A stretch of DNA of 64,000 nt. It comes from Arthrobacter sp. YN (GTDB taxonomy: Bacteria > Actinomycetota > Actinomycetes > Actinomycetales > Micrococcaceae). This document shows, in pieces, positions 1 to 64,000 of this stretch. The DNA is taken from positions 4,650,001 through 4,714,000 of the forward strand of contig NZ_CP022436.1 of the NCBI RefSeq assembly GCF_002224285.1, given 5' to 3'. The notes beneath the pieces were generated by a model. The model was not told the origin of the DNA and searched no databases. It worked only from the letters and a program-made list of their open reading frames with translations. A program made the position numbers and the translations under genes. The number at the start of each line of letters is the position of its first letter. Positions within the stretch are counted from its first letter, which is position 1.

Positions 1-986
1 ATTTGGAGCATGGTGCCGCCGGCGTCGACCCCGAGGGCGGCCAGGCCAGCTACACCTACGTCTGGAAACGCAACGGCACTCCTATTCCAGGCGCCACCTC
101 CCGGGACTACCGGACCACCCTGGCGGACAAGGGAATCATCATCACTGCAGGGGTAACAGCCCGCTTCGATGCAGGCTCGGCCATTACCGAGGTTGTTGAC
201 CTTGTGGGACCGTTGGCAAACAAGACCCGCGGCAAGGGCTTCAACGCAGACGGCACGGGGGACATTTTCGCCCGGGATACCGGCGGTAACCTGTGGCTGT
301 ACCCCAGCAACGGCAGCGGCGGCTGGTTGCCCGCCCAAAAAATCGGCCAAGGCTGGAACGGGTTCAACTCGCTCTTCTCCCCTGGCGACTTCGACGGCGA
401 CGGAAACGTTGACGTCATGGCCCGCGATGGTGCCGGACGACTCTTCCTCTACCAGGGCAATGGCCAGGGCGGCTGGCTTCGATCGTTCCAGATCGGTCAA
501 GGCTGGGGGTCGGTCAAGGACATCGTGGCACCGGGCGATTTCAACGGTGACGGCACCGCAGACCTTATTGCCCGGGATGCTTCGAACACCATGGTGATGT
601 ATCCCGGAAATGGACGTGGTGGCTTCCTGACTCCTTACACACTCAGTGGCGGGTGGGGCGATTTTAATGCCTTCATCTCTCCGTCGTCGCGTTCCATCTT
701 CGCCCGTGACAACTCAGGCAACCTCCGGTCCTATAGCGGCTCCGGAAATGGATACTTCCACGAAAACGCATGGACGCCCAACGTCTTCGGCGCTTATGCG
801 GGCTATGGCTGGGAAGGTTTCAGCCGGATCGGCGCACCCGGAGATTTTGACAGTGACGGGGTCCCTGAGGTGTACGGGATCCACCCCGATGGACGGCTCA
901 CCATGTTCTACGGGTTGGGCCATATCGCCCTCAAGCGCCAAGCGACCATCGGCTGGGGCTGGAACTCGTTTAACTCCGTCTTCTAG
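1..986 (+). CDS. Secreted FG-GAP/VCBS-repeat protein (5' truncated by window)
   Basis: The visible 328 residues start inside the gene; the signal peptide lies outside the window. Residues about 15-70 form an Ig-like module (TYVWKRNGTPIPGAT) closely matching the one in the protein at 4450. Five FG-GAP-type blades of about 48 residues follow, three with calcium-loop signatures such as DFDGDGNVD and each carrying ARDxxGxLxLYxGNGxGGW. The fourth blade (SPSSRSIFARD) has lost its acidic loop. The protein ends in GWGWNSFNSVF, a terminus shared with its neighbours. No catalytic domain is visible. It is probably an extracellular beta-propeller for binding or adhesion; the ligand is unknown. Confidence 0.85.
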   Translation, partial: LEHGAAGVDPEGGQASYTYVWKRNGTPIPGATSRDYRTTLADKGIIITAGVTARFDAGSAITEVVDLVGPLANKTRGKGFNADGTGDIFARDTGGNLWLYPSNGSGGWLPAQKIGQGWNGFNSLFSPGDFDGDGNVDVMARDGAGRLFLYQGNGQGGWLRSFQIGQGWGSVKDIVAPGDFNGDGTADLIARDASNTMVMYPGNGRGGFLTPYTLSGGWGDFNAFISPSSRSIFARDNSGNLRSYSGSGNGYFHENAWTPNVFGAYAGYGWEGFSRIGAPGDFDSDGVPEVYGIHPDGRLTMFYGLGHIALKRQATIGWGWNSFNSVF

Positions 987-1027
987 CCATGCCCACAACC
1001 ACTTCACACCATTCGGGGGAAGACGTC

Positions 1028-2854
1028 ATGACCACTCGCACCGTTGCAGGGCTAAGCCCCACCAAACTCCGCCCTCTGGCTGCCTTGCTGGGAGTCCTCC
1101 TGGCTGCGATGCTGTTGGCGCCGGCCTCGCTCCAGCCTGCGGCAGCGGCTGAAGACCCTGTTCCGAAGATCGTTTCCGCCCAACGGGTATCCACCCCCAC
1201 GGTTGCTGTGGGGGCCACCGTGAAGATCGCCTTTACCCTGGCGCAGCGGGCCCAACGCGTCGAGTTCCGGTACACCGACGAATCCCATGTCACCGAACAC
1301 CGCGTCATTTGGTCGGGGACACCCGCCGCCGGGCCACTGACAGCGACCGCCTCGGCCGCCGTGGCAGCCGATACCTACTTCAACGGCACCCACACGCTGC
1401 AGAGTGTGATCATCACCTACGGCCAACGAATGCTCACCTACAACCGTGGCTCCACCTACGAAGAGGTGCTCCCTGTTGCCTGGGAAACCTTGGACTTCAC
1501 GGTCAGCAATCCCGCCAACGTCCTTGTTCCCAACGACAACATCACCCTGCCGGCTCTCGGGATCCGGAAAGAAGCGGGCTACTCCTATCCTGCCTTCGAC
1601 GTCAACCACGGAACGTGGTCCGCGCCGCCGTCGTCCTATACGTACGAATGGTTCCGCGACGGCGTCTTCAAGTCCTCCGGCAGCAACTGGTTCGATGTTT
1701 CGGACAAGTACGCGGGAACCGGGTCCGGGCTCACGCTGAAACTCACCGCCCTGGCAGCCGGGCACCTTCCCGAGACCGTCGAGACCAAGCCGTTCTACCT
1801 GGCCGCCGCCGCGGACCCGGTGGTCTCCGGCTATCCAGGGGTGCGGGGGTCCGTGAAGGCAGTGTTTGATCCCTCCACCATCAAGGGACTCCCCGCGGGA
1901 GCGAAACCAACTGTCAGCTACCAATGGCTCCTGAACATTGCCGATCCCATCCCTTCGGCCACAGGGGCCAGCTACAGCCCTCAGCCCTTAGATGCCGGCA
2001 AGAAACTCGGTGTGACGGCCGTTGTCACCTACGACGGCAGCGTCGTAGGCCTCTTCCGCAGCGCTGATGTGATGGTCAAGCATCAGTCACTCCTCCGGGA
2101 CTTCGACGGCGACGCCAAACCGGATGTCATCACCAGAAAACCCAACGGCACACTGACCCTTTTCCGAGGGGACACCTATGGCCAGTTCAAAAGCGCCACC
2201 AAGGACATCGGCTGGGGGTGGGCCGGCTTCACTGCGCTGATGTCTCCCGGTGACTTCGACGGCGACGGCGCAATGGATGTGATGGCCCGCGATAAGTCCG
2301 GTCAACTGTGGCTATACCGCGGAAATGGATCCGGCGGCTGGCACGGCTCTTCTGTCATCGGGACCGGCTGGGCAGGTTTCAGCGAGATCATTCCGGCCAG
2401 CGATTTCAACGGTGACGGGACCAGCGATGTCCTGGCGCGTGACCCTCAGGGGCGCCTCTTCCTCTACCCCGGCAATGGGAGGGGCGGATGGCTTACCCCA
2501 ACGCAGGTTGGACAGGGATGGCAGTCCTTCAACAAGGTCTTCACTCCCGGCGATTTCAGTGGCGACGGAGTCTCCGATTTCCTCGCCCGCGGGACAGACG
2601 GGAAGCTCAGCGCCTACTACCCCAACGGCAAGGGTGGATGGTTGTCGTCGAGGACGCTGACAGGAAACTACTCATCCAGCATCTACCTGGGTGGATTGGG
2701 CGGATTTAATCATTCCGACCGCTACAACTACTTCTTCAGCGTCTCTGACCAAGGCGTGTTCACCACCGAGGCACTGGGCAGCGACTGGAACAGCTACTAT
2801 CGCCAGACCAGCCAGGCGGGGACGGGATGGGGTTACCTCACTGCCGTTTTCTAA
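1028..2854 (+). CDS. Secreted FG-GAP/VCBS-repeat protein, 608 aa
   Basis: The start at 1028 is chosen because GGGGGA sits just upstream and the product then begins with a typical Sec signal (hydrophobic core LAALLGVLLAAMLLAPASL, cleavage near AAAA-ED); an in-frame ATG at 989 lacks an RBS. Residues about 45-350 hold Ig-like modules (YTYEWFRDG, VSYQWLLN). From about 360 there are five FG-GAP blades with DFDGDAKPD, DFDGDGAMD, DFNGDGTSD and DFSGDGVSD loops; the last blade is degenerate. The C-terminus TGWGYLTAVF matches the family ending. It is an exported calcium-binding beta-propeller without a recognisable enzyme domain. Confidence 0.85.
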   Translation: MTTRTVAGLSPTKLRPLAALLGVLLAAMLLAPASLQPAAAAEDPVPKIVSAQRVSTPTVAVGATVKIAFTLAQRAQRVEFRYTDESHVTEHRVIWSGTPAAGPLTATASAAVAADTYFNGTHTLQSVIITYGQRMLTYNRGSTYEEVLPVAWETLDFTVSNPANVLVPNDNITLPALGIRKEAGYSYPAFDVNHGTWSAPPSSYTYEWFRDGVFKSSGSNWFDVSDKYAGTGSGLTLKLTALAAGHLPETVETKPFYLAAAADPVVSGYPGVRGSVKAVFDPSTIKGLPAGAKPTVSYQWLLNIADPIPSATGASYSPQPLDAGKKLGVTAVVTYDGSVVGLFRSADVMVKHQSLLRDFDGDAKPDVITRKPNGTLTLFRGDTYGQFKSATKDIGWGWAGFTALMSPGDFDGDGAMDVMARDKSGQLWLYRGNGSGGWHGSSVIGTGWAGFSEIIPASDFNGDGTSDVLARDPQGRLFLYPGNGRGGWLTPTQVGQGWQSFNKVFTPGDFSGDGVSDFLARGTDGKLSAYYPNGKGGWLSSRTLTGNYSSSIYLGGLGGFNHSDRYNYFFSVSDQGVFTTEALGSDWNSYYRQTSQAGTGWGYLTAVF

Positions 2855-2996
2855 GCTGATTTCGGTTGATTTCAGGGTTTGACTTGTCTTTTCGTTGAAC
2901 ATTTGCCAGCAAATTCCCAGACTGTCGTTCCGGCGTTGTACCCTCAAGTCACTTATACCCGCCGGCCATCCGGGACCGGCTTGATTTGGGGGAACA

Positions 2997-4280
2997 ATGG
3001 GGATCACTCCTATGCGCCGCGTGCGCAGTTGGCTCGCCGCACTGACTAGCTGCATCGTTTTGGTTGGCGGGCTGGGCTTGGCCCCTGCAGCTCAGGCCGA
3101 CGACACCTTCGCCCCGGTCCCGGTAGCCGTCTCCACGACACCGGACTCCATCGCGTCCGGAGGACAAGCAACATCCAGAGTGACGGTCCAGGCCTCGGGG
3201 CCTGTCACCGACGTTTACGTGCTCTTCCGCAATACAGCCACTGGTAAGCTCCACACGCAGATGACCCAGGGCTCCTACAGTGCAGCCGACTCGACCTACT
3301 CGTTTGACGTGTTCTTTGCCCAAGGCACTCCGCCAGGAACGTATGTTGCGCAGTACCTGCAGATCCTCACCGCCGCCGGCCAGGAGTTGGGCTACTGGCG
3401 CGACGGTTCACTGATCCATAACCCAGGCAACCTTCCGGGTTCCGGCACTGCTGCTGTGGCTCTGGATGGCCTGGACTTCAATTACGTAACACCCGTGGAC
3501 ATTGACCGGCCCCACACCTCAGGCTCCTACCGCACGGAATACTGGGATCCGTACACCATGAGCCTTTTCATCCGTGACTCCGGGGGCCGCCTGGGCCTCT
3601 TCCCCACCGGTGGCAACGGTACGTGGAAGCAGGCCTATGAGGTTGGTTCGGGTTGGAACATTTTCAATCTGATGTTTTCCGCCGGGGACTTCAACAATGA
3701 CGGCGAGAATGATGTCATTGCCCGCGACGGAGCAGGTTCCCTCTTCCTCTACCCCTCGGACGGTCAGGGTGGCTGGTATCCCCGCCAGCAAATCGGCTGG
3801 GGCTGGGGTATCTTCACGTCTGTTTTCCCAGCCGGCGATTTCAGCGGAGATGGCAACAACGACCTCTTGGCCCGCAAGTCTTCCGGGGAACTCGTCCTGT
3901 ACCCCGGCAACGGGTACGGCGGCTTCCTCGGTGCGTCAACAGTTGGCTGGGGTTGGAGCGGCATGACGTCTGTCTTCTCACCTGGGGACTTCAACGGTGA
4001 TCACAAGCCTGATGTCCTGGCCCGCGACGCTGCAGGTAATCTTCGTTTCTATGGCGGCAATGGCTATGGCGGATGGACCACCAGCGCCGTGATCGGTCAG
4101 GGCTGGAACGCGATCACCAAGCTGGGCGGTGCAGGAGACTTCGACGGCGACGGCGCCAACGATGTCTGGGGCATCGACACCTCCGGCCAGATGCGCATGT
4201 ACTACGGCAACGGCTCCGGTGGGTGGAAGACTTCGGCCGTGGTCGGTTGGGGCTGGGGCGGCTTCAACGCCGTCTTCTAG
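2997..4280 (+). CDS. Secreted FG-GAP/VCBS-repeat protein, 427 aa
   Basis: The signal peptide is clear (LAALTSCIVLVGGLGLAPAAQA-DD). GGGGG lies only four bases before the ATG at 2997; a second in-frame ATG at 3012 (MRRVRSW) has better spacing and is a real alternative. The N-terminal domain (residues about 35-165) differs from the Ig-like modules of its neighbours. Five FG-GAP blades follow with DFNNDGEND, DFSGDGNND, DFNGDHKPD and DFDGDGAND loops, separated by the aromatic linker GWGWxxF. It ends in GWGWGGFNAVF. Secreted, function unknown, probably binding a surface or glycan ligand. Confidence 0.85.
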   Translation: MGITPMRRVRSWLAALTSCIVLVGGLGLAPAAQADDTFAPVPVAVSTTPDSIASGGQATSRVTVQASGPVTDVYVLFRNTATGKLHTQMTQGSYSAADSTYSFDVFFAQGTPPGTYVAQYLQILTAAGQELGYWRDGSLIHNPGNLPGSGTAAVALDGLDFNYVTPVDIDRPHTSGSYRTEYWDPYTMSLFIRDSGGRLGLFPTGGNGTWKQAYEVGSGWNIFNLMFSAGDFNNDGENDVIARDGAGSLFLYPSDGQGGWYPRQQIGWGWGIFTSVFPAGDFSGDGNNDLLARKSSGELVLYPGNGYGGFLGASTVGWGWSGMTSVFSPGDFNGDHKPDVLARDAAGNLRFYGGNGYGGWTTSAVIGQGWNAITKLGGAGDFDGDGANDVWGIDTSGQMRMYYGNGSGGWKTSAVVGWGWGGFNAVF

Positions 4281-4302
4281 ACCAACCTCACGGCTTTTGA
4301 TT

Positions 4303-4337
4303 GAGGGCCTCTTCCGGGTTTCTTCGGGGAGGCCCTC
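4303..4337 (+). terminator. Hairpin terminator after third FG-GAP gene
   Basis: Perfect 9-bp arms GAGGGCCTC (4303-4311) and GAGGCCCTC (4329-4337) begin 22 bases after the stop codon. The loop is 17 bases. No strong T-run follows, so efficiency is uncertain. Confidence 0.55.
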
Positions 4338-4449
4338 CTTCACAATAACTTCGATTTCACGGAACCATTTACCGGGCAGAGCCGAAAATGTAGTGTCATC
4401 TCAATTGATCTCTGCTGGCCCTCCGGCCAGTCACTTCTTGGGGGAATCC

Positions 4450-5694
4450 TTGGACCTTCTTACTGCCCTGCGGTGGACCGCGCCCAACCCTGCGCGCCGG
4501 CTGCTGACCGCTTCCCTGCTGGTGGGCGCCCTGAGCAGTGCGCTGGTGGCGGCTCCTGCCAATGCAGCGCCGTACCTTCAGTACTCCGGCCAGGAACTCA
4601 TGGTGCAGCCAGCTGCTGCCCGAACTGTCTACATGGGGCAGCCAAAACTGACTGGCGACCCCACCGTAGGGGGCCTCCTCAAAGCGGAACTTGGCGGATA
4701 CGCTCCGTTCGTCATCCCCGAGGGTGGCACGCCTTCGTTCACCTACAAGTGGACCCGGGACGGTCAAGCCATACCAGGCGCCACAGGCTCGACCTACCGG
4801 GCCACCCCAGGGGACCGCGGCAGGGTAGTCGCCGTCTTCGTCACGGTCTCCTACGACGCCGAGTCACGGCTCACCCTGCAGGCGGACTACCCGCTGAGGA
4901 TCGCTGCCAAACCCCGGGCACGCGGATTCAACGGCGACGACACCCTGGACATCTTTGCCCGCGATGCCGCAGGCCGCCTGCTCCTCTACCCCACTGACGG
5001 CCGGGGCAACTGGCGTGCAGCCCAAGTACTCGGAACAGGATGGAATATCTTCAACACACTGTTCTCTCCGGGCGACTTTGACGGTGACGGCACAGTGGAC
5101 GTCATTGGCCGCGATGGACAGGGACGGTTGTTCCTCTACCAGGGCAACGGAACCGGCGGCTGGAAGAGTGCCTTCCAGATCGGCCAAGGCTGGCAGGATT
5201 TCCGGACCGTGTCCTCGGCGGGTGATTTCAACGGCGATGGAAGCAACGACCTCATTGTTGTGGACCGCTGGTACCAAGCCATCCTCTACCCCGGCAACGG
5301 CAGGGGTGGCTTCCTTCAGCCCTACGGCGTTGACACCTATTGGGTCAACGGCGATCCGATCTTCACAGTGGGCCACTTCGGCGGGACGAACAACCTGGGA
5401 ATTGTCAGCCGAAACTACGGCTATCTCCGGCTTTATGAAGCCAGCCGGAGCGGCCGGCTGGATGGCAGCCGTACCGATATCGGATGGGGGTTCAATGACT
5501 TCCCGTTCGTGGGTTCAGCGGGTGACTTTAATGGCGATGGCACGGTGGACATCTTCAGCGTTGACACCGCAGGACGGCTGACGATGTATTACAACAAGGG
5601 CGCAGGGTACCTGAACAGCGGCCGCCCGGACATCCGATGGTACGGACAATCCACCGTCGGGTGGGGCTGGGGTGGCTTCACCGCGGTCTTCTAG
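4450..5694 (+). CDS. Secreted FG-GAP/VCBS-repeat protein, 414 aa, TTG start
   Basis: The open frame extends upstream to 4129, but the signal peptide only makes sense from the TTG at 4450, which follows TTGGGGGAA with good spacing. Then come RRLLTASLLVGALSSALVA and an APANA-A cleavage site. An Ig-like module (FTYKWTRDGQAIPGAT) precedes FG-GAP blades with loops DFDGDGTVD, DFNGDGSND and DFNGDGTVD; the fourth blade (GHFGGTNNLG) is degenerate, as in the first gene of the array. It ends in GWGWGGFTAVF. Domain order shows it is the closest paralogue of the truncated first gene. Confidence 0.85.
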   Translation: MDLLTALRWTAPNPARRLLTASLLVGALSSALVAAPANAAPYLQYSGQELMVQPAAARTVYMGQPKLTGDPTVGGLLKAELGGYAPFVIPEGGTPSFTYKWTRDGQAIPGATGSTYRATPGDRGRVVAVFVTVSYDAESRLTLQADYPLRIAAKPRARGFNGDDTLDIFARDAAGRLLLYPTDGRGNWRAAQVLGTGWNIFNTLFSPGDFDGDGTVDVIGRDGQGRLFLYQGNGTGGWKSAFQIGQGWQDFRTVSSAGDFNGDGSNDLIVVDRWYQAILYPGNGRGGFLQPYGVDTYWVNGDPIFTVGHFGGTNNLGIVSRNYGYLRLYEASRSGRLDGSRTDIGWGFNDFPFVGSAGDFNGDGTVDIFSVDTAGRLTMYYNKGAGYLNSGRPDIRWYGQSTVGWGWGGFTAVF

Positions 5695-5696
5695 GC

Positions 5697-7001
5697 CTAG
5701 TCAACGCTCTTGATCTTCACCACGAACACCGCTCCCAGGAGCCCAATGACCGCGGCGGCGACGTACAGCGAGACGTAGCCGCCCCAGTAAAGGACAAACG
5801 GAGAGGCGATCAACGGGGCGATCACCTGCGGTAATGAGTTGGCAATGTTGATAACGCCCAAGTCCCGGCCGCGGTCCATCCCCGTGGGAAGGACCTGCGT
5901 AATGAGGGCGAAGTCGACGGCGAGGTAGGCTCCAAACCCGATCCCCAACACCACCGCACCGGCAAGCCCGCCGATCCACGTTGGTGCGAAGGCGAGGATC
6001 AGCGAGGCCAGCGCAATAATGACCGACGACGCGATCACCAATGGCTTCCGCTTGCCCATCTTGTCGCTCAGCCTGCCCCCAAGCACGCTGGTGATAATGA
6101 CCGAGACCGCATACAGCCCGGTAAGAATGAGGACACCAAACGAGGGATCGATACCCTCAGTTTCCTTGAGACGCACAGCATCACTAAGGAAAAACAACAA
6201 GTACAAGGTGACCATGTGGTTGCCTGTACTTACCAGCAAACGGGTCAGCCAAGCCCACGCGAAATCCGGATAGCGTTTGGGCGAGACCCAGAAACCCTTG
6301 AGGAAGTCTGCCAGGTTGAAGGGCGGGCGCTCAGTTGGTGGAAGCTGCTGATCGTCATTCTTGAAAAGGTAAAGCACGACGCCGGCCAGCAACGCCGCAG
6401 CGCACAGCCAGTACCCGGCGGCAAAGTTTCCAACGACGACCGCCGCGATCACCGCGCCGATCAAGATGCCCACAGTCTGACCCATGGCGGCGAGTCCGCC
6501 TACAGTTCCGCGCTGTGGAACCGGGACGCGGTCAGGTACTGCGGCCGTGATAGCGGCGTACATTGCGTTGGCTCCGGCCTGCACAAGGCACCACAGGAGA
6601 GTCATGGCTGCAACGTTGGGAGCACCGGCCAAAGCAACGAGCGCAACAGCTCCCAGGATGGCGCCCATCAGGACCCAAGGAACACGGCGACCAAACCGGG
6701 ACGTCGTGCGGTCGCTGAACGCCCCGAAGAGTGGGTTTGCAACCATGGAAACGGCCGCTCCACAGCCAGTGACCAAGGCAAGGATCGCCTCTTTCTGGCC
6801 TTCATCAAAATGGGCTGCCTGCAGGCCCAGGAGCACTTGGAGGGGGCCAAAGAACGCTGCATTGATGCCCAGGTTGACCAGCACAACGCCGGTGACCCAG
6901 ATCGGCCGTACCTTGGCAACAGGTTCGGCAAGCGCCGTGGTGTTTCCACCGCGGACGATTGCAGGGTCCGGCACCGGACCCGGCAGGTCGGACAAGCTCA
7001 T
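5697..7001 (-). CDS. MFS transporter, SLC45/GPH-like
   Basis: A 434-residue polytopic protein with about 12 hydrophobic segments. The loop 2-3 signature GAFSDRTTSRFGRRVPW resembles sugar-type MFS/GPH symporters, and a second signature GGRLSDKMGKRKP marks the start of the second half. AGGGGGA lies eight bases before the ATG. Its stop is three bases from the stop of the convergent FG-GAP gene and there is no hairpin between them, so the transcripts may run into each other. The substrate cannot be read; a sugar or glycoside is the usual guess for this subfamily. Confidence 0.75.
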   Translation of the reverse strand: MSLSDLPGPVPDPAIVRGGNTTALAEPVAKVRPIWVTGVVLVNLGINAAFFGPLQVLLGLQAAHFDEGQKEAILALVTGCGAAVSMVANPLFGAFSDRTTSRFGRRVPWVLMGAILGAVALVALAGAPNVAAMTLLWCLVQAGANAMYAAITAAVPDRVPVPQRGTVGGLAAMGQTVGILIGAVIAAVVVGNFAAGYWLCAAALLAGVVLYLFKNDDQQLPPTERPPFNLADFLKGFWVSPKRYPDFAWAWLTRLLVSTGNHMVTLYLLFFLSDAVRLKETEGIDPSFGVLILTGLYAVSVIITSVLGGRLSDKMGKRKPLVIASSVIIALASLILAFAPTWIGGLAGAVVLGIGFGAYLAVDFALITQVLPTGMDRGRDLGVINIANSLPQVIAPLIASPFVLYWGGYVSLYVAAAVIGLLGAVFVVKIKSVD

Positions 7002-7158
7002 GGCAGGTTCCCCCTCATTGAATGTTTGGATTCAGCCTAGCGCGGCGAAGCGGCACTGAACCGCCGTCGGGTCTTTTATCCACATAGGCCGCTGCAAGCG
7101 CTGCTTTAGCGCCCTGGCGAGCGTTAGTGTGGCCTCACAGAGAATGAGGAGAAGCACT

Positions 7159-7632
7159 GTGAGCGAGCAAATAAATACGGCCGATCTCTACGACGAGCGC
7201 GGCGAGGAACTGGAGTCCATAGCCGTTCAGTTCCACAATCTGGGAGGCCAAACGCACTTCAGTGGGCCGGTCCGCACTATCCGGTGCTTTGAGGACAATG
7301 CGCTGGTGAAAACGGTCCTCAACACGCCCGGTGAGGGTGCCGTGCTGGTCATTGATGGCCAGGCATCTCTGCGGACGGCACTCATGGGCGACCTCATTGC
7401 CGCGAGCGCCGTGGCCAACGGCTGGTCCGGTGTGGTGATCAATGGAGCCGTCAGGGACCGGGAGGCCATCGCCCGCCTGCCCCTTGGCGTCAAAGCCCTT
7501 GGGAGCAACCCGAAGAAGAGCGCCAAGACGGGAGTTGGCGAAGTGGACGTAGAGCTGGTGATCGATCGCGTCCGCATTCAACCCGGCGTGATGATCTTCT
7601 GCGACCCGGACGGCATCCTGATCGAGCGCTGA
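7159..7632 (+). CDS. RraA family protein (RNase E regulator RraA / HMG aldolase fold)
   Basis: The start is taken as the GTG at 7159, preceded by GAGGAG; an earlier ATG at 7129 has no RBS. The 157-residue product has the family core GDLIAASAVANGW, GVVINGAVRD and the C-terminal FCDPDGILIE. Length and motifs match the RraA/demethylmenaquinone-methyltransferase-like family. Members either inhibit RNase E or act as metal-dependent 4-hydroxy-4-methyl-2-oxoglutarate/oxaloacetate aldolases, and the sequence alone does not decide. It stands alone, with no aromatic-degradation genes beside it. Confidence 0.8.
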   Translation: MSEQINTADLYDERGEELESIAVQFHNLGGQTHFSGPVRTIRCFEDNALVKTVLNTPGEGAVLVIDGQASLRTALMGDLIAASAVANGWSGVVINGAVRDREAIARLPLGVKALGSNPKKSAKTGVGEVDVELVIDRVRIQPGVMIFCDPDGILIER

Positions 7633-7705
7633 CTCTTCGGTGGGGGCCCGACTTAGAGGGAAAGTGGAAGAAATATTCTCCCGCCGGGAATCAACCTGGC
7701 AGTAA

Positions 7706-7728
7706 GATAGTTACTGAAAGCAACTATC
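7706..7728. promoter_or_regulatory. Candidate MarR-type operator before DHA2 exporter
   Basis: GATAGTT (7706-7712) and AACTATC (7722-7728) are perfect 7-bp arms nine bases apart, 38 bases before the ATG of the exporter. The core TAGTTaC...GCAACTA resembles MarR-family sites. No MarR gene is adjacent, so the regulator would be encoded elsewhere. Confidence 0.45.
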
Positions 7729-7765
7729 CTGCTTAATCCACTTTTCTGCCACCTCTGGAGAAGAT

Positions 7766-9418
7766 ATGCCCAAAACCACGCCCGTCCGGGCCGCCGGCGA
7801 GGTTCTGACCCACCGTCAGACACTCACCGTCATGGTGGGACTCATGCTCGGCATGTTCCTGTCGTCGTTGGACCAGACCATTGTGTCCACGTCCATCTAC
7901 ACCATCGCGAACGATCTCGATGGCCTCTCGCTTCAAGCCTGGGCCACCACTGCGTACCTCATCACTTCAACCGTGAGCACCCCGCTCTATGGCAAGCTGA
8001 GCGACATCTTCGGCCGCCGCCCGCTCTACCTCGTGGCCATCGTGATCTTCCTGGTGGGCTCTCTTTACGCGGGATCCGTCCACTCCATGACGGAGCTTGC
8101 CATCGCCCGCGGCATCCAAGGGCTTGGAGCCGGCGGCTTGCTGGCTTTGGCGCTGACCATCATCGGCGACATCGTGGCTCTGAAGGACAGGGCCAAGTAC
8201 CAGGGCTATTTCATGTCCGTCTTTGGCATTTCTTCCGTCCTCGGTCCGGTGATTGGCGGGGCCTTCGCGGGCTCCGCCAACATCCTGGGTTTCGAAGGCT
8301 GGCGTTGGGTCTTCTTTATCAATCTACCCATCGGGCTGGCCGCTCTTGTAGTGGTCTTCATGTACCTGCATCTGCCGGCGAGGCACGTAAAGCAGAAGAT
8401 CGATTACTGGGGCGCAGCAGCCATTACCCTGGCCATTGTGCCGCTGTTGCTCGTGGCAGAACAGGGCCGCGTGTGGGGTTGGGCGTCAGGTGCGTCCTGG
8501 CTCTGCTACGGTCTCGGCGTCGTCGGCATTGTGGCGTTCCTGCTCGCCGAGAAGCGTGCCGGTGACTACGCGTTGATTCCTCTGCGCCTCTTCAAGAACA
8601 TGACGTTCGGTCTGTCATCGCTGCTGAACTTCATCATTGGTATCGGCATGTTCGGTGCCATCGCCATGCTGCCGATGTACTTGCAGTTGGTAAAGGGCCT
8701 CACCCCCACCGAGGCTGGCCTGATGATGATCACCTTCACGGTCGGCATCCTGTTCGGTTCCATTTCTGCCGGCCGCACGATCTCATCGTCCGGCGTCTAC
8801 AGGATCTTCCCGATCACGGGCACGGCCATACTGGCAGGCGCTGCCACCGTCATGGGTTTGGTGCTCGGCGTCGATACCGGGTTGTGGGTACCTGGCCTGA
8901 TCGCCGTGTTCTTCGGCGTGGGACTGGGATTCTGCATGCAGCCGCTCACCCTGGCCATGCAGGTGTCCGTTCCGCCCAAGGACATGGGCGTGGGCACGTC
9001 CACGGCCGCCTTCTTCCGTTCGATGGGTGGCGCAGTAGGCACTGCTGTGTTCATCTCCATGCTGTTCAGCGTCGCGGCCGACAAGATCGCCGACGGCATG
9101 AAGACCGCTGCTTCCAGCCCGGACTACCAAGCGGTCATGCAGGACCCGGCCGTGGCATCCGACCCCGCCAACGCCAAGCTGTTCGACTTCTTCAAGAACG
9201 GCGCCAACAACGAGTCCTTGAACGACACCAGTTGGCTCCACTCTGCCAACAGCACGCTGACCAGGCCCATCACCGAGGGCTTTGCCCAGGCGATCGATAT
9301 CGTCATGCTCACGGCAGCCGGCCTCATGCTCATCGCGTTCCTGATCAGCTTCGCCTTGCCCAACAAGAAACTCACCGACCCAAAGGCTGCAGCCAAGGAA
9401 TCGGTGCCGGCACACTAA
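7766..9418 (+). CDS. MFS multidrug exporter, DHA2 (EmrB/QacA) type, 14 TMS
   Basis: The 550-residue length and about 14 hydrophobic segments fit DHA2. Visible signatures are the TM1 motif LDQTIVSTSI, motif A GKLSDIFGRRPL and motif C GISSVLGPVIGG in TM5. Between the last two segments is a periplasmic-side loop of about 80 residues, usual for this family. These are proton antiporters exporting cationic or lipophilic compounds; the actual substrate is unknown. An operator-like inverted repeat lies upstream and a strong hairpin downstream, so it is a single-gene transcription unit. Confidence 0.85.
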   Translation: MPKTTPVRAAGEVLTHRQTLTVMVGLMLGMFLSSLDQTIVSTSIYTIANDLDGLSLQAWATTAYLITSTVSTPLYGKLSDIFGRRPLYLVAIVIFLVGSLYAGSVHSMTELAIARGIQGLGAGGLLALALTIIGDIVALKDRAKYQGYFMSVFGISSVLGPVIGGAFAGSANILGFEGWRWVFFINLPIGLAALVVVFMYLHLPARHVKQKIDYWGAAAITLAIVPLLLVAEQGRVWGWASGASWLCYGLGVVGIVAFLLAEKRAGDYALIPLRLFKNMTFGLSSLLNFIIGIGMFGAIAMLPMYLQLVKGLTPTEAGLMMITFTVGILFGSISAGRTISSSGVYRIFPITGTAILAGAATVMGLVLGVDTGLWVPGLIAVFFGVGLGFCMQPLTLAMQVSVPPKDMGVGTSTAAFFRSMGGAVGTAVFISMLFSVAADKIADGMKTAASSPDYQAVMQDPAVASDPANAKLFDFFKNGANNESLNDTSWLHSANSTLTRPITEGFAQAIDIVMLTAAGLMLIAFLISFALPNKKLTDPKAAAKESVPAH

Positions 9419-9493
9419 TCGCCGGCTCATCACAAGTTGGTTCCTCACGCGCTGGTCGGTCGCGCGTTGTCGGCCGCGCATTGTTACATAAAA

Positions 9494-9525
9494 AACGGCA
9501 GGCAGTCCTCGGACTGCCTGCCGTT
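9494..9525. terminator. Bidirectional terminator between DHA2 exporter and lyase
   Basis: ACGGCAGGCAG pairs with CTGCCTGCCGT over at least 11 bp, with A-tract on the left and TTTT on the right, so it can serve the + strand exporter and the - strand lyase that converge here. Confidence 0.85.
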
Positions 9526-9566
9526 TTCCTTGAGCTGCCGGATTCGTGTCTTTCGGTTGATTCCCT

Positions 9567-11015
9567 CTAGAGCGAAGCCCTCATGAGCTCGATGGCCTGC
9601 TCCAGATCCCCGCGAAGGTCGCGGTCCCCCACGTCGGACGGCAAGGTGAAACCCGCCCGCATCATGGAGCGCAGCCGGCTGCTGGCAAACTCTTCGGGCT
9701 GCCGCCCCTGCAGGCGAAGCGCCCGGGAAGCACACACAAGCTCGACGGCGGCGACAGTAGCGAGTGCGTCCGCCGTCGACTCCAACCGCGCTGTGGCTAC
9801 GCTTGCAAAGCTGGCATCCTCCTCAGCGCCGAGCGAGAGCACCACGGTCTGCAGGCTAACCGGTTGGGCGTTGGCACGAATCCGGCCGACGGCGGCAGCG
9901 GCCACATATTCAAGCATCATCAGCCCCGACTGACCTGAGCCGTCCTCAGCCAAGAAGGGGTGCAGGCCCGTGTATTTGGGGTCACACAGGAGGTCGATCC
10001 TCCGCAGGTGGGTTGCACACGCCGCGCCGATAGCCAGTTGCAACGCGTCCACCCGGCGGGCGAGGTTGGTCATTTGGAAGAGCCCGTGGTGGGCCACATC
10101 ATTGCTGCCGTCGGACGGCGAGCCGTGGACGAGCGGGTTCTCATTTCCTGCTGTGACAAGACGACTCAGCAGAGCACCCAAGGCCGCGAGTTCCTCTGTT
10201 TGGGAACCAAAGACCTGCGGCAGCGTCCTCAAGCAATAGGGATCTTGGATCCGGGCGGGCTGGCCGCTGCCCTCGACCATTGCATGAAGCGCGTGTGCTG
10301 CATCGGCGACTGCGGACGTGTCCGCCACTGCCGCTACGGCCGGGCTCAGAGCTTCGGAATTGCCGGACATCGCAATGAAGGAGAGTGCGGCCACTGACGC
10401 TGCGTTGTCCAAGAGCGTCGACAGTTTTTGTTGGGACAAGACCGCTTGACCAATAGTCAGCGCACTGGAACTGATGAAGGGCAGGGCATCAGCCGTGGCC
10501 CACCCCGCAAGGCTGACTGGAACCTCATCCCCGCCCAAAGGTGGACGTTCGCCCAACATCGTGAGCGCCGTTCCGGCTAGCGCCTGCAGGTCCGCAGTTC
10601 CGATTCCACCGAACTCCCGGACCTCAGGAACTACGTCGGCATTGATGAGTTCCGCCAACGCATCGGCAATGGCGGGGTTGATTCCTGATCCGCCGGCCGC
10701 CAGTTGGCTGAGCCTGACAACCAACATCGCACGGACGGTCCTGCGATCAAGCGGCTTGCCGGCGTCTACAGCGTGGCTGCGCAGGAGTTTTAGTCCGTGG
10801 GTGTCCCCACCGTCGGCTTCCATCAGGGAAACCCCGCGGTTCGCTCCGACGCCAGTGGATCGGCCATAGACCGGGCGCTGTAGCGCCGTAGCTTCCGCAG
10901 ACTTCCGCGATTCGTCCATTCGGACCACAGCTTCCGGAGCCAAGATGACGTCCTCGCCGTCGGCTACTGCGGCGACGTCGGCCAAGTCCAGTGTCAAGCC
11001 ATCGATCACGATCAT
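9567..11015 (-). CDS. Histidine-ammonia-lyase-family protein lacking the MIO triad
   Basis: 482 residues from the ATG at 11015 (AAAGGA upstream; longer in-frame starts at 11042 and 11063 are weaker). The fold family is clear: YGRSTGVG with Y50, QDPYCLR with Y260/R263, and NENPLV near 291. At the place where HutH/PAL enzymes have GASGDLAPL this protein reads GGIGTADLQAL (136-146), so the Ala-Ser-Gly that cyclises to MIO is absent and one residue is deleted. The Asn of the family LNG motif is Ile (188) and the His of EDH is missing (EEDASFA, 398-404). Standard histidine deamination is therefore unlikely. MIO-free relatives such as ergothionase eliminate trimethylamine instead; the nearby quaternary-amine importer and urocanase fit such a role. 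That assignment is inference. Confidence 0.7.
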   Translation of the reverse strand: MIVIDGLTLDLADVAAVADGEDVILAPEAVVRMDESRKSAEATALQRPVYGRSTGVGANRGVSLMEADGGDTHGLKLLRSHAVDAGKPLDRRTVRAMLVVRLSQLAAGGSGINPAIADALAELINADVVPEVREFGGIGTADLQALAGTALTMLGERPPLGGDEVPVSLAGWATADALPFISSSALTIGQAVLSQQKLSTLLDNAASVAALSFIAMSGNSEALSPAVAAVADTSAVADAAHALHAMVEGSGQPARIQDPYCLRTLPQVFGSQTEELAALGALLSRLVTAGNENPLVHGSPSDGSNDVAHHGLFQMTNLARRVDALQLAIGAACATHLRRIDLLCDPKYTGLHPFLAEDGSGQSGLMMLEYVAAAAVGRIRANAQPVSLQTVVLSLGAEEDASFASVATARLESTADALATVAAVELVCASRALRLQGRQPEEFASSRLRSMMRAGFTLPSDVGDRDLRGDLEQAIELMRASL

Positions 11016-11217
11016 GAACCGATCCTTTCTCTTCAGTTTCATGGGCTCATCAGCCTCGTGCACTAATCAGTTTCCGGCGCAGTGCAGTAGAAGCAGTCCT
11101 CCGGACAAGATAACTGGGTTTGTCCTACGCCTGTATTGGCTCGGTATGGGTATTCCTCCCGATCCCGAACATGAATCCTGGCATCAGGCTGGAGGGCCAG
11201 AGGCGAAAGGTGTGCTG

Positions 11218-11421
11218 TCATCGTCGACCAGGGGTCAGATGAAACCCATCCCCTGCGTGAAAAAGCTTCCGGATCCCAGTACTGGAAAGGACCCAAAGAA
11301 TGGTTCCATCGGCGGTCCTGTCAGCGACAATCCCCCGAAACGGATGGTGGCCCTGTTTTGTCATGGTCACCGGTGCTCCGATAGCGGCTGATGCCCACAC
11401 CGCCGGGCTTTGCCTGTCCAT
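11218..11421 (-). CDS. Small unknown protein, 67 aa
   Basis: The ATG at 11421 follows GCGAGGAGACGC, an excellent RBS. The product reads MDRQSPAVWASAAIGAP at its start and HAGDGFHLTPGRR at its end, with no membrane segment and no lipobox. It lies between hutU and the lyase gene on the same strand, 202 bases before the lyase start, so it could be the first gene of the lyase transcript. I do not recognise the family. The beta-rich central part (FRGIVADRTADGTILWVL) suggests a small barrel. Confidence 0.5.
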   Translation of the reverse strand: MDRQSPAVWASAAIGAPVTMTKQGHHPFRGIVADRTADGTILWVLSSTGIRKLFHAGDGFHLTPGRR

Positions 11422-11485
11422 GGTGCGTCTCCTCGCTCTCAGAAAGAGTGTTTGGACTTTGCATACAAACTGATGCTTGCGGTTG

Positions 11486-11529
11486 TCCCAGGGCGGCCAC
11501 GCAAAATGCTTTGCATAGCCGCCCTGGGA
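11486..11529 (-). terminator. Terminator/extended hairpin after hutU
   Basis: TCCCAGGGCGGC (11486-11497) pairs perfectly with GCCGCCCTGGGA (11518-11529). Inside, GCAAA (11501-11505) pairs with TTTGC (11510-11514), making a long two-part stem. It begins 16 bases past the hutU stop and separates hutU from the 67-aa ORF and lyase. Confidence 0.7.
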
Positions 11530-11545
11530 TTCCTGCGGGATACTG

Positions 11546-13297
11546 CTAGCGCGTGCCGACAGCCTCGTTCATGGGGATGCGGACGCCGCGTTCGTTGGCG
11601 ACGTCGATGGCGCGGTCGTAGCCGGCGTCGACGTGGCGGATGACGCCCATACCGGGGTCGTTGGTCAACAGCCGTTCGAGCTTCTCCGCGGCCAGGTCCG
11701 TGCCATCAGCGACGGAAACCTGTCCGGCGTGGATGGACCGGCCAATACCGACACCGCCGCCGTGATGGATCGAAACCCAGGTAGCCCCCGAAGAGGTGTT
11801 GATCAAGGCGTTCAGCAACGGCCAGTCAGCAACAGCGTCGGAACCGTCAGCCATGGATTCGGTCTCGCGGTAAGGCGATGCCACCGAGCCCGAGTCCAGG
11901 TGGTCACGGCCGATCACGATCGGAGCCTTGACCTTGCCTTCTTTCACGAGCTGGTTGAAGAGCAGGCCGGCCTTGGCTCGTTCGCCGTACCCAAGCCAGC
12001 AAATACGGGCCGGCAGGCCTTCGAATTCCACGCGGTCCGCAGCAGCATCCAACCACTTGTGCAGGTGGGTGTTCTCCGGGAAGAGTTCCTTGATGGCCTT
12101 GTCCGTCACGGCGATGTCCTCGGGGTCACCGGACAGGGCAACCCAGCGGAACGGACCCAGGCCCTCGCAGAACAGGGGGCGGATATAGGCCGGGACGAAG
12201 CCGGGGAACTCGAACGCCCGGTCATAGCCGCCCTTGCGGGCCTCGTCACGGATCGAGTTTCCGTAATCAAAGACCTCAGCTCCGGCGTCCTGGAACTCCA
12301 CCATCGCCTGGACCTGCCGAGCCATGGATGCCTGGGCCTTCTTGCTGAAACCTTCCGGATCGGCTTCGGCTTCGGCGTGCCACTCATCGACGTTGATGCC
12401 CTCGGGAAGGTAGGACAGCGGATCGTGCGCGGACGTCTGGTCCGTGACCACATCAATGGTCAGCTCTCCGGCCTTGTGGCGGCGCAGCAGTTCGGGGAAG
12501 ACCTCAGCGGCGTTGCCCACGTAACCGACGGACCAGCCACGGCGCTCTTCCTTGGCCTTGTTGACCTTGGCGATCGCGGTGTCCAGGTCCGTTTCGACCT
12601 CGTCCAGGTAGCGCTTGCCGGCGCGGCGGCGCAGGCGGGTTTCGTCGACATCGACAATCAGGCACGCGCCGTCGTTCAAGGTGACAGCCAGCGGCTGGGC
12701 GCCGCCCATGCCGCCGCAACCACCGGTCAATGTCAGGGTGCCGGCCAGCGGGCCCTCAGTGAAACCTTCCGCGGCAGTGCCTTCCAAAGACCGGGCCGGG
12801 TGGCGCCCCTCAGCAGCCAACTTGTTGCCGACGGCGGCAAAGGTTTCATACGTGCCCTGCAGGATGCCCTGCGTACCGATGTAAATCCAGGACCCGGCTG
12901 TCATCTGGCCGTACATCATCAAACCCTCAGCCTCAAGACGGCGGAACTCAGGCCACGTCGCCCAATCCCCCACCAGGTTCGAGTTGGCCAGCAGCACCCG
13001 CGGAGCCCACTCGTGGGTGCGGAACACACCCACCGGCTTCCCCGACTGCACCAGGAGCGTCTCGTCCTTCTCCATGGTCTCCAGGGTCCGGGTGATCGCA
13101 TCAAACGCAGCCCACGACCGCACAGCACGGCCCGTGCCGCCATAAACCACCAAATCATCAGGACGCTCAGCGACCTCAGGATCCAGGTTGTTCATCAACA
13201 TGCGCAACGGCGCCTCGGTCTGCCACGACTTGGCAGTAAGTTCAATACCCCGGGCGGCCTTAACCGGACGGGCACCAGTAGTGAAATCGGCAGTCAT
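11546..13297 (-). CDS. hutU: Urocanate hydratase
   Basis: The 583-residue protein converts urocanate to 4-imidazolone-5-propionate in the cytosol using tightly bound NAD+. Family landmarks are [19 protein letters not shown] near the start, the NAD loop [11 protein letters not shown] (192-202), [22 protein letters not shown] with Cys433 (which I equate with the active Cys410 of the Pseudomonas enzyme) and [11 protein letters not shown] strong GAGGAG precedes the ATG. It starts 45 bases after the substrate-binding protein gene, so it is very likely the last gene of the IclR-importer operon. A loop around residues 160-180 is longer than in the Pseudomonas enzyme. Confidence 0.95.
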
Positions 13298-13342
13298 TCT
13301 CTTTACTCCTCTAAAGAAACAGGCGAAACGAACCTGCAGGGA

Positions 13343-14257
13343 TTAGCCCAGGTTCTTGGTCTTGAGCCATTCCTTGGCGATTTCGCCGATGTCCTCGAAC
13401 TTGGCCACGCGGCCGTTCATCTTGATGAGATCCTCGGTGGTCAACGCAGCGGAGACCTTATCCAGCGTTTCCTTGATGGTGTCCGTGGACTTCTTCTCGT
13501 TGATGACCGGCACGATGTTCTCAGAGAGGAAGAGGTTCTTGTTGTCTTCAAGCGCCACGAGGTTGTTTTCCGCCAGGGCGGGATCGGTGCTGAAGAGGTC
13601 AGCTACCTGTACCTGACCGGAAAGGAGGGCGTTCAGCGTGAGCGGACCACCGGCGTCGAGCGCTGAAAATTCCTTGAACTCCAGGTTGTAGACCGACTTA
13701 AGACCGGCAACGCCGTTGAGGCGGGTCTTCCACTCCGGCGGGCCGCCCAACACGAGCTCCTTGGCGACGGGCTGAAGGTCTTCGATGGTCTTCAGCTTGT
13801 ACTGATCGGCGATTTCCTTCTTGACGGTGAGGACATCCTTATCCTCCGCTTCGGAAGCAGTCAGTACTGTCAGGCCGGCCGGGATCTTGGTGGTCAGTTC
13901 CTTGGCGACATCCTCGGAGGAGACGGCCTTGGTGGCGGAGTCGAGGTACTGCAGGAGTGCGCCGCCGTATTCCGGCATGAGGTCGATGGAACCGTCCTTC
14001 AGTGCGGGGATAGTCACCTCGCGACTGCCGATGCTCGGCTTCTCGGTGACCTCGACGCCTTTGGCCTTAAGCGCTTCGGCGTAGATCTTGGCGATCAGCT
14101 GGCTTTCCGGGAAGTCCGCGGAACCGACGATAATGCTGTCCCCCGAAGCACCCGCCGCGGCGGTGTTCGACGAGCTCATGGGGTCCCCGCCGCCACAGGC
14201 GCTCAGGGTGATGGCAGCAACGGCTGCCAGGGTGAATCCGGTGAGGTACTTCTTCAT
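13343..14257 (-). CDS. Quaternary-amine-type ABC substrate-binding lipoprotein (OpuC/OsmF family)
   Basis: The start at 14257 (MKKYLTGF) follows AGGAGA; a longer frame to 14290 adds nothing plausible. A lipobox TLSAC gives lipid-anchored Cys21. The OpuAC-like domain shows GSADFPESQLIAKIYAEAL, GSREVTIPALKDGSIDLMPEYGG and a late AALTTEDLIKMN. This family binds glycine betaine, choline, carnitine, histidine or ergothioneine. It is encoded with two permeases and an ATPase, and directly before hutU, which points to an imidazole-bearing ligand rather than a plain osmolyte. Ligand identity is inferred. Confidence 0.85.
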   Translation of the reverse strand: MKKYLTGFTLAAVAAITLSACGGGDPMSSSNTAAAGASGDSIIVGSADFPESQLIAKIYAEALKAKGVEVTEKPSIGSREVTIPALKDGSIDLMPEYGGALLQYLDSATKAVSSEDVAKELTTKIPAGLTVLTASEAEDKDVLTVKKEIADQYKLKTIEDLQPVAKELVLGGPPEWKTRLNGVAGLKSVYNLEFKEFSALDAGGPLTLNALLSGQVQVADLFSTDPALAENNLVALEDNKNLFLSENIVPVINEKKSTDTIKETLDKVSAALTTEDLIKMNGRVAKFEDIGEIAKEWLKTKNLG

Positions 14258-14352
14258 GTCAACTCTCCTGGGATGGGTGCTGCAGGGCATGCAGCGGCCA
14301 GATGGGGTGGGGTGGAGGTGAATCCGCGCGGAACCACGGGCGCGGGTGTTGA

Positions 14353-15069
14353 TTAGACCGTGACGGGGGTCTTCACGGGTTCGGCCACAGCGGCCGACTT
14401 AATGGTGCGCCGGGTCAATCCGGGTGAGACAACGCGGCGGGTGATGAAAGCGAGAAGCTGGTCGAAGAACAGTGCCAGCAGGGCGACAAGGACGGCGCCG
14501 GCCACCATTTGGCCGTAATCGTTCTGGGCCTTGCCGTCGATCAGGAGGCGACCCAAGCCGCCAAGCGAAATGTACGCGGCGATGGTCGCCGTTGAGATGA
14601 TCTGCAACAGCGCGCTGCGGACACCGGACAAAACCAGCGGAAGGGAACACGGCAGTTGGACATCCGTGAGGATCTTCATGGTGCGGAAACCCATGCCTTT
14701 TGCGGCGTCGACGGCGGCCGCATCCACTGCGCGCACGCCGGCATAGGTGTTGGTCAGGATGGGCGGAACTGCCAGCAATACCAGCACGATGAGGCTGGGA
14801 AGTACGTAGCCCATGCGGGAGGGGAAGGCGGGTGAAATGAGCAGGACCAACAGGATCAGCAGACCCACACTTGGAAGTGCCCGGAGGGCGTTGGCAAGGC
14901 CGGCGATCATGAACACGCCCTTGCCTGTCACGCCAATGTAGATACCCAGGGGCACCGCGATGATGGCCGCAATGGCCAAGGCAATAAGCGAGTACAGGAG
15001 GTGCTCAGCGATCAACGTTGGGATGCCGTCTGCGCCGCTCCAGTGTGCGGGGTCGAACAAGTAGTTCAC
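14353..15069 (-). CDS. OpuC/OsmU-type ABC permease
   Basis: The start is the GTG at 15069, which overlaps the upstream stop in a GTGA junction; the longer frame to 15300 is out of character with the family. The 238-residue protein has about six membrane segments and the transporter coupling region VDAAAVDAAKGMGFRTMKIL. It pairs with the permease encoded immediately upstream to form the membrane channel of the importer. The C-terminal tail (KSAAVAEPVKTPVTV) is cytosolic and poorly conserved. Confidence 0.85.
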   Translation of the reverse strand: MNYLFDPAHWSGADGIPTLIAEHLLYSLIALAIAAIIAVPLGIYIGVTGKGVFMIAGLANALRALPSVGLLILLVLLISPAFPSRMGYVLPSLIVLVLLAVPPILTNTYAGVRAVDAAAVDAAKGMGFRTMKILTDVQLPCSLPLVLSGVRSALLQIISTATIAAYISLGGLGRLLIDGKAQNDYGQMVAGAVLVALLALFFDQLLAFITRRVVSPGLTRRTIKSAAVAEPVKTPVTV

Positions 15070-15716
15070 GATGCCACCACCTTGGGGGTCCACGGTGTCA
15101 GCCACCGGTTGATAAGGATGATCAGCCCGTCCAGGATCATGGCCAGGACCACGCACAGCACAATGCCGGCGATGATCGGGGTGTAGAAACGGAGCTGGAA
15201 GCCCTGCGTGAAGAGCGAACCGAGTTGCGGAATGCCCAGCAGCGCAGCCACGGAGACGAGACTGACATTGGAGACGGCGGCGACGCGCAGTCCTGCGCAA
15301 ATCACCGGGACACCCACGGGAAGTTCAACCTTCAGGAGGCTCTGATAGCCCCGGTAGCCCATGGCTTTGGCTGCCTGGACGGTGTCTTCGGGAACGGAAT
15401 CGAGGGCATCGGCGACTACGCGAACCAGCAGTGCCACGGTGTAGATGGTCAGTGCCGCCACGATGTTGAGCGGGTCCAGGATCTTGGTACCCAGGACCAG
15501 CGGGAGCAGTACAAACAGCGCAAGGGAAGGAACGGTGTAAAGCAACCCGGCCACACCCACCAAGAGCGGGTAGATCCGCCGGCTGCGGTGCGCCCACCAG
15601 CCAAGAGGCAGCGCGATGAGAAGCCCCAGGATCAGCGGGGTGACGGCCAGCAGGACATGCCAGCCGAGCAGGAACACGATGTTGTCGAACTGGCGGCCCA
15701 GCCATTCGAAGTTCAT
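15066..15716 (-). CDS. OpuC/OsmU-type ABC permease
   Basis: 216 residues with five or six membrane spans and the coupling loop DTVQAAKAMGYRGYQSLL followed by ELPVGVPVICAGLR, typical of quaternary-amine transporter permeases. The start ATG overlaps the ATPase stop (ATGA) and the stop overlaps the next permease start (GTGA), so the three genes are translationally coupled. It would work as a heterodimer with the following permease. Confidence 0.87.
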   Translation of the reverse strand: MNFEWLGRQFDNIVFLLGWHVLLAVTPLILGLLIALPLGWWAHRSRRIYPLLVGVAGLLYTVPSLALFVLLPLVLGTKILDPLNIVAALTIYTVALLVRVVADALDSVPEDTVQAAKAMGYRGYQSLLKVELPVGVPVICAGLRVAAVSNVSLVSVAALLGIPQLGSLFTQGFQLRFYTPIIAGIVLCVVLAMILDGLIILINRWLTPWTPKVVAS

Positions 15717-16819
15717 CAGATCGTCTCCAGGTGTGGTTCGGCCTCGATGGCTTTGACCACGTCTGTTGCAGAGACGGTCCCGATCAGTTCGCCATGCTCA
15801 TTGACAACCACGCCTCGGCGGCTCGGCGAGGAAAGGGCGGCATCCAGCAGTTGACGCATGGTGCCCGATGCTGCTGCCGGGATCCCGCTCAGATTCAGGT
15901 TCTCCCGCTTCACCTCACCGTTGAGAAGCTGCGGCTGGGCCCAACCGAGAGGCTTCCGGCCGCCGTCGACCACCAACACCCAAGCACCCAGCGCCTTGGC
16001 GCGGGCTTCATCCGCGGAAGCACCGAGCTGAACTACAGCTTCCTCGCCAATGGCCACAGTGCCGGCTGTTTTCGTAAATCCGAGCGAGCGGTAGCCACGG
16101 TCACGGCCCACGAAGTCGGCCACGAACTCGTCAGCGGGGGCGGTCAGCAGTTCGGAGGGGGACGCCATTTGCGCCAGCTTGCCGCCCACGCGCATGACGG
16201 CAACCTGGTCCCCGAGCTTGAGGGCCTCATCGATGTCGTGGGTGACCATGATGATGGTCTTGCCGATCTCGCGCTGAAGGCGAAGGAACTCCTCCTGGAG
16301 CTGGGCGCGCACTACAGGGTCAACTGCACTGAAGGGCTCGTCCATCAGCATGAACGCAGGGTCCGAGGCGAGCGCCCGGGCGACACCGACGCGCTGCTGC
16401 TGTCCGCCGGAGAGCTGCCAGGGATAACGCTTGGCGAAGCTCGCGGGCAATCCAACGCGCTCCATCAATTCGAGCGCCTTGGTCCGGGCCTTTTGGCGGC
16501 TTTCCCCGAGCAGGAGCGGCATGGTGGACACATTGTCAACGATGGTCTTGTGCGGGAAGAGTCCTGCGTGCTGGATGACGTAACCGATCCTGCGGCGGAG
16601 CAACGCTGCGTCCATGCCGGAGGTGGGCTGATCATCCAGGTAGATGGTGCCGCTGGTGGGTTCGATGAGGCGGTTGATCATCCTCAGGGAAGTGGTCTTG
16701 CCGCATCCGGAAGGACCAACAAGAATGGTCAACTTTCCGGTGGGAGCCTCCAGGTTGAGGCCGTCGACTGCCACCGTACCGTCAGGGTACGCCTTGGTGA
16801 CATTTTCAAATTTGATCAT
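15716..16819 (-). CDS. Quaternary-amine-type ABC ATPase with C-terminal CBS region
   Basis: 367 residues. Walker A is GPSGCGKTT, the Q-loop lies at YVIQHAGLFPH, the signature is LSGGQQQR, Walker B is MLMDEPFSAVDP and the switch His is in VTHDID. After about residue 250 comes a CBS-type region ending RGVVVNEHGELIGTVSATDVV, as in OpuCA/OsmV ATPases, where CBS domains sense ionic strength or nucleotides. It overlaps the IclR stop by ATGA. It energises the importer formed with the two permeases and the lipoprotein. Confidence 0.9.
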   Translation of the reverse strand: MIKFENVTKAYPDGTVAVDGLNLEAPTGKLTILVGPSGCGKTTSLRMINRLIEPTSGTIYLDDQPTSGMDAALLRRRIGYVIQHAGLFPHKTIVDNVSTMPLLLGESRQKARTKALELMERVGLPASFAKRYPWQLSGGQQQRVGVARALASDPAFMLMDEPFSAVDPVVRAQLQEEFLRLQREIGKTIIMVTHDIDEALKLGDQVAVMRVGGKLAQMASPSELLTAPADEFVADFVGRDRGYRSLGFTKTAGTVAIGEEAVVQLGASADEARAKALGAWVLVVDGGRKPLGWAQPQLLNGEVKRENLNLSGIPAAASGTMRQLLDAALSSPSRRGVVVNEHGELIGTVSATDVVKAIEAEPHLETI

Positions 16820-17502
16820 TTCTTTTCCATGCTTTCCTGGGGCACTTCATGGTTTCCGTCGGGTTCCACGAGGAGGTTGTCGGCAACCTTCACCAGTTCC
16901 TCGCCAAATGTCTGGGCCTTCGCCTCGTCCAAGCGGTAGCTGGGCACCACGATGCTGAGGGCTGCCACTGTTCGGCCGCCGATCACAATGGGTGCGGCGA
17001 CGGCCGTGATGTCGTCTTCAACGCCGCTCCGCACAATGGCGTAGCCGCGGCCGTTCTGCCCGCCGGTCAGCACCTTGCCGGCGGCGGAGCCCTCCAGCGG
17101 GATGCTCCTGCCGACCCAACTGGTATGCCGGACAGAGCGGGTACCTTCGACGATGGCGATGTAGATTCCGGTGTCCCCAGCACCGGGAATGCTCAAGTAG
17201 CAGGATTCACCCGTATCAGCCACAAGCCGCTTCATGTGCGGCGTGCAGAGCGACACCAGGGACTCCTGCCCCAAAGCCAGCGCTCCCAACTGAATGACAC
17301 TTGCTCCCGGGCGGAAATTGCCCCCGGGATCCCGCGTCACGAATCCGCTGCCTTCGAGGGTTCGGAGGAGGCGGAGCGCGGTACTGGCTGACAGATCAAC
17401 CACACGCGCTGCGTCACTCAGGCTGATGGAGCCGTCAGTGCAGACTGCACTGAGGAGGGCCAATGCCCTCTCGACTGTTCGGGTGGAAGAATCCGCTGCC
17501 AC
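16816..17502 (-). CDS. IclR-family transcriptional regulator
   Basis: An N-terminal winged helix (TRTVERALALLSAVC, then ISLSDAARVVDLSASTALRLLRTL) is followed by an IclR effector domain (ESCYLSIPG, VRHTSWVGRSIPLEGSAAGKVL). The frame is open to a GTG at 17547, but that start has no RBS and lies inside an inverted repeat, so I prefer the GTG at 17502 preceded by AGCAGG. It heads the importer-hutU operon and is divergent from the M20-hutF pair, so it likely controls both in response to a pathway intermediate such as urocanate. The effector is inferred. Confidence 0.85.
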   Translation of the reverse strand: MAADSSTRTVERALALLSAVCTDGSISLSDAARVVDLSASTALRLLRTLEGSGFVTRDPGGNFRPGASVIQLGALALGQESLVSLCTPHMKRLVADTGESCYLSIPGAGDTGIYIAIVEGTRSVRHTSWVGRSIPLEGSAAGKVLTGGQNGRGYAIVRSGVEDDITAVAAPIVIGGRTVAALSIVVPSYRLDEAKAQTFGEELVKVADNLLVEPDGNHEVPQESMEKK

Positions 17503-17539
17503 TGCCTGACCTGCTTTCAAGTGGTCTACATCACCATGT

Positions 17540-17579
17540 CTTGCCACTTAGTAAAAATCAATTTTCATCAAATGGCAAG
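17540..17579. promoter_or_regulatory. Candidate IclR operator in divergent control region
   Basis: CTTGCCA (17540-17546) and TGGCAAG (17573-17579) are perfect inverted arms 26 bases apart. Between them AAAAT-CA-ATTTT (17554-17565) forms a second, AT-rich palindrome of the size IclR dimers usually bind. The region separates the iclR operon from the M20-hutF operon. Confidence 0.5.
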
Positions 17580-17734
17580 AGTTTTTTGAAAAATGAGAGA
17601 CAGGGCCGGTTACGTGACGCCGAATGCCCCGCAGGAAGGCGGGCATGTTTCGGCAGTGTAAATACTCGCGCGAACCCTTGCCAAGGGCTGGCATGTGGTT
17701 TTTACTTGGTGGCAGTCTTCAATCGGAGGAATAC

Positions 17735-18934
17735 GTGGAAACCGTCAATCAACTCTTGTCCTCAATCCAGGATGTGGGCCGCGACGCGGTGCGCGGAGGA
17801 TACTCAAGGGCCGTCTTCACGACGCCTGAACTGGACCTCAGGCAGTGGTTCGTTGAGCAAGCCCAACACCGCGGCCTCGACGTCGAGACGGACCGCAACG
17901 GGATAATGTGGGCCTGGTGGGGCAAACCCCAAGAGGGCGCACTCGTCACCGGGAGCCATCTCGATTCCGTGCCTGGTGGCGGCGCATTCGACGGACCTCT
18001 CGGTGTCGCCTCCGCGTTGGCCGCCGTCGATATCCTCAAAACCCGGGGATTCCAGCCTCCAAGGTCGCTCGCGGTCACCGTTTTTCCTGAGGAGGAAGGA
18101 TCCCGCTTTGGCGTCGCCTGCCTGGGATCGCGACTCCTCACCGGTGCGATAGACGCCGACAAGGCCCTGAACCTGCGCGACGTCAACGGTGACACCTTCG
18201 CCGACGTCGCCGGCGCCAACGGCTTGGATCCCCGTCACATGGGCCCGGATCCGGAAGCCATGGCGCGTATCGGCGACTTCGTCGAACTCCACGTTGAACA
18301 GGGAAAGGGCCTGGGGCAGGATGGCCCCGCCATCGCCGTCGGGAGTTCAATCCTGGGGCACGGGCGCTGGAAAATCAGTGTCAGCGGCCAGGGAAACCAT
18401 GCCGGCACCACGCTCATGGCGGACCGCGCCGACCCGATGGTCGCGGCCGCGCAGATCGTCCTCGCCGTTCGCGAAACGGCGGCCAGGCAGCCGGACGCCC
18501 GAGCCACCGTAGGCCGACTGACGCCGGTTCCGGGCGGAACCAACGTCATCGCTTCGCGCGTCGATCTTTGGCTGGACGCCCGTCATCCCGACGACGCCGT
18601 GACAGCTCAACTCATCGAGGGAATCTACCGTGCAGCCCAGGATGTCGCAGCCGCAGAGGGTTGCACCGTAACCCTCACGGAAGAGTCGTACAGCGACACT
18701 GTCCACTTTGATGCCGGCCTAAGCCGTCGTATCACCGACATACTGCCAGCTGCTCCCGTCCTGGCAACCGGCGCGGGGCATGACGCTGGTGTACTGGCCG
18801 GCTACGTTCCCTCCGCCATGGTTTTTGTCCGCAACCCCAGCGGCATTTCGCACTCACCGGAGGAATACGTGGCCGATGAGGACGCCTCAGCCGGTGCCGT
18901 TGCGCTAGCTGATGTTTTGGAGGGACTTCTGTGA
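17735..18934 (+). CDS. M20-family amidohydrolase (allantoate/N-carbamoyl type), probable N-formylglutamate step
   Basis: The GTG at 17735 follows CGGAGGA with ideal spacing; upstream in-frame starts have none. The 399-residue protein shows the dinuclear metal motifs TGSHLDSVPGGGAFDG (H75, D86) and FPEEEGSRFG (about 117-126), with ELHVEQGKGL and a C-terminal GAGHDAGVLAG typical of hydantoinase/carbamoylase amidohydrolases. It overlaps hutF by GTGA. HutF makes N-formylglutamate and no HutG is present here, so this enzyme plausibly removes the formyl group. Family membership is clear; substrate is inference from context. Confidence 0.85.
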   Translation: METVNQLLSSIQDVGRDAVRGGYSRAVFTTPELDLRQWFVEQAQHRGLDVETDRNGIMWAWWGKPQEGALVTGSHLDSVPGGGAFDGPLGVASALAAVDILKTRGFQPPRSLAVTVFPEEEGSRFGVACLGSRLLTGAIDADKALNLRDVNGDTFADVAGANGLDPRHMGPDPEAMARIGDFVELHVEQGKGLGQDGPAIAVGSSILGHGRWKISVSGQGNHAGTTLMADRADPMVAAAQIVLAVRETAARQPDARATVGRLTPVPGGTNVIASRVDLWLDARHPDDAVTAQLIEGIYRAAQDVAAAEGCTVTLTEESYSDTVHFDAGLSRRITDILPAAPVLATGAGHDAGVLAGYVPSAMVFVRNPSGISHSPEEYVADEDASAGAVALADVLEGLL

Positions 18935-20289
18935 ACGCCTTCTGGTGTGAGACGGCCGTCATCGCCATCAATGACGGCGACGGCGGCCATACAGAGGTTG
19001 CCACCGGCGTACGTGTCGAAACCAGCGATGGCCGCATCTCCGCCATCCACGCCGGCGTTCAGCCCCTGCCCGACGACACAACGCTGGCGGGCGTCGCCTT
19101 CCCCGCAGCTGCGAACGCACACTCCCACGCCTTCCACAGGATCCTTCGCGGAAGAACCCACGATGGACACGGAGATTTCTGGGTGTGGCGGGAGCAAATG
19201 TACCGGAGCGCGTCCGAGCTGACTCCTGAGAAGTACCAGAAGCTCGCTACCGCCGTCTTCGCCGAAATGGTAGTCAGCGGATTCAGCAGCGTCGCCGAAT
19301 TCCATTACGTCCATCATCAACCCGCAGGCGCGCCCTATGCGGAGCCACATGCCATGGAGCTGGCCCTTGCCCGGGCAGCCGTGTCTGCCGGGATCCGGCT
19401 CACACTTTTGGACACGCTGTATCTGACGGGCGGAATTGGCACCCCTCTGAGCCGTGACCAAGCCAGGTTCGGGGACGCGGATGCCCTGGCTTGGTTGGAC
19501 CGGCTGTCCTCCCTTCGGGCTGCGATAGCAGAGGAGTTTCCGCCCGAGGTGGTGGGTGTCGGAGCTGCCCTGCATTCCGTCCGCGCGGTGCCGGAAGAAG
19601 CCCTGAAAATCGTTGCCGAGCAGCTACCCAGGGACATTCCGCTTCACATCCACCTGAGCGAACAACCTGCTGAAAATGACGCATGCATGGAGGCATACGG
19701 CACCACTCCGACCGGACTCTTGGAACGCCACGGCCTCTTGTCTTCCAGACTTTCAGCTGTCCATTCCACGCACCTGACCCAGGAAGACATCGCTTTGCTC
19801 GGCGGAGCGTCCACCACCGTGGTGATGTGTCCGACCACGGAAGCCGATCTCGCAGACGGGATCGGCCCTGCCCGGGAACTCTGCGACGCAGGAGCCACCA
19901 TCGCCCTGGGCACTGACCAGCATGCGGTGATCGACCCTTGGATTGAAATGCGCACCTTGGAACAAGGGGAACGGCTGGGCAGCGGGCAACGCGGAAGGTT
20001 CTCGCCCGGAGAGCTGCTGGCCGCGGCCACTGAAGGAGCCACTCATTCCATGGCCACCCCCATAGCCCCACAGGCCCTGCAGGTGGGCGGGGTTTGCGAC
20101 ATCATGGTCATCAATCCCGCCTCCACCCGGACCGCGGGATCCCGGCCCATGCAGCTGGCTTTCAGCGCGACGGCGAGTGATGTCACGCAGGTGGTCATCG
20201 GTGGTGAACTGATCGCCTCGAACGGGGTGCACGCGGGTCTTGGGGCTCCAGGGGCCCTCCTGACCGAAGCACTCAAGGAGTTCTCCTAA
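18931..20289 (+). CDS. hutF: Formimidoylglutamate deiminase
   Basis: 452 residues of the amidohydrolase superfamily. Metal and substrate motifs are AANAHSHAFH, DFWVWREQMY, AALHSVRAVP, HIHLSEQPAEN and GTDQHAVIDPW. HutF hydrolyses N-formimidoyl-L-glutamate to N-formylglutamate and ammonia in the five-step histidine pathway. It is translationally coupled to the upstream M20 amidohydrolase. The imidazolonepropionase HutI that should feed it is not in the window. Confidence 0.9.
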   Translation: MNAFWCETAVIAINDGDGGHTEVATGVRVETSDGRISAIHAGVQPLPDDTTLAGVAFPAAANAHSHAFHRILRGRTHDGHGDFWVWREQMYRSASELTPEKYQKLATAVFAEMVVSGFSSVAEFHYVHHQPAGAPYAEPHAMELALARAAVSAGIRLTLLDTLYLTGGIGTPLSRDQARFGDADALAWLDRLSSLRAAIAEEFPPEVVGVGAALHSVRAVPEEALKIVAEQLPRDIPLHIHLSEQPAENDACMEAYGTTPTGLLERHGLLSSRLSAVHSTHLTQEDIALLGGASTTVVMCPTTEADLADGIGPARELCDAGATIALGTDQHAVIDPWIEMRTLEQGERLGSGQRGRFSPGELLAAATEGATHSMATPIAPQALQVGGVCDIMVINPASTRTAGSRPMQLAFSATASDVTQVVIGGELIASNGVHAGLGAPGALLTEALKEFS

Positions 20290-20315
20290 CGCCGCCAGCG
20301 CGTCTGCCGGAAAGT

Positions 20316-20363
20316 GACGACGGCGGGGCCGTCATTTGACCCCATAAGGGACGGTCCGTCGTC
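20316..20363 (+). terminator. Possible terminator after hutF; rest of gap is promoter region
   Basis: GACGACGG (20316-20323) pairs with CCGTCGTC (20356-20363), 27 bases past the hutF stop. The loop is long and no T-run follows. The remaining bases to 20624 hold no ORF I would support; an AT-richer stretch near 20462-20480 is the likely promoter of the next gene. Confidence 0.35.
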
Positions 20364-20624
20364 GCGCTTTGTGTTCAAGTAGTTCCGCCAAAGCGCCCCT
20401 TTTGGCACCCCAATGCACACGGAGGCGCCGCCCAGCGAACACACAGCCGCCAAACAGACAGCTATACGTTAATAACCTGAATGCATGTCACGTCGGTCAC
20501 TTGACTGGAACTGGAGCGATATGACGTGCCACACTGTGTAGCGCGAGTGCACCGGCGTCCCCGTCGGAACAGCCGACGACGTCCCGCACCTCGCTCCCAC
20601 AACACCATTTCCCAAGGGAGACCC

Positions 20625-22094
20625 ATGTCCAGTTCCAGCACCGAAGGCGCGCCCCCCGTTTCGCGGAAAGTGATCGGCCTGGCCGTCGCCGGCGCGGTGG
20701 GCGGTTTCCTCTTCGGTTTCGATTCCTCCGTGGTCAACGGCGCCGTGGACGCGATGGCGGACGAGTTCGTCATGAGCGAGGCATTGACCGGCTTCGCCGT
20801 TGCTGTTGCGTTGCTGGGGTGCGCCGCCGGTGCCTACTTTGCCGGGAAGATTGCCGACCGCTACGGACGCATCCCGGCCATGAAGATCGGCGCTCTGCTG
20901 TTCCTGGTGAGCGCCATCGGCACAGGCCTTGCCTTCAGCGTATGGGACCTGATTTTCTGGCGGCTGGTCGGCGGCCTGGGCATCGGCCTTGCCTCGGTCA
21001 TTGCTCCCGCATACATCTCCGAGATTTCGCCCCGCCACGTGCGTGGCCGTCTGGCTTCGCTCCAGCAACTCGCCATCACTACAGGCATCTTCGCCGCGCT
21101 GCTCTCTGACGCAGTTCTTGCCAACTCGGCAGGCGGCGCCGGCGGCACGTTGTGGCTTGGTATCGAGGCGTGGCGTTGGATGTTTATCGCCTGCGCCGTT
21201 CCGGCAGCCGTGTACGGCTGGATCGCTTACCGTTTGCCCGAGTCCCCTCACTTCCTGGTGCTCAACGGCAAGGAAGACCAGGCCCGCACTATCTTCGACA
21301 AGCTCATCCCCGGCGACGACATCGAGCGGCACATCCGCGAGATCCGCGATTCCATCCAGCAGGAAAAGCTCTCCACCAAGAAGGGCTCCCTGCGCGGCAA
21401 CAGGTTCGGCCTGCTGCCAGTCGTGTGGATCGGCATCATCCTGTCCGTGCTGCAGCAGTTCGTCGGCATCAACGTCATCTTCTACTACTCCACCACGCTG
21501 TGGAAGGCTGTCGGGTTCCAGGAAAAGGACTCCCTCACGATCTCCGTCGCCACGTCCGTAACCAACATCCTGGTGACCCTCGTGGCCATCGCCTTGGTGG
21601 ACCGCATTGGACGACGACCCATTCTGCTCACCGGCTCCATCGGCATGGCCGTATCCCTGGGCGTCATGGCGCTGGCCTTCTCTTCAGCAACCGGGTCCGG
21701 CTCGGAAATCACGCTTCCCGGCGCTTGGGGCCCTGTTGCTTTGGTTGCCGCCAACGTGTTCGTGATCAGCTTCGGTGCCTCGTGGGGTCCGCTCGTGTGG
21801 GTGCTGCTGGGTGAGATCTTCCCGTCCCGCATCCGAGCCCGCGCTCTGGGCCTTGCTGCCGCCGCTCAGTGGATCGCGAACTTCGCCATCACGCTCAGCT
21901 TCCCCGTCATGGCAGCAGGTTCACTCCCGCTGACGTACGCCATGTACGCGGCGTTCGCTGCGGCGTCGTTCTTCTTTGTGATGTTCAAGGTTCCCGAGAC
22001 GAACGGCATGTCCCTGGAGCAGGCCGAAACGTTGTTCGTTCCCAAGGGCGCGCCAGTGGCGCCGTTGCCGGTGGCTTCCGACGAATCCAAGTAG
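20625..22094 (+). CDS. Sugar-porter-family MFS transporter
   Basis: The ATG at 20625 follows AAGGGAGA; the frame is open further up without an RBS. The 489-residue, 12-TMS protein has sugar-porter signatures: GFDSSVVNGAV in TM1, DRYGRIPAMKIG, PESPHFLVLNG after TM6, QQFVGINVIFYYS in TM7 and DRIGRRPILL. The expected substrate is a hexose, pentose or polyol, imported by proton symport. It stands alone and is closed by a strong hairpin. Confidence 0.87.
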   Translation: MSSSSTEGAPPVSRKVIGLAVAGAVGGFLFGFDSSVVNGAVDAMADEFVMSEALTGFAVAVALLGCAAGAYFAGKIADRYGRIPAMKIGALLFLVSAIGTGLAFSVWDLIFWRLVGGLGIGLASVIAPAYISEISPRHVRGRLASLQQLAITTGIFAALLSDAVLANSAGGAGGTLWLGIEAWRWMFIACAVPAAVYGWIAYRLPESPHFLVLNGKEDQARTIFDKLIPGDDIERHIREIRDSIQQEKLSTKKGSLRGNRFGLLPVVWIGIILSVLQQFVGINVIFYYSTTLWKAVGFQEKDSLTISVATSVTNILVTLVAIALVDRIGRRPILLTGSIGMAVSLGVMALAFSSATGSGSEITLPGAWGPVALVAANVFVISFGASWGPLVWVLLGEIFPSRIRARALGLAAAAQWIANFAITLSFPVMAAGSLPLTYAMYAAFAAASFFFVMFKVPETNGMSLEQAETLFVPKGAPVAPLPVASDESK

Positions 22095-22103
22095 ACGCGA
22101 AAG

Positions 22104-22132
22104 AGGCCCGGCGGATTGAATCCGCCGGGCCT
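22104..22132. terminator. Bidirectional terminator between convergent MFS genes
   Basis: AGGCCCGGCGGATT (22104-22117) pairs with AATCCGCCGGGCCT (22119-22132), followed by TT on the + strand and by CTTT on the - strand. It lies between stops at 22094 and 22166. Confidence 0.85.
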
Positions 22133-22165
22133 TTCCGTGTCTGGAGTTCGTTTAGGTGCAGGCCA

Positions 22166-23404
22166 CTACACGAGGTGCGGCTCATGCGCTGTCAGGTACT
22201 CACGACCACAGACGGAAATGACGATCGCGACCACCATGGCAGCCGCGCCGGCAAAGAACGGAACCTGCGGCCCGAAGTGCTCGCCGAGCTGAGCCGCCGC
22301 GAAGGGAGCCAGCGCACCGCCCATCCAGCGCACAAAGTTGTAGCCCGCCGAAGCGACAGGACGCGGCGAATCAGAAACGCCCATGGCCAGTTCGGTGTAG
22401 ACAGTGTTGTTGATGCCCAGCAGTGCACCAGCCACGATGACAAGCACGACGACGGCAGTCACCGAGTGCCCTGCGGCCAGCCCCAGCCCCACCAGGTCAA
22501 GCATGAGGACAGCCAGCGTGCCAGTCAGGACCTTCACTGCGCCGAAGCGCTTCTGCAGTACGGGAGCAACGAATACCGAGAAAACAGCGACGGCGACACC
22601 CCATCCGAAGAACACTCCCCCGATTCCGTATGCGTCCATGCCCAGGATGAAGGGCGTGAAGGCAAGAATGGTGAAGAACCCGTAGTTGTAGAACAGCGCA
22701 CTGGCTGCAGTGGTGCGGAGTCCCTTGTAGCCCAATGCCAGGAGCGGGTCACGCAAGCGGGACTTCTTTGCCGGAGCGGGCGTCTTCGGCAGGAGAGCCA
22801 GAAGTGCCACGAAGGCTGCCGCCATGAGGACAGCGGTACCAAAGAACGGGGCGCGCCACTGCCACCCGCCAAGGAGTGCGCCCAAGAGTGGGCCGAGCGA
22901 GATGCCCAGGCCCAGGGCTGCTTCGTAAAGGATGATGGCCGTGCCGGTTCCACCGCTGGCCACGCCGACGATCACGGCAAGGGCCGTCGCAACGAACAGG
23001 GCATTACCGAGACCCCAGCCCGCGCGGAACCCGACCAATTGTTCAACGCTGCCGGCAAGGCCTGACAACGATGCGAACACCACGATGATAGCCAGGCCGA
23101 TCAGCAACGTTTTCTTGCCACCGATCCTTGACGACACGAAACCACTGATCAACATGGCGATGGCCGTCACCAGGAAGTAGCTGGTGAACAGCAGCGACAC
23201 TTCACTGGTGGACGCCTCAAGATTCTTGGCAATTGCCGGCAGGATGGGGTCAACCAGGCCAATGCCCATGAAGGCAAAAACTGCGGCGAGGGCGGTGGCC
23301 CACACTGCCTTTGGCTGCTTGAGGAAGGAAGCTTTTTCAGCCTCCAGGGTGGTTTCGAGGGTTGTTTCGGCGCTTGCTGAAGCGTCAGCCAACTGGCGTG
23401 ACAT
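22166..23404 (-). CDS. MFS transporter, DHA1-type
   Basis: 412 residues and about 12 membrane segments. TM1 reads FAFMGIGLVDPILPAIA and the 2-3 loop SGFVSSRIGGKKTLL, typical of DHA1 drug or metabolite exporters. AAGGAG lies eight bases before the ATG. It follows the MarR gene on the same strand by 47 bases, so the two form an operon in which MarR probably represses the exporter until its ligand appears. Confidence 0.83.
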   Translation of the reverse strand: MSRQLADASASAETTLETTLEAEKASFLKQPKAVWATALAAVFAFMGIGLVDPILPAIAKNLEASTSEVSLLFTSYFLVTAIAMLISGFVSSRIGGKKTLLIGLAIIVVFASLSGLAGSVEQLVGFRAGWGLGNALFVATALAVIVGVASGGTGTAIILYEAALGLGISLGPLLGALLGGWQWRAPFFGTAVLMAAAFVALLALLPKTPAPAKKSRLRDPLLALGYKGLRTTAASALFYNYGFFTILAFTPFILGMDAYGIGGVFFGWGVAVAVFSVFVAPVLQKRFGAVKVLTGTLAVLMLDLVGLGLAAGHSVTAVVVLVIVAGALLGINNTVYTELAMGVSDSPRPVASAGYNFVRWMGGALAPFAAAQLGEHFGPQVPFFAGAAAMVVAIVISVCGREYLTAHEPHLV

Positions 23405-23451
23405 TCAATGGCTCCTTGTCGGTGCTGGTTTTCTGGTGGTGCTGGATTTTC

Positions 23452-23892
23452 TTAGTTCTGGAACGAGCTGTTGAGCTTGGCGATCACGGGCAATGCCGCG
23501 GCGAGGTGCTCGATTTCCTCGCTGCTGAGGTCCTGAAGCAGTTCGGCCACCATGGCGTTGCGCCGCTGATTGGCAGACTCGACGGCGGACGCCCCGGCTT
23601 CGGTGATGACCACCTGGACTGCTCGCGAATCGTCCGGATCCTGCTGGCGGGTGACCAGGCCGGCGCGCTCGAGCTTGATGATTTGCTCGGTGGCGCTGGG
23701 GACTTTGATGCCCAGGTTCTTGGCGATGTCGCCCACGCGAAGGCCGCCGTCGGAGGTCATGGACAGCAGGCTGAGCTGCGCGGCGGTAAGGTCGCCTTCA
23801 GGATCGAGGCGGCGGAACATGTACACGCCGAGTCGTAGTGACTCGCGAAATTCCTGCGCTAGATCAAGCAACCGGGGATCAAAAGGACTCAT
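23452..23892 (-). CDS. MarR-family transcriptional regulator
   Basis: 146 residues. The winged helix is LRVGDIAKNLGIKVPSATEQIIKLERAGLV with wing RQQDPDDSRAVQVVITEAG. The start ATG at 23892 lies directly beside a double operator, and the predicted promoter makes the message leaderless or nearly so. It should repress itself and the downstream exporter, released by an unknown ligand. Confidence 0.88.
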   Translation of the reverse strand: MSPFDPRLLDLAQEFRESLRLGVYMFRRLDPEGDLTAAQLSLLSMTSDGGLRVGDIAKNLGIKVPSATEQIIKLERAGLVTRQQDPDDSRAVQVVITEAGASAVESANQRRNAMVAELLQDLSSEEIEHLAAALPVIAKLNSSFQN

Positions 23893-23894
23893 AT

Positions 23895-23930
23895 TTAGGT
23901 ATCCTAATAGTTAGGGAACCTAAGAGTCAA
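23895..23930 (-). promoter_or_regulatory. marR promoter with two TTAGGnnnCCTAA operators
   Basis: TTAGG-TAT-CCTAA (23895-23907) and TTAGG-GAA-CCTAA (23911-23923) are tandem 13-bp palindromes with centres 16 bp apart. On the - strand, TTGACT (23930-23925) and TAGGAT (23906-23901) form a -35/-10 pair with an 18-bp spacer. One operator fills the spacer and the other covers the -10 and start site. Confidence 0.8.
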
Positions 23931-25377
23931 TAAACTGGTCGGCCTGAGCCACCTTCTCCCGCCCAGCTCCGGCTTCGAAGTCCGGCACATTCACTGATCG
24001 ACCATGCCCGGGAAGGGGCGGCGCGGACGATCGGTAGCTATGCCCTGTTGGGGTGCTGATTTCCAGGGTGTGGACGTCGTCGGGCAACCGCCGTGCCGCC
24101 CAGCCAGGATTTTCCTTGGTGTGGTTGCACGCTTCGCAGAGCCCTGCACTGTTGCTCACAGTGGTGGTGCCACCTGCATGCCACGGGACGACATGATCGA
24201 TGTGTCTAATGGGCGCGTCGCAGTAGGGCGTGCGGCAGGTGTCGTCCCGGACTTCGACGAAACGCCTCAACCTCGGCGGGAAGAGTCGCGCCTTGGAGTC
24301 CATGGTGATGAGCTCGCCCGTGGACGGCGCTGTATAGAGGCGGCGAAGCCACACCGTGAACTCTGGATCCTGCGTTGGCGCTGGACTACCGCCCGTCGCA
24401 GACTGCCTCGTCTCACGCGCCTCGTCCAGGGCAGCCCCTCCGGCTCCAACCAGGGCCCTCGCCCACTCCGCTGGGACTATCCCGTAGCCCTTCAGCCGCG
24501 CCGGCTCACTGTCCCCCTGCAACAGTGTGCGGTCCGTCATGATGACCTCAAGATCGACTCCACTGATTCCGCCGCGTCTGCCGGTAATGCGCTCGACGAG
24601 GGCGTCTGCCATGATTTGGCCCCTGTTCCGTGATTCACCAGAGGAACGTACAGAGTCCGCCTTCCGGGTGAGCGCAGCATAGACAGCAACCCCATGGGCG
24701 ACAGGAAGCAGGGCGGTCAAATACGTCATGGCGTCCGGCGCAGGGCGCAGGCTGACCGTCCGTTCGGTGGCAGCGTGGAGGGCACGCTGGGCAACGGTAC
24801 GGGGATCGCGCCGATAAGCGGCGGCTTTCGCTGCGGCGATGATGGCCTTGTCACCGACACCGTCGAAGGTGCCTGCGTCAGCTGCGAGTTCCTCGTCCAC
24901 GGCGGACCGATCTTCCAAGGAGAGGCAGGCCGTCTCTTTCACGAGCAAGGTGGCGCGCCATTCATTGAGCTGTCCGGATTCCAGTGCAGCCATGGTGCGC
25001 GGCATCTCCTTCACCAACGCTTTCCCCAACCCAAGGAAACGGGAGCCTCGGCTTGGTGATTCGCGACGCGCCAACGCGACCTGCGCCCCGGCGTCCCGAC
25101 CCTGCTCTGACGCAGGAATGCCGGCCGACGCTTGCTCGCGGCGCTGGGCGAGCTCAAAGGCTACGGCCGCCCGGGCCTGGACACTGGCGATAGCCGATTT
25201 CAGATCCTCCAAACCGCGCAGTTGATCAATCAGTTCACCACTGCTCGACCCAAGGCGAAGAGCCCTCAGCAGCCCCATAAGAGCCGGGACAGTGGGCACG
25301 GAGCCGTCCGATTGAGGCCCCATCAGGAGGGCATGTGGGTCCATATCAATCGCTTGCCGCTCCCGAATCTTCTCCAT
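23920..25377 (-). CDS. DUF222/HNH endonuclease domain protein
   Basis: The start at 25377 (MEKIRERQ) has GGAAGAG upstream; an ATG at 25410 is weaker. The 485-residue product has an N-terminal DUF222 helical domain and, near residues 385-430, an HNH motif: CRTPYCDAPIRHIDHVVPW, then LCEACNHTKENPGW. This architecture is very common and multicopy in Arthrobacter, and its biological role is unsettled. I see no flanking repeats. Its last codons run into the marR operator/promoter. Confidence 0.85.
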   Translation of the reverse strand: MEKIRERQAIDMDPHALLMGPQSDGSVPTVPALMGLLRALRLGSSSGELIDQLRGLEDLKSAIASVQARAAVAFELAQRREQASAGIPASEQGRDAGAQVALARRESPSRGSRFLGLGKALVKEMPRTMAALESGQLNEWRATLLVKETACLSLEDRSAVDEELAADAGTFDGVGDKAIIAAAKAAAYRRDPRTVAQRALHAATERTVSLRPAPDAMTYLTALLPVAHGVAVYAALTRKADSVRSSGESRNRGQIMADALVERITGRRGGISGVDLEVIMTDRTLLQGDSEPARLKGYGIVPAEWARALVGAGGAALDEARETRQSATGGSPAPTQDPEFTVWLRRLYTAPSTGELITMDSKARLFPPRLRRFVEVRDDTCRTPYCDAPIRHIDHVVPWHAGGTTTVSNSAGLCEACNHTKENPGWAARRLPDDVHTLEISTPTGHSYRSSAPPLPGHGRSVNVPDFEAGAGREKVAQADQFIDS

Positions 25378-25467
25378 GGCCCAACTCTTCCAGTGGGCTA
25401 CGGGCCCCATAAGGCCGGAATCTCCCTATGTGGAAAACAAGCCACTACCGCCGGCCAGCGTCCCGGC

Positions 25468-25974
25468 TCAGAGCGTAAGCTTCATGCCCTCATGGCTCGC
25501 CACAAAGCCGAGCCGTTCGTAGAAACGGTGCGCTGCCGTACGGGATTTGTCAGTGGTGAGCTGCACCAGGGAGCAACCCCGCTCCCGCGCCTGCTCAAGT
25601 GCCCACTCGATCATCAGCGCCCCAACACCCTGGCCGCGCAGCACATCGGACACCCGAACCGCCTCGATCTGGGCACGCCAGGAACCCTTGCGGGACAAGC
25701 CTGGCAGGTAGCTGAGTTGGAACGTGGCCACCACCTCGCCCGCGAGCTCGCCCACCACCAGAAGGTGGGCCGGGTCGGCGTCGATCGCGTCAAAAGCCTG
25801 CTCGTACGGCGCTGAATCGTCGATGTTCTCGCGGGTGGCACCCAACTGGTCATCCGCGAGCAGCGCGAGGATCCGCGGCAGGTCGGCTTTGGTGGCGCGT
25901 CGAAGGCTGAAGGTTCCAGGCCCGACGTCGGCGGTCATCAAAGTGGGCGCGGTACCAAATTCTGCAGTCACCAC
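25468..25974 (-). CDS. GNAT-family N-acetyltransferase
   Basis: 168 residues with the GNAT core: N-terminal FSLRRATKADLPRILAL, the acetyl-CoA loop VSDVLRGQGVGALMIEWAL and the C-terminal HRFYERLGFVAS. The GTG at 25974 has GGGGT before it; an internal ATG at 25938 is possible. The substrate could be a small amine or a protein N-terminus. It ends 90 bases before the DUF222 gene. Confidence 0.8.
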   Translation of the reverse strand: MVTAEFGTAPTLMTADVGPGTFSLRRATKADLPRILALLADDQLGATRENIDDSAPYEQAFDAIDADPAHLLVVGELAGEVVATFQLSYLPGLSRKGSWRAQIEAVRVSDVLRGQGVGALMIEWALEQARERGCSLVQLTTDKSRTAAHRFYERLGFVASHEGMKLTL

Positions 25975-25997
25975 CCCAGCATGCCATTTTGGTAAGA

Positions 25998-26064
25998 ACT
26001 CAGTATTGCTAAGTACCGGTACTTAGTTCTACCATGTAGTGGTAGCTAGTAATACTGAGTACTA
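25998..26064 (+). promoter_or_regulatory. Nested palindromes: candidate PadR operator region
   Basis: CTAAGTACCGGTACTTAG (26009-26026) is a perfect 18-bp palindrome. Around it ACTCAGTATT (25998-26007) and AATACTGAGT (26051-26060) are perfect 10-bp inverted arms. CTACCA-TGTAG-TGGTAG (26029-26045) is a third element. All lie within 80 bases of the padR ATG. Confidence 0.75.
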
Positions 26065-26077
26065 AAGGAGGTGTCCA

Positions 26078-26407
26078 ATGGGCAAGCAAATGACGGAGAT
26101 GCTCAAAGGCACGCTGGAGGGCATTGTGCTGGCCCTCCTGACCGGAAAGGCAGCGTATGGATACGAGATCACCACGTTGCTCCGGGAGCAGGGCTTCACC
26201 GAGATTGCTGAGGGCACCGTGTATGCGCTGCTGGTCAGGATCGAACAAAAGGGGCTGGTGGACGTTGAAAAGCGGCCTTCTGAAAAGGGACCACCCCGCA
26301 AGGTGTACACGCTCAACCCCCAGGGCCAAAAAGAACTGAACGAATTCTGGAACACCTGGAGCTTCTTGTCCGAACGGCTTGAACAGCTCCGCAAGGAAGG
26401 AAATTAA
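26078..26407 (+). CDS. PadR-family transcriptional regulator
   Basis: 109 residues with the PadR winged helix: LKGTLEGIVLALLTG, YGYEITTLLREQGF, EGTVYALLVRIEQKGLV and the wing GPPRKVYTLNPQG. AAAGGAGG precedes the ATG. It heads a four-gene operon with a DUF1048 protein and an ABC exporter, an arrangement in which PadR usually represses its own operon until a toxic ligand binds. The palindrome-rich leader supports autoregulation. Confidence 0.88.
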   Translation: MGKQMTEMLKGTLEGIVLALLTGKAAYGYEITTLLREQGFTEIAEGTVYALLVRIEQKGLVDVEKRPSEKGPPRKVYTLNPQGQKELNEFWNTWSFLSERLEQLRKEGN

Positions 26408-26408
26408 C

Positions 26409-26774
26409 ATGGCAGCAAAATGGATCGAACTGGTCACCGGATCACTCGAGCAGAAGAAGCAGTACAAGCAAGCCAAGGCACGGCTGGATTCCCTGCCCGA
26501 GCCCTACCTGACCGTGGCCACCGCCTTCAACCGGTACTTGATGTACTACGGCGGCGTCACCGAGGGCGACACCATGGTTCAGATGTTCACGGACCTCGCA
26601 GACCTCTGGGAACGCGCCGCAATCGACGGCACGCCCGTGGGCGAAATCGTGGGTGAAGACCCCATCGAATTCGCTGAAAGCTTCGCGCAGGCCTACGGCG
26701 GTAAGCGCTGGATCGACAAGGAACGCGAGCGCCTCACCAAGGCAATCGACAAAGCGAAGGAGGCGGGATTATGA
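26409..26774 (+). CDS. DUF1048-family protein
   Basis: The ATG at 26409 lies one base after the padR stop and has GGAAGGA before it. The 121-residue, helical, charged product (KKQYKQAKARLDSLPEPY, FAESFAQAYGGKRWIDKER) matches DUF1048, a small cytosolic family regularly encoded between PadR and DrrAB-type exporters. Its biochemical role is not known. It overlaps the ATPase gene by ATGA. Confidence 0.8.
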   Translation: MAAKWIELVTGSLEQKKQYKQAKARLDSLPEPYLTVATAFNRYLMYYGGVTEGDTMVQMFTDLADLWERAAIDGTPVGEIVGEDPIEFAESFAQAYGGKRWIDKERERLTKAIDKAKEAGL

Positions 26775-27562
26775 CCGCTCCAGCAATCCGGGTGGACGGC
26801 ATTGAGAAGTCGTACAAGGATCTCCACGTCCTGCGCGGGGTGGACTTCGAGGTAGCGTCGGGCAGCATTTTTGCCCTTCTTGGCTCGAATGGCGCCGGCA
26901 AGACCACCATGGTGAAGATCCTCTCCACGCTGCTCACAGCGGATGGCGGGCAGGCCGCCGTCGAGGGCTTTGATGTTGCCACCGAATCGCTTCAGGTGAG
27001 GCAGTCCATCAGCCTGACCGGGCAGTTCGCGGCAGTGGACGAGGTCCTGTCCGGCAAGGAGAACCTGATCCTGGTGGCGAAGCTGCGGCACTTGAAGAAC
27101 GCGGGACAGATCGCGGATGAGTTGCTGGCGCAGTTCAGCCTCACTGAGGCCGGGCCCCGCAAAGTAGCGACGTACTCCGGCGGCATGCGTCGTCGCCTGG
27201 ACATTGCCATGAGCTTGATCGGCAACCCCAAGGTGATCTTCCTGGACGAGCCGACCACGGGCCTCGATCCCGAGGCCCGCCTTGAGGTGTGGCAGATCGT
27301 CAAGAACCTTGCCAAGCAAGGAACCACGGTCCTGCTCACCACGCAGTACCTCGACGAAGCTGAACAACTCGCGGACCGAATTGCCATTCTGCATGAGGGA
27401 CGCATCATCGCGAATGGCACCTTGGCCGAACTCAAGCAGTTGCTGCCGCCGGCCAAGATCGAATACGTCGAAAAACAACCGAGCCTGGAGGACATCTTCC
27501 TGGCCCTGGTGGGCACCAACGCTCCAGCCGGTAACAACGAGTCAGTGAAGGACAGGTCATGA
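26771..27562 (+). CDS. ABC exporter ATPase, DrrA-like
   Basis: 263 residues. Walker A GSNGAGKTT, signature YSGGMRRRLDIAM, Walker B VIFLDEPTTGLDP and switch LTTQYLDEAEQL all match drug-resistance ABC-2 ATPases. The C-terminal extension after about 220 (PSLEDIFLAL) is the usual DrrA tail. Coupled by ATGA overlaps to both neighbours. It should power the following permease for export of a lipophilic compound. Confidence 0.9.
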   Translation: MTAPAIRVDGIEKSYKDLHVLRGVDFEVASGSIFALLGSNGAGKTTMVKILSTLLTADGGQAAVEGFDVATESLQVRQSISLTGQFAAVDEVLSGKENLILVAKLRHLKNAGQIADELLAQFSLTEAGPRKVATYSGGMRRRLDIAMSLIGNPKVIFLDEPTTGLDPEARLEVWQIVKNLAKQGTTVLLTTQYLDEAEQLADRIAILHEGRIIANGTLAELKQLLPPAKIEYVEKQPSLEDIFLALVGTNAPAGNNESVKDRS

Positions 27563-28320
27563 ACACGCATTTCTTTGCAGACACCTCAGTTCTGCTGGGC
27601 CGTTCCATGCGACACATCTTCCGGAGCGTTGACACCATCATCACCACTGCGATCACCCCGATCGCCCTCATGCTGCTGTTCGTCTACGTATTCGGCGGAG
27701 CCATCAGCACAGACACCGAGAACTACGTGAACTACTTGCTCCCGGGCATCATGCTGATCGCGATCGCTTCCGGCATCGCTTATACGGCAGTCCGGTTGTT
27801 CACGGACATGCAGAGCGGCATCTTCGAGCGGTTCCAGTCCATGCCGATCGCACGCTCCTCGGTTCTCTGGGCGCACGTCCTGACCTCCTTGGTGGCCAAC
27901 GGACTCTCGCTGGTGATCATCGTCCTGGTGGCGCTCCTCATGGGCTTCCGCACCTCAGCCAGCGTGCTGGACTGGCTCGCCGTCGCGGGTATCCTGGCGC
28001 TCTTCACCTTGGCGCTGACGTGGATCGCGATCATCGCGGGCCTCTCAGCGAAGTCCGTCGACGGCGCGGGCGGGTTCTCCTATCCGCTGATCTTCCTGCC
28101 GTTCATCAGCTCGGCCTTCGTCCCAACGGAGACCATGCCCGGCCCGGTCCGCTGGTTCGCCGAAAACCAACCGGTCACGTCCATAGTGAACACTCTCCAG
28201 GATCTGTTCGCCCAGCGTCCGGTGGGTGGCGACATCTGGGTAGCCCTGGCATGGTGCCTGGGGATCCTCATTGCCTCCTACGCATTTGCCACTGCCGCCT
28301 ACAAGCGCCAGATCGCCTAG
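27559..28320 (+). CDS. ABC-2 type permease, DrrB-like
   Basis: 253 residues, six membrane segments, with ABC-2 features such as PIALMLLFVYVFGGAI, the LLPGIMLIAIASGIAYTA region and a late PLIFLPFISSAFVPTETMPG. It forms the membrane half of the exporter with the upstream ATPase. The export substrate is unknown. The operon ends at the hairpin downstream. Confidence 0.88.
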   Translation: MNTHFFADTSVLLGRSMRHIFRSVDTIITTAITPIALMLLFVYVFGGAISTDTENYVNYLLPGIMLIAIASGIAYTAVRLFTDMQSGIFERFQSMPIARSSVLWAHVLTSLVANGLSLVIIVLVALLMGFRTSASVLDWLAVAGILALFTLALTWIAIIAGLSAKSVDGAGGFSYPLIFLPFISSAFVPTETMPGPVRWFAENQPVTSIVNTLQDLFAQRPVGGDIWVALAWCLGILIASYAFATAAYKRQIA

Positions 28321-28357
28321 TCACCGCAGCATAAGAAACAGCGCCAAACAAAGGCCT

Positions 28358-28390
28358 AAGCTCCCCCTTCATCAGGGCGGGAGCTTTCGC
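28358..28390 (+). terminator. Terminator after PadR/ABC exporter operon
   Basis: AAGCTCCC (28358-28365) pairs with GGGAGCTT (28379-28386), followed by TCGCC. It is 38 bases past the permease stop. The stretch from here to 28497 is AT-richer and should hold the cycA promoter. Confidence 0.65.
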
Positions 28391-28497
28391 CATTCAGACC
28401 GATTCGCCTTTCGTCAGACATTAGCTATAGCTTTATCGAACAGATTTGTAACGGCCGTCACTATTATGGGCGGGTCCTTCGAAGGGTTCTTGAACTA

Positions 28498-29958
28498 ATG
28501 TCCGACCAGACAACACAGGGGCAGCTCCGCGCCTCCAGCAGGGACAGCGAGCCTCACCTGTCACGCTCGCTCAGCAACCGCCACATCCAACTCCTGGCCA
28601 TTGGCGGCGCCATCGGAACCGGCCTCTTCATGGGCTCCGGAAAAACCATTTCCGTCGCCGGCCCCTCCGTGATCTTCGTGTACATGATCATCGGCTTCAT
28701 GCTCTTCTTCGTCATGCGGGCTATGGGCCAGTTGCTGCTTTCCAACCTGAACTACAAGTCCTTCAGCGACTTCGCAGGCGACCTCCTCGGCCCGTGGGCG
28801 GGCTTCTTCACCGGCTGGACCTACTGGTTCTGCTGGGTAGTCACCGGCGTGGCAGACGTCATCGCGATTGCGGGCTACGCCAACGAACTCTGGCCGGGAA
28901 TCCAGCTCTGGATCCCGGGCATCGCCACCATCATCATCCTGCTCCTCCTGAACCTGCCCACCGTTAAGGCGTTCGGTGAGACCGAATTCTGGTTCGCCCT
29001 CATCAAGATCGTCGCCATCGTGGCGCTGATCGTGGTGGGCCTGGTCATGATCTTCACGGGCTTCCAGTCCAACGCAGGAACCGCGAGCTTCACCAACCTC
29101 TGGAGCCACGGCGGTTTCTTCCCCAAGGAATTCATGGGCTTCGTGGCCGGCTTCCAGATCGCCGTCTTCGCCTTCGTCGGCATCGAGCTTGTTGGCACCG
29201 CAGCAGCCGAAACCAAGAACCCGGAGCACAACCTCCCCCGCGCCATCAACGCCATCCCCCTGCGCGTCATGCTGTTCTACGTAGGCGCCCTCATCATCCT
29301 CATGTCCGTCACCCCGTGGACCGAGTTCAAGGCAGGCCAGAGCCCGTTCATCGCCATGTTCTCCTTGGCCGGTTTGGGCATGGCCGCAACCGTGGTCAAC
29401 CTCGTAGTGCTTACCTCGGCCATGTCATCGGCCAACTCGGGCATCTACTCAACGTCCCGCATGGTCTATGGCCTGGCCAACGATGGCGACGCCCCGAAGC
29501 TCTTCGGCCGGCTCTCCAGCCGCAAAGTACCCCAGAACGCGCTGTTCCTCTCCTGCGTCCTGCTGCTGGCCGGCGTCGCGCTTCTCTACGCGGGCAAGGA
29601 CGTTGGCGTCGCGTTCGACATGGTGACCACCGTGTCCGCCGTCTGCTTCATGTTCGTGTGGTCGATCATCCTGGCCAGCTACCTCGTGTACCGCAAGCGC
29701 CGTCCCGAGCAGCACGCGGCCTCGCCCTTCAAGATGCCCGGCGGCATCCCGATGGTGTGGGTGGTCTTCGCGTTCTTCGCGTTCCTTGTCTGGGCGTTGA
29801 CCACGCAGCCGGACACGCTCACGGCACTGCTGGTGACGCCCATCTGGTTCGCCATCCTCGGCGTCGCCTACGCGGTGGTCCGCAGGACGCCCCTCCACCA
29901 GGCCCGCGTGGCCGAATGGAAGGCCATGTCCGAGGCCGAAACCGCAGCCGCGCGCTGA
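28498..29958 (+). CDS. cycA: D-serine/D-alanine/glycine-type amino acid permease
   Basis: 486 residues, 12 TMS, APC superfamily. Long stretches agree with E. coli CycA as I remember it: NRHIQLLAIGGAIGTGLFMG, VIFVYMIIGFMLFFVMRAMG, YKSFSDFAGDLLGPWAGFF and GFQIAVFAFVGIELVGTAAA. It imports small neutral amino acids, including D-forms and cycloserine, by proton symport. The RBS (GAAGGG) is distant. It is a single gene, closed by a 19-bp hairpin. Substrate range could be shifted, so the symbol is by similarity. Confidence 0.88.
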   Translation: MSDQTTQGQLRASSRDSEPHLSRSLSNRHIQLLAIGGAIGTGLFMGSGKTISVAGPSVIFVYMIIGFMLFFVMRAMGQLLLSNLNYKSFSDFAGDLLGPWAGFFTGWTYWFCWVVTGVADVIAIAGYANELWPGIQLWIPGIATIIILLLLNLPTVKAFGETEFWFALIKIVAIVALIVVGLVMIFTGFQSNAGTASFTNLWSHGGFFPKEFMGFVAGFQIAVFAFVGIELVGTAAAETKNPEHNLPRAINAIPLRVMLFYVGALIILMSVTPWTEFKAGQSPFIAMFSLAGLGMAATVVNLVVLTSAMSSANSGIYSTSRMVYGLANDGDAPKLFGRLSSRKVPQNALFLSCVLLLAGVALLYAGKDVGVAFDMVTTVSAVCFMFVWSIILASYLVYRKRRPEQHAASPFKMPGGIPMVWVVFAFFAFLVWALTTQPDTLTALLVTPIWFAILGVAYAVVRRTPLHQARVAEWKAMSEAETAAAR

Positions 29959-29987
29959 CTCTTAAAGCGCGCTAAGCCTTAACAAAC

Positions 29988-30032
29988 AGAGCCCGACGTC
30001 GGCACCCAGCTTAGGTGCCGACGTCGGGCTCT
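29988..30032. terminator. Strong bidirectional terminator
   Basis: AGAGCCCGACGTCGGCACC (29988-30006) pairs perfectly over 19 bp with 30014-30032, with a 7-base loop. It lies between the convergent cycA and siderophore ATPase genes. Confidence 0.9.
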
Positions 30033-30056
30033 ACTTGGTGCAGGGACAGCAAAGCG

Positions 30057-30815
30057 TCAGGCGAAGTACACGCCGATCCGGTTGCCGTCGATTTCCTCAA
30101 TGCGGATGTCGATGTCGTAAACATCGTGCAGCATCCCTGCGCGCATGATCTCCGAGGGTGTGCCCTGATGGATGAGCCGGCCGTCCTTCATGGCCAGGAT
30201 GGTGTCCGAGTAGCAGGACGCGAAATTGATGTCGTGCACCACCAGGACGATGGTCTTTCCGAGCTCGTCGGCCAGTCGGCGCAGCAGCCGCATCATTTCC
30301 ACGGAGTGCTTCATGTCCAGGTTGTTAAGCGGTTCATCGAGCAGCAGGTATTCGGTGTCCTGCGCCAGGACCATCGCGATGTACGCGCGCTGACGCTGAC
30401 CGCCGGAGAGCTCATCGACGAACTTGTCAGCCATGGACGTCAGATCCAACTGCCGGATGGCCTCGTCCACGTGTTCAAGGTCCTCCACCGTGGGCCGGCC
30501 GCCGCTGTGCGGGAAGCGGCCAAAAGCCACGAGGTCGCGGACGGTGAGCCGCATGGTCAGGTGGTTTTCCTGCCGCAGGATGGCCATGGTCTTGGCCAGT
30601 TCCTTGCTGGGCGTCGCTGTGACATCCAAGCCAGCCACCGACACTCCCCCGACGTCCATGGGCTGGAGGCGGCTGATCAAGGAGAGCAGAGTGGACTTGC
30701 CCGCCCCGTTGGGGCCGATGATTGACGTGATGCCGCCACGCGGGATCTCGCAGGTGACGTCGTCCAGCACGGTGGTGCCGCCGTAGCGCTTGGTCACGTT
30801 CCGGACGGTGATCAT
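30057..30815 (-). CDS. Siderophore ABC importer ATPase (FecE/YclP type)
   Basis: 252 residues. Walker A is GPNGAGKST, the signature LSGGQRQRAYIAM, Walker B EYLLLDEPLNNLD and the switch VVHDINFAS. These and the H-containing ILRQENHL Q-loop segment fit ferric-siderophore ATPases, closest by eye to the petrobactin/catecholate YclP-FatE-VctC group. It is last in a four-gene iron operon. Confidence 0.9.
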   Translation of the reverse strand: MITVRNVTKRYGGTTVLDDVTCEIPRGGITSIIGPNGAGKSTLLSLISRLQPMDVGGVSVAGLDVTATPSKELAKTMAILRQENHLTMRLTVRDLVAFGRFPHSGGRPTVEDLEHVDEAIRQLDLTSMADKFVDELSGGQRQRAYIAMVLAQDTEYLLLDEPLNNLDMKHSVEMMRLLRRLADELGKTIVLVVHDINFASCYSDTILAMKDGRLIHQGTPSEIMRAGMLHDVYDIDIRIEEIDGNRIGVYFA

Positions 30816-30828
30816 GGGCAGACCCCAA

Positions 30829-31845
30829 TCATTTCAGTGAGCCTTTCAGCAACAGGTAAAGGAACAGGATGCCGCCGGTGAACTCGATGATCACGCTGAG
30901 GGCAGTGGCGAAACCGAACACGCGTTCCAGCAGCAACTGGCCACCTACCAAGGCGATGGCGCCGATGAGGACCACTATCGGGAGCAGCCAAGCGTGCCGG
31001 AAACCGCGGCAGAGCTGGTAGCCGAGGCTGACCACCAAGAGCCCGAAGAACGTCACCGGCCCAACCAAGGCGGTGGAAATCGCCACCAGCAGCGAGCACG
31101 CGAGCAGCACCCGCATCACCACGCGCTTGTGGTCGACGCCCACGTTGATGGCCACTTCCCGGCCCAGCGCCAGCACGTCCAGAGTGTGCCGCATCCGCCA
31201 CACCCCAACGCACACCAAGGTGATCAGCACAGCAGAAACACCCAGCAGGCCGGGATCCACATTGTTGAAACTGGCGAAGAACAGGTCCTGGAGGACGATG
31301 AATTCGCTGGGTTCCATCAGCCGCTGCAACAGCGAGGAAAAGCCGCGGAACAGCGTCCCCAGGACGATTCCCACCAGCAGCAACAGGTGGAGCGATCGCG
31401 TGGCTCCGGTGAACATCCACCGATACAGGAACGCGCTGAACCCCACCATCAGCAGGATCTCCAGCCCGAACTTCAGCGTGGACGGCGCGGTGGCCAGCGT
31501 CGCCGCACCAGCCACGAACGCCAGCGCGGTCTGCACCAGGATGTACAGCGAATCGAAGCCCATGATGGACGGCGTCAGGATCCGGTTGGCCGTCACGGTC
31601 TGGAACAGCAGAGTAGAAACGCCCACCGCCACGGCCACCAGCAGCATTGCCGAGACCTTGATGGCCCGCCGCGGCAGGATGTAGGCGATGTTGCCCTTGA
31701 GGTCGATGGTCAGGAAAACGGCAACGAGTACGACGGCGGCAATCGCCAAGACGGCGATCACCAGTCCCGGCGGCGTGCTTCGGATAGTGTCGCGCCAACG
31801 GGTACGGGCGGAAAGACGGGGTGCGGTCTGGAGTGTTTCAGGCAT
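30829..31845 (-). CDS. Siderophore ABC permease (FecCD family)
   Basis: 338 residues and about nine to ten membrane spans. FecCD landmarks are LTPSIMGFDSLYILVQTAL, LALGREVAINVGVDHKRVV and VTFFGLLVVSLGYQL. It overlaps the upstream permease by eight bases. Together the two form the heterodimeric channel (YclN/YclO-like). Confidence 0.9.
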   Translation of the reverse strand: MPETLQTAPRLSARTRWRDTIRSTPPGLVIAVLAIAAVVLVAVFLTIDLKGNIAYILPRRAIKVSAMLLVAVAVGVSTLLFQTVTANRILTPSIMGFDSLYILVQTALAFVAGAATLATAPSTLKFGLEILLMVGFSAFLYRWMFTGATRSLHLLLLVGIVLGTLFRGFSSLLQRLMEPSEFIVLQDLFFASFNNVDPGLLGVSAVLITLVCVGVWRMRHTLDVLALGREVAINVGVDHKRVVMRVLLACSLLVAISTALVGPVTFFGLLVVSLGYQLCRGFRHAWLLPIVVLIGAIALVGGQLLLERVFGFATALSVIIEFTGGILFLYLLLKGSLK

Positions 31846-32845
31846 TGCGTTTCCTCAACAGCAGGAAGAGGAACAGGATGGCACCCAGCACGGACATGAC
31901 CATGCCCACCGGCACTTCGTAGGGGAACCGGATGGTCCGGCCGATGATGTCGCAGAGCAGCACGAACGCTGCTCCGAACAACGCCGTCCACGGAACAGCC
32001 CGGCGGAGGTTGTCGCCGAAGAGCAGGGACACAATGTTGGGCACTACCAAGCCGAGGAACGGCACGGCACCCACGGTGGTCACAACCACCGCCGAGATCA
32101 ACGAGACAATCATCAGCCCCAGCCGCATGGTGCGCGCATAGTTCAGGCCGAGGTTGGTAGTGAAGTCCTGCCCCATGCCGGCCACGGTGAAGCGGTCGGC
32201 AGCAAAGAGGCCCACCAACACCAGGACCGCCACGATCCACAGCAGTTCATACCGCCCACGGAGCACGCCGGAGAAGTCTCCGATCATCCAGTTGCTCAAA
32301 GTCTGGAGGAGATCGAAGCGGTAGGCGAAGAACGTGGTGACGGCTGCGATGATGCCACCCAGCATGATGCCTACCAGCGGAATCAGCAGGGTGTTACGGG
32401 CAGGAAGCCTGCGGAGAATGGCCAGGAAGAGGGCGGTGCCCAGCACGGCGAACACAGAAGCCACCAGCATTTTGGTGAGAATCGGAGAGTCCGGAGCCAG
32501 CACAGTGACCACCAGGATTCCAAGGGTGGCCGACTCCACGGTGCCCACGGTGGACGGCTCGACGAAGCGGTTCCGGGCCATAAGCTGCATGATCAACCCG
32601 GCAACGGCGACCGCCATCCCGGCCAGGACCACAGCCACGGTGCGCGGCACCCGGGAGACCCAGAAGATTTCCCAGGCACCGGCGTCGTTCGCCACCAAGG
32701 CGGGCAGCGAAACGTCGCTGACGCCCACAAATATGCTGCCCACGGCGATCACCACCACCACGGCGGCAGCCGCAACCAGACGGGCGGTTTCGCCAGTCCG
32801 GTTGCGGCTTGCTGCTGCCGTGGGGCGCACGGCTGTAGTTGTCAC
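31838..32845 (-). CDS. Siderophore ABC permease (FecCD family)
   Basis: 335 residues, polytopic. FecCD landmarks include NRFVEPSTVGTVESATLGIL, the AAVTTFFAYRFDLLQTLSNWMIG segment region (split by membrane helices), and GAVPFLGLVVPNIVSLL near the C-terminus. The start lies 26 bases after the binding-protein stop, so it follows directly in the operon. Confidence 0.9.
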   Translation of the reverse strand: MTTTAVRPTAAASRNRTGETARLVAAAAVVVVIAVGSIFVGVSDVSLPALVANDAGAWEIFWVSRVPRTVAVVLAGMAVAVAGLIMQLMARNRFVEPSTVGTVESATLGILVVTVLAPDSPILTKMLVASVFAVLGTALFLAILRRLPARNTLLIPLVGIMLGGIIAAVTTFFAYRFDLLQTLSNWMIGDFSGVLRGRYELLWIVAVLVLVGLFAADRFTVAGMGQDFTTNLGLNYARTMRLGLMIVSLISAVVVTTVGAVPFLGLVVPNIVSLLFGDNLRRAVPWTALFGAAFVLLCDIIGRTIRFPYEVPVGMVMSVLGAILFLFLLLRKRNA

Positions 32846-32871
32846 GTCAGGATTTCAGATGGAGCGGGTTG

Positions 32872-33822
32872 TCAGGCGACCGAGTCGGCCACTGCCGTGA
32901 CCATGGCCTGGACGTTGTTCAGTCCATAGCCCACGATGTACCAGCCGGCGGGATCCAGGTTGACGATCTTGTTGTTCTTGGCGGCGTTGGTGGACTTCAC
33001 GAGCTCGTTGTCCAGGATGGGGTTGGCGGTGGAGCTTGCGGTGCCGATCGCGGTGTCGCGGTTGATGACGTAGAGGATGTCCGGGTTGGTTTCCTTGATG
33101 TATTCGAAGGAGACAGCCTCGCCGTGGGAGCCCTCGGACTTGACGTCAGCCGCCGTCGGGACGCCCAGGACGTCGTGGATGATGCCGAAGCGTGAGCCCG
33201 CGCCGTAGGCGGTAACTTCGCCACCGGAGGTCAGGACGATCAGGCCCTTGCCGGCCGAAGCGGCTTTGGCCTTGGTGTCCGCGACGGTCTTGTCCACTTC
33301 TGCGAGCTTGGACGCGACCTCGTCTTCCTTCTTGAAGATCTTGCCGAGCTTCTCGGTCTGGGCCTTGAAGCTCTCCATGGGCTTGGCCGCATCAACGGAG
33401 AGGTCGATGGTGGGGGCGATCTTGCTCAGTTCCTCGTAGGCGCCGGCAGTGCGGCCGGAGACGATGATGAGGTCCGGGGCTGCGGAGCTGACGGCTTCGA
33501 AGTCGGGTTCCTTGAGCGAGCCCACCTTTGCGTACTTTGCCTCGGAGAACTTCTTGAGGGCCTCCGGGTAGCTGGCCTCGGGAACACCGGTGGGCTCGAC
33601 GCCGAGCGCGTTCATGGTGTCCAGGACGCCGAGATCGAAGGTGACAACCTTGGCCGGGTTCACGGGAACGTTGGTGGTTGAACCCTGGGCGTGCTCGATG
33701 GTGATGGTGCTGGCTTCCCCAGGCTGCGAAGACGCCGTTGCCCCGCCTCCACAGGCCGTAACGGTCAGCAAGGCAGCGCCTGCAACCAGTGCCCCGATGT
33801 AGCTCGACAGCCTCTTTTTCAC
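32872..33822 (-). CDS. Siderophore-binding lipoprotein (FatB/YclQ type)
   Basis: 316 residues from a GTG preceded by GGAG. A lipobox TVTAC gives Cys24. The binding-protein fold shows KVVTFDLGVLDTMNALGVEP, EPDFEAVSSAAPDLIIVSGR and a central single helix DEVASKLAEVDKTVADTKAK typical of class III metal/siderophore binders. It is first in the operon, under an IdeR-like box, and delivers ferric siderophore to the two permeases. Confidence 0.9.
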   Translation of the reverse strand: MKKRLSSYIGALVAGAALLTVTACGGGATASSQPGEASTITIEHAQGSTTNVPVNPAKVVTFDLGVLDTMNALGVEPTGVPEASYPEALKKFSEAKYAKVGSLKEPDFEAVSSAAPDLIIVSGRTAGAYEELSKIAPTIDLSVDAAKPMESFKAQTEKLGKIFKKEDEVASKLAEVDKTVADTKAKAASAGKGLIVLTSGGEVTAYGAGSRFGIIHDVLGVPTAADVKSEGSHGEAVSFEYIKETNPDILYVINRDTAIGTASSTANPILDNELVKSTNAAKNNKIVNLDPAGWYIVGYGLNNVQAMVTAVADSVA

Positions 33823-33885
33823 GCCAGTACTCCACTCACTAATAAGTCACAGATGTGTTGCCTAATTGCGCTTTGACTCTATTAG

Positions 33886-33904
33886 TAAGGTGAGGCTAAC
33901 TTCA
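33886..33904 (-). promoter_or_regulatory. IdeR/DtxR-type iron box in siderophore operon promoter
   Basis: On the - strand the 19-mer TGAAGTTAGCCTCACCTTA agrees at 15 of 19 positions with the DtxR/IdeR consensus TTAGGTTAGCCTAACCTAA. It lies 64 bases upstream of the GTG, between a TTTTGA -35 and a TAATAG -10 (17-bp spacer), so Fe-bound IdeR would block RNA polymerase. Confidence 0.75.
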
Positions 33905-33910
33905 AAATCG

Positions 33911-33973
33911 AAAGGCCCTCCAGCGGGTATTTGTGACTGAAGTCACGCTTTTTTCTCCCGCCGGAGAGCCTTT
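33911..33973 (-). terminator. Long nested hairpin between mtlD and siderophore operon
   Basis: Outer arms 33911-33927 and 33957-33973 pair over 17 positions with two mismatches. Inside, GTGACT-GA-AGTCAC (33933-33946) is followed on the + strand by six T's. On the - strand it ends mtlD transcripts; the inner stem could also act on + strand transcripts. Confidence 0.65.
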
Positions 33974-33991
33974 GTCACTTTCGAGCGGCGC

Positions 33992-35140
33992 TTACGCCTC
34001 GGCCTGCCGATCCTCCACGAGCTTCAGGACCGCCGGGAAGAGCGGGTGCGACGGCGTCAGTTCCGTGATGCGTTCGACGGCGGCAGCCGCGTCCAGTTCG
34101 GACAGCAGAGTGGCAAGCTCCACGGCTTCGTCATCGTTGCCGTCGTCGAAACGCAGCGCTGCGGACATCGCCTCAAGGAGGGCCACTGGAGTGACGCCAC
34201 GCTCGGCGAGTTCCGCGGCGGGGCCGATGAAACGCTCGTGCCGGCTGAGCTTACGCAGGGGCGCCCGACCCACGCGGTTCACGGCGTCCGGCAGGTGCGG
34301 ATTGGTGAAACGGGACAGGATCTTCTGCACATACGCTTCCTGCTCCGCCTCAACGAACCCGTGCTTGGCCACCAACAGTTCCTTGGTTTCCTCCAGCACT
34401 GCACGGACCTTCGCTGCAACAGACGGATCCGCCATGGCATCGGAGATCTTCTCCAGCCCGGCCTGGTAACCGAAATACGCCGCCGAAGCATGGCCGGTGT
34501 TGACCGTGAACAGCTTGCGTTCAATGTACGGGCCCAACTCGTCCACAAACGTGGCTCCGGGGATGGTGGGCACCTTGTCACCAAACGGCGTCCGGTCAAT
34601 GACCCACTCGTAGAAGGTCTCCACCGTGACATCCAGCCCCTGGCCCGGAGCCTGGTTGGGGACAATGCGGTCCACAGCCGTGTTGGCAAAAACCGCGATG
34701 GCGTCCAAATCACCTGCGGAAGTGTCCCAAGCCGACACGATCGCCGTGTGCAGGAGGTCCGTGGCGTTGATGGCATTCTCGCAAGCCATCACGTGGAGAG
34801 GCGGCAGGTCCGTGGGACGGGCCGCCAGCCCACGGGCGATCACCGGCGCCACGAACTTCAGGATGTGCGGCCCCACCGCCGTGGTGACCACATCCGCCGT
34901 CGAGATTTCCTCCACAACAGCGGCTTCCTGCGACGCGGAGTTGAAAGCGCGGAAACCAGTGACGGTCTTGACCGCTGGATTCTCACCAACCTCGTGGACG
35001 TCGTAGCTGCCGGCCGCGGCGAGCTGGCTGATCAGCGCGTCCGCGACATCCGCGAACACCACCTCATAGCCGGCTTCATGAAGCAGCAGCCCCACGAAGC
35101 CACGCCCGATGTTTCCTGCCCCAAAATGGACTGCCTTCAC
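33992..35140 (-). CDS. mtlD: Mannitol-1-phosphate 5-dehydrogenase
   Basis: 382 residues from a GTG that overlaps the mtlA stop (TAGTG). The N-terminus [17 protein letters not shown] is the NAD-binding signature of the family, followed by [20 protein letters not shown] and [17 protein letters not shown]. It oxidises mannitol-1-phosphate, made by the mannitol PTS, to fructose-6-phosphate. Length is normal. Confidence 0.95.
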
Positions 35141-37224
35141 TATGCATTGACCTTTCTGAACAGCTCCAGGACCTCGTCGACCGTAGTGGCCTCCTCCAAC
35201 TGGGCAACTTGTGCCTTGTTGGTGAAGATCTTGGCAATGGAAGAGAGGATGTGGAGGTGCTCATTGTTGAGGCCGGCGACACCGACCACGAACTTCACTT
35301 GCTTGCCGCCCCAGTCGATGCCCTCGGGGTAGCGGATGATGGACACGGCCGAGTGGTTGATGTGTTCCTTGGCATCGTTGGTGCCGTGCGGGATGGCCAG
35401 GAAGCTGCCCATGTAGGTGGATACGGATTCCTCGCGCTCGTGCATCGCGTGGACGTAGCTGACATCCACGGCGCCGCGGTCCAGCAGGAGCTTTCCGGCC
35501 TCGTCGATCGCTGCGTCACGGTCGGCTGCCGTGCCGTTCAGGACCACGCTTTCGCGGAGCAGGACACCTTTACCTTCGGCTGCTTGACCTTCGACGGCGG
35601 CAGTCTGCTGAGCGACATGCGCGCCGTGGCCGGCGGCTGCTGAAGTGGCTGCGGCGGTGGGCTGGGCGTCTCCGGCAGGGGCCGCCGTCGTGCCTGTTTC
35701 AGCTGCAGCGCCTTCACTGTTGCTGCTCCGCACCAGTTCAACGATCTCTTCGTACTTGGGACTGTTCATGAAGTTGTCCACCGAGTAGTGCACTGCGCTC
35801 GACGTGCGCGGCTGGGCGCGTTCGGTCAGGTCCTGGTGCGTGACCACCACATCGTAGGTGTCGTTGAGGTTGGCGATGGCCGAGTTGGTGACCTTGACGT
35901 CCGGGAAGCCGGCCGCCTTGATCTTGTTGCGGAGGACCGAGGCACCCATGGCACTGGAACCCATGCCGGCGTCGCAAGCGAACACGATGTTCTGGACCGG
36001 GCGGGTGAGCACGGTACCGGGCTGGGCGCCGCTGGTGCCTGCCTGTTCGCCGGCGCGGTCACCAACAAGCGCGGAGGAGACGGAGCTCTTCTTGCCCTTC
36101 ATGGCTTCCATCCGGGACGTTGCCGCCGAGAGATCATCCTCGCCCGTGTTCTTTGAAGCGCGAAGGATGACCGACGCAATGAGGAAGGACACGGTGGTGG
36201 CCAGAATGACCGAGAGGATCACGCCAAGATAGCTGTCCCGCGCGGTCTGGGCGAGCACTGCAATGATGGAACCCGGTGCGGCCGGAGCCACCAAACCTGC
36301 GTTGGTGATGCTGAGCGTGGCGATTCCCGCCATGCCGCCACCGATGGCAGCGAGGATCAGGATGGGCTTCATCAGGACGTACGGGAAGTAGATCTCGTGG
36401 ATGCCCCCGAGGAAGTGGATGATCGCTGCACCGGGAGCCGAAGCCCTGGCTGCACCGCGTCCGAAGAACATGTACGCCAGCAGGATGCCCATACCGGGAC
36501 CGGGGTTGGCTTCGAGGAGGAACAGGATGGACTTGCCCTGTTCCAGTGACTGCTGGATGCCGAGCGGTGTCAGCACGCCGTGGTTGATGGCGTTATTGAG
36601 GAAGAGGACCTTGGCCGGTTCAATAAAGATGCTGGTCAGCGGCAGCAGACCGTTGTTGACCAGGAACTCGACCACAAGCCCCGCACCATCGGTGAACCAC
36701 TTGACCACCAAGGCGAGGCCATAGAAGCCGCCCAGAGCCAACGCTGCACCCCAGATACCGGCGGAGAAGTTGTTGACCAGCATTTCGAAACCGGGACGGA
36801 TCTTGCCATCCCAGATGGCGTCGATCTTCTTCATGGTCCAGCCGCCCAGGGGGCCCATGATCATGGCGCCGATAAACATAGGGGAATCTGTACCCGCAAT
36901 GACGCCCATGGTTGCGATGGCGCCTACGACACCGCCGCGCACGTCATAAACCATCCTGCCGCCGGTGTAGGCGATCAGGATTGGCAGGAGGTACGTGACC
37001 ATGGGACCAACGATGCCTCCGTTGGGATCACCATCGGCGTTGGTGCCGAAGCCACCGAGGGCGGGCACCGGAATCCAACCCTTCTCGATGAACAGGGCTG
37101 TGATGAGGCCCCAGGCGATGAAAGCGCCAATGTTGGGCATGATCATGCCGGACAGGAATGTTCCGAACTTTTGAACACCAACGCGGGCGCTGGTGCGGGG
37201 CTTCGCAACGGTCTCTGTTGCCAT
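35140..37224 (-). CDS. mtlA: Mannitol-specific PTS enzyme IICBA
   Basis: 694 residues carrying three PTS domains. The membrane EIIC domain (about 15-345) includes [15 protein letters not shown] and [19 protein letters not shown] (about 410-500) has the phospho-cysteine in [14 protein letters not shown] (Cys ~418). A flexible Ala/Gln-rich linker (about 510-545) leads to EIIA (about 550-694) with the phospho-histidine in LAIPHGTND (His ~613). It imports and phosphorylates mannitol using phosphate from HPr, whose gene lies divergently nearby. Confidence 0.95.
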
Positions 37225-37290
37225 GTGAATTCCTAACGTGTGTCCCGCGGCGGCGCGGGGTCAGTCGATATAGATCGAGAGAGAACAGCC

Positions 37291-38013
37291 TTAGGAGCTG
37301 CTGGAAATGCGGTGAAGCCATTCAAGGAAGAGCTTCAGTTCAGAGCTGGAAAGTTGGTCCGAATGTGAGGCCTGCAGGGCCGCATTCAGGGCGATTGCCG
37401 CAACAACCACGGACGACTTACCGGAGTCGTCCGCTGCGGCGCCACGGGCGGTGTCCGTGGAGACGGCAAAAATCATGGAATCCCGGGTCATCGTTGAGAG
37501 CTCGAGGTTCCTTTCTTCCACCGGTTCTGCGATCAGCATGAGCGTGACGCCCACGTTGGCCGCGAGGATGCTTCGGGCCGCTTCGCGGGGCGGCACGTTG
37601 ATCTGACCGGAAATTGCGGCCTTGTTCAGCATTTCCTCCAGAAGCACTTCAGCATCGGCCACGATTGCCGGACGGCTTTCCGGCCTGATATTGCCGAACA
37701 TCACCAGATACAGATGCGGCTGGCTCAGCCCGAACTGGACGTGGTTGTCCCACATCCGCCGGACGTCTTCCAAAGGCTCCCCGGACGGTGCAAAATCCCG
37801 CTCCCCCGCCACATACTCTTCAAATCCAGCTGAAACGACGGCGTCGAACAAGCCTTCTTTGTCGCCAAAGTGGTGGTAAAGCGTTGGCGCCGTGACCCCG
37901 GCAAGCTTGGTGATCTGGCGCGTTGAGACCGCTGACCCCTCCGAATTCGCCAGCAACTCGGCAGCTGCGCGAAGCAACCGAATTTTAGGCGGAAGCTGGT
38001 CATCGAAACTCAT
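37291..38013 (-). CDS. TetR-family regulator of the mannitol/PTS locus
   Basis: 240 residues with an N-terminal HTH (VSTRQITKLAGVTAPTLYHHFGDKEGLFDAVV) and a C-terminal effector domain. It is first in the mtl operon, 66 bases before mtlA, and divergent from ptsI. No MtlR activator with PTS regulatory domains is present, so this TetR protein is the likely local switch for mannitol and possibly for ptsIH. The ligand, perhaps a polyol phosphate, is unknown. Confidence 0.82.
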   Translation of the reverse strand: MSFDDQLPPKIRLLRAAAELLANSEGSAVSTRQITKLAGVTAPTLYHHFGDKEGLFDAVVSAGFEEYVAGERDFAPSGEPLEDVRRMWDNHVQFGLSQPHLYLVMFGNIRPESRPAIVADAEVLLEEMLNKAAISGQINVPPREAARSILAANVGVTLMLIAEPVEERNLELSTMTRDSMIFAVSTDTARGAAADDSGKSSVVVAAIALNAALQASHSDQLSSSELKLFLEWLHRISSSS

Positions 38014-38031
38014 AACCGCTACCCTAGCACC

Positions 38032-38046
38032 TATAGCGTTGCTATA
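38032..38046. promoter_or_regulatory. Candidate TetR operator between mtl operon and ptsI
   Basis: TATAGC-GTT-GCTATA is a perfect 15-bp palindrome, 18 bases upstream of the tetR ATG and about 97 bases before ptsI. Its position in the divergent promoter region suits control of both directions. Confidence 0.65.
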
Positions 38047-38142
38047 TGAAGTGGCTCACAAAGGAATTTTGTAGGCTAGTTTTCGAGGCTCCCGGTGCCG
38101 TCGCCGGCGGGTCTGAACCAACAAGCAGGAACAGAGGATTCA

Positions 38143-39843
38143 GTGCAGAATTTCCAAGGAGTAGGGGTAAGCCCTGGCCGCATCATTGGTTCCGTCCGCC
38201 AGATGCCCAAGCCGGTGGGCGAACCGCCGTCGGGAGAGCGTTTGGCCGCGGACGTTGCGCCGGAAGACGCCGTCGCAGGCTTGAAGGCTGCCGCGCAGTC
38301 CGTCCATGACGAGCTCAAGGGACGTGCGGAGAGCGCTTCGGGCGATGGCAAGGCCGTCCTCGAAGCCACCGCCCTCATGGCCAAGGACACCATGCTCCTG
38401 AAGTCGGCGGCCAAGCTGATCAATGCAGGCGCCTCCGCCGAGCGTGCCATCTGGGAAGCCGGCGCCTCCGTATCCGAAATGCTGCACAATCTGGGCGGCT
38501 ACATGGCCGAGCGCGCCACTGACGTCCTGGATGTGCGTGCCCGCATCGTGGCTGAACTCCGCGGCGTGCCCGCACCGGGCATTCCTGCTTCGGACACGCC
38601 CTTCATCCTGGTGGCCGAGGACCTCGCGCCGGCGGACACCGCAACACTGAATCCCGCGGTGGTGCAGGCGCTGGTGACCTCCGGTGGTGGCCCGCAGTCC
38701 CACACGGCCATCATCGCGCGCTCGCTCGGCCTGCCTGCAGTGGTCGCGGCGCACGGCGTTGACGACATTGCCGATGGAACCGAGATCTACGTCGATGGTG
38801 CGGCCGGTTTCGTGGCGGCTTCACCCTCTGACGAGCACCGCGCTTCTGCCATCGCATGGGCCGAAACGTCAGCCACCCTTGCTGAATTCGACGGAAACGG
38901 CACGACGGCGGACGGGCACTTGGTGCCGCTCCTCGCCAACGTTGGTGGAGCCAAGGATGCCGTGGCAGCCGCCGCTTTGGGTGCCCAGGGTGTTGGCCTG
39001 TTCCGCACCGAGTTCTGCTTCCTGGAACGCGACACCGAACCTTCCGTGGACGAGCAAGCCGCAGCGTACAAGGCCGTGTTTGACGCATTCCCGGGCAAGA
39101 AAGTTGTCCTGCGAACCCTGGACGCCGGCGCCGACAAGCCCTTGCCGTTCCTCACGGACGCCACCGAACCCAACCCTGCGCTGGGTGTCCGCGGCTACCG
39201 CACCGACTTCACCACGCCGGGGGTCCTGGAGCGCCAGCTTGAGGCCATCGCCCGGGCAGCCACGGAATCCGATGCTGATGTGTGGGTCATGGCACCCATG
39301 ATCTCCACCGCTGCCGAAGCCGGACGCTTCGCTTCACTGTGCGCAGCTGCCGGGATCCAGACGCCGGGTGTCATGGTGGAAGTTCCCTCTGCCGCCCTGA
39401 CCGCTGCCACCGTGCTGCGCGAGGTGGGGTTCGCTTCCCTGGGCACCAACGACCTCACCCAGTACGCCATGGCCGCCGACCGCCAGCTCGGCCCCTTGGC
39501 CGAACTTAATACCCCTTGGCAGCCCGCCGTCCTTCGGCTCGTGCAGCTCACCGTGGAAGGCGCAGCCCAGGAAAGCTCAGGCCGTGAAGGTGACGCCAAG
39601 CCCGTGGGTGTTTGTGGAGAGGCAGCCGCCGACCCGGCCCTCGCCGTCGTGCTTACCGGACTGGGTGTGACCACACTGTCCATGACCGCCCGGTCGCTGG
39701 CCGCCGTCGGGACTGTGCTGAAAACCGTCACGCTTGAGCAGGCGCAGGAACTCGCGCGCCTGGCCCTCTCCGCACCCAGCGCCACCGAGGCCCGCGACTG
39801 GGTCCGCGCCAAGCTCCCGGTACTCGAAGAACTCGGCCTCTAA
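38143..39843 (+). CDS. ptsI: PTS enzyme I (phosphoenolpyruvate-protein phosphotransferase)
   Basis: The GTG at 38143 (MQNFQGVGVSPG) follows AGAGG; the frame is open a little further upstream. 566 residues. The phospho-histidine lies in GGGPQSHTAIIARSLGLP, and the PEP-binding domain shows GLFRTEF, TLDAGADKPLP, RGYR, MVEVPSA and the late GTNDLTQYAMAADR and VCGEAA. It starts the PTS cascade by taking phosphate from PEP and passing it to HPr, encoded next. Confidence 0.93.
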   Translation: MQNFQGVGVSPGRIIGSVRQMPKPVGEPPSGERLAADVAPEDAVAGLKAAAQSVHDELKGRAESASGDGKAVLEATALMAKDTMLLKSAAKLINAGASAERAIWEAGASVSEMLHNLGGYMAERATDVLDVRARIVAELRGVPAPGIPASDTPFILVAEDLAPADTATLNPAVVQALVTSGGGPQSHTAIIARSLGLPAVVAAHGVDDIADGTEIYVDGAAGFVAASPSDEHRASAIAWAETSATLAEFDGNGTTADGHLVPLLANVGGAKDAVAAAALGAQGVGLFRTEFCFLERDTEPSVDEQAAAYKAVFDAFPGKKVVLRTLDAGADKPLPFLTDATEPNPALGVRGYRTDFTTPGVLERQLEAIARAATESDADVWVMAPMISTAAEAGRFASLCAAAGIQTPGVMVEVPSAALTAATVLREVGFASLGTNDLTQYAMAADRQLGPLAELNTPWQPAVLRLVQLTVEGAAQESSGREGDAKPVGVCGEAAADPALAVVLTGLGVTTLSMTARSLAAVGTVLKTVTLEQAQELARLALSAPSATEARDWVRAKLPVLEELGL

Positions 39844-39873
39844 CTTCTGTTTGTTTCTGTCAAAGGAGAAACC

Positions 39874-40152
39874 ATGCCCGAACGCACAGCCACCATCGCC
39901 AGCCGCTCCGGCCTGCACGCCCGCCCCGCCGCCTTGTTTGCCGAGGCCGCGGGTGAGCAGCCGGTGGAGGTCACCATTGCCATGCAGGGCGAACCTGCCG
40001 ATGACGCGCTCGACGCCGCCAGCATCCTTTCGCTCATGACCCTCGGTGCCGCCAAGGGCGACGTCGTGGTGCTGCGGGCCGAGGGTGACGGTGCCGACGC
40101 TGCGCTGGACGCACTGGTGAAGCTGCTGGAGACGGACCTGGACGCGGAGTAG
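39874..40152 (+). CDS. ptsH: Phosphocarrier protein HPr
   Basis: 92 residues with AAAGGAG before the ATG. The active His15 is in SRSGLHARPAALF, and Ser50 in DAASILSLMTLGA aligns with the regulatory serine region of Gram-positive HPr. It carries phosphate from EI to MtlA and other EIIs. It lies 30 bases after ptsI in the same operon. Confidence 0.93.
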   Translation: MPERTATIASRSGLHARPAALFAEAAGEQPVEVTIAMQGEPADDALDAASILSLMTLGAAKGDVVVLRAEGDGADAALDALVKLLETDLDAE

Positions 40153-40207
40153 CTTTCGCTGGGCTGTCCCGAGGCCTGCAACGCGCGGCTCACGCTAGGC
40201 TTCTGCC

Positions 40208-40630
40208 ATGGCATTGATAGCTCCCCGCGTCACCGCAGGACTCCCCGCCGACGACGCCCGGAATCTGGCGCGCTCCCTCCAGGACAGCGACGACATCACC
40301 GTGTTCGTGGACGGCACAGTCCACCGCCTGCCGGACGAGGCGAGGGACGCCGTCGTCGACCTCCTCGCGAGGCTGGGCCGCGGCGAAACCGTGACGGTCA
40401 GCAGCGTGGAGGAAATGCTCACCACTTCGCAGGCCGCCGAGCTCGCGGGGATCTCGCACACCTATCTGCGCAATATGACCGACCGCGGCGAAATCCCCGT
40501 GGAATACCGCGGAACGCATCGTCGGATCCGGCAAGCTGCCATCATCGCGTGGCTGGAATCCCAGAAGAAGAAACAGGCAGAAACCGCTGTGGACCAACCC
40601 GACGGAAATGACGTCAAAGCCGGCCAATAG
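40208..40630 (+). CDS. Excisionase-type HTH protein (antitoxin-like), no toxin partner
   Basis: 140 residues. The C-terminal half holds an excisionase/MerR-like helix-turn-helix: LTTSQAAELAGISHTYLRNM, then RGTHRRIRQAAIIAWLE. The N-terminal half (ITVFVDGTVHRLPDEARDAVVDLLARL) resembles antitoxins normally paired with PIN toxins, but no PIN gene follows. TAGGCT (40196-40201) lies exactly six bases before the ATG and there is no RBS, so the message is probably leaderless. Likely a DNA-binding regulator. Confidence 0.7.
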   Translation: MALIAPRVTAGLPADDARNLARSLQDSDDITVFVDGTVHRLPDEARDAVVDLLARLGRGETVTVSSVEEMLTTSQAAELAGISHTYLRNMTDRGEIPVEYRGTHRRIRQAAIIAWLESQKKKQAETAVDQPDGNDVKAGQ

Positions 40631-40708
40631 TGTCGACAGTGATAAGGATCAAGCAACGATCCCAGCCAACAGGCGGGCACCCCTTAAAGCCGGGGTTACG
40701 CTTGATCG

Positions 40709-40978
40709 GTGGGCAATTTCAAAGGGTGGCATATCGTGGCCGGGTTGGCCGCAATGGCCCTTGCCGCACCCTTGGGCTCTGCCATGGGATTGAACTTTGT
40801 GGCAACCTTCATGTTCGCGTGCACGGTGTTCGTGGCCGTCGCAATGTGGACGGAATCAAAAATCGCACGACGCCGGGACGCGGCTGCGGCGTCCGCCGCC
40901 GCCGAATCGTCACGCCAGGCAGGCGATCCCAACGAATCCGATGACGCCACAAGGTCCGACGACGCCACCAGGGAGTAG
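40709..40978 (+). CDS. Small two-TMS membrane protein, 89 aa
   Basis: The GTG start is preceded at exactly six bases by TACGCT (40697-40702) and no RBS, indicating a leaderless transcript. Two hydrophobic segments (HIVAGLAAMALAAPLGSAMG and FVATFMFACTVFVAVAM) are followed by a charged cytosolic tail rich in Ala, Asp and Ser with a short repeat DDATRSDDATRE. I do not recognise the family. Confidence 0.65.
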   Translation: MGNFKGWHIVAGLAAMALAAPLGSAMGLNFVATFMFACTVFVAVAMWTESKIARRRDAAAASAAAESSRQAGDPNESDDATRSDDATRE

Positions 40979-40980
40979 GC

Positions 40981-41640
40981 ATGGGGTTCAATAGCGGTAT
41001 GGCTTCGACTTCCCCTTCCATTGTGTGGCCCGTGGTGCATGAGGAACGTCGTGCCCTGATCCGGGACCTTGAACCCCTCCAGCCATCCCAATGGAGGACG
41101 CCGTCACTGTGCCCGGGCTGGGACGTCCATGATGTCCTGGCGCACGTGATCGACACTGCCAAGACCACACGCCTCGGCTTCATTCGACGCATGATTGCCT
41201 CCCGGATGGATTTTGACCGCGACAATGCCATAGGTGTTGAGCGCGAAAGGACCCCTGACCCGGGGAAGACCCTGGCCCGGTTGCAGGCCGCGCTCTCCCG
41301 CACATCCGGGCCGCCTGCAGGCCTGGGGACCCGGTTGGTTGAAGCTTTCGTGCACGGCGAGGACATCCGCCGCCCGCTGGGGATGCACCGTGACTACCCT
41401 GCAGCGCATGTCGCCACAGCCCTGCACTATCAGGTGCGGACCAGCACCAAGATGGGCGGAGGCAAGCAGGTGGCGGAAGGTTGGCGCCTGGTGGCCACCG
41501 ATGCATCCTTCGATCACGGGGACGGACCTGCTGTTGAAGGGCCGGCCATTGCGCTGCTGCTGGCGGTGTCCGGCCGGCCAATAGCGGAGGACGAGCTGAG
41601 CGGCCCCGGGGCTCCCGTGTTCTTGCGGCGGACACCATGA
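40981..41640 (+). CDS. Maleylpyruvate-isomerase/mycothiol-dependent (DinB-like) family protein
   Basis: 219 residues (219 from the ATG at 40981 with GGGAG; an ATG at 40999 is possible). The N-terminal DinB-like helical domain carries LCPGWDVHDVLAHVIDTAK with the metal-binding His, and VEAFVHGEDIRRPLG supplies the second histidine set. Actinobacterial members use mycothiol or have unknown substrates. It overlaps the following hydrolase gene by ATGA. Confidence 0.78.
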   Translation: MGFNSGMASTSPSIVWPVVHEERRALIRDLEPLQPSQWRTPSLCPGWDVHDVLAHVIDTAKTTRLGFIRRMIASRMDFDRDNAIGVERERTPDPGKTLARLQAALSRTSGPPAGLGTRLVEAFVHGEDIRRPLGMHRDYPAAHVATALHYQVRTSTKMGGGKQVAEGWRLVATDASFDHGDGPAVEGPAIALLLAVSGRPIAEDELSGPGAPVFLRRTP

Positions 41641-42472
41641 TGCGGGTGCGGGGCATGCCGGCGGCATTGCTGTCTGCAGACGTAGAAGTTCTGGGATTGA
41701 AGGGGCGGATCCTGTGGGCTGAGGGCACGCCCGAGCCTATAGCTGCGCCTTTTACCGGATCCGAGGCCGATCCCGCTGGGCCCGCCTACATTCTGGTCCA
41801 CGGCATCGGGGTCTCGCACCGTTATTTGGCCCGGCTGCACACAGTCCTTGCAGCGAGCGCCCCCACCTACTCCCTGGACCTCCCGGGGTTTGGGGGACTC
41901 CAAAGCCTGATCGACAGCTCTCGGTGGAGGACTACGGTGCCTTCATTGCGGAGGCCCTCGCTTCCCGCGGCATCGGTTCCTACATTTTGGTGGGCCATTC
42001 GATGGGGGCGCAGTTTGTTATCGAGGCGGCTTTGCATGCGCCGGATCGGGTACGGCAAGTGGTGCTGATGGGGCCTGTTGTTGATTCGCGGCACAAGAAC
42101 GTGAGGCGCCAGTCCGTGGCTCTTCTCCTTGACGGGATGCTCTGCGAAAGCCCCTCCTCCAATTTGATCGTCACGTCGGACTATTTCCGCTGCGGTCCGC
42201 GCTGGTACCTCACTGAACTGCCGGTGATGATGACGTACCCCACTGAAAAACGTTTGGCTGGGATCAAGGTCCCGGTGCTGGTCCTGAGGGGAAGCCGCGA
42301 CAACGTGGCTGGCCCGGACTGGGCTCTCCGGCTGTCGAGGGCGGTTGACCAGGGGCGCTTGGTGGAGATCCCCGGCGTCGGGCATGTAGCGCAACACATG
42401 CGGCCCCAGGCCGTGGCGGACGCCATCCGGAGTTTCGTTGCCGCGACAGCGCTTCGCGGCCAGGCACCTTGA
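41637..42472 (+). pseudogene. Alpha/beta hydrolase split by a one-base frameshift
   Basis: The 5' part reads VHGIGVSHRY (oxyanion region) up to LDLPGFGG in one frame. From about 41897 the next frame continues as TPKPDRQLSVEDYGAFIAEA and holds the nucleophile elbow VGHSMGAQF, the acid in VLVLRGSRDNVAG and the histidine in VGHVAQHM. The shift falls at a run of five G's (41892-41896); six would restore a single 278-residue hydrolase with the classic LPGFGGTPKP motif. It is a sequencing error, a true disruption, or slippage. An internal GTG at 41924 could start the second half, but it would lack the oxyanion strand. Confidence 0.8.
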
Positions 42473-42542
42473 TGAGTCCACGCGTCCCGGCTAGGCTGGC
42501 GGAGCCATCGCATTAGTAAGTTTGCTTACGAAAGGGCTGACT

Positions 42543-42815
42543 GTGACCACTGGAGATAACAAGGACGAGCAAGGCTTCGGCGCAACCGGCGCCACGGGGC
42601 CCTACGGCGCCGCAACACCCCCGGCATCCGACAATGCCGACCTCAACGCCGACCCCGAATTGCGCCAGGACGAAGACGAGGACCCTGCAGCATCTGCCAA
42701 CCCGGATCCCCTCGACGGAAACGTCACAGGCTTGGAACCCGGCGGCGGAGTGCCCCCGGGAGAAACCCCGCCGGCCGAGGGCAGCATGAGCAGCGACCAA
42801 GGACACGAAGAGTAA
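42543..42815 (+). CDS. Small acidic Pro/Gly-rich protein, DUF6480-like
   Basis: The GTG at 42543 follows AAAGGG. The 90-residue product is acidic and disordered, with [20 protein letters not shown] and GETPPAEGS, a motif I associate with DUF6480 proteins of actinobacteria. Unlike many of those, no membrane helix is visible. A TAGGCT -10 element is at 42492-42497. Role unknown. Confidence 0.65.
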
Positions 42816-42833
42816 GCAACTGCGGGTGCCAAG

Positions 42834-43898
42834 CTACGGCAGCCTCAGGATCTCCCCAAGATCGTAATCTGCGGGTTCTTCCAACTGGGAGTAAGTGCAG
42901 CTCTCCGGCGTGCGGTCCGGCCGCCAGCGCCTGAACTGCGTGGTGTGCCGGAACCGCTCGCCCTCCATGTAGTCGTAGGCCACCTCGATCACCAGTTCGG
43001 GACGCAGGGGCACAAACGAGAAGTCCTTGCCCGCGCCCCACCGGCTTTGGGCCCCGGGCATCCTGGAACCCCCGGCCCCTTCCCCTTGACTGGCCCACTC
43101 GCCCCAGGGATGCTTGCCGAGTTCCACCTGGTACGGCTCGAGCTCAGCTACCAGGCTTTCCCTTCTGGCCATGGGGAATGAGGCCACCACCCCCACATGC
43201 TGGAGCCGGCCGGCGTCGCTATAAAGACCCAACAGCATGGACCCCACAACTTTCGCTGTCTTGTGCCAGCGGAAGCCGGCCACCACGCAGTCCGCGGTGC
43301 GCTCGTGCTTGGTCTTGAACATCACGCGCTTGTTGGGTAAATACGTCCCATCCAAGGGCTTGGACAGCACACCGTCCAGGCCTGCGCCTTCCAACTGCAC
43401 GAACCATTCCTTTGCACGTTCAAGGTCCGTGACTGCGGGGGTGACGTAAACGGGCGGCTCCGCCTTGGCGAGCGCACGTTCCAGGATGGCCCGACGCTCC
43501 GAAAAAGGAGTGCCCATCAGGTCGTCGTCGCCGAGGGCCAGGATATCGAACGCGATCATGGACGCCGGAGTCTTCTCGGCGAGCATCCGGACCCGGCTGT
43601 CGGCCGGGTGGATCCGCTGCTGCAGCACCTCGAACTCCAGCCGGTTGCCCTCGATCAGGACAATCTCGCCGTCGATCACGCATTTGTCCGGAAGGTTCTT
43701 CCGCAGCGCCTCCACCAGTTCAGGGAAGTAGCGGGTCATGGGTTTCTCGTTGCGGCTGCCCAGGATGATCTCATCGCCATCTTTGAAGACAATGGTCCGG
43801 AAGCCGTCCCATTTGGGCTCGTAATGCCCAACATCGGGGATGGTGGGGACGGATTTGGCGAGCATGGGCGAGACGGGTGGCATCACAGGCAGGTCCAT
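42834..43898 (-). CDS. ligC: ATP-dependent DNA ligase, LigC-type
   Basis: From the ATG at 43898 the protein has 354 residues; a TTG six bases upstream has the better-placed RBS and is equally possible. The nucleotidyl-lysine motif is EPKWDGFR (Lys29), followed by DGEIVL, FDILALG, GLDGVLSKPLDG and VMFKTK, then an OB-fold domain with VGSMLLGLY and RFRHTTQFRRWRPDR. There is no polymerase or nuclease domain, so it belongs to the stand-alone LigC type linked to nonhomologous end joining or base-excision repair. Confidence 0.88.
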   Translation of the reverse strand: MDLPVMPPVSPMLAKSVPTIPDVGHYEPKWDGFRTIVFKDGDEIILGSRNEKPMTRYFPELVEALRKNLPDKCVIDGEIVLIEGNRLEFEVLQQRIHPADSRVRMLAEKTPASMIAFDILALGDDDLMGTPFSERRAILERALAKAEPPVYVTPAVTDLERAKEWFVQLEGAGLDGVLSKPLDGTYLPNKRVMFKTKHERTADCVVAGFRWHKTAKVVGSMLLGLYSDAGRLQHVGVVASFPMARRESLVAELEPYQVELGKHPWGEWASQGEGAGGSRMPGAQSRWGAGKDFSFVPLRPELVIEVAYDYMEGERFRHTTQFRRWRPDRTPESCTYSQLEEPADYDLGEILRLP

Positions 43899-43943
43899 AG
43901 ACAATGTCTACCTGCCGGTTCGCGCCGAAGCTAGTCTTAGGCG

Positions 43944-44006
43944 ATGGATATCTTGGCCGTGTTGACTGCCGTACCGGGAGCTCCCAGCACCGGCCCCGAA
44001 GCCTAA
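43944..44006 (+). CDS. Possible leaderless 20-aa ORF
   Basis: MDILAVLTAVPGAPSTGPEA and a TAA stop. Its only support is TAGTCT (43932-43937) exactly six bases before the ATG, the same spacing as the leaderless starts at 40208 and 40709. It may be a chance ORF; it would lie upstream of the riboswitch. Confidence 0.2.
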   Translation: MDILAVLTAVPGAPSTGPEA

Positions 44007-44120
44007 ACGCTGGAACCCTCTCATCCGGGGAGGCCTACCGTCCGTTACATTAATGTGACTTTACTTTCCGGCTCATGTACCGTCGTAGGGCGACCCGTAT
44101 CTCCGCTGGGCCGCTTCCGG

Positions 44121-44281
44121 AATGACGCCGAGCTCTGCCGCATTCCGGGATCCGCCAGACCCGCGGCAGAGGCGGGGGACCCACAAGTTCCCGGACTTTC
44201 CCAAGTCCTTGGGGTGAAGCCGCTACGGCGGCCGGACGGCCTCGTCCGAACCCGACAGCTAACCTCGAAGGCGTTGAGAGG
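44121..44281 (+). ncRNA. ydaO/yuaA (c-di-AMP) riboswitch
   Basis: The element carries family landmarks in order: ACGCCGAGCTCTGCCGC (44125-44141), GGCAGAGGCGGGGGACCCA (44164-44182), CTTGGGGTGAAGCCG (44208-44222), and CCGAACCCGACAGCTAACCT from 44246. The closing helix pairs ACGCC (44125-44129) with GGCGT (44270-44274). These match the c-di-AMP riboswitch that controls cell-wall hydrolase and osmolyte genes in actinobacteria and Bacillus. The trailing GAGAGG is also the RBS of the next gene, and CCTC just upstream can pair with it, so control may act on translation. A TACCGT -10 about 40 bases upstream is a possible promoter. Confidence 0.85.
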
Positions 44282-44289
44282 CAACCACC

Positions 44290-45579
44290 ATGTCCCCAAC
44301 CATGGATCAGCCGCGCCGCGCCGAGACTGAACGCGAGCGCACCAAGCCAACCGGACGCCGTCGGGCCCAACCCAGCGGATCCCCCATCAGCGTGCAGGCA
44401 GACACTGTTGCCGCACCTGGAACTACAAGCACGACGCCGGAGCCCGCCACTGCGGCCATCCCCACCGTCGCGACACCCACCACACGTGCGGCCGCGCGCG
44501 CAGCCGAACGGGAGCGGGCCGCCCAGGTTGTGATCGCGCCTGAAGCATCGGCCTCGCAGCCGGCACCGGAAACGGCCGCACAGGAGGAACCCGCAACTGC
44601 GGCGATTCCCGTCGTGGAGGCAGCACAGGCTGCAGCTCCGGCCTCCACTACGCCAGGGCCTCCTACCGCGGCCATTCCCATCGTGCAGCAGGCCGCCCCG
44701 AACGACGGTTCTCAGGAACCCGACACCCCGGAGCCCGCAACTGCCGCCATTCCGGTGGTGGCCGAGTCCGCCCGCACTGAGTCACCGCGGGGCAAGTCCC
44801 CTGCCCAGGTTGCGGCGGCCGCAACGGCCTCGGCAGCACTGGCGAGCCGCAAGGATCTCCGCAAACCGGCAGCTGCGCCCACGGCCACCAAGTCGGGCTT
44901 TGGTGGCTCTTCGCCAGGCCGGGAACCCCAGGCGGTCCTGCGCAAAGCTGCGTCGGTCAAACACATGAGCCAGCGCATGGCCGTGGTGGCTGGTGCCCTC
45001 GGCCTGGTCCTGACAGCCGGTACCTTGGGGCAGGCCCTCGAGCTGCCGTTCTTCGGCCAGGAGACCCCCTCCCAGGAAGCCAGCGGTGCCGACCGGAACT
45101 CGGGCTCCGCGGCTCCCGCACCCAGTGCCTCGTACTCGAGAGCCTCATCGCCCTCCGCATCAGCTGCCGCGACGTCGGCAGCCGGCCAACCGGCCACGGT
45201 TCCGGAGGCACCCGCACCAGTGTCGCCGTCGTCGGTTCCTACCCCGAAAGTTTCCTTGGCTGACCCCGTGTGGGTCCCGTCCGCAGTGCCCTCAACCATC
45301 GCCGCGGTCCCGGCCACCGCCAGCCCGGTGCCCACCCAGCCGGCGCCGGCGCCCAGTGAGGTGCCGTCGGACACGATCACCACACCTCCCACAACGCCGA
45401 CGCCCACAACGACGCCGACGGTCACGCCCACTCCGGCGCCTACCCCAACCCCGACGGGGACTCCCACGCAAACCACCAAACCCAAGCCCACGGGCAAGCC
45501 CAGCGCGGCCACCGCGCCGCAGCCCACCGGGACGGCACTTGAAGAGATCCTTGACACGGCAAAGGACGCCCTCAAATGA
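44290..45579 (+). CDS. Riboswitch-controlled Ala/Pro/Thr-rich single-TMS protein
   Basis: 429 residues. The N-terminal 215 residues are predicted cytosolic, disordered, and contain four copies of a PATAAIPxV element (near residues 54, 98, 123 and 152). A lysine/arginine-rich stretch leads to one membrane segment at about 232-255 (MAVVAGALGLVLTAGTLGQA). The rest is extracytoplasmic Pro/Ser/Thr-rich, like a wall-spanning stalk, ending in LEEILDTAKDALK. No enzyme domain is seen. c-di-AMP control suggests a role in envelope or turgor homeostasis. I do not recognise a named family. Confidence 0.75.
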   Translation: MSPTMDQPRRAETERERTKPTGRRRAQPSGSPISVQADTVAAPGTTSTTPEPATAAIPTVATPTTRAAARAAERERAAQVVIAPEASASQPAPETAAQEEPATAAIPVVEAAQAAAPASTTPGPPTAAIPIVQQAAPNDGSQEPDTPEPATAAIPVVAESARTESPRGKSPAQVAAAATASAALASRKDLRKPAAAPTATKSGFGGSSPGREPQAVLRKAASVKHMSQRMAVVAGALGLVLTAGTLGQALELPFFGQETPSQEASGADRNSGSAAPAPSASYSRASSPSASAAATSAAGQPATVPEAPAPVSPSSVPTPKVSLADPVWVPSAVPSTIAAVPATASPVPTQPAPAPSEVPSDTITTPPTTPTPTTTPTVTPTPAPTPTPTGTPTQTTKPKPTGKPSAATAPQPTGTALEEILDTAKDALK

Positions 45580-45718
45580 GCACCCGATTGCCGCGCATCA
45601 CCACGCACGTGGGATGGCACAGCCGGTACTGCAGCAGCAGCCGGACGGCCACGCTCCGGCGTCGATTGGGCCGCTGGAGCTGCCAGCGGCTGAGGCGCTC
45701 GTAAAGCAAGACCCTGCG

Positions 45719-45755
45719 AATGAGGCAGGCACCCGCGCCGGGTGCCTGCCTCATT
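45719..45755. terminator. Strong bidirectional terminator
   Basis: AATGAGGCAGGCACCCG (45719-45735) pairs perfectly over 17 bp with 45739-45755, loop CGC. It is shared by the convergent riboswitch gene and the PucR-family gene. The preceding 139 bases hold no supported gene. Confidence 0.9.
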
Positions 45756-45768
45756 TCTCTTAAGAACC

Positions 45769-46983
45769 CTAGATCCGTGGCCGACCGGCCCAGCGGCGGG
45801 CTTTCAAGGCAGCGTGCAGTTCGACGCGGATCGCTCCGCTCAACGGGTCAGCGCCGATGAGCTGACGGATCCGACCGAGCCTGTTGTAGATGCTGCTCCT
45901 GTGGAGGTGGAGTTTGGCCGCGACGTCCTGCACTGAACCGTCACTGTCATAGAGGAGTTCCAGGACGGGCAAGAGTTCACCGTTCTTGTCCTGGTCCTCC
46001 AGCGTTCGGAAGTGCACGGAACCGGTGTCATCCCAGCCTCCGGGTGCCAGCAGGCGGTCGAAGAGCTGATAGACGCCCACGGCCCGGCTGTCCACGAGCT
46101 CGCCCAGGGGCTGATCGACGGCAGCAGCCTGCGCCGCAACCTTGGACTGCCGGTACGCTCCCGCGAGCTGCCGGATCACTTGGAACGGCTCGCTGATGCC
46201 CAGGATCACCCGGTCCACCTTGCGGCCCGCACGCTTTGCAAGCTCCAGTTGATAGTGGACCAGCACCTGGGCGTGGTCCGCCCGGCCACCGGACTCGCGA
46301 AACAGCACCACCGAATGCGTCTCCGTTCCGGCGCTGAACAACGCAGCGTTGACGCCGATGGTGGACTGCAGCGCGGCTGAACGGTGCGTCAGGGTTGCGG
46401 CAAGGGGATCGACGTCGGACCTCGCACCGTCCGCGTCCAGGATGGTCACCAGTTGCCATGGACCGCGGCCTTGGATCTCCTTCCACCCGGCCACGGCGGC
46501 TACGGCATTCGATTCGCCGCTGCAAGCCGAGAGGAACTCCTGCTCACGCCTGCGCCGGAACTCCGATTCCGCGGTGTTGGAATCAAGGAGCAACCCCGCC
46601 AACAGGTCCAACTCGTCACGCACGCCGGGCAACTCGGCGAGTATCGCCGTCGCACTTTGCTCTTCAACGTCCAGCTGGACCCACAAGTAGCCCACGCGGA
46701 AGCCACGCACCAGGAGCGGCACGCAGACGCGGCCCAACATTCCCAGTTCCTCATTGGCGGGAACGACGACGGGACGCACCGCCGTGGCGATGCCGTGCGA
46801 CAGCTGCCACACGCTGACATCGCTGGGGACACGCTTGCTGAGGAGGAAGTTCACGCGGACGCGGTCGGCGTGCGACTGGTTGGAGCTGTAGGCGAGGAGG
46901 ACGCCGTCGAGGTCTTCCAGGGACAGGCCGCGGCCCAGTTTCAACGCCACGCGTTCAACGATCTGTTCCACGTCCTGCTGCAT
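45769..46983 (-). CDS. PucR/CdaR-family regulator, AdeR-like
   Basis: The start at 46983 (MQQDVEQIVERVALK) fits the family; the frame is open to 47103 but that part is not family-like. 404 residues: an N-terminal sensing region, a middle GGDEF-like CdaR domain and a C-terminal PucR HTH (VQDVAAKLHLHRSSIYNRLGRI). It is divergent from ald. In Bacillus subtilis the PucR-family protein AdeR activates ald, so this is the likely activator of alanine catabolism here. No RBS is evident before the ATG. Confidence 0.8.
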   Translation of the reverse strand: MQQDVEQIVERVALKLGRGLSLEDLDGVLLAYSSNQSHADRVRVNFLLSKRVPSDVSVWQLSHGIATAVRPVVVPANEELGMLGRVCVPLLVRGFRVGYLWVQLDVEEQSATAILAELPGVRDELDLLAGLLLDSNTAESEFRRRREQEFLSACSGESNAVAAVAGWKEIQGRGPWQLVTILDADGARSDVDPLAATLTHRSAALQSTIGVNAALFSAGTETHSVVLFRESGGRADHAQVLVHYQLELAKRAGRKVDRVILGISEPFQVIRQLAGAYRQSKVAAQAAAVDQPLGELVDSRAVGVYQLFDRLLAPGGWDDTGSVHFRTLEDQDKNGELLPVLELLYDSDGSVQDVAAKLHLHRSSIYNRLGRIRQLIGADPLSGAIRVELHAALKARRWAGRPRI

Positions 46984-47025
46984 CAGTGAAGCGTACCAAC
47001 AGCAGGCGACACCTGACGCTCCATG

Positions 47026-47043
47026 GCTCGACAAATGTCGAGC
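47026..47043. promoter_or_regulatory. Candidate AdeR-type operator upstream of ald
   Basis: GCTCGACA-AA-TGTCGAGC is a perfect palindrome with 8-bp arms in the divergent region between the PucR-family gene and ald, 43 bases from the regulator start and 149 from ald. Confidence 0.6.
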
Positions 47044-47191
47044 TGCAATGGTGAAGATCCTTGTATTTCCGGGGCTTCTCCGTCTACGAGCGGCAAAGTC
47101 CATGTCGCCTGCCTCACAGCCGGATTTATTCTGGAATCACAGCCCGCAACACATTTTCGGCCGAAGAGGCCGCTAACGATGGAGCCCACAG

Positions 47192-48310
47192 ATGATCATC
47201 GGCGTCCCCAAAGAAATCAAGAACAACGAATTCCGCGTAGCCATCACGGCCGCAGGTGTCCACGAATTCCGCACCCACGGACACACCGTTCTGGTTGAGC
47301 GCGGCGCAGGCCTCGGCTCGGGCATCACCGACGAGGAATACTCGATCGCCGGCGCCGAAATCGTCAACGACGCTGACGACGTCTGGGGCCGTGCGGACAT
47401 GGTCATGAAGGTCAAGGAACCCATCGCGGCCGAGTACCACCGCTTCCGCAAGGGCCTCATCCTCTTCACCTACCTGCACCTCGCCGCAGAGCCCGAGCTC
47501 ACCGCCGAACTCATCAACTCCGGCGTCACGGCCATCGCTTACGAAACCGTGCAGGAGGGCCGCACCCTTCCGCTGCTCGCCCCGATGTCCGAGGTAGCAG
47601 GCCGCCTGTCCGTCGTGGTCGGCGCTTCCTCGCTCATGGCTCCGGCCGGCGGCAAGGGCGTCCTCCTGGGCGGCGTACCGGGCGTCCGCCCGGCCAAGGT
47701 TGTTGTCCTCGGCGCCGGCGTTGCGGGAACCAACGCCGCCGCCATGGCGCTGGGCCTCGGTGCTGATGTCACCATCATGGACATCAACATCAACCGGCTG
47801 CGTGAACTCGACGCCCTCTACCAGGGCCGCCTGAAGACCGTTGCCTCCAACGCCTACGAGATCGAGAAGTCAGTCATCGACGCAGATCTCGTCATCGGTT
47901 CCGTCCTGATCCCGGGCGCCAAGGCTCCCAAGCTGGTCACCAACGAGCTCGTTGCCCGCATGAAGCCGGGCTCGGTCCTGGTGGACATCGCTGTTGACCA
48001 GGGCGGCTGCTTCGAGGACACGCACCCCACCACCCACCAGGAACCGACGTACAAGGTCCACAACTCGATCTTCTACTGCGTTGCCAACATGCCTGGCGCT
48101 GTTCCGAACACCTCCACGTACGCACTGACCAACGTCACCCTGCGCTACGCCGTGGCACTGGCCAACCTGGGCGTCAAGGCCGCCTTCGACCGCGACCCCG
48201 CGCTGGCTGCCGGCCTCAACATCGCCGCAGGCCACGTGGCACACCACTCCGTTTCCGAGGCGCACAACCTGCCCCTCGTCACCGACTGGCACAGCCTGGT
48301 TTCCGCTTAG
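47192..48310 (+). CDS. ald: Alanine dehydrogenase
   Basis: 372 residues starting [19 protein letters not shown]. Catalytic and NAD features are present: VKVKEP-type segment MVMKVKEP with the substrate Lys, [14 protein letters not shown] with the catalytic His, and the Rossmann motif [19 protein letters not shown]. It interconverts L-alanine and pyruvate with ammonia. Regulated most likely by the divergent PucR-family protein and ended by a strong hairpin. Confidence 0.96.
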
Positions 48311-48321
48311 GACCCCAAGCA

Positions 48322-48366
48322 CGACGGCGGGGTGCAGCTTCCATACGAAGCCGCACCCCGCCGTCG
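48322..48366 (+). terminator. Terminator after ald
   Basis: CGACGGCGGGGTGC (48322-48335) pairs perfectly with GCACCCCGCCGTCG (48353-48366), extended by GCTTC/GAAGC inside. The rest of the gap to 48523 should contain the promoter of the WXG100-type gene. Confidence 0.8.
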
Positions 48367-48523
48367 CGGTTTAACCCGCACCGTTATCCACCCCGATAGT
48401 TCTCCCCATGGCAGCCCTGTTCCGCAGTAGTTATGCTCGGGAGACGCCTGGTGCCACGACTGGTCCGCAGGTTTTTACCAATGTCGCTACGTTCAGGGGA
48501 TGCGTGATGGGGCTGAGTACATA

Positions 48524-49717
48524 ATGGGGCAGGGACTGGTAGGCGCCGACGTCGGAGATCTCCGCCGGCTCTCGGCAGTGATGGACTCCGAAGCTGAGAA
48601 GATCACCACACTTCAACAGCAGCTCAATGTGCTCATTCAGAATGGCAACTACTGGCGGGGAAACGACGCCGAGCAATTCCGCAGCACCTGGCACAGCCAG
48701 CTTTACGGACGGCTCGGTGCGGCGGCGGTTTGCCTCAAGGACAACGCCCGCGCCCTGAAACTCAATGCCGACCAGCAGGAGCAAGCCTCGCTGGGCGGTC
48801 CGGGACGGGGGCTTGGCGACGGAAAGGGCAGGAGCCCCTCAGTGCCGCTGGGGTTCACTTTTGATCCCACCACCTACGGTCCCTTCACCGTTGAAGGCAA
48901 AGGCTCCATCGACAGTCAGGCAACAGGCGAAGTGCACGGCTCGATGGGGCCGGATGGCATCGCAGTAGGCGGCTCCGCCGAAGCATCCACCGGCGGTGAG
49001 ATGACGTGGACAGCGGAATCCGGATACGGGCCGGTGGACACCACTGTCACCAACGAAACATTCATCGGAGCGCGCGCCAACGGCGAGTTCGATGCAAGCG
49101 TGCCCTCCGGGCTGCGACTCCCCCATGCCAGCGCCACCGGCGAAGCATTTGCAGGGGCCGAGAACACCACCACCGTGCGGTCCGACTTCTTCGATGGCTG
49201 GGTCACCAATACCTCCACGACGCGCATGATGACCGGAGTGGAGGCCAGCGCACACGCCGAAGCGACCAGCCCATTCCTGTTTTCTGCGGGCGGTGAGGGT
49301 TTTGCCGGTCAGAAGCTCACGATGGATAACAAGACCGAGTTTGCCGGCGGGCTGTTCTCCCTGGGGCAGGGCGGAGAACTGCGCGCCGGGGCCTGGGCAA
49401 GCGCCGGCGAAGGCGAGCTGAGCGTCAAGGGCCGCGAGACAACCGGTACAGCGTTCAGCGCAGGTGCCGGAGCGGAACTGACCGGAAGCCGGTACGTCGA
49501 AGTTCTGGGCCAGACGCTGACCCTGAACGCAACAGTTGCCGCCGGAGCCGGCGAGAGTCACTTCTTTACGGCTTCCATGGACGAAGACGGGCTGACCCTC
49601 GGCGCGGGTGCCAAGATCACTGCGGAGCTGGGACTGGGAGCAGGTGGCCAGATCACCATCAGCCCGTCCGGGTTGGTTGATTCCGTGACCGGGTTCGTCG
49701 ACTTCCTCAGCAAATAG
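48524..49717 (+). CDS. WXG100-type N-terminal domain protein with Gly-rich C-terminal domain
   Basis: I choose the ATG at 48524 (MGQGLVGADVGDLRRL); an ATG at 48500 adds eight residues but has no RBS. 397 residues. Residues 1-95 look like a WXG100 helical hairpin: WRG at 44-46 in the turn and FRSTWHSQLYGRL after it. Residues 110-397 are Gly/Ala/Thr-rich with repeated short beta-like stretches (GSIDSQATGEVHGSMG, VGGSAEASTGGEMTW, GAGAELTGSRYVEVLG). There is no recognisable toxin motif. The N-terminus predicts type VII (ESX-like) export, but no secretion genes are nearby. Confidence 0.7.
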   Translation: MGQGLVGADVGDLRRLSAVMDSEAEKITTLQQQLNVLIQNGNYWRGNDAEQFRSTWHSQLYGRLGAAAVCLKDNARALKLNADQQEQASLGGPGRGLGDGKGRSPSVPLGFTFDPTTYGPFTVEGKGSIDSQATGEVHGSMGPDGIAVGGSAEASTGGEMTWTAESGYGPVDTTVTNETFIGARANGEFDASVPSGLRLPHASATGEAFAGAENTTTVRSDFFDGWVTNTSTTRMMTGVEASAHAEATSPFLFSAGGEGFAGQKLTMDNKTEFAGGLFSLGQGGELRAGAWASAGEGELSVKGRETTGTAFSAGAGAELTGSRYVEVLGQTLTLNATVAAGAGESHFFTASMDEDGLTLGAGAKITAELGLGAGGQITISPSGLVDSVTGFVDFLSK

Positions 49718-49751
49718 CTTCCTGTACTGACAGCGCTCCGAAAGGGCTCCC

Positions 49752-50234
49752 ATGACATCGCACCAGGTTTTCCCATCCGCCGAGTTCCCCGCCTACCCCT
49801 CCATCAAACTCAACGCGCCCGCGGGATGGTCCCAGCAAGTTGTCCCCGATGCGGTGGGCGCCCTGATGGCACCCGCTGCGGAAGGACGCTACACAGCGAA
49901 TGTGGTGATTTCCGTGTCGCGCCGCTTGCCCGGCTATCAGCTTCAGGACATCGCCGCGTCCGTGGACTCGTTCCTGGACGCCTTGCCGGATGCAGTTCTG
50001 CTGGGCACGGAGCCGGTGGTGATTAACGGCCGGGACTGGCACGTACGCGAAGCACGCTACACGCATCCGCAGGCCGGCTCACTGGCCCAGTTCACCGCCG
50101 TCACGGTAGTCCACCACGAGACCGCAGCGGATATCGTCCAGCTGACGGGTAGTTGCCAGCCCACTGAAGGCAACGACGACCTCAAGGCCATCTACTCGCT
50201 GGTTGCCAGCGCGGACGTTACGCCAGCGTCCTAG
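49752..50234 (+). CDS. LpqN/LpqT-like domain protein
   Basis: 160 residues. Starting FPSAEFPAYPSIKLNAPAGW, with NVVISVSRR and DWHVREARYTHP strands, it resembles the LpqN/DUF1795 fold, but has no signal peptide or lipobox. It starts 34 bases after the WXG100-type gene and is probably co-transcribed with it, so it may be a chaperone or binding partner. Its 3' end overlaps the convergent oxidoreductase gene by 17 bases. Confidence 0.6.
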   Translation: MTSHQVFPSAEFPAYPSIKLNAPAGWSQQVVPDAVGALMAPAAEGRYTANVVISVSRRLPGYQLQDIAASVDSFLDALPDAVLLGTEPVVINGRDWHVREARYTHPQAGSLAQFTAVTVVHHETAADIVQLTGSCQPTEGNDDLKAIYSLVASADVTPAS

Positions 50235-51264
50235 CCTGCTCAATCAGCTTCAGCACCGCAACGGAGCCGGCTGGATCAACAGGCAAGGGAAGCGCGGAGG
50301 CCGCGCCGCCGTCGTCGAGCTTGTCCGCCAGAATCCGGTAGAACTCGGGGTAGGCGCCACGCTCTGTGGGGACCTCGATGCGCTGCCCGTTCAGTTCCAG
50401 CGTGCCATGGTTTTCTGCGGGTTCGACGCCGTACCGCGCGTCCGTAGGGAGACCGCCTCCCAGCACGTAGGGCTCCTGGGGGTCGGTGCCGAACTTCACG
50501 AAGCCACCCTCGGTGCCGAGGACGCGGAAGCGCGGGCCGTGCAGGTGGCTGGTCAGGTTGATGGTGACATGGCTGACCACGCCGGACTGGTGCCGGAGTG
50601 CCAGGAAGACATCGTCATCGACGCTTTCCTGGGGACGGCGCGCCTGGATTTCCGCGTAGGTGACTGTGGCTGGACCAAAGAACTGCAGGCACAAGTCGAG
50701 GACGTGGGTGCCGAGGTCGAACAGGACACCGCCGCCGTCTTCCGCAGTAGCACTGGCCTTCCAGGCTTTGGCGATCTCCGGCGCCCAACGCTCCATTCCC
50801 ACCTCAAACCTGGTCACTGTCCCCAGCGTTCCGGCGTCGAGCAGTTTTCTCACGGTGAGCGAGTCGCCGTCCCAGCGCCGGTTTTGGTACACGGTGAGGA
50901 CACGGCCCAGTTTCGCCGCCAGGTTGATCAGTTCCTCGCCCTGGGCGCTGCGGACCGTGAACGGTTTATCGACGACGACGTCGAGCCCGGCTTCCAGCGC
51001 GGCTTTCGCGAGGGGGAAGTGGGTTGCGGGCGGTGTGCCCAGGACGATGAGGTCCAGCTGGTCAGCCAGCGCCAGGATGTCCTCCGGCGTGCTGACAATG
51101 GTGGCCTGCGGATAGCGGTCCTTGGCCTTGGCTTGGCGCGACTCGTCCGAGGTGGAGATGACGGCAAGCTCATATGCAGGGTTGCTGGCAATGAAGGGCG
51201 CGTGAAAGACGCTGCCCGACAGGCCAAAACCTGCCACGGCGGTACGGATCGGCTGGGAAGTCAT
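50218..51264 (-). CDS. Gfo/Idh/MocA-family oxidoreductase
   Basis: 348 residues. The Rossmann motif VAGFGLSGSVFHAPF at the N-terminus and the conserved VDKPFTVRSAQG define the family, with a C-terminal alpha/beta domain containing GGGVLFDLGTHVLDLCLQ. Members oxidise or reduce sugars, inositols or biliverdin with NAD(P). The GxSGxxFH pattern is usual for YvaA/scyllo-inositol-type members. Substrate unknown; no sugar genes adjacent. Confidence 0.85.
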   Translation of the reverse strand: MTSQPIRTAVAGFGLSGSVFHAPFIASNPAYELAVISTSDESRQAKAKDRYPQATIVSTPEDILALADQLDLIVLGTPPATHFPLAKAALEAGLDVVVDKPFTVRSAQGEELINLAAKLGRVLTVYQNRRWDGDSLTVRKLLDAGTLGTVTRFEVGMERWAPEIAKAWKASATAEDGGGVLFDLGTHVLDLCLQFFGPATVTYAEIQARRPQESVDDDVFLALRHQSGVVSHVTINLTSHLHGPRFRVLGTEGGFVKFGTDPQEPYVLGGGLPTDARYGVEPAENHGTLELNGQRIEVPTERGAYPEFYRILADKLDDGGAASALPLPVDPAGSVAVLKLIEQARTLA

Positions 51265-51278
51265 GACCCTAGGCTAGA

Positions 51279-51536
51279 TCAGTAAACCTCACGACGGTGG
51301 GCGGCACGGAAGATGATGATCACAAGTTCACCATCGTGGATTTCGTAGAGAACCCTGTAGTCACCGAGACGAATTCTCCACGAATTCGACTGGGCGGACA
51401 GCTTCCGGACTCCGTCAGGACGTGGGTTCTGTTCCAACTCGGCAATAGCGAGAAGAATCTTGCGTCGGACCGGGGCATCAAGCTTTCGAATCTGTTTGGC
51501 CGCCGCCGAACTGAACATCACCCGGTACCGGCTCAC
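51279..51536 (-). CDS. RelE/ParE-type toxin
   Basis: 85 residues: YRVMFSSAAAKQIRKLDAPVRRKIL, DGVRKLSAQSNSWRIRLGDYRVLYEI and the terminal FRAAHRREVY give the RelE fold with basic and Tyr/Arg active-site residues. RelE toxins cleave mRNA on the ribosome. It overlaps the antitoxin gene by ATGA, antitoxin first, the normal order for Phd/YefM-RelE modules. Confidence 0.9.
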   Translation of the reverse strand: MSRYRVMFSSAAAKQIRKLDAPVRRKILLAIAELEQNPRPDGVRKLSAQSNSWRIRLGDYRVLYEIHDGELVIIIFRAAHRREVY

Positions 51537-51802
51537 CGGGTGATGCCATTTTCCTCCAGAAGATCATTCAGACTGACCCTGGCACCATCATCTTCAGCTT
51601 TCGCGGCATGAAGCGCTTTAAGGTCTGCCTCATCTTCGAGACGTTCAAGCCGCTCGAGGTCCTCCGCGCTGATGAGCACGGCCGCGACTTTACCGCGCCG
51701 CGTGATGCTGATCCGCTCGTGGCCGTAAGCTGCGCGGTTGATGGTGTCTGAAAGGTGTACGCGGAGGTCAGCCACACTCATCACGTAGTCTGCGGTTCCC
51801 AT
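51533..51802 (-). CDS. Phd/YefM-type antitoxin
   Basis: 89 residues. The N-terminal DNA-binding part VADLRVHLSDTINRAAYGHERISITRRGKVAAVLIS (split here across the domain) is the Phd/YefM signature, and the acidic C-terminal region (KALHAAKAEDDGARVSLNDL) should wrap the toxin. A later ATG at 51781 is an alternative start. It likely autorepresses through TGTAC-type repeats just upstream. Confidence 0.88.
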   Translation of the reverse strand: MGTADYVMSVADLRVHLSDTINRAAYGHERISITRRGKVAAVLISAEDLERLERLEDEADLKALHAAKAEDDGARVSLNDLLEENGITR

Positions 51803-51821
51803 GGGGAAACTCTAGCCCTTA

Positions 51822-51847
51822 ATGTACTTTATGTACATATCGTACAT
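51822..51847 (-). promoter_or_regulatory. Toxin-antitoxin operator with TGTAC repeats
   Basis: ATGTAC occurs at 51822-51827 and 51831-51836, and its inverse GTACAT at 51842-51847. The pair ATGTAC-ATATC-GTACAT is a 17-bp palindrome. Phd/YefM repressors bind TGTACA-type sites, and this lies 20 bases from the antitoxin ATG. Confidence 0.75.
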
Positions 51848-51936
51848 CTTGCGACGCCTGATGCGGTCTTTTGGGCACGGGACATGAGCGAGCGTCCCGC
51901 CCAAGCACGCGGGATGTGAGCGAGCGATGGGATGGC

Positions 51937-51992
51937 GAAGGCCGGGAACCTCCCCGAACCCATCAAGCGGTTCAAGGACGTTCCCGGCCTTC
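51937..51992 (-). terminator. Terminator of the oligopeptide importer operon
   Basis: GAAGGCCGGGAAC (51937-51949) pairs perfectly with GTTCCCGGCCTTC (51980-51992), with an inner GAACC/GGTTC pair. It lies 21 bases past the stop of the binding protein on the - strand. Confidence 0.75.
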
Positions 51993-52012
51993 AGGAAACT
52001 ACAGCATGGGGG

Positions 52013-53740
52013 CTACTTCTTGGCGCCCTTTTCCCAGCCGAGGGTGGTCCAGTCCGGAACGTTGGAGAGGCTCTGGAACAGGGACGGGCCGTAGTTGGCC
52101 AGACCCTTGCGCACGAACTGGATCTCCGGGCCGTTCATCACGACGCCCATGGAGAAGTACTTCTCCATGTGCTTCTTTTCGACGTCCATGGCCGCCTTGT
52201 TACGCTCAGCATTATCCGAGATCGTGGAAAGGCGCTTGATCTCGGCGTCGAGTTCAGCATCGCCAAGGCCGTTTTCGTTAGTCGTGGAATCGTAGTACTG
52301 CTTCACGGCGTCGGTGGCATCCGGGCCCACGGTGTAACCGGAGATGGTGACATCGAACTCGCGTGAACCAACAACCTTGCCGAAGTCAGCATCACCGCGC
52401 TGGTCGATGGACACGTCCATGCCGGCGGCCTGGAGCTGCTTCTGCAGGGTCTGCGAGGTAGCAGCGGTGGTGGGGTCGTCACCGAAGTTGGTGATTTTGA
52501 AGGCGACAGGGACGCCGTCCTTCGCCATGATGCCCTTGTCGTTGGCTGTGTAACCAGCGTCCGTTAGGACCTTCTTGGCAGCATCTGCTCCGGTGTCCTT
52601 CACGGGGTAGTTGTCCTGGTAGTACTCGGAGAACGGCATGAGCATCATGGAACCTGAGCTCTCTTCGGACCAGTTCAGGCCGTTGAAGCGGACGTCTCGG
52701 ATGGCCTTGCGGTCGACGGCGGTGAAGATCGCCTTACGCACGGCAACGTCGGTGAGGGCAGGGCGCTTGGCGTTCAAGTTCAAGCCACCCGCGAACAGGC
52801 GCTGGCCACGACGGATCTCGGAGTTGGTGGTCCCTTCGAGCTGCTTGTAGCGGCCCAGGGTGCGGCCGTTGGCTGCGTCGATTTCGCCGTTCTTGAAAGC
52901 GGCGATGGTTGCACTGGGCTCCATCTGGCGCCAGATGACCTTCTCAAGGACCGGCTTCTGGCCCCACCACTTCTCGTTCGGAACCATGGTGACAGTCTTG
53001 GCGGTCGTGTCGTAGTTTTCCACCTTGAACGGGCCGGCCATCCACTCGGGGTGCATGTTGCCCGCGAAACCGGTGTTGAAGGTCTCCGCGGAGTTATTGG
53101 CCGGGTGGATCAATCCGAAGAAGAGTGAGTCCAGCGGGTAGACCGGCTGGGTGGTGGTAACAACGACTTCCTTGTCATTGGCGCCGGCCTCGACCGAGTC
53201 AACGAAGGCGTAGTTGCCTGCCGTGACAATGTCGATGGCCTTGTCTTCACCCTTCAACATGTTCCAGGTGTTCTGGAACGTCTTGACGTCGATCGGTGTG
53301 CCATCGTTCCAGGTGGCCTTCTCGTTGACCTTGATGGTGATGGTCTGCTTGCCATCCTTGACTTCGCTCTTGACCTCTTCGCAGAAGTCCTTGTTGGGCT
53401 CGGCCTTGCCACTGAAGTCCAGTTTCCAGCAGCCACCGATGCCACCGCTGCTGATGGCAGCCGGGTTGACCGGTGTCAGCAGTGCAGAAGTATCCGCGCT
53501 GTTGCCGACATTGGAGAAACCATTGAAGTCCGGTCCAATGCTGCCCACGCCCAGGGTGACAGTGCCGCCCTGCTCAAGATCTTTTGCTTCCTTGGCGTTG
53601 ACGCTGATCAGCTTGCTGATGTCGCCGCCACTTTCTTCTGCCTTCTGCGAGGCCGGACCCGACGGCGTTCCCCCGCCGCAAGCGGTCAGCATGAGCGTTG
53701 CTACGAGCGCTACGCCGCCAATCGTCGTGTACTTCTTCAT
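52013..53740 (-). CDS. Oligopeptide/dipeptide ABC substrate-binding lipoprotein (SBP family 5)
   Basis: 575 residues. The signal ends in a lipobox LTAC (Cys21) followed by GGG. Family 5 features include WNDGTPIDVKTFQNTWNML, VENYDTTAKTVTMVPNEKWW and FTAVDRKAIRDVRFNGLN. It captures peptides or similar ligands outside the membrane. Unusually for such operons it is last, after the ATPase gene, with 76 bases between them. Confidence 0.9.
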   Translation of the reverse strand: MKKYTTIGGVALVATLMLTACGGGTPSGPASQKAEESGGDISKLISVNAKEAKDLEQGGTVTLGVGSIGPDFNGFSNVGNSADTSALLTPVNPAAISSGGIGGCWKLDFSGKAEPNKDFCEEVKSEVKDGKQTITIKVNEKATWNDGTPIDVKTFQNTWNMLKGEDKAIDIVTAGNYAFVDSVEAGANDKEVVVTTTQPVYPLDSLFFGLIHPANNSAETFNTGFAGNMHPEWMAGPFKVENYDTTAKTVTMVPNEKWWGQKPVLEKVIWRQMEPSATIAAFKNGEIDAANGRTLGRYKQLEGTTNSEIRRGQRLFAGGLNLNAKRPALTDVAVRKAIFTAVDRKAIRDVRFNGLNWSEESSGSMMLMPFSEYYQDNYPVKDTGADAAKKVLTDAGYTANDKGIMAKDGVPVAFKITNFGDDPTTAATSQTLQKQLQAAGMDVSIDQRGDADFGKVVGSREFDVTISGYTVGPDATDAVKQYYDSTTNENGLGDAELDAEIKRLSTISDNAERNKAAMDVEKKHMEKYFSMGVVMNGPEIQFVRKGLANYGPSLFQSLSNVPDWTTLGWEKGAKK

Positions 53741-53816
53741 GGTTTGCCCTTCGTGTTTACGACTGAAATATCTTTGCGAATTGAGACCAGGGATGTATTC
53801 AATGCTTCATATGTCG

Positions 53817-55982
53817 TCAGGCATGCACCACCAGCATGTCGGCATCCAGCTCTCCGTCCGGGAAGAAGCATGCGAAGTCCTGCGCGCCTTCCTTCTCAGA
53901 AGCCAATGGCGGCTCCAGAGTAAGGCACTTCTCCTGCTTTGCGGCAGGTAGTGCGGCGAACACGGGGCAACGGGTGGCGAAATTGCATCCCTTGGGTGCA
54001 TCCAACGGGCTGGGTAGGTCACCCTGCAGGATGATGCGTTCGCGGGTACGTTCCAGATTCGGGTCGGGCACCGGGATGGCGGACAGAAGCGCCCGGGTGT
54101 AAGGGTGGCGCGGGTTGTCGAAGACATCGTCCACGTCTCCGGTCTCCACGATCTTGCCGAGGTACATCACGGCAACCCGGTCTGAAATGTGGCGGACTAC
54201 GGAGAGGTCGTGGGCGACCATCAAGTAGCTCAGCCCCAACTCGGCCCGGAGCTTGTCCAACAGGTTGATGACTCCGGCTTGGACGGAGACGTCCAACGCA
54301 GAAACTGGCTCATCCAAGACCACCAGCTTCGGATTGACCGCGAGCGCCCGGGCGATGCCGATGCGCTGGCGCTGGCCGCCGGAGAACTGGTTGGGGAAGC
54401 GGTTCACATGGTCGGGCTGCAGGCCCACCAGCTTCATGAGTTCCATGATGCGTTTCTTGATGGCGGCCTTGGGCATTCCGAGGTTTTCCAAGGGCTCAGC
54501 CAGGACTTCATACACGGTGAAGCGTGGATCCAGGGCGCCCGTGGGGTCCTGGAAGACCATCTGCATTTCCTTGCGCATGGCCATCTTGGTCTTGTGGTCG
54601 GTAGCCACCTTGTTGCTGACGCCCCCGATGATGACTTCGCCCATCTGATCCGGGTGGAATTCCATGATCTCCAGGAGCGTGGTGGTCTTACCGCAACCGG
54701 ATTCGCCCACGATGGACACGCACTCGCCCTCGCGGATGTCGAAGCTCAGCCCGTCCACGGCCTTGACCGTGCCGATCCGCCGCTTGATCAGGGCACCCTT
54801 GAGCAGCGGGAAGTGCTTTTTTACATCCTTGAGTTCCAGGACCTTGTCGCGCTCGACGCGGGCAACGCCGTCGAACTTTGACACCGGCTTGGGCGGCGCG
54901 TGGAAAATCTTGTGGGCGTCAGCGTCGCCGCTGAGCTGGTCTGCCTTAATGCAGGCTGCCTTGTGACCCAACGTCTGACCCTCAACACCGGGCACCGGGA
55001 ACAGTTCCGGTTCGCCGTGAAGGCAGGCATCGCTCACCATCGGGCAGCGAGCGGCGAAGGAGCATCCAGTGACGGGCAACGCCAGGTTGGGCGGGGTCCC
55101 TTCGATGGGCACCAGCGACTGCTTGCCTGAGGTATCCACACGCGGTACGGCCCCGAGCAGGCCCAAGGTATACGGCATCCGGGGGTTGTAATAGATGTCC
55201 TCCACAGTGCCGGTCTCCACCGGCTTGCCCGCGTACATGACCATGATGTCGTCGGCCATACCGGCTACGACCCCGAGGTCGTGCGTGATCATGACGACGG
55301 CGGCCCCGGTTTCCTCCTGCGCGGTGTGCAGGACTTCCAGCACCTGCGCCTGGATGGTGACGTCCAACGCCGTCGTGGGTTCATCAGCGATGAGGACCCG
55401 CGGGTCGTTGGCAATCGCGATGGCGATCATGACGCGCTGGCGCATGCCGCCGGAGAATTCATGCGGGAAGGCCTTCAGCCGATCCTTGGGGCTCGGGATG
55501 CCCACCATGCGCAATAGGTCGACGGCGCGGGCTTCTTTGGCCTGCTTGCTCATGGTGGGGTTGTGGACCGTCAGCGCCTCAATGATCTGGGTGCCCACCG
55601 TGTAGACGGGGGTGAGGGAGGACAGCGGGTCCTGGAACACCATGGCGATGTCACTGCCGCGGTGCTTGCACATGGCTTTATCGCTGAGGCCCAGGAGTTC
55701 CTTGCCCTTGAAGCGCACGGAGCCGGTGATGTCCGCAGTTTCAGGGAGGAGCCCCATGACGGCCATGGACGTGACGGACTTGCCGGAGCCGGACTCGCCC
55801 ACGATGCCCAGGGTCTTGCCGGGCATGAGGTCGAAATCCACTCCGCGGACGGCGTGGACCACGCCGTTTTCGGAGTTGAAGCGGACGTTGAGGTCGCGGA
55901 CGCTCAGGACGGCGTCGCCGGGTGCGTAAAGTCCGGCGTCGCGGAGGCGTTCGGCGGGGGTGTGGGAGATGTTGGTGCTCAT
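53817..55982 (-). CDS. Fused oligopeptide ABC ATPase (DppD-DppF in one chain)
   Basis: The ATG at 55982 overlaps the upstream permease stop (ATGA). 721 residues hold two complete ATPases. The first has GESGSGKS, FSGGMRQRVMIA and VLIADEPTTALD; the second, from about residue 330, has GESGCGKTT, FSGGQRQRIGIA and LVVLDEPVSALD. Each is followed by an oligopeptide-type C-terminal Cys motif (CSFAARCPMVSDAC; CNFATRCPVFA), which binds an iron-sulphur cluster in related transporters. Fusion of both ATPases gives a single chain serving the two permeases. Confidence 0.9.
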   Translation of the reverse strand: MSTNISHTPAERLRDAGLYAPGDAVLSVRDLNVRFNSENGVVHAVRGVDFDLMPGKTLGIVGESGSGKSVTSMAVMGLLPETADITGSVRFKGKELLGLSDKAMCKHRGSDIAMVFQDPLSSLTPVYTVGTQIIEALTVHNPTMSKQAKEARAVDLLRMVGIPSPKDRLKAFPHEFSGGMRQRVMIAIAIANDPRVLIADEPTTALDVTIQAQVLEVLHTAQEETGAAVVMITHDLGVVAGMADDIMVMYAGKPVETGTVEDIYYNPRMPYTLGLLGAVPRVDTSGKQSLVPIEGTPPNLALPVTGCSFAARCPMVSDACLHGEPELFPVPGVEGQTLGHKAACIKADQLSGDADAHKIFHAPPKPVSKFDGVARVERDKVLELKDVKKHFPLLKGALIKRRIGTVKAVDGLSFDIREGECVSIVGESGCGKTTTLLEIMEFHPDQMGEVIIGGVSNKVATDHKTKMAMRKEMQMVFQDPTGALDPRFTVYEVLAEPLENLGMPKAAIKKRIMELMKLVGLQPDHVNRFPNQFSGGQRQRIGIARALAVNPKLVVLDEPVSALDVSVQAGVINLLDKLRAELGLSYLMVAHDLSVVRHISDRVAVMYLGKIVETGDVDDVFDNPRHPYTRALLSAIPVPDPNLERTRERIILQGDLPSPLDAPKGCNFATRCPVFAALPAAKQEKCLTLEPPLASEKEGAQDFACFFPDGELDADMLVVHA

Positions 55983-56950
55983 TTGTTGACCTTCTTCGCA
56001 GTCTGGGGCTTGGCCTGCTTCGCCCGGCCAATGGAACTGGAACTGGGGTCGAAGGCATCGCGGAGGCCGTCGTTCATCATGGCCAGCGAACCGGTCAGCA
56101 GGAACATGACAGTCAGCGGTACCCAGAACATCCACGGGAAGGAGGACACCTGACCCGTGGCCTGCCCAATGAGGACGCCGAGGCTGACGTCGGGAAGCTT
56201 GATGCCGATGCCGATGAAGGAGAAGGCGACTTCGGCAAGGATTGCCCCGGTGATGCCGCGGGTGAAGTCGAGGACCAGCAACGAACCGATGTTGGGAACC
56301 AGGTGACGCCAGACGATGCGGCGGGAAGGGACGCCCATGTACTTGGCCGCCTTGACGTAGTCGCGCTGCATGAGCGACATGGACAGCGAGCGCACCAGGC
56401 GGGCAGTTCCCATCCAGCTGAAGAACAGCAGGACGACGACGAGCAGGAGCCAGCTGGGGAGGTCCTTCAGACCACCGCTGCCGCTGGTTGCAACGGCCAC
56501 CACCAGGATGGCGGGCATCATGATGAGTGCTTCGAGGATGAACAGCATGGTGGCGTCCACCTTGCCGCCGAAGAAGGCCATGGTGCAGCCATACACCGCG
56601 GAAATCAGCACGGAGATGCCGCCCACGATCACGCCGATGAGGATGGAGGTCCGGGTGCCATCGACGATGAGCGCCATGAGGTCGATGCCGGCCTGCGTGG
56701 TGCCCAGCAGGTGGTCCGGCGAGGGCGGCATACCAATGTTCAACGGATCAAGCGTGTCTTTGTCCCACGACGTCAGGAACCCGCCGAAAATCGAGAAGAG
56801 GAACAACGCGAGGAAGATGAACAAACCGGCGACAGCGGTACGGTTCCGCATGAAGCGGCGGAAGATGATGCGGGACTTGCCGATGACGACGTCCTGGTCG
56901 CCGACCCGGGATTCGTCGATTTCCGCAATGGGATCGATGATGTTGGTCAT
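55979..56950 (-). CDS. Oligopeptide ABC permease (DppC-like)
   Basis: The ATG at 56950 overlaps the preceding stop (TAATG); the longer frame to 57319 is not used. 323 residues with an N-terminal cytosolic tail, about six membrane segments, the DppC-type FMRNRTAVAGLFIFLALF and HLLGTTQAGIDLMALIVDG, and the coupling motif RDYVKAAKYMGVPSRRIVWRH. Works with the DppB-like permease. Confidence 0.9.
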   Translation of the reverse strand: MTNIIDPIAEIDESRVGDQDVVIGKSRIIFRRFMRNRTAVAGLFIFLALFLFSIFGGFLTSWDKDTLDPLNIGMPPSPDHLLGTTQAGIDLMALIVDGTRTSILIGVIVGGISVLISAVYGCTMAFFGGKVDATMLFILEALIMMPAILVVAVATSGSGGLKDLPSWLLLVVVLLFFSWMGTARLVRSLSMSLMQRDYVKAAKYMGVPSRRIVWRHLVPNIGSLLVLDFTRGITGAILAEVAFSFIGIGIKLPDVSLGVLIGQATGQVSSFPWMFWVPLTVMFLLTGSLAMMNDGLRDAFDPSSSSIGRAKQAKPQTAKKVNK

Positions 56951-57933
56951 TACTGGACCCTCACTCGTGGATCGACCAGCGTGGTGGCGAAGTCGGCAAG
57001 GATGGCACCGATCGCGAAGATCACGGAGCCGTAGGCCAGCGTGGCAGTGGCTACGTTGACGTCCTGAAGGCTGATGGCTTGGATGCTCCAGAGGCCGATG
57101 CCGGGCCAGGCGAAGATGGCTTCCGCAAAGAAACCTCCCGTGAAGATGGCCGGGATGGTGAACGCGATGCTCTGGGCCACCGGGATGAAGGAGACGCGCA
57201 GGGCGTGTTTCCTGATGGCCTGGTTGCGGGTGAGCCCCTTGGCCCGGGCTGTGCGGACAAAGTCGGCATTGACGTTGTCCAGGAGGTACTGCCGTTGGGC
57301 GATCTGGTATCCGGCCCAACCAAAGATGGTCATCGCGAAGGTGGGCACGGCGTAATGGGCCACCATGTCAACGAAAGCCGGCCAGCCGGGGTCGATTCCC
57401 GGCGTCGAAATTCCCGTGACGAAGAAGATGCGCTCCCCAACGGCCTCATTGATGCTGATGGCTCCGAGCTGCACCAGGAAGTAGGCGATCGGCGCGGGCA
57501 GGATGTGGACCAGGTAGCTGTAGGACGTGATGACGCGGTCCTGGACCTTGTACTGGCGGGCCGCGGAATAGACTCCGAGGGCGACGCCGATGATCAGGGT
57601 GAGGATGATCGAGGCGATGAACAAGCGGGTGGAGACCAGGACGCGGTCGGCGAACTCTGCGTTGACGAACGCGCCGTTGGGGCTCCGGCCCCAGTCCCAG
57701 CGGGTGAGGATGCCACCGAGCCAGTCGACATAGCGTTCCCAGGCATTCTTCTCCGGGTCCAGTCCCAGTCCCCGGAAGGAAGCGTTGACCTGTTCAGGGG
57801 TTGGCCGCGGGATTTTCTCTTGCTCAAGAACTGCGGGCTTGAGTGATGAGACCGCCAGGAAGTAGCCGGCGCTTGTGGTCAGGAAGATCATGATCAGGTA
57901 GATGCCCGACCGCTTCATCAGATATTTCAGCAT
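56950..57933 (-). CDS. Oligopeptide ABC permease (DppB-like)
   Basis: 327 residues starting MLKYLMKRSGIYLIMIFL. The large extracytoplasmic loop after TM1 (about 35-95, with YVDWLGGILTRWDWGRS) and the coupling motif NADFVRTARAKGLTRNQAIRKH are typical of DppB/OppB. It is the first gene of the importer operon, which runs dppB-dppC-fused ATPase-binding protein. Confidence 0.9.
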   Translation of the reverse strand: MLKYLMKRSGIYLIMIFLTTSAGYFLAVSSLKPAVLEQEKIPRPTPEQVNASFRGLGLDPEKNAWERYVDWLGGILTRWDWGRSPNGAFVNAEFADRVLVSTRLFIASIILTLIIGVALGVYSAARQYKVQDRVITSYSYLVHILPAPIAYFLVQLGAISINEAVGERIFFVTGISTPGIDPGWPAFVDMVAHYAVPTFAMTIFGWAGYQIAQRQYLLDNVNADFVRTARAKGLTRNQAIRKHALRVSFIPVAQSIAFTIPAIFTGGFFAEAIFAWPGIGLWSIQAISLQDVNVATATLAYGSVIFAIGAILADFATTLVDPRVRVQ

Positions 57934-58261
57934 GTCGGGCGGCTGCCCCGAATCGTGGCAAAACTCAATGCTCGTCCTTCCGCGGTTCCCGGCTGTGGCC
58001 GGCGTCAGCTACGAATTGGCGCAGCGGGCTTTGGGTCCCCCGCACCCTTTCAGTGATCACCAGCCATGTATGGCATGCGTCACATTCAAGAGGAAACTAC
58101 CACAATAACTGCTTCACGTTTTGCTTCCTCGCGTCCAGTTTCGCGCCTGCAGCCAGATTGTTATGTGCAGACTGCGTCACGTTACCCACGCCGATGGCAC
58201 ATATGCGCCCGCAGCGGCGGCAATGGGGGCGCTAACAAGGCGGGGCGGGCAGCAGCCGGCG
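57934..58261. other. Intergenic region upstream of oligopeptide importer
   Basis: No gene is supported in these 328 bases. The part from about 58060 to 58180 is AT-richer and probably carries the importer promoter. It contains GCCAT-GT-ATGGC (58063-58074), a perfect palindrome, and two direct copies of TGCGTCAC (58076-58083 and 58173-58180). Neither can be assigned to a regulator. Confidence 0.5.
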
Positions 58262-58867
58262 CTACGCGGCGGGCAGCAGCCGCGTGATCAGTTCGCGCCA
58301 GGAGTCCGTGAGGCGCGTTGGTGAAATGCCGCGCACGCGGACGTCGTCCACAATGCGCTCAGGGTCCAGGGCATAGGTCAGGGACATGGCCATCACCCAG
58401 GGATCAGCAATCCCGGCCTCGCGGAGCAAGATCTCCATGTGGCGATGAGAGAGCTTGGTTGCGGGGACGTCGAACCTGTTGCGGGTGGCGGCACCCGCCG
58501 CCTTCAGGAGTTCGCCGTTTTCCAGGACGAAGTAGATCCGCCCTTCGCCGAAAGCAATCAGTCGTTCTTTTGCGGGGGCGCCTGGACCCAGCGGTGGCGG
58601 CCCGAACATGAAGCCATGCTGGAACTCGGATTCAGAATCGCTCAAGAGGGTCATCATGAGCCCAGCCCTGCTGCCGAACCGGCGGAAGACGGTGCCCTTG
58701 CCGACATGGGCTTTACAGGCGAGCGCGTCCATAGTCAGCGCTTCAGCACCGAACTCGGCCACCAGGTCCCGGGCAGCATTGAGAAGGCGCTCACGATTTC
58801 GGGCGGCATCGCTGCGCTCGTGCGGCGCGCCCAAGGGCACGTCCGGCCGAAGAGGGATGGAGCTCAC
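58262..58867 (-). CDS. TetR-family transcriptional regulator
   Basis: 201 residues. The N-terminal HTH is NRERLLNAARDLVAEFG, then LTMDALACKAHVGKGTVFRRFGSRAGLM. The C-terminal domain shows the actinobacterial pattern seen in regulators divergent from FMN reductases. It lies back to back with the flavin reductase gene and an operator-like palindrome sits between them, so it probably represses that gene. Confidence 0.88.
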   Translation of the reverse strand: MSSIPLRPDVPLGAPHERSDAARNRERLLNAARDLVAEFGAEALTMDALACKAHVGKGTVFRRFGSRAGLMMTLLSDSESEFQHGFMFGPPPLGPGAPAKERLIAFGEGRIYFVLENGELLKAAGAATRNRFDVPATKLSHRHMEILLREAGIADPWVMAMSLTYALDPERIVDDVRVRGISPTRLTDSWRELITRLLPAA

Positions 58868-58894
58868 AGAAATATTCTAGACCCCGGGAATAGA

Positions 58895-58914
58895 AAGCGG
58901 ACCATAGTCCGTTT
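58895..58914. promoter_or_regulatory. Candidate TetR operator between tetR and flavin reductase
   Basis: CGGAC-CATA-GTCCG (58898-58911) is perfect; with outer AA and TT at 58895-58896 and 58913-58914 it becomes AAnCGGACnnnnGTCCGnTT. It is 28 bases from the tetR ATG. The site resembles TetR operators with CGGAC half-sites. Confidence 0.7.
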
Positions 58915-58992
58915 AGTATCGATGAAGGCTCCAAAGCCCAGATACCGCAGGCCGGGTTCCGCGAGGCACCCGGCCAGACACAAGGAGACACC

Positions 58993-59559
58993 ATGTCCAA
59001 GAGCACCGTTCTTACCCTCGTCGGCAGCCTCCGCGCCGATTCCCACAACAAGAAGCTCGCCGAAGCCATCCAGCTGAACGCGCCTGAGAATGTTGATGTA
59101 CAGATCCACGGCTCGCTGGGCAACATCCCGTTCTACAACGAGGACATCGACGTCGAAGGTCAGGTCCCCGCCGAAGCCGCCGCACTCCGCGCCGCAGCAG
59201 CAGACGCCGACACCATCCTGCTGGTCACCCCCGAGCACAACGGCACCATGCCCGCATCGCTGAAGAACGCCATCGACTGGCTGTCCCGCCCCTTCGGCGC
59301 CGGCGCCCTCTCCGGCAAGCCGACCGCCGTCGTCGGAACCGCTTTTGGCCAGTTCGGTGGCGTGTGGGCCCAGGACGAGGCCCGCAAGGCCGCCGGCATC
59401 GCCGGCGCCAAGGTCCTGGAAGACGTCAAGCTGGCCGTCCCGGGTTCCATGATCCGCTTCGCTGAACTGCACCCCAAGGACGACGCCGAGGTCGTAGAGC
59501 AGATCAAGGGCATCTTCGAGCCGCTGACCGCAGTCCAGGACGAAGAAGCAGCAGCTTAG
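58993..59559 (+). CDS. NADPH-dependent FMN reductase / azoreductase-type flavoprotein
   Basis: 188 residues with the flavodoxin-like fold: the FMN phosphate loop VGSLRADSHNKKLAEAI near the N-terminus, the TPEHNGTMPASLKNAIDW signature, and the later VGTAFGQFGGV. These enzymes reduce quinones, azo dyes or chromate with NADPH. An AAGGAG lies seven bases before the ATG. The divergent TetR protein likely induces it on electrophile exposure. Confidence 0.88.
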   Translation: MSKSTVLTLVGSLRADSHNKKLAEAIQLNAPENVDVQIHGSLGNIPFYNEDIDVEGQVPAEAAALRAAAADADTILLVTPEHNGTMPASLKNAIDWLSRPFGAGALSGKPTAVVGTAFGQFGGVWAQDEARKAAGIAGAKVLEDVKLAVPGSMIRFAELHPKDDAEVVEQIKGIFEPLTAVQDEEAAA

Positions 59560-59573
59560 TCTTTCGCCTTATG

Positions 59574-59606
59574 TGCCCCCGTTCCGCTTTGCGCGGGGCG
59601 GGGGCA
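59574..59606 (+). terminator. Terminator after FMN reductase
   Basis: TGCCCCCG (59574-59581) pairs with CGGGGGCA (59599-59606), 14 bases past the stop, followed by TTCGCGTT. Confidence 0.55.
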
Positions 59607-59750
59607 TTCGCGTTCCTGCCGCGCGGACTGCAGGACTGCGGATGGCCAGCGTGACCAACTCTTGTCCGAACCGTCACCGTAGCGGCATGTTGTGTTCCGT
59701 CCACCCGGCCTAACGTTGGAGATACAGGTGGACAGGAGCGCGGGGCTGTC

Positions 59751-60590
59751 ATGCATGCCGGACGGGGACTAAAAAGTACGACGGCGATCACGGCTGCCTG
59801 CCTCTTCTTCAGCCTGGGAGTGGCTGGCTGCACCACCGTCCCTGGCGGTCCTGCAGGAGCCGCACCTGAAAGCGCGGCACCTTTACCCACGGTTTCCGTC
59901 AGTCCACCTGCCGCTTCGCCCAGCGCCGCGCCGGTGGCGTCGAGCCCTTCAACGCCAGGCACTCCGTCGGCTGCTGGGCCCGCGTCACTGATCCCCGCCC
60001 CGGCCTCATCCTCCCCGGATTCCTCTTCGCCGGGGCCTGCGGTGCCCGCTCCAAGCGCAGCCGTCTCCACCACCCCCGCTCCGTCCGCAGCCGCACCTAC
60101 CCAGCCGCGTGCCGCCGTCGAGCCTTCACCCGAACCGGGCACCAGCGCTCCGGAGCCTGCAGAAACCGGCACGGTAATGACCGTGGATGCTTCCGGTCCG
60201 GCGGTGTACTACGTAGCAATCGACGACGGCGGATCCCGCGGCGTGCGGTTCGGCTGCAACGACAGCCTTGTTCCCGTCCGCGGCATGGCCGTACCCGGGG
60301 ATCCACTGACCGTGGCGCTGGGCCGGCTGCTGGAGGCGGGAATGCCAGTGGACAGCGATGCCGCCCTCTACGACGCACTGGCTGGTTCATCGCTGCGTTA
60401 CCTGTCCGGCTACATGAGCGGGGCCACCGTGGTGGTGAACCTCAGCGGATCATTGCGACCCGGAGGCGTGTGCGACATTCCGCGCATTCAAGCTCAACTG
60501 ACGCAAACCATCGTGGCGGCCAGTGGTGCGTCGCGGGCGGAGATCTATGTGAACGGCAGGACCTTGACGGAGGCCCTGAGCGTACGGTGA
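59751..60590 (+). CDS. Lipoprotein with Pro/Ser-rich linker and GerMN-like domain
   Basis: 279 residues. A signal with lipobox GVAGC gives Cys27. Residues 30-140 are a Pro/Ala/Ser-rich, low-complexity tether. The C-terminal part (about 150-279: VYYVAIDDGG, LTVALGRLLEAG, GATVVVNLSG, QLTQTIVAASGASRAEIYVNG) resembles the GerMN domain found in lipoproteins near LpqB-type systems and in spore germination proteins. It is probably anchored to the outer face of the membrane. The precise partner is unknown. Confidence 0.72.
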   Translation: MHAGRGLKSTTAITAACLFFSLGVAGCTTVPGGPAGAAPESAAPLPTVSVSPPAASPSAAPVASSPSTPGTPSAAGPASLIPAPASSSPDSSSPGPAVPAPSAAVSTTPAPSAAAPTQPRAAVEPSPEPGTSAPEPAETGTVMTVDASGPAVYYVAIDDGGSRGVRFGCNDSLVPVRGMAVPGDPLTVALGRLLEAGMPVDSDAALYDALAGSSLRYLSGYMSGATVVVNLSGSLRPGGVCDIPRIQAQLTQTIVAASGASRAEIYVNGRTLTEALSVR

Positions 60591-60703
60591 GCAGCGGTAC
60601 GGTGGACAGAGGTCTGCTGTTGTTGCTTGGCGACGTGATTCGGCGTCAACAAAGTACCGCGAACAGAGTCTTTGGGGAGCAACTCTTTGGGGGAAAACGC
60701 TTG

Positions 60704-61189
60704 ATGACATGTCCTAGCGAGCTGGTCTGGCCCACTGCTGCGACGGGCTACCGCCGCTCGGAGATCACTGCGGTGATATCTCCAAGCATGGGAGGCAGTG
60801 ATGCTGCCTGGGAACGTGCCACCGAGCAGGTGCTCCGGTGGGGAGTTAAGACCGCGAGCGGATTCTCCGTCGATTCACCAAACCCCGTATCTCTTGGTGA
60901 CCGGGTGCTGGTCACCGCACATTTTTTCGGTTTCAGGGTGCTGGAACCCGTGGAGGTGGTCTCGGTGGTGAAAGAGCCGGACCGGGTGGGCTTCGCATAC
61001 CGGACCCTTCCGGGGCATCCCGTTTCCGGCGAAGAAGCGTTCATTGTGCATCGTAGTGCGGAGCAGGTGAGCCTGACGATCCGTTCGCTGACAGGGCCAG
61101 CGCCGCAGCAACCATGGCGCCTGCTGTACCCGGCCCTCCTGGTGCTGCAGAAGGCAGTGCGGCGACGATACCTCCGGGCGCTGCGCTAG
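60704..61189 (+). CDS. DUF1990-family protein
   Basis: 161 residues from the ATG at 60704; a TTG at 60701 has the same GGGGGA. Segments YRRSEITAVIS, WGVKTASGFSV, VLVTAHFFGFRVLEPVEVV and YRTLPGHPVSGEEAFIVHR match DUF1990, a START-like lipid-binding fold without assigned function. The TCTTTGGGG motif occurs twice just before the start (60669-60677 and 60684-60692). It is 113 bases after the GerMN-like gene and may share its transcript. Confidence 0.78.
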   Translation: MTCPSELVWPTAATGYRRSEITAVISPSMGGSDAAWERATEQVLRWGVKTASGFSVDSPNPVSLGDRVLVTAHFFGFRVLEPVEVVSVVKEPDRVGFAYRTLPGHPVSGEEAFIVHRSAEQVSLTIRSLTGPAPQQPWRLLYPALLVLQKAVRRRYLRALR

Positions 61190-61228
61190 GACATCGCGGC
61201 GGCCGCTCCAACGAACCCGCCACCATCA

Positions 61229-61768
61229 TCACGCCGTAGCGATCGCCAGCACCCTCCGGAGGGCCCAGGCCACGCGCAACAAAGCCAGGGCAGAAGCGAA
61301 CGCCAGCACGAACACCACGGCCTCGGGAATCCACAAACCAGTGGGCGCGCCTCCTTCCAGCACCATGGTGACCAGTGCAGCGACCAACAGCAGGCCAAGC
61401 CCGGGGATGGCGAACAGGAACACCTCACCGATCTGGCGACGATGGGTTGCCGACAATTTCTCCAAGGGAAGTTCCCGCTGGCCCGGCGCGGCTTTCTTGC
61501 CCAGCACGTTGATGAGCATCGAAACGCTGGTGAGTGTCAGCCCGGCCGTGGCGCCGGCCAAGGTGGCGAGCGTCTGGAAGAGGGTTCGCCGGGTTCCGGC
61601 ATCCACCCCTTCCAGCATCAACGGCTGACGCGCCAGCAATGCTACGCTCCACCAGATCAGGACGGCCAGAACCGCCCACAGGTAGTCGGCAGTGGGATGC
61701 AGCAGGAACCACCGCCACAGGGTCCGTCGCCGTCCCGTGCGCTCGATATCAACCTCGTACAAGCTCAT
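61229..61768 (-). CDS. Four-TMS membrane protein of unknown family
   Basis: I take the ATG at 61768 (MSLYEVDIERTGRRR), giving 179 residues; an ATG at 61795 is possible. After a basic N-terminus come about four hydrophobic segments: YLWAVLAVLIWWSVALLA, the LATLAGATAGLTLTSVSML region, VFLFAIPGLGLLLVAALVTM and VVFVLAFASALALLRVAWAL. It overlaps the end of the 343-aa gene upstream by about 20 bases and is translationally coupled to it. Function unknown; the architecture suits a membrane effector or anchor for that partner. Confidence 0.65.
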   Translation of the reverse strand: MSLYEVDIERTGRRRTLWRWFLLHPTADYLWAVLAVLIWWSVALLARQPLMLEGVDAGTRRTLFQTLATLAGATAGLTLTSVSMLINVLGKKAAPGQRELPLEKLSATHRRQIGEVFLFAIPGLGLLLVAALVTMVLEGGAPTGLWIPEAVVFVLAFASALALLRVAWALRRVLAIATA

Positions 61769-62780
61769 GGCCCGCACCGCCTGCCACGGCTTCATCAGCG
61801 AGTGCCGCGGCGGCGAGAGCCTCGCGCACAGCAGTCATTCCGCCCGCAACGATGTCCGGCACCAGGCTCGAGTCCGCGGAGCCCTTGACGTCCGGGAGGG
61901 TCCTCGCAAAGAAGGCCTCGTTGTCCCTGGCTTGTTTGTTGAGGATGGCAATGGCCTCGGCCACTGATTTCTTTGGATCGTTGAACACGTCCGGGTCAAC
62001 CTCGATGTGCGACACGAACCGTTCCTTCAGGAGGTCCACCACCTCGCGGTCTCCTGTCAGGGAGTCCTTGCCCTCCGCCACCACGTAGTCAAAGTGCTCC
62101 ACGGACCCGGCCCTGCGGAAGAGGTCGATGAGTCGCTGAATACGATCCCGGATCCGCTGTTTGTCCTCCGCTTTCCCGGACCGGCCCACGCTCAGGGAAA
62201 TGCGGAACGTCCCTTCGTTCATCAGGCGCGAGGCGCTGTCCAGGACGTCTGCCCATTCGCCTTCCATCAGCTTCCCTGAGAGGCGCTCCGCGGGAAGCGC
62301 GAACTCGAAACGGCTCACTTCAAGCCGGGTGAGGATTTCCTCGATATCCTCCCTCACCACTGGAACCAGGATGGGCTCCAGTCCCAACATTCCCCCGAGG
62401 TACTCCCCCATCCGGGATGCCCGGGGGCCGTTGCCGCTGGTGAGCACGGCTATGACGTTCCTTTTCAGGAACGCGAAATAGGTGGTCTCCAGGAGGTGGT
62501 CGCCGGGAGCCAGCGGGAGTGGTTTACGCCGGCCAAGGGCGTCCCCGACACTCGGCAGGTTGGTGTCCCGGATGCGGTCCAACAACAGCACAGGATGAGG
62601 CGAAGATGCCACCGACTGCGCGAGCAAAACAGTCCCGTCCACGCTGGTGAAATGCCGGTCCGTCGCGGAATCCTGGGCTTTCTTCAGGACTTCCGCCACC
62701 CGGCGCGCCGGGAAGGGACGGCTGAGCTCGTCACCGTTCAGCTGTTCGATCCGCCAAAACTGCACACTGCGTCGTGCCAT
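61749..62780 (-). CDS. Cytosolic protein of unknown family, 343 aa
   Basis: It starts MARRSVQFWRIEQLNGDEL and has no signal or membrane segment. Later landmarks are DRHFTSVDGTVLLAQ, PVLLLDRIRDTNLPSVGD, LLETTYFAFLKRNVIAVLTS and RFEFALPAERLSGKLMEGEW. The pattern of a substrate-report-like N-terminal half and helical C-terminal half recalls several prophage or defence-associated DUFs, but I cannot name one with confidence. The next gene encodes a four-TMS protein and overlaps it, so the two probably form one functional unit. Confidence 0.65.
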   Translation of the reverse strand: MARRSVQFWRIEQLNGDELSRPFPARRVAEVLKKAQDSATDRHFTSVDGTVLLAQSVASSPHPVLLLDRIRDTNLPSVGDALGRRKPLPLAPGDHLLETTYFAFLKRNVIAVLTSGNGPRASRMGEYLGGMLGLEPILVPVVREDIEEILTRLEVSRFEFALPAERLSGKLMEGEWADVLDSASRLMNEGTFRISLSVGRSGKAEDKQRIRDRIQRLIDLFRRAGSVEHFDYVVAEGKDSLTGDREVVDLLKERFVSHIEVDPDVFNDPKKSVAEAIAILNKQARDNEAFFARTLPDVKGSADSSLVPDIVAGGMTAVREALAAAALADEAVAGGAGHELVRG

Positions 62781-62877
62781 CCGTACTCCCCTGCCGTGGT
62801 GGCTTTTACTTCGGATCCCAAGCTATCGGTGGGGTCCGACATTAAAGGCGGCCTCCGCCGTCGTGCGTTGCATCAGT

Positions 62878-63726
62878 TCACAAGCTGTACTTGGGCCCCT
62901 CCGCAAAGAGTGCATCCATCTCGTCGTGGCTGCGCGTCCCGGCGAGGCCGGCCCAGTTGCCATCTCCCAGGATCTCCTTCGCAACCCGTGCCACCTTGGC
63001 GTAGGCAGCCTTGGCGGTGTTGCCGCCGATACTGACGCGACGGACGCCGGCGTCATGCAGTTCCAGCGGCGACGGCGCACCCACCCCCGCCAGCGCGTTC
63101 AGCGGCGCCGGTATGCGGCTGGAGAGTTCGTGGAGGACATGAAGATCCACGACGCCGGGCACGAAGACGCCGTCGGCGCCGGCAGTGAGGTAGGCCTCGG
63201 CACGCCGCAGCGTCTCGTCGAAAGCCGCATCCGGGAACTGTCCGGACAGGTAAGTGTCAGTGCGGGCATTGATGAACAGTGGGATCCCGCGGTCGTCGGC
63301 CGCGGCGCGGATGAGGGCTATACGGCGCGATTGCTCGGCGATGTCGGTGAGCGGTTCGGCAGCGGAGTCCTCGATGTTGATCCCCACAGCACCCTCGTCC
63401 AGGACGGCGTGGACGGTCGCCCTCAGTTCATCATCGGTGCGCCCGTAGCCCGTCTCGATGTCCGCGGTCACCGGCAGCGTGGTGGCGCCAACCACTCGTC
63501 CCAACGCGGCCATGGCCAGCCCCCACGGCACATGGTCACCGTCCCGGAACCCCAGGCTCCAGGAGACGGCCGAGCTTGAGGTGGCAATCGCCGTCGCCCC
63601 TGCTTCCTGGACAACGCGGGCGGAGGCGGCATCCCACACATTCACCAGCACCAGCGGCGCAGGCCCTGCATCATGGAGTTTGTGGAACTGTTCGGCCTTG
63701 GTCACGGATCCCCGGTGCGCTGTCAT
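62878..63726 (-). CDS. Isocitrate lyase/PEP-mutase-family enzyme
   Basis: The ATG at 63726 (MTAHRGSVTKAEQF) is preferred; the frame is open to 63966 but that part overlaps the divergent gene. 282 residues. Family motifs are VNVWDAASARVVQEAG, the metal loop TADIETGYG, NIEDS and NARTDTYL. The KKCGH loop of true isocitrate lyases is absent, so it is a carboxyvinyl-carboxyphosphonate phosphorylmutase/methylisocitrate-lyase-like or oxaloacetate-hydrolase-like member. Substrate undetermined. Confidence 0.82.
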   Translation of the reverse strand: MTAHRGSVTKAEQFHKLHDAGPAPLVLVNVWDAASARVVQEAGATAIATSSSAVSWSLGFRDGDHVPWGLAMAALGRVVGATTLPVTADIETGYGRTDDELRATVHAVLDEGAVGINIEDSAAEPLTDIAEQSRRIALIRAAADDRGIPLFINARTDTYLSGQFPDAAFDETLRRAEAYLTAGADGVFVPGVVDLHVLHELSSRIPAPLNALAGVGAPSPLELHDAGVRRVSIGGNTAKAAYAKVARVAKEILGDGNWAGLAGTRSHDEMDALFAEGPKYSL

Positions 63727-63798
63727 AGCTACATTCCAGCCTTTCCGGATCACGACGTAAAGCGCGGGCTGCCAAACTGGGAGAGATTCGAAAACAAC

Positions 63799-63817
63799 TG
63801 TTGCCTCATTAGCAACA
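63799..63817. promoter_or_regulatory. Palindrome in divergent promoter region
   Basis: TGTTGC-CTCATTA-GCAACA has perfect 6-bp arms and lies between the PEP-mutase-family gene and the aminotransferase gene, 15 bases before the latter's start. It could bind an Lrp, GntR or MocR regulator. Confidence 0.5.
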
Positions 63818-63831
63818 TCGAGGAGTATCCT

Positions 63832-64000
63832 GTGACTGTGACCCACGAAACATTGGATGCCGGCGCAACGCTGCCCGCTGAAGCCATCGACGCCATTGAG
63901 CGGGCCGCCACGGCCGCTCACCCGCACGAGGAACTGTTCTCGGCGCGGGCCGCAAACATCAAGCAATCCGCTGTCCGGGACGTCTTCGACATCTCCATGC
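63832..64000 (+). CDS. PLP-dependent aminotransferase (start only; cut by window end)
   Basis: The GTG at 63832 follows GAGGAG by six bases. The visible 56 residues end LFSARAANIKQSAVRDVFDI, the conserved beginning of fold-type I aminotransferases of the LysN/2-aminoadipate or MocR-core type. The catalytic lysine lies outside the window. It is divergent from the PEP-mutase-family gene. Confidence 0.7.
   Translation, partial: MTVTHETLDAGATLPAEAIDAIERAATAAHPHEELFSARAANIKQSAVRDVFDISM

Follow-up and report, generated by a model that had tools for sequence, protein, structure and literature searches.

A conserved gene island of Arthrobacter sp. YN around a MIO-free aromatic lyase: a possible second entrance to histidine breakdown

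The question raised by this locus is which compound is fed into the histidine pathway by an aromatic lyase that has lost its catalytic MIO triad and is encoded beside a urocanate hydratase and an ABC importer. In the window, i.e. the whole stretch of 64,000 nucleotides of Arthrobacter sp. YN DNA that was analysed, a sequence-only reading had proposed an island for the catabolism of histidine betaines, and every gene it listed was found in its place. We consider it rather probable that the island is a second entrance to histidine breakdown for an imidazole betaine, and hercynine is the best candidate. Fungi and many actinobacteria produce hercynine, which is the precursor of ergothioneine.

Seven genes of the island lie on the reverse strand. 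These are the lyase (9567-11063; PF00221, 301.9 bits), for which homologues suggest an ATG start at about 11015, the urocanate hydratase HutU (11546-13297; TIGR01228, 867.5 bits with a cut-off of 375), a solute-binding lipoprotein (SBP) assigned to the OpuC/ProX type by its solved relatives (13343-14290), ABC permease 2 (14353-15069), ABC permease 1 (15066-15716), a ProV-like ATP-binding protein (15716-16819; TIGR01186, 290.9 bits, cut-off 326.6) and an IclR-family regulator (16816-17547), which matched IclR-family NCBIfam models, none of them over its cut-off. Both permeases belong to the choline/ProW family and stay below the equivalog cut-offs. The longer reading frame of permease 2 reaches 15300 and overlaps permease 1, and GTG at 15069 is proposed as its start. 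On the forward strand follow an M20 amidohydrolase (17624-18934; NF006770, 613 bits, cut-off 372), the start of which is probably at about 17726 according to an alignment with relatives, and the formimidoylglutamate deiminase HutF (18931-20289; NF006681, 537 bits, cut-off 362).

The lyase: loss of MIO and retained pocket

With 239.1 bits the lyase remains below the cut-off of the hutH equivalog model (TIGR01225, 539.15 bits required). In the alignment the A-S-G triad of MIO is one residue shorter, the loop reading G-TA-D, and the Asn that contacts MIO (N195, HutH numbering) is replaced by Ser, which bears out the earlier description of the enzyme as MIO-free. Both changes are general in a set of 121 proteins, comprising the Arthrobacter lyase and the 120 listed of 1107 matches: the deletion was found in 120 of 120 proteins covering the loop, among the matches listed, and Ser in 121 of 121, i.e. 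the matches listed plus the Arthrobacter lyase. The positions Y53, H83, Q277, R283, F329 and E414 (HutH numbering) are retained in the Arthrobacter enzyme, and among the matches listed the catalytic places are intact in nearly all homologues covering them. H83 and E414 are the residues holding the imidazole in HutH; H83 is absent from the lyase of one locus (L105). Purifying selection acts on the lyase, with dN/dS values of 0.17-0.21 against L087 and 0.07-0.09 against L019, each by two methods.

In the tree, 36 lyases of the Arthrobacter kind form a single clade with a support of 100/100, an uncharacterised group present in several kinds of actinobacteria. Membership in the ergothionase clade was ruled out, as the lyase falls outside of it. 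For this comparison L046 was tried as an ergothionase reference and turned out to be another group, and the reference was supplied by the operon of Rhizobium SL42. The ergothionase 6s7j and the Rhizobium lyase have a Lys in common; at this place the Arthrobacter enzyme has Tyr, and the clade has Tyr, rarely Phe, wherever the place is covered. Position 280 is mostly Tyr or Phe in the clade, with Ala in L174 and Leu in one homologue. After inclusion of AdmH, a branch with a support of 96/95 set the MIO-bearing rows apart, along with L047, which carries another form of the loop. The tree is unrooted, and a single loss of MIO fits it if the root lies among the MIO-bearing rows.

Linkage in related genomes

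Among 150 congeneric genomes, searched with thresholds of at least 60% identity for the lyase and at least 81% for the SBP, an SBP orthologue was found in 19 of the 20 genomes with the lyase and in none of the 130 without it. The gene order is identical in all 14 uncut congeneric loci which have this lyase in an ABC setting; in one further uncut locus (L102) a 60% identical lyase adjoins an MFS gene. The low dN/dS of the lyase and the gene order kept in 14 of 14 loci argue that the island is more than a chance assembly. Two full HutU copies are present in 13 of 19 cluster genomes, and in the other six (G424, G437, G448, G462, G521 and G525) HutU is wholly or partly in pieces. One full HutU was detected in 22 of 22 lyase-negative genomes, among which G407 has an additional fragment.

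At the level of the class, 20 lyase loci from other actinobacterial genomes were compared, eight of which belong to a single genus. In 17 of these loci the lyase has an OpuC-type importer next to it, and hutU lies within the stretch in 11. In L163 and L164, hutH-hutU-M20-HutF-HutI are found together with the lyase and the importer; canonical hutH occurs in the same stretch as the lyase in these two and in L167 and L171. Some loci, the congeneric L102 among them, depart from this linkage: only the lyase and a HutU remnant in L033, no M20 or HutF gene in L024, another transporter in L036, an MFS setting in L102, L106 and L169, a weak MFS-like match in L038 and no visible ABC genes in L178 and L181. 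In L105 the lyase lies in a P450 setting with a CoA-ligase and a thiolase as further neighbours.

A co-occurrence with ergothioneine genes, as considered in the sequence-only reading, was observed in part. In G859 and G747, both of one genus, the lyase shares its stretch with egtA, egtB and egtD, the last of these 2.7 kb away from it, but these genomes are only two of the 17 EgtD-bearing genomes of the class.

Hut functions, importer and control region

The cluster HutU scored 618.7 bits against the thiourocanate hydratase model NF058530 (930 required; a positive control from L107 reached 1037 bits) and 678.8 bits against the model for the S-methyl form of this enzyme (880 required). By these scores it is a canonical HutU and not a thiourocanate hydratase. 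It is one of two HutU copies in the genome and 93% identical to the other, which belongs to a separate canonical hut locus with a permease, an IclR protein, HutU, HutH and an arginase-family protein, probably HutG. Since this locus has its own HutU, the cluster HutU is an extra copy. The earlier statement that canonical HutH is absent holds for the window but not for the genome: HutH is encoded at C1:453555-454973, adjoining the second HutU, so that a lack of HutH in the organism is ruled out. A third aromatic lyase lies at C1:4458439-4459815. The imidazolonepropionase HutI, expected outside of the island, was indeed located at C1:1689582.

HutF lies narrowly under a second model (TIGR02022, 396 bits, 413 required), and the next best match in its own genome reached 138 bits. 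As there is no second strong copy, the histidine route may share the cluster HutF. For the M20 hydrolase the model passed, NF006770, carries the name allantoate amidohydrolase; we predict it to be an N-formylglutamate deformylase. It is not ErtE, with 275.9 bits against NF058540 (520 required).

These results bear on one alternative, a second hut locus for ordinary histidine use in which the MIO-less lyase is idle or plays a minor role. HutU, HutF and M20 fit this explanation, as do the possible sharing of HutF and the four class-level loci with hutH beside the lyase. We nevertheless regard it as very improbable, because the genome encodes HutH, HutU, a permease and an arginase-family protein in a locus of their own, and because the lyase is under purifying selection, keeps its catalytic places in nearly all covering homologues among the matches listed and co-occurs with the importer SBP.

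The best solved relatives of the SBP are acetylcholine and nicotine sensor proteins, followed by EgtUC. Of the four aromatic residues that make up the cage in EgtUC, two Tyr are replaced in the SBP by Asp and Glu, the second of these acidic places being Glu/Gln; the other two cage places are Tyr and, by alignment, Phe. In the pocket comparison the carboxylate-binding Lys and Thr of EgtUC were absent from the SBP. The Asp cannot serve as a mark of specificity for the island substrate, since the housekeeping paralogue of the same genome, encoded at C1:3537052, has it too. The Glu is also found in an acetylcholine-sensor chain and is Thr in the housekeeping paralogue. Judged from the spacing, the stretch EWKTR of the SBP would place its Glu and Arg at E375 and R379 of EgtUC. 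Compared with the aromatic cage of quaternary-amine SBPs (subcluster F-III), the pocket appears to depart from the classic form that encloses trimethylammonium. The sequence-only reading had argued from the importer class to a trimethylammonium ligand; the homology to EgtUC and OpuC stands, but the argument is weak with two cage aromatics replaced and the Asp shared by the paralogue. The places of Gly244 and Phe293 of EgtUC are Phe and Tyr in the SBP, so the EgtU markers are missing; according to PMC9732360, both residues are invariant in EgtU and hercynine is bound poorly by EgtUC.

Ergothioneine, named beside hercynine in the original proposal, or ergothioneine sulfonate as the substrate, with the lyase as an actinobacterial ergothionase, is a reading we consider improbable. 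The loop deletion and the Ser are as in ergothionase, the SBP is related to EgtUC, and egt genes are close by in one genus. Against this stand the canonical HutU, well under both thiourocanate-hydratase cut-offs, the lack of a thiourocanate hydratase over the cut-off in all 396 genomes of the phylum, the Tyr or Phe in place of the ergothionase Lys, and the position of the lyase outside the ergothionase clade; in addition, the M20 protein is not ErtE and the SBP does not carry the EgtU markers.

Alternatively, the same mechanism may serve to cleave another imidazole compound with a good leaving group at the alpha position, e.g. a ring-methylated histidine betaine. In favour of this are the SBP pocket, which differs from EgtUC and has two acidic residues, and the diversity of the clade, where L105 lacks H83 and the transporters of L102, L106 and L169 are of another kind. 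However, canonical HutU and HutF need the products of plain urocanate, and egtD is near the lyase in one genus, so this reading appears unlikely to us.

The divergent control region (17543-17713) contains two inverted copies of GCCACTNAGTAAAAA, at 17543-17557 (+) and 17699-17713 (-), with 0 and 1 mismatch in the window. The first copy is kept in all 14 aligned sequences; the second is whole in 6 of 14, and the others stop before or inside the site. Both copies are candidates for IclR operators. As the conserved motif overlaps the listed start of the IclR gene, its true start may be internal. The motif was not found in the canonical hut locus (L004).

Proposed route and comparison with known systems

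In the favoured reading, hercynine (N-alpha-trimethylhistidine) would be taken up by the OpuC-type importer. Using the old histidine-lyase pocket and base, the MIO-free lyase would remove the beta proton and expel trimethylamine, giving urocanate; trimethylamine would be a good enough leaving group, so that the MIO electrophile is not needed. The dedicated HutU would then form imidazolonepropionate, HutI would open it, the HutF step would lead to N-formylglutamate, and the M20 hydrolase may release glutamate from it. The IclR protein would govern the divergent promoter. This flow, from betaine uptake through urocanate, HutU and HutF to deformylation, is the best fit among the readings and retains the earlier proposal except for ergothioneine as substrate. 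It builds on sequence comparison, namely the gene content, the loss of MIO, the retained pocket, the canonical HutU and HutF and the conserved linkage, and is supported by the ergothionase-like deletion and N195S exchange, the linkage of importer and hut genes across the class and the egt genes nearby in one genus. Of the genes for the use of trimethylamine, which the proposal had led one to look for, FMO-like ones were sought in the genome; this gave just two weak partial matches and no clear trimethylamine monooxygenase.

As far as open-access literature searches show, no bacterial route for hercynine breakdown has been described. We see about even chances for a broader picture, in which an actinobacterial clade of MIO-free, dedicated hercynine trimethylamine-lyases forms with its importer a full route from hercynine to glutamate, in which, in the genus with nearby egt genes, one locus both makes and removes hercynine, and in which side branches such as that of L105 act likewise on the betaines of other aromatic amino acids. 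Should the hercynine reading be correct, the present annotation as histidine ammonia-lyase or aromatic amino acid lyase would be wrong for a group of proteins, soil actinobacteria would become producers of trimethylamine from histidine betaine, and a second clade would connect the loss of MIO with an improved leaving group.

The nearest known enzymes are the ergothionase of Treponema denticola (PDB 6s7j/6s7q), the lyase of the Ert pathway, and the lyase of the Ert operon of Rhizobium SL42. They share with the Arthrobacter lyase the deletion in the MIO triad and the Ser for N195 within the HutH family, and Tyr53, H83, Arg283 and E414 are kept in ergothionase as well. However, they form a separate clade and both have the Lys, and Leu at 280, whereas the clade described here is of the Tyr/Phe type. 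Ergothionase is accompanied by thiourocanate hydratase, DUF917, ErtD and ErtE, the Arthrobacter lyase by canonical HutU, HutF and M20. With HutH the enzyme has the PF00221 family and the residues of the imidazole pocket in common, but it lacks the MIO triad and N195. The island resembles the Hut pathway (HutU, HutI, HutF and an M20 deformylase) in its HutU and HutF, which are ordinary members, but its entry would lie at a different lyase supplied by an ABC importer of the OpuC type, and HutI is encoded elsewhere. Finally, the SBP is homologous to EgtUC of the EgtU/EgtUV importers and to the choline- and betaine-binding proteins of the OpuC/ProX type, but differs from EgtU in the specific Gly and Phe and in the two cage Tyr, which have become Asp and Glu.

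The island and its linkage within the genus

The source genome is a single contig of 5.06 Mb, and the nearest named proteins among the matches listed to the lyase (9567-11063, minus strand) come from Paenarthrobacter and Arthrobacter. All genes that the sequence-only reading had assigned to the island (9567-20289) were found. The minus strand carries, in this order, genes for an IclR regulator, an ATPase, two permeases, the solute-binding lipoprotein (SBP, 13343-14290), HutU (11546-13297) and the aromatic-lyase family protein, and an M20 amidohydrolase and HutF (18931-20289, plus strand) are divergent from these genes. The lipoprotein and HutU are spaced by 45 bases; HutU is followed by a 482-base gap (11064-11545), and a separate promoter may serve the lyase. 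Two inverted copies of GCCACTNAGTAAAAA, with 0 and 1 mismatch, flank the divergent promoter, a match count which is not independent since the pattern was derived from the site itself. The first copy is kept in 14 of 14 aligned sequences, the second is whole in 6 of them and the rest end before or within it; the canonical hut locus contains no such motif.

Among 150 genomes of the genus, 20 encode the lyase at 60% identity or more; 21 fall within the E-value limit, the last being a 41% relative (G485). The SBP was detected with at least 81% identity in 19 of the 20 (in G492 only part matched) and in none of the 130 others. In G535, the sole lyase genome without it, an MFS gene adjoins the lyase. 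Of 18 fetched loci with the lyase, 3 reach contig edges and one is that of G535; the remaining 14 all carry HutF-M20, IclR, ATPase, two permeases, SBP, HutU and lyase (L103 and L104 in pieces). A second set of 23 loci, partly from the same genomes, comprises 10 with the whole set, 9 cut by contig ends and 4 deviating. L024 is without M20 and HutF, L033 (Arthrobacter sp. 9AX, contig of 4.4 Mb) has, besides the lyase, no more than a short remnant of HutU and lacks an importer match, L036 has another transporter, and L038 (Microbacterium, lyase 35%) shows nothing beyond an IclR gene and a weak match of MFS type.

Two full HutU copies are present in 13 of the 19 cluster genomes searched, HutU is wholly or partly in pieces in the other 6, and one full copy is found in all 22 lyase-negative genomes (plus a fragment in G407) and likewise in G535 and G485. 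Compared with its G474 counterpart (L087), the cluster HutU has a dS of 0.69, the lyase 0.20 and the SBP 0.12; the higher value may stem from gene conversion between the two HutU copies. A 42% lyase relative at L105:8111-9556 (G448:C22; considered together with L108) is MIO-free and carries Ser at H83. Its neighbours are genes for an acyl-CoA-ligase-type protein, thiolase, SDR, 2Fe-2S/FAD reductase, P450, FAD oxidoreductase and IclR, and at a distance of about 10 kb the island's SBP occurs in a second copy; perhaps this lyase acts on another aromatic betaine.

Downstream chemistry and the candidate substrate

A separate hut locus of the genome encodes an amino-acid permease, IclR, a HutU 93% identical to that of the window, HutH with the triad C-S-G, and an arginase-family protein taken as HutG. 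The earlier statement that canonical HutH is absent thus applies to the window and not to the genome. HutI is represented by one match over the cut-off (306 bits vs 298, at C1:1689582) and HutF by one strong match, the window copy. A third aromatic lyase (G000:C1:4458253-4459869; L005:9254-10870) has likewise lost MIO, through the one-residue deletion of the window lyase (here G-SS-D, with Ser at N195), and lies between genes for a luciferase-like monooxygenase and a PLP-dependent enzyme.

The window HutU scores far over its own cut-off and below those of thiourocanate hydratase and S-methyl-thiourocanate hydratase, the M20 protein stays below the ErtE cut-off, and no thiourocanate hydratase over cut-off was found in any of 396 genomes from the phylum. 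The lyase is therefore expected to yield plain urocanate, a product that speaks for hercynine and against ergothioneine; of the hercynine/ergothioneine island first proposed, the hercynine part is favoured and the ergothioneine part is not. The gene anatomy supports well a mechanism of MIO-free amine elimination feeding urocanate into the hut pathway, and we consider hercynine, with somewhat better than even confidence, the likeliest substrate. No description of a hercynine lyase or of hercynine catabolism turned up in the accessible portions of the open-access literature. Of the trimethylamine-use genes suggested as a check, a trimethylamine monooxygenase was looked for, and two weak partial FMO-like matches were its sole sign in the genome. 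The genome lacks EgtD, which rules out hercynine synthesis by the EgtD route in this organism.

Linkage across the class and the importer pocket

At E <=1e-60 the lyase occurs in 23 of 394 class genomes (the window's included) and in 12 of 137 genera. Loci were fetched from 20 of the 22 others (G648 and G781 left out), 8 of these 20 being from one genus and hence not independent. An OpuC-type importer adjoins the lyase in 17 of the 20, and hutU lies within the stretch in 11. Two stretches (L163, L164) include the whole hut set with hutH, L169 has an MFS gene, and no ABC importer was seen in those of L178 and L181. Counted in lyase-bearing genomes only, EgtD is found in 17/22 class genomes and in 0/13 Arthrobacter cluster genomes. 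G859 and G747, two genomes of one genus, carry egtA, egtB and egtD within the retrieved locus, with 2.7 kb between egtD and the lyase; for egtC a score was obtained in G747 alone. These egt genes are the most direct link to hercynine, but they count as a single lineage and represent 2 of the 17 EgtD-bearing genomes. L167 and L171 combine egt genes, MIO-free lyase, OpuC-type importer, IclR gene, hutH and hutU within less than 20 kb.

For the ergothioneine-binding EgtUC, the cage is reported to consist of F293, N339, Y341, Y419 and Y443; K242, T296 and R379 are assigned to the carboxylate, and EgtU is said to be marked by G244 and F293 (PMC9732360). In the window SBP, position 293 is Tyr, 339 and 341 are both Asp, 443 is Glu and 244 is Phe; our alignment places Phe at 419, and the carboxylate Lys and Thr are missing. 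Asp at 341 is common to the 13 class-level SBPs aligned over that part, and Glu or Gln occupies 443 in 17 of 17 (L163-L166 aligned in the C-terminal half only). The genome's housekeeping SBP paralogue has Asp at 341 too. From the SBP, then, a trimethylammonium ligand can be neither demonstrated nor dismissed.

The lyase and known ergothionases

The lyase reaches 239 bits against the hutH model (cut-off 539). In an alignment with HutH of Pseudomonas and of the genome itself, with the ergothionase of known structure (6s7j) and with the lyase encoded in the Rhizobium sp. SL42 Ert operon, the window lyase lacks one residue of the triad (G-TA-D vs G-ASG-D) and N195 is replaced by Ser, which bears out the designation as MIO-free. 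Y53, H83, Q277, R283, F329 and E414 are retained (HutH numbering, with residue roles as known from HutH). In the window lyase and 120 listed of 1107 matches, the deletion occurs in 120 of 120 proteins covering the loop, Ser at N195 and R283 in all 121, Q277 in 120, Y53 and H83 in 118 (3 gapped) and E414 in 119 (2 gapped).

General background to the comparison is provided by the Ert and ergothioneine-sulfonate pathways and by details of ergothionase catalysis. The Rhizobium plasmid operon (L107:2196-10605) is of the Ert type, with lyase, ErtD, ErtE, DUF917 protein and thiourocanate hydratase; its hydratase, amidohydrolase and Zn hydrolase exceed the cut-offs of thiourocanate hydratase, ErtD and ErtE, and 6s7j is the best solved relative of its lyase. 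Ergothionase is reported to lack MIO and to have been identified with certainty in few microbes (PMC13405746). A MIO-free lyase of the Sinorhizobium meliloti pSymA record (L043, from about 5755) groups with ergothionase in the tree and seems, by eye, to start with an export signal. Plasmid lyases related to HutH (L045, L046, L047, L050) have the loop GS(A/V)GYL with N195 retained, a triad loss different from that of the window lyase, and form their own clade (100/100). When AdmH is included, a branch with 96/95 support places the MIO-bearing rows together with L047 on one side, and by this topology a single loss of MIO would be possible.

A single clade (100/100) unites the 36 lyases of the window kind, which come from actinobacterial genomes or are, in a few cases, unnamed proteins; outside it lie the HutH rows as well as 6s7j with the Rhizobium lyase and their relatives. 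Both ergothionases share with the window lyase the one-residue triad deletion and Ser at N195. Where both have Lys, the window lyase has Tyr (Tyr in 118, Phe in 1 and a gap in 2 of the 121 proteins, own and matches listed), and F329, kept in the window lyase, is Ser in the Rhizobium lyase.
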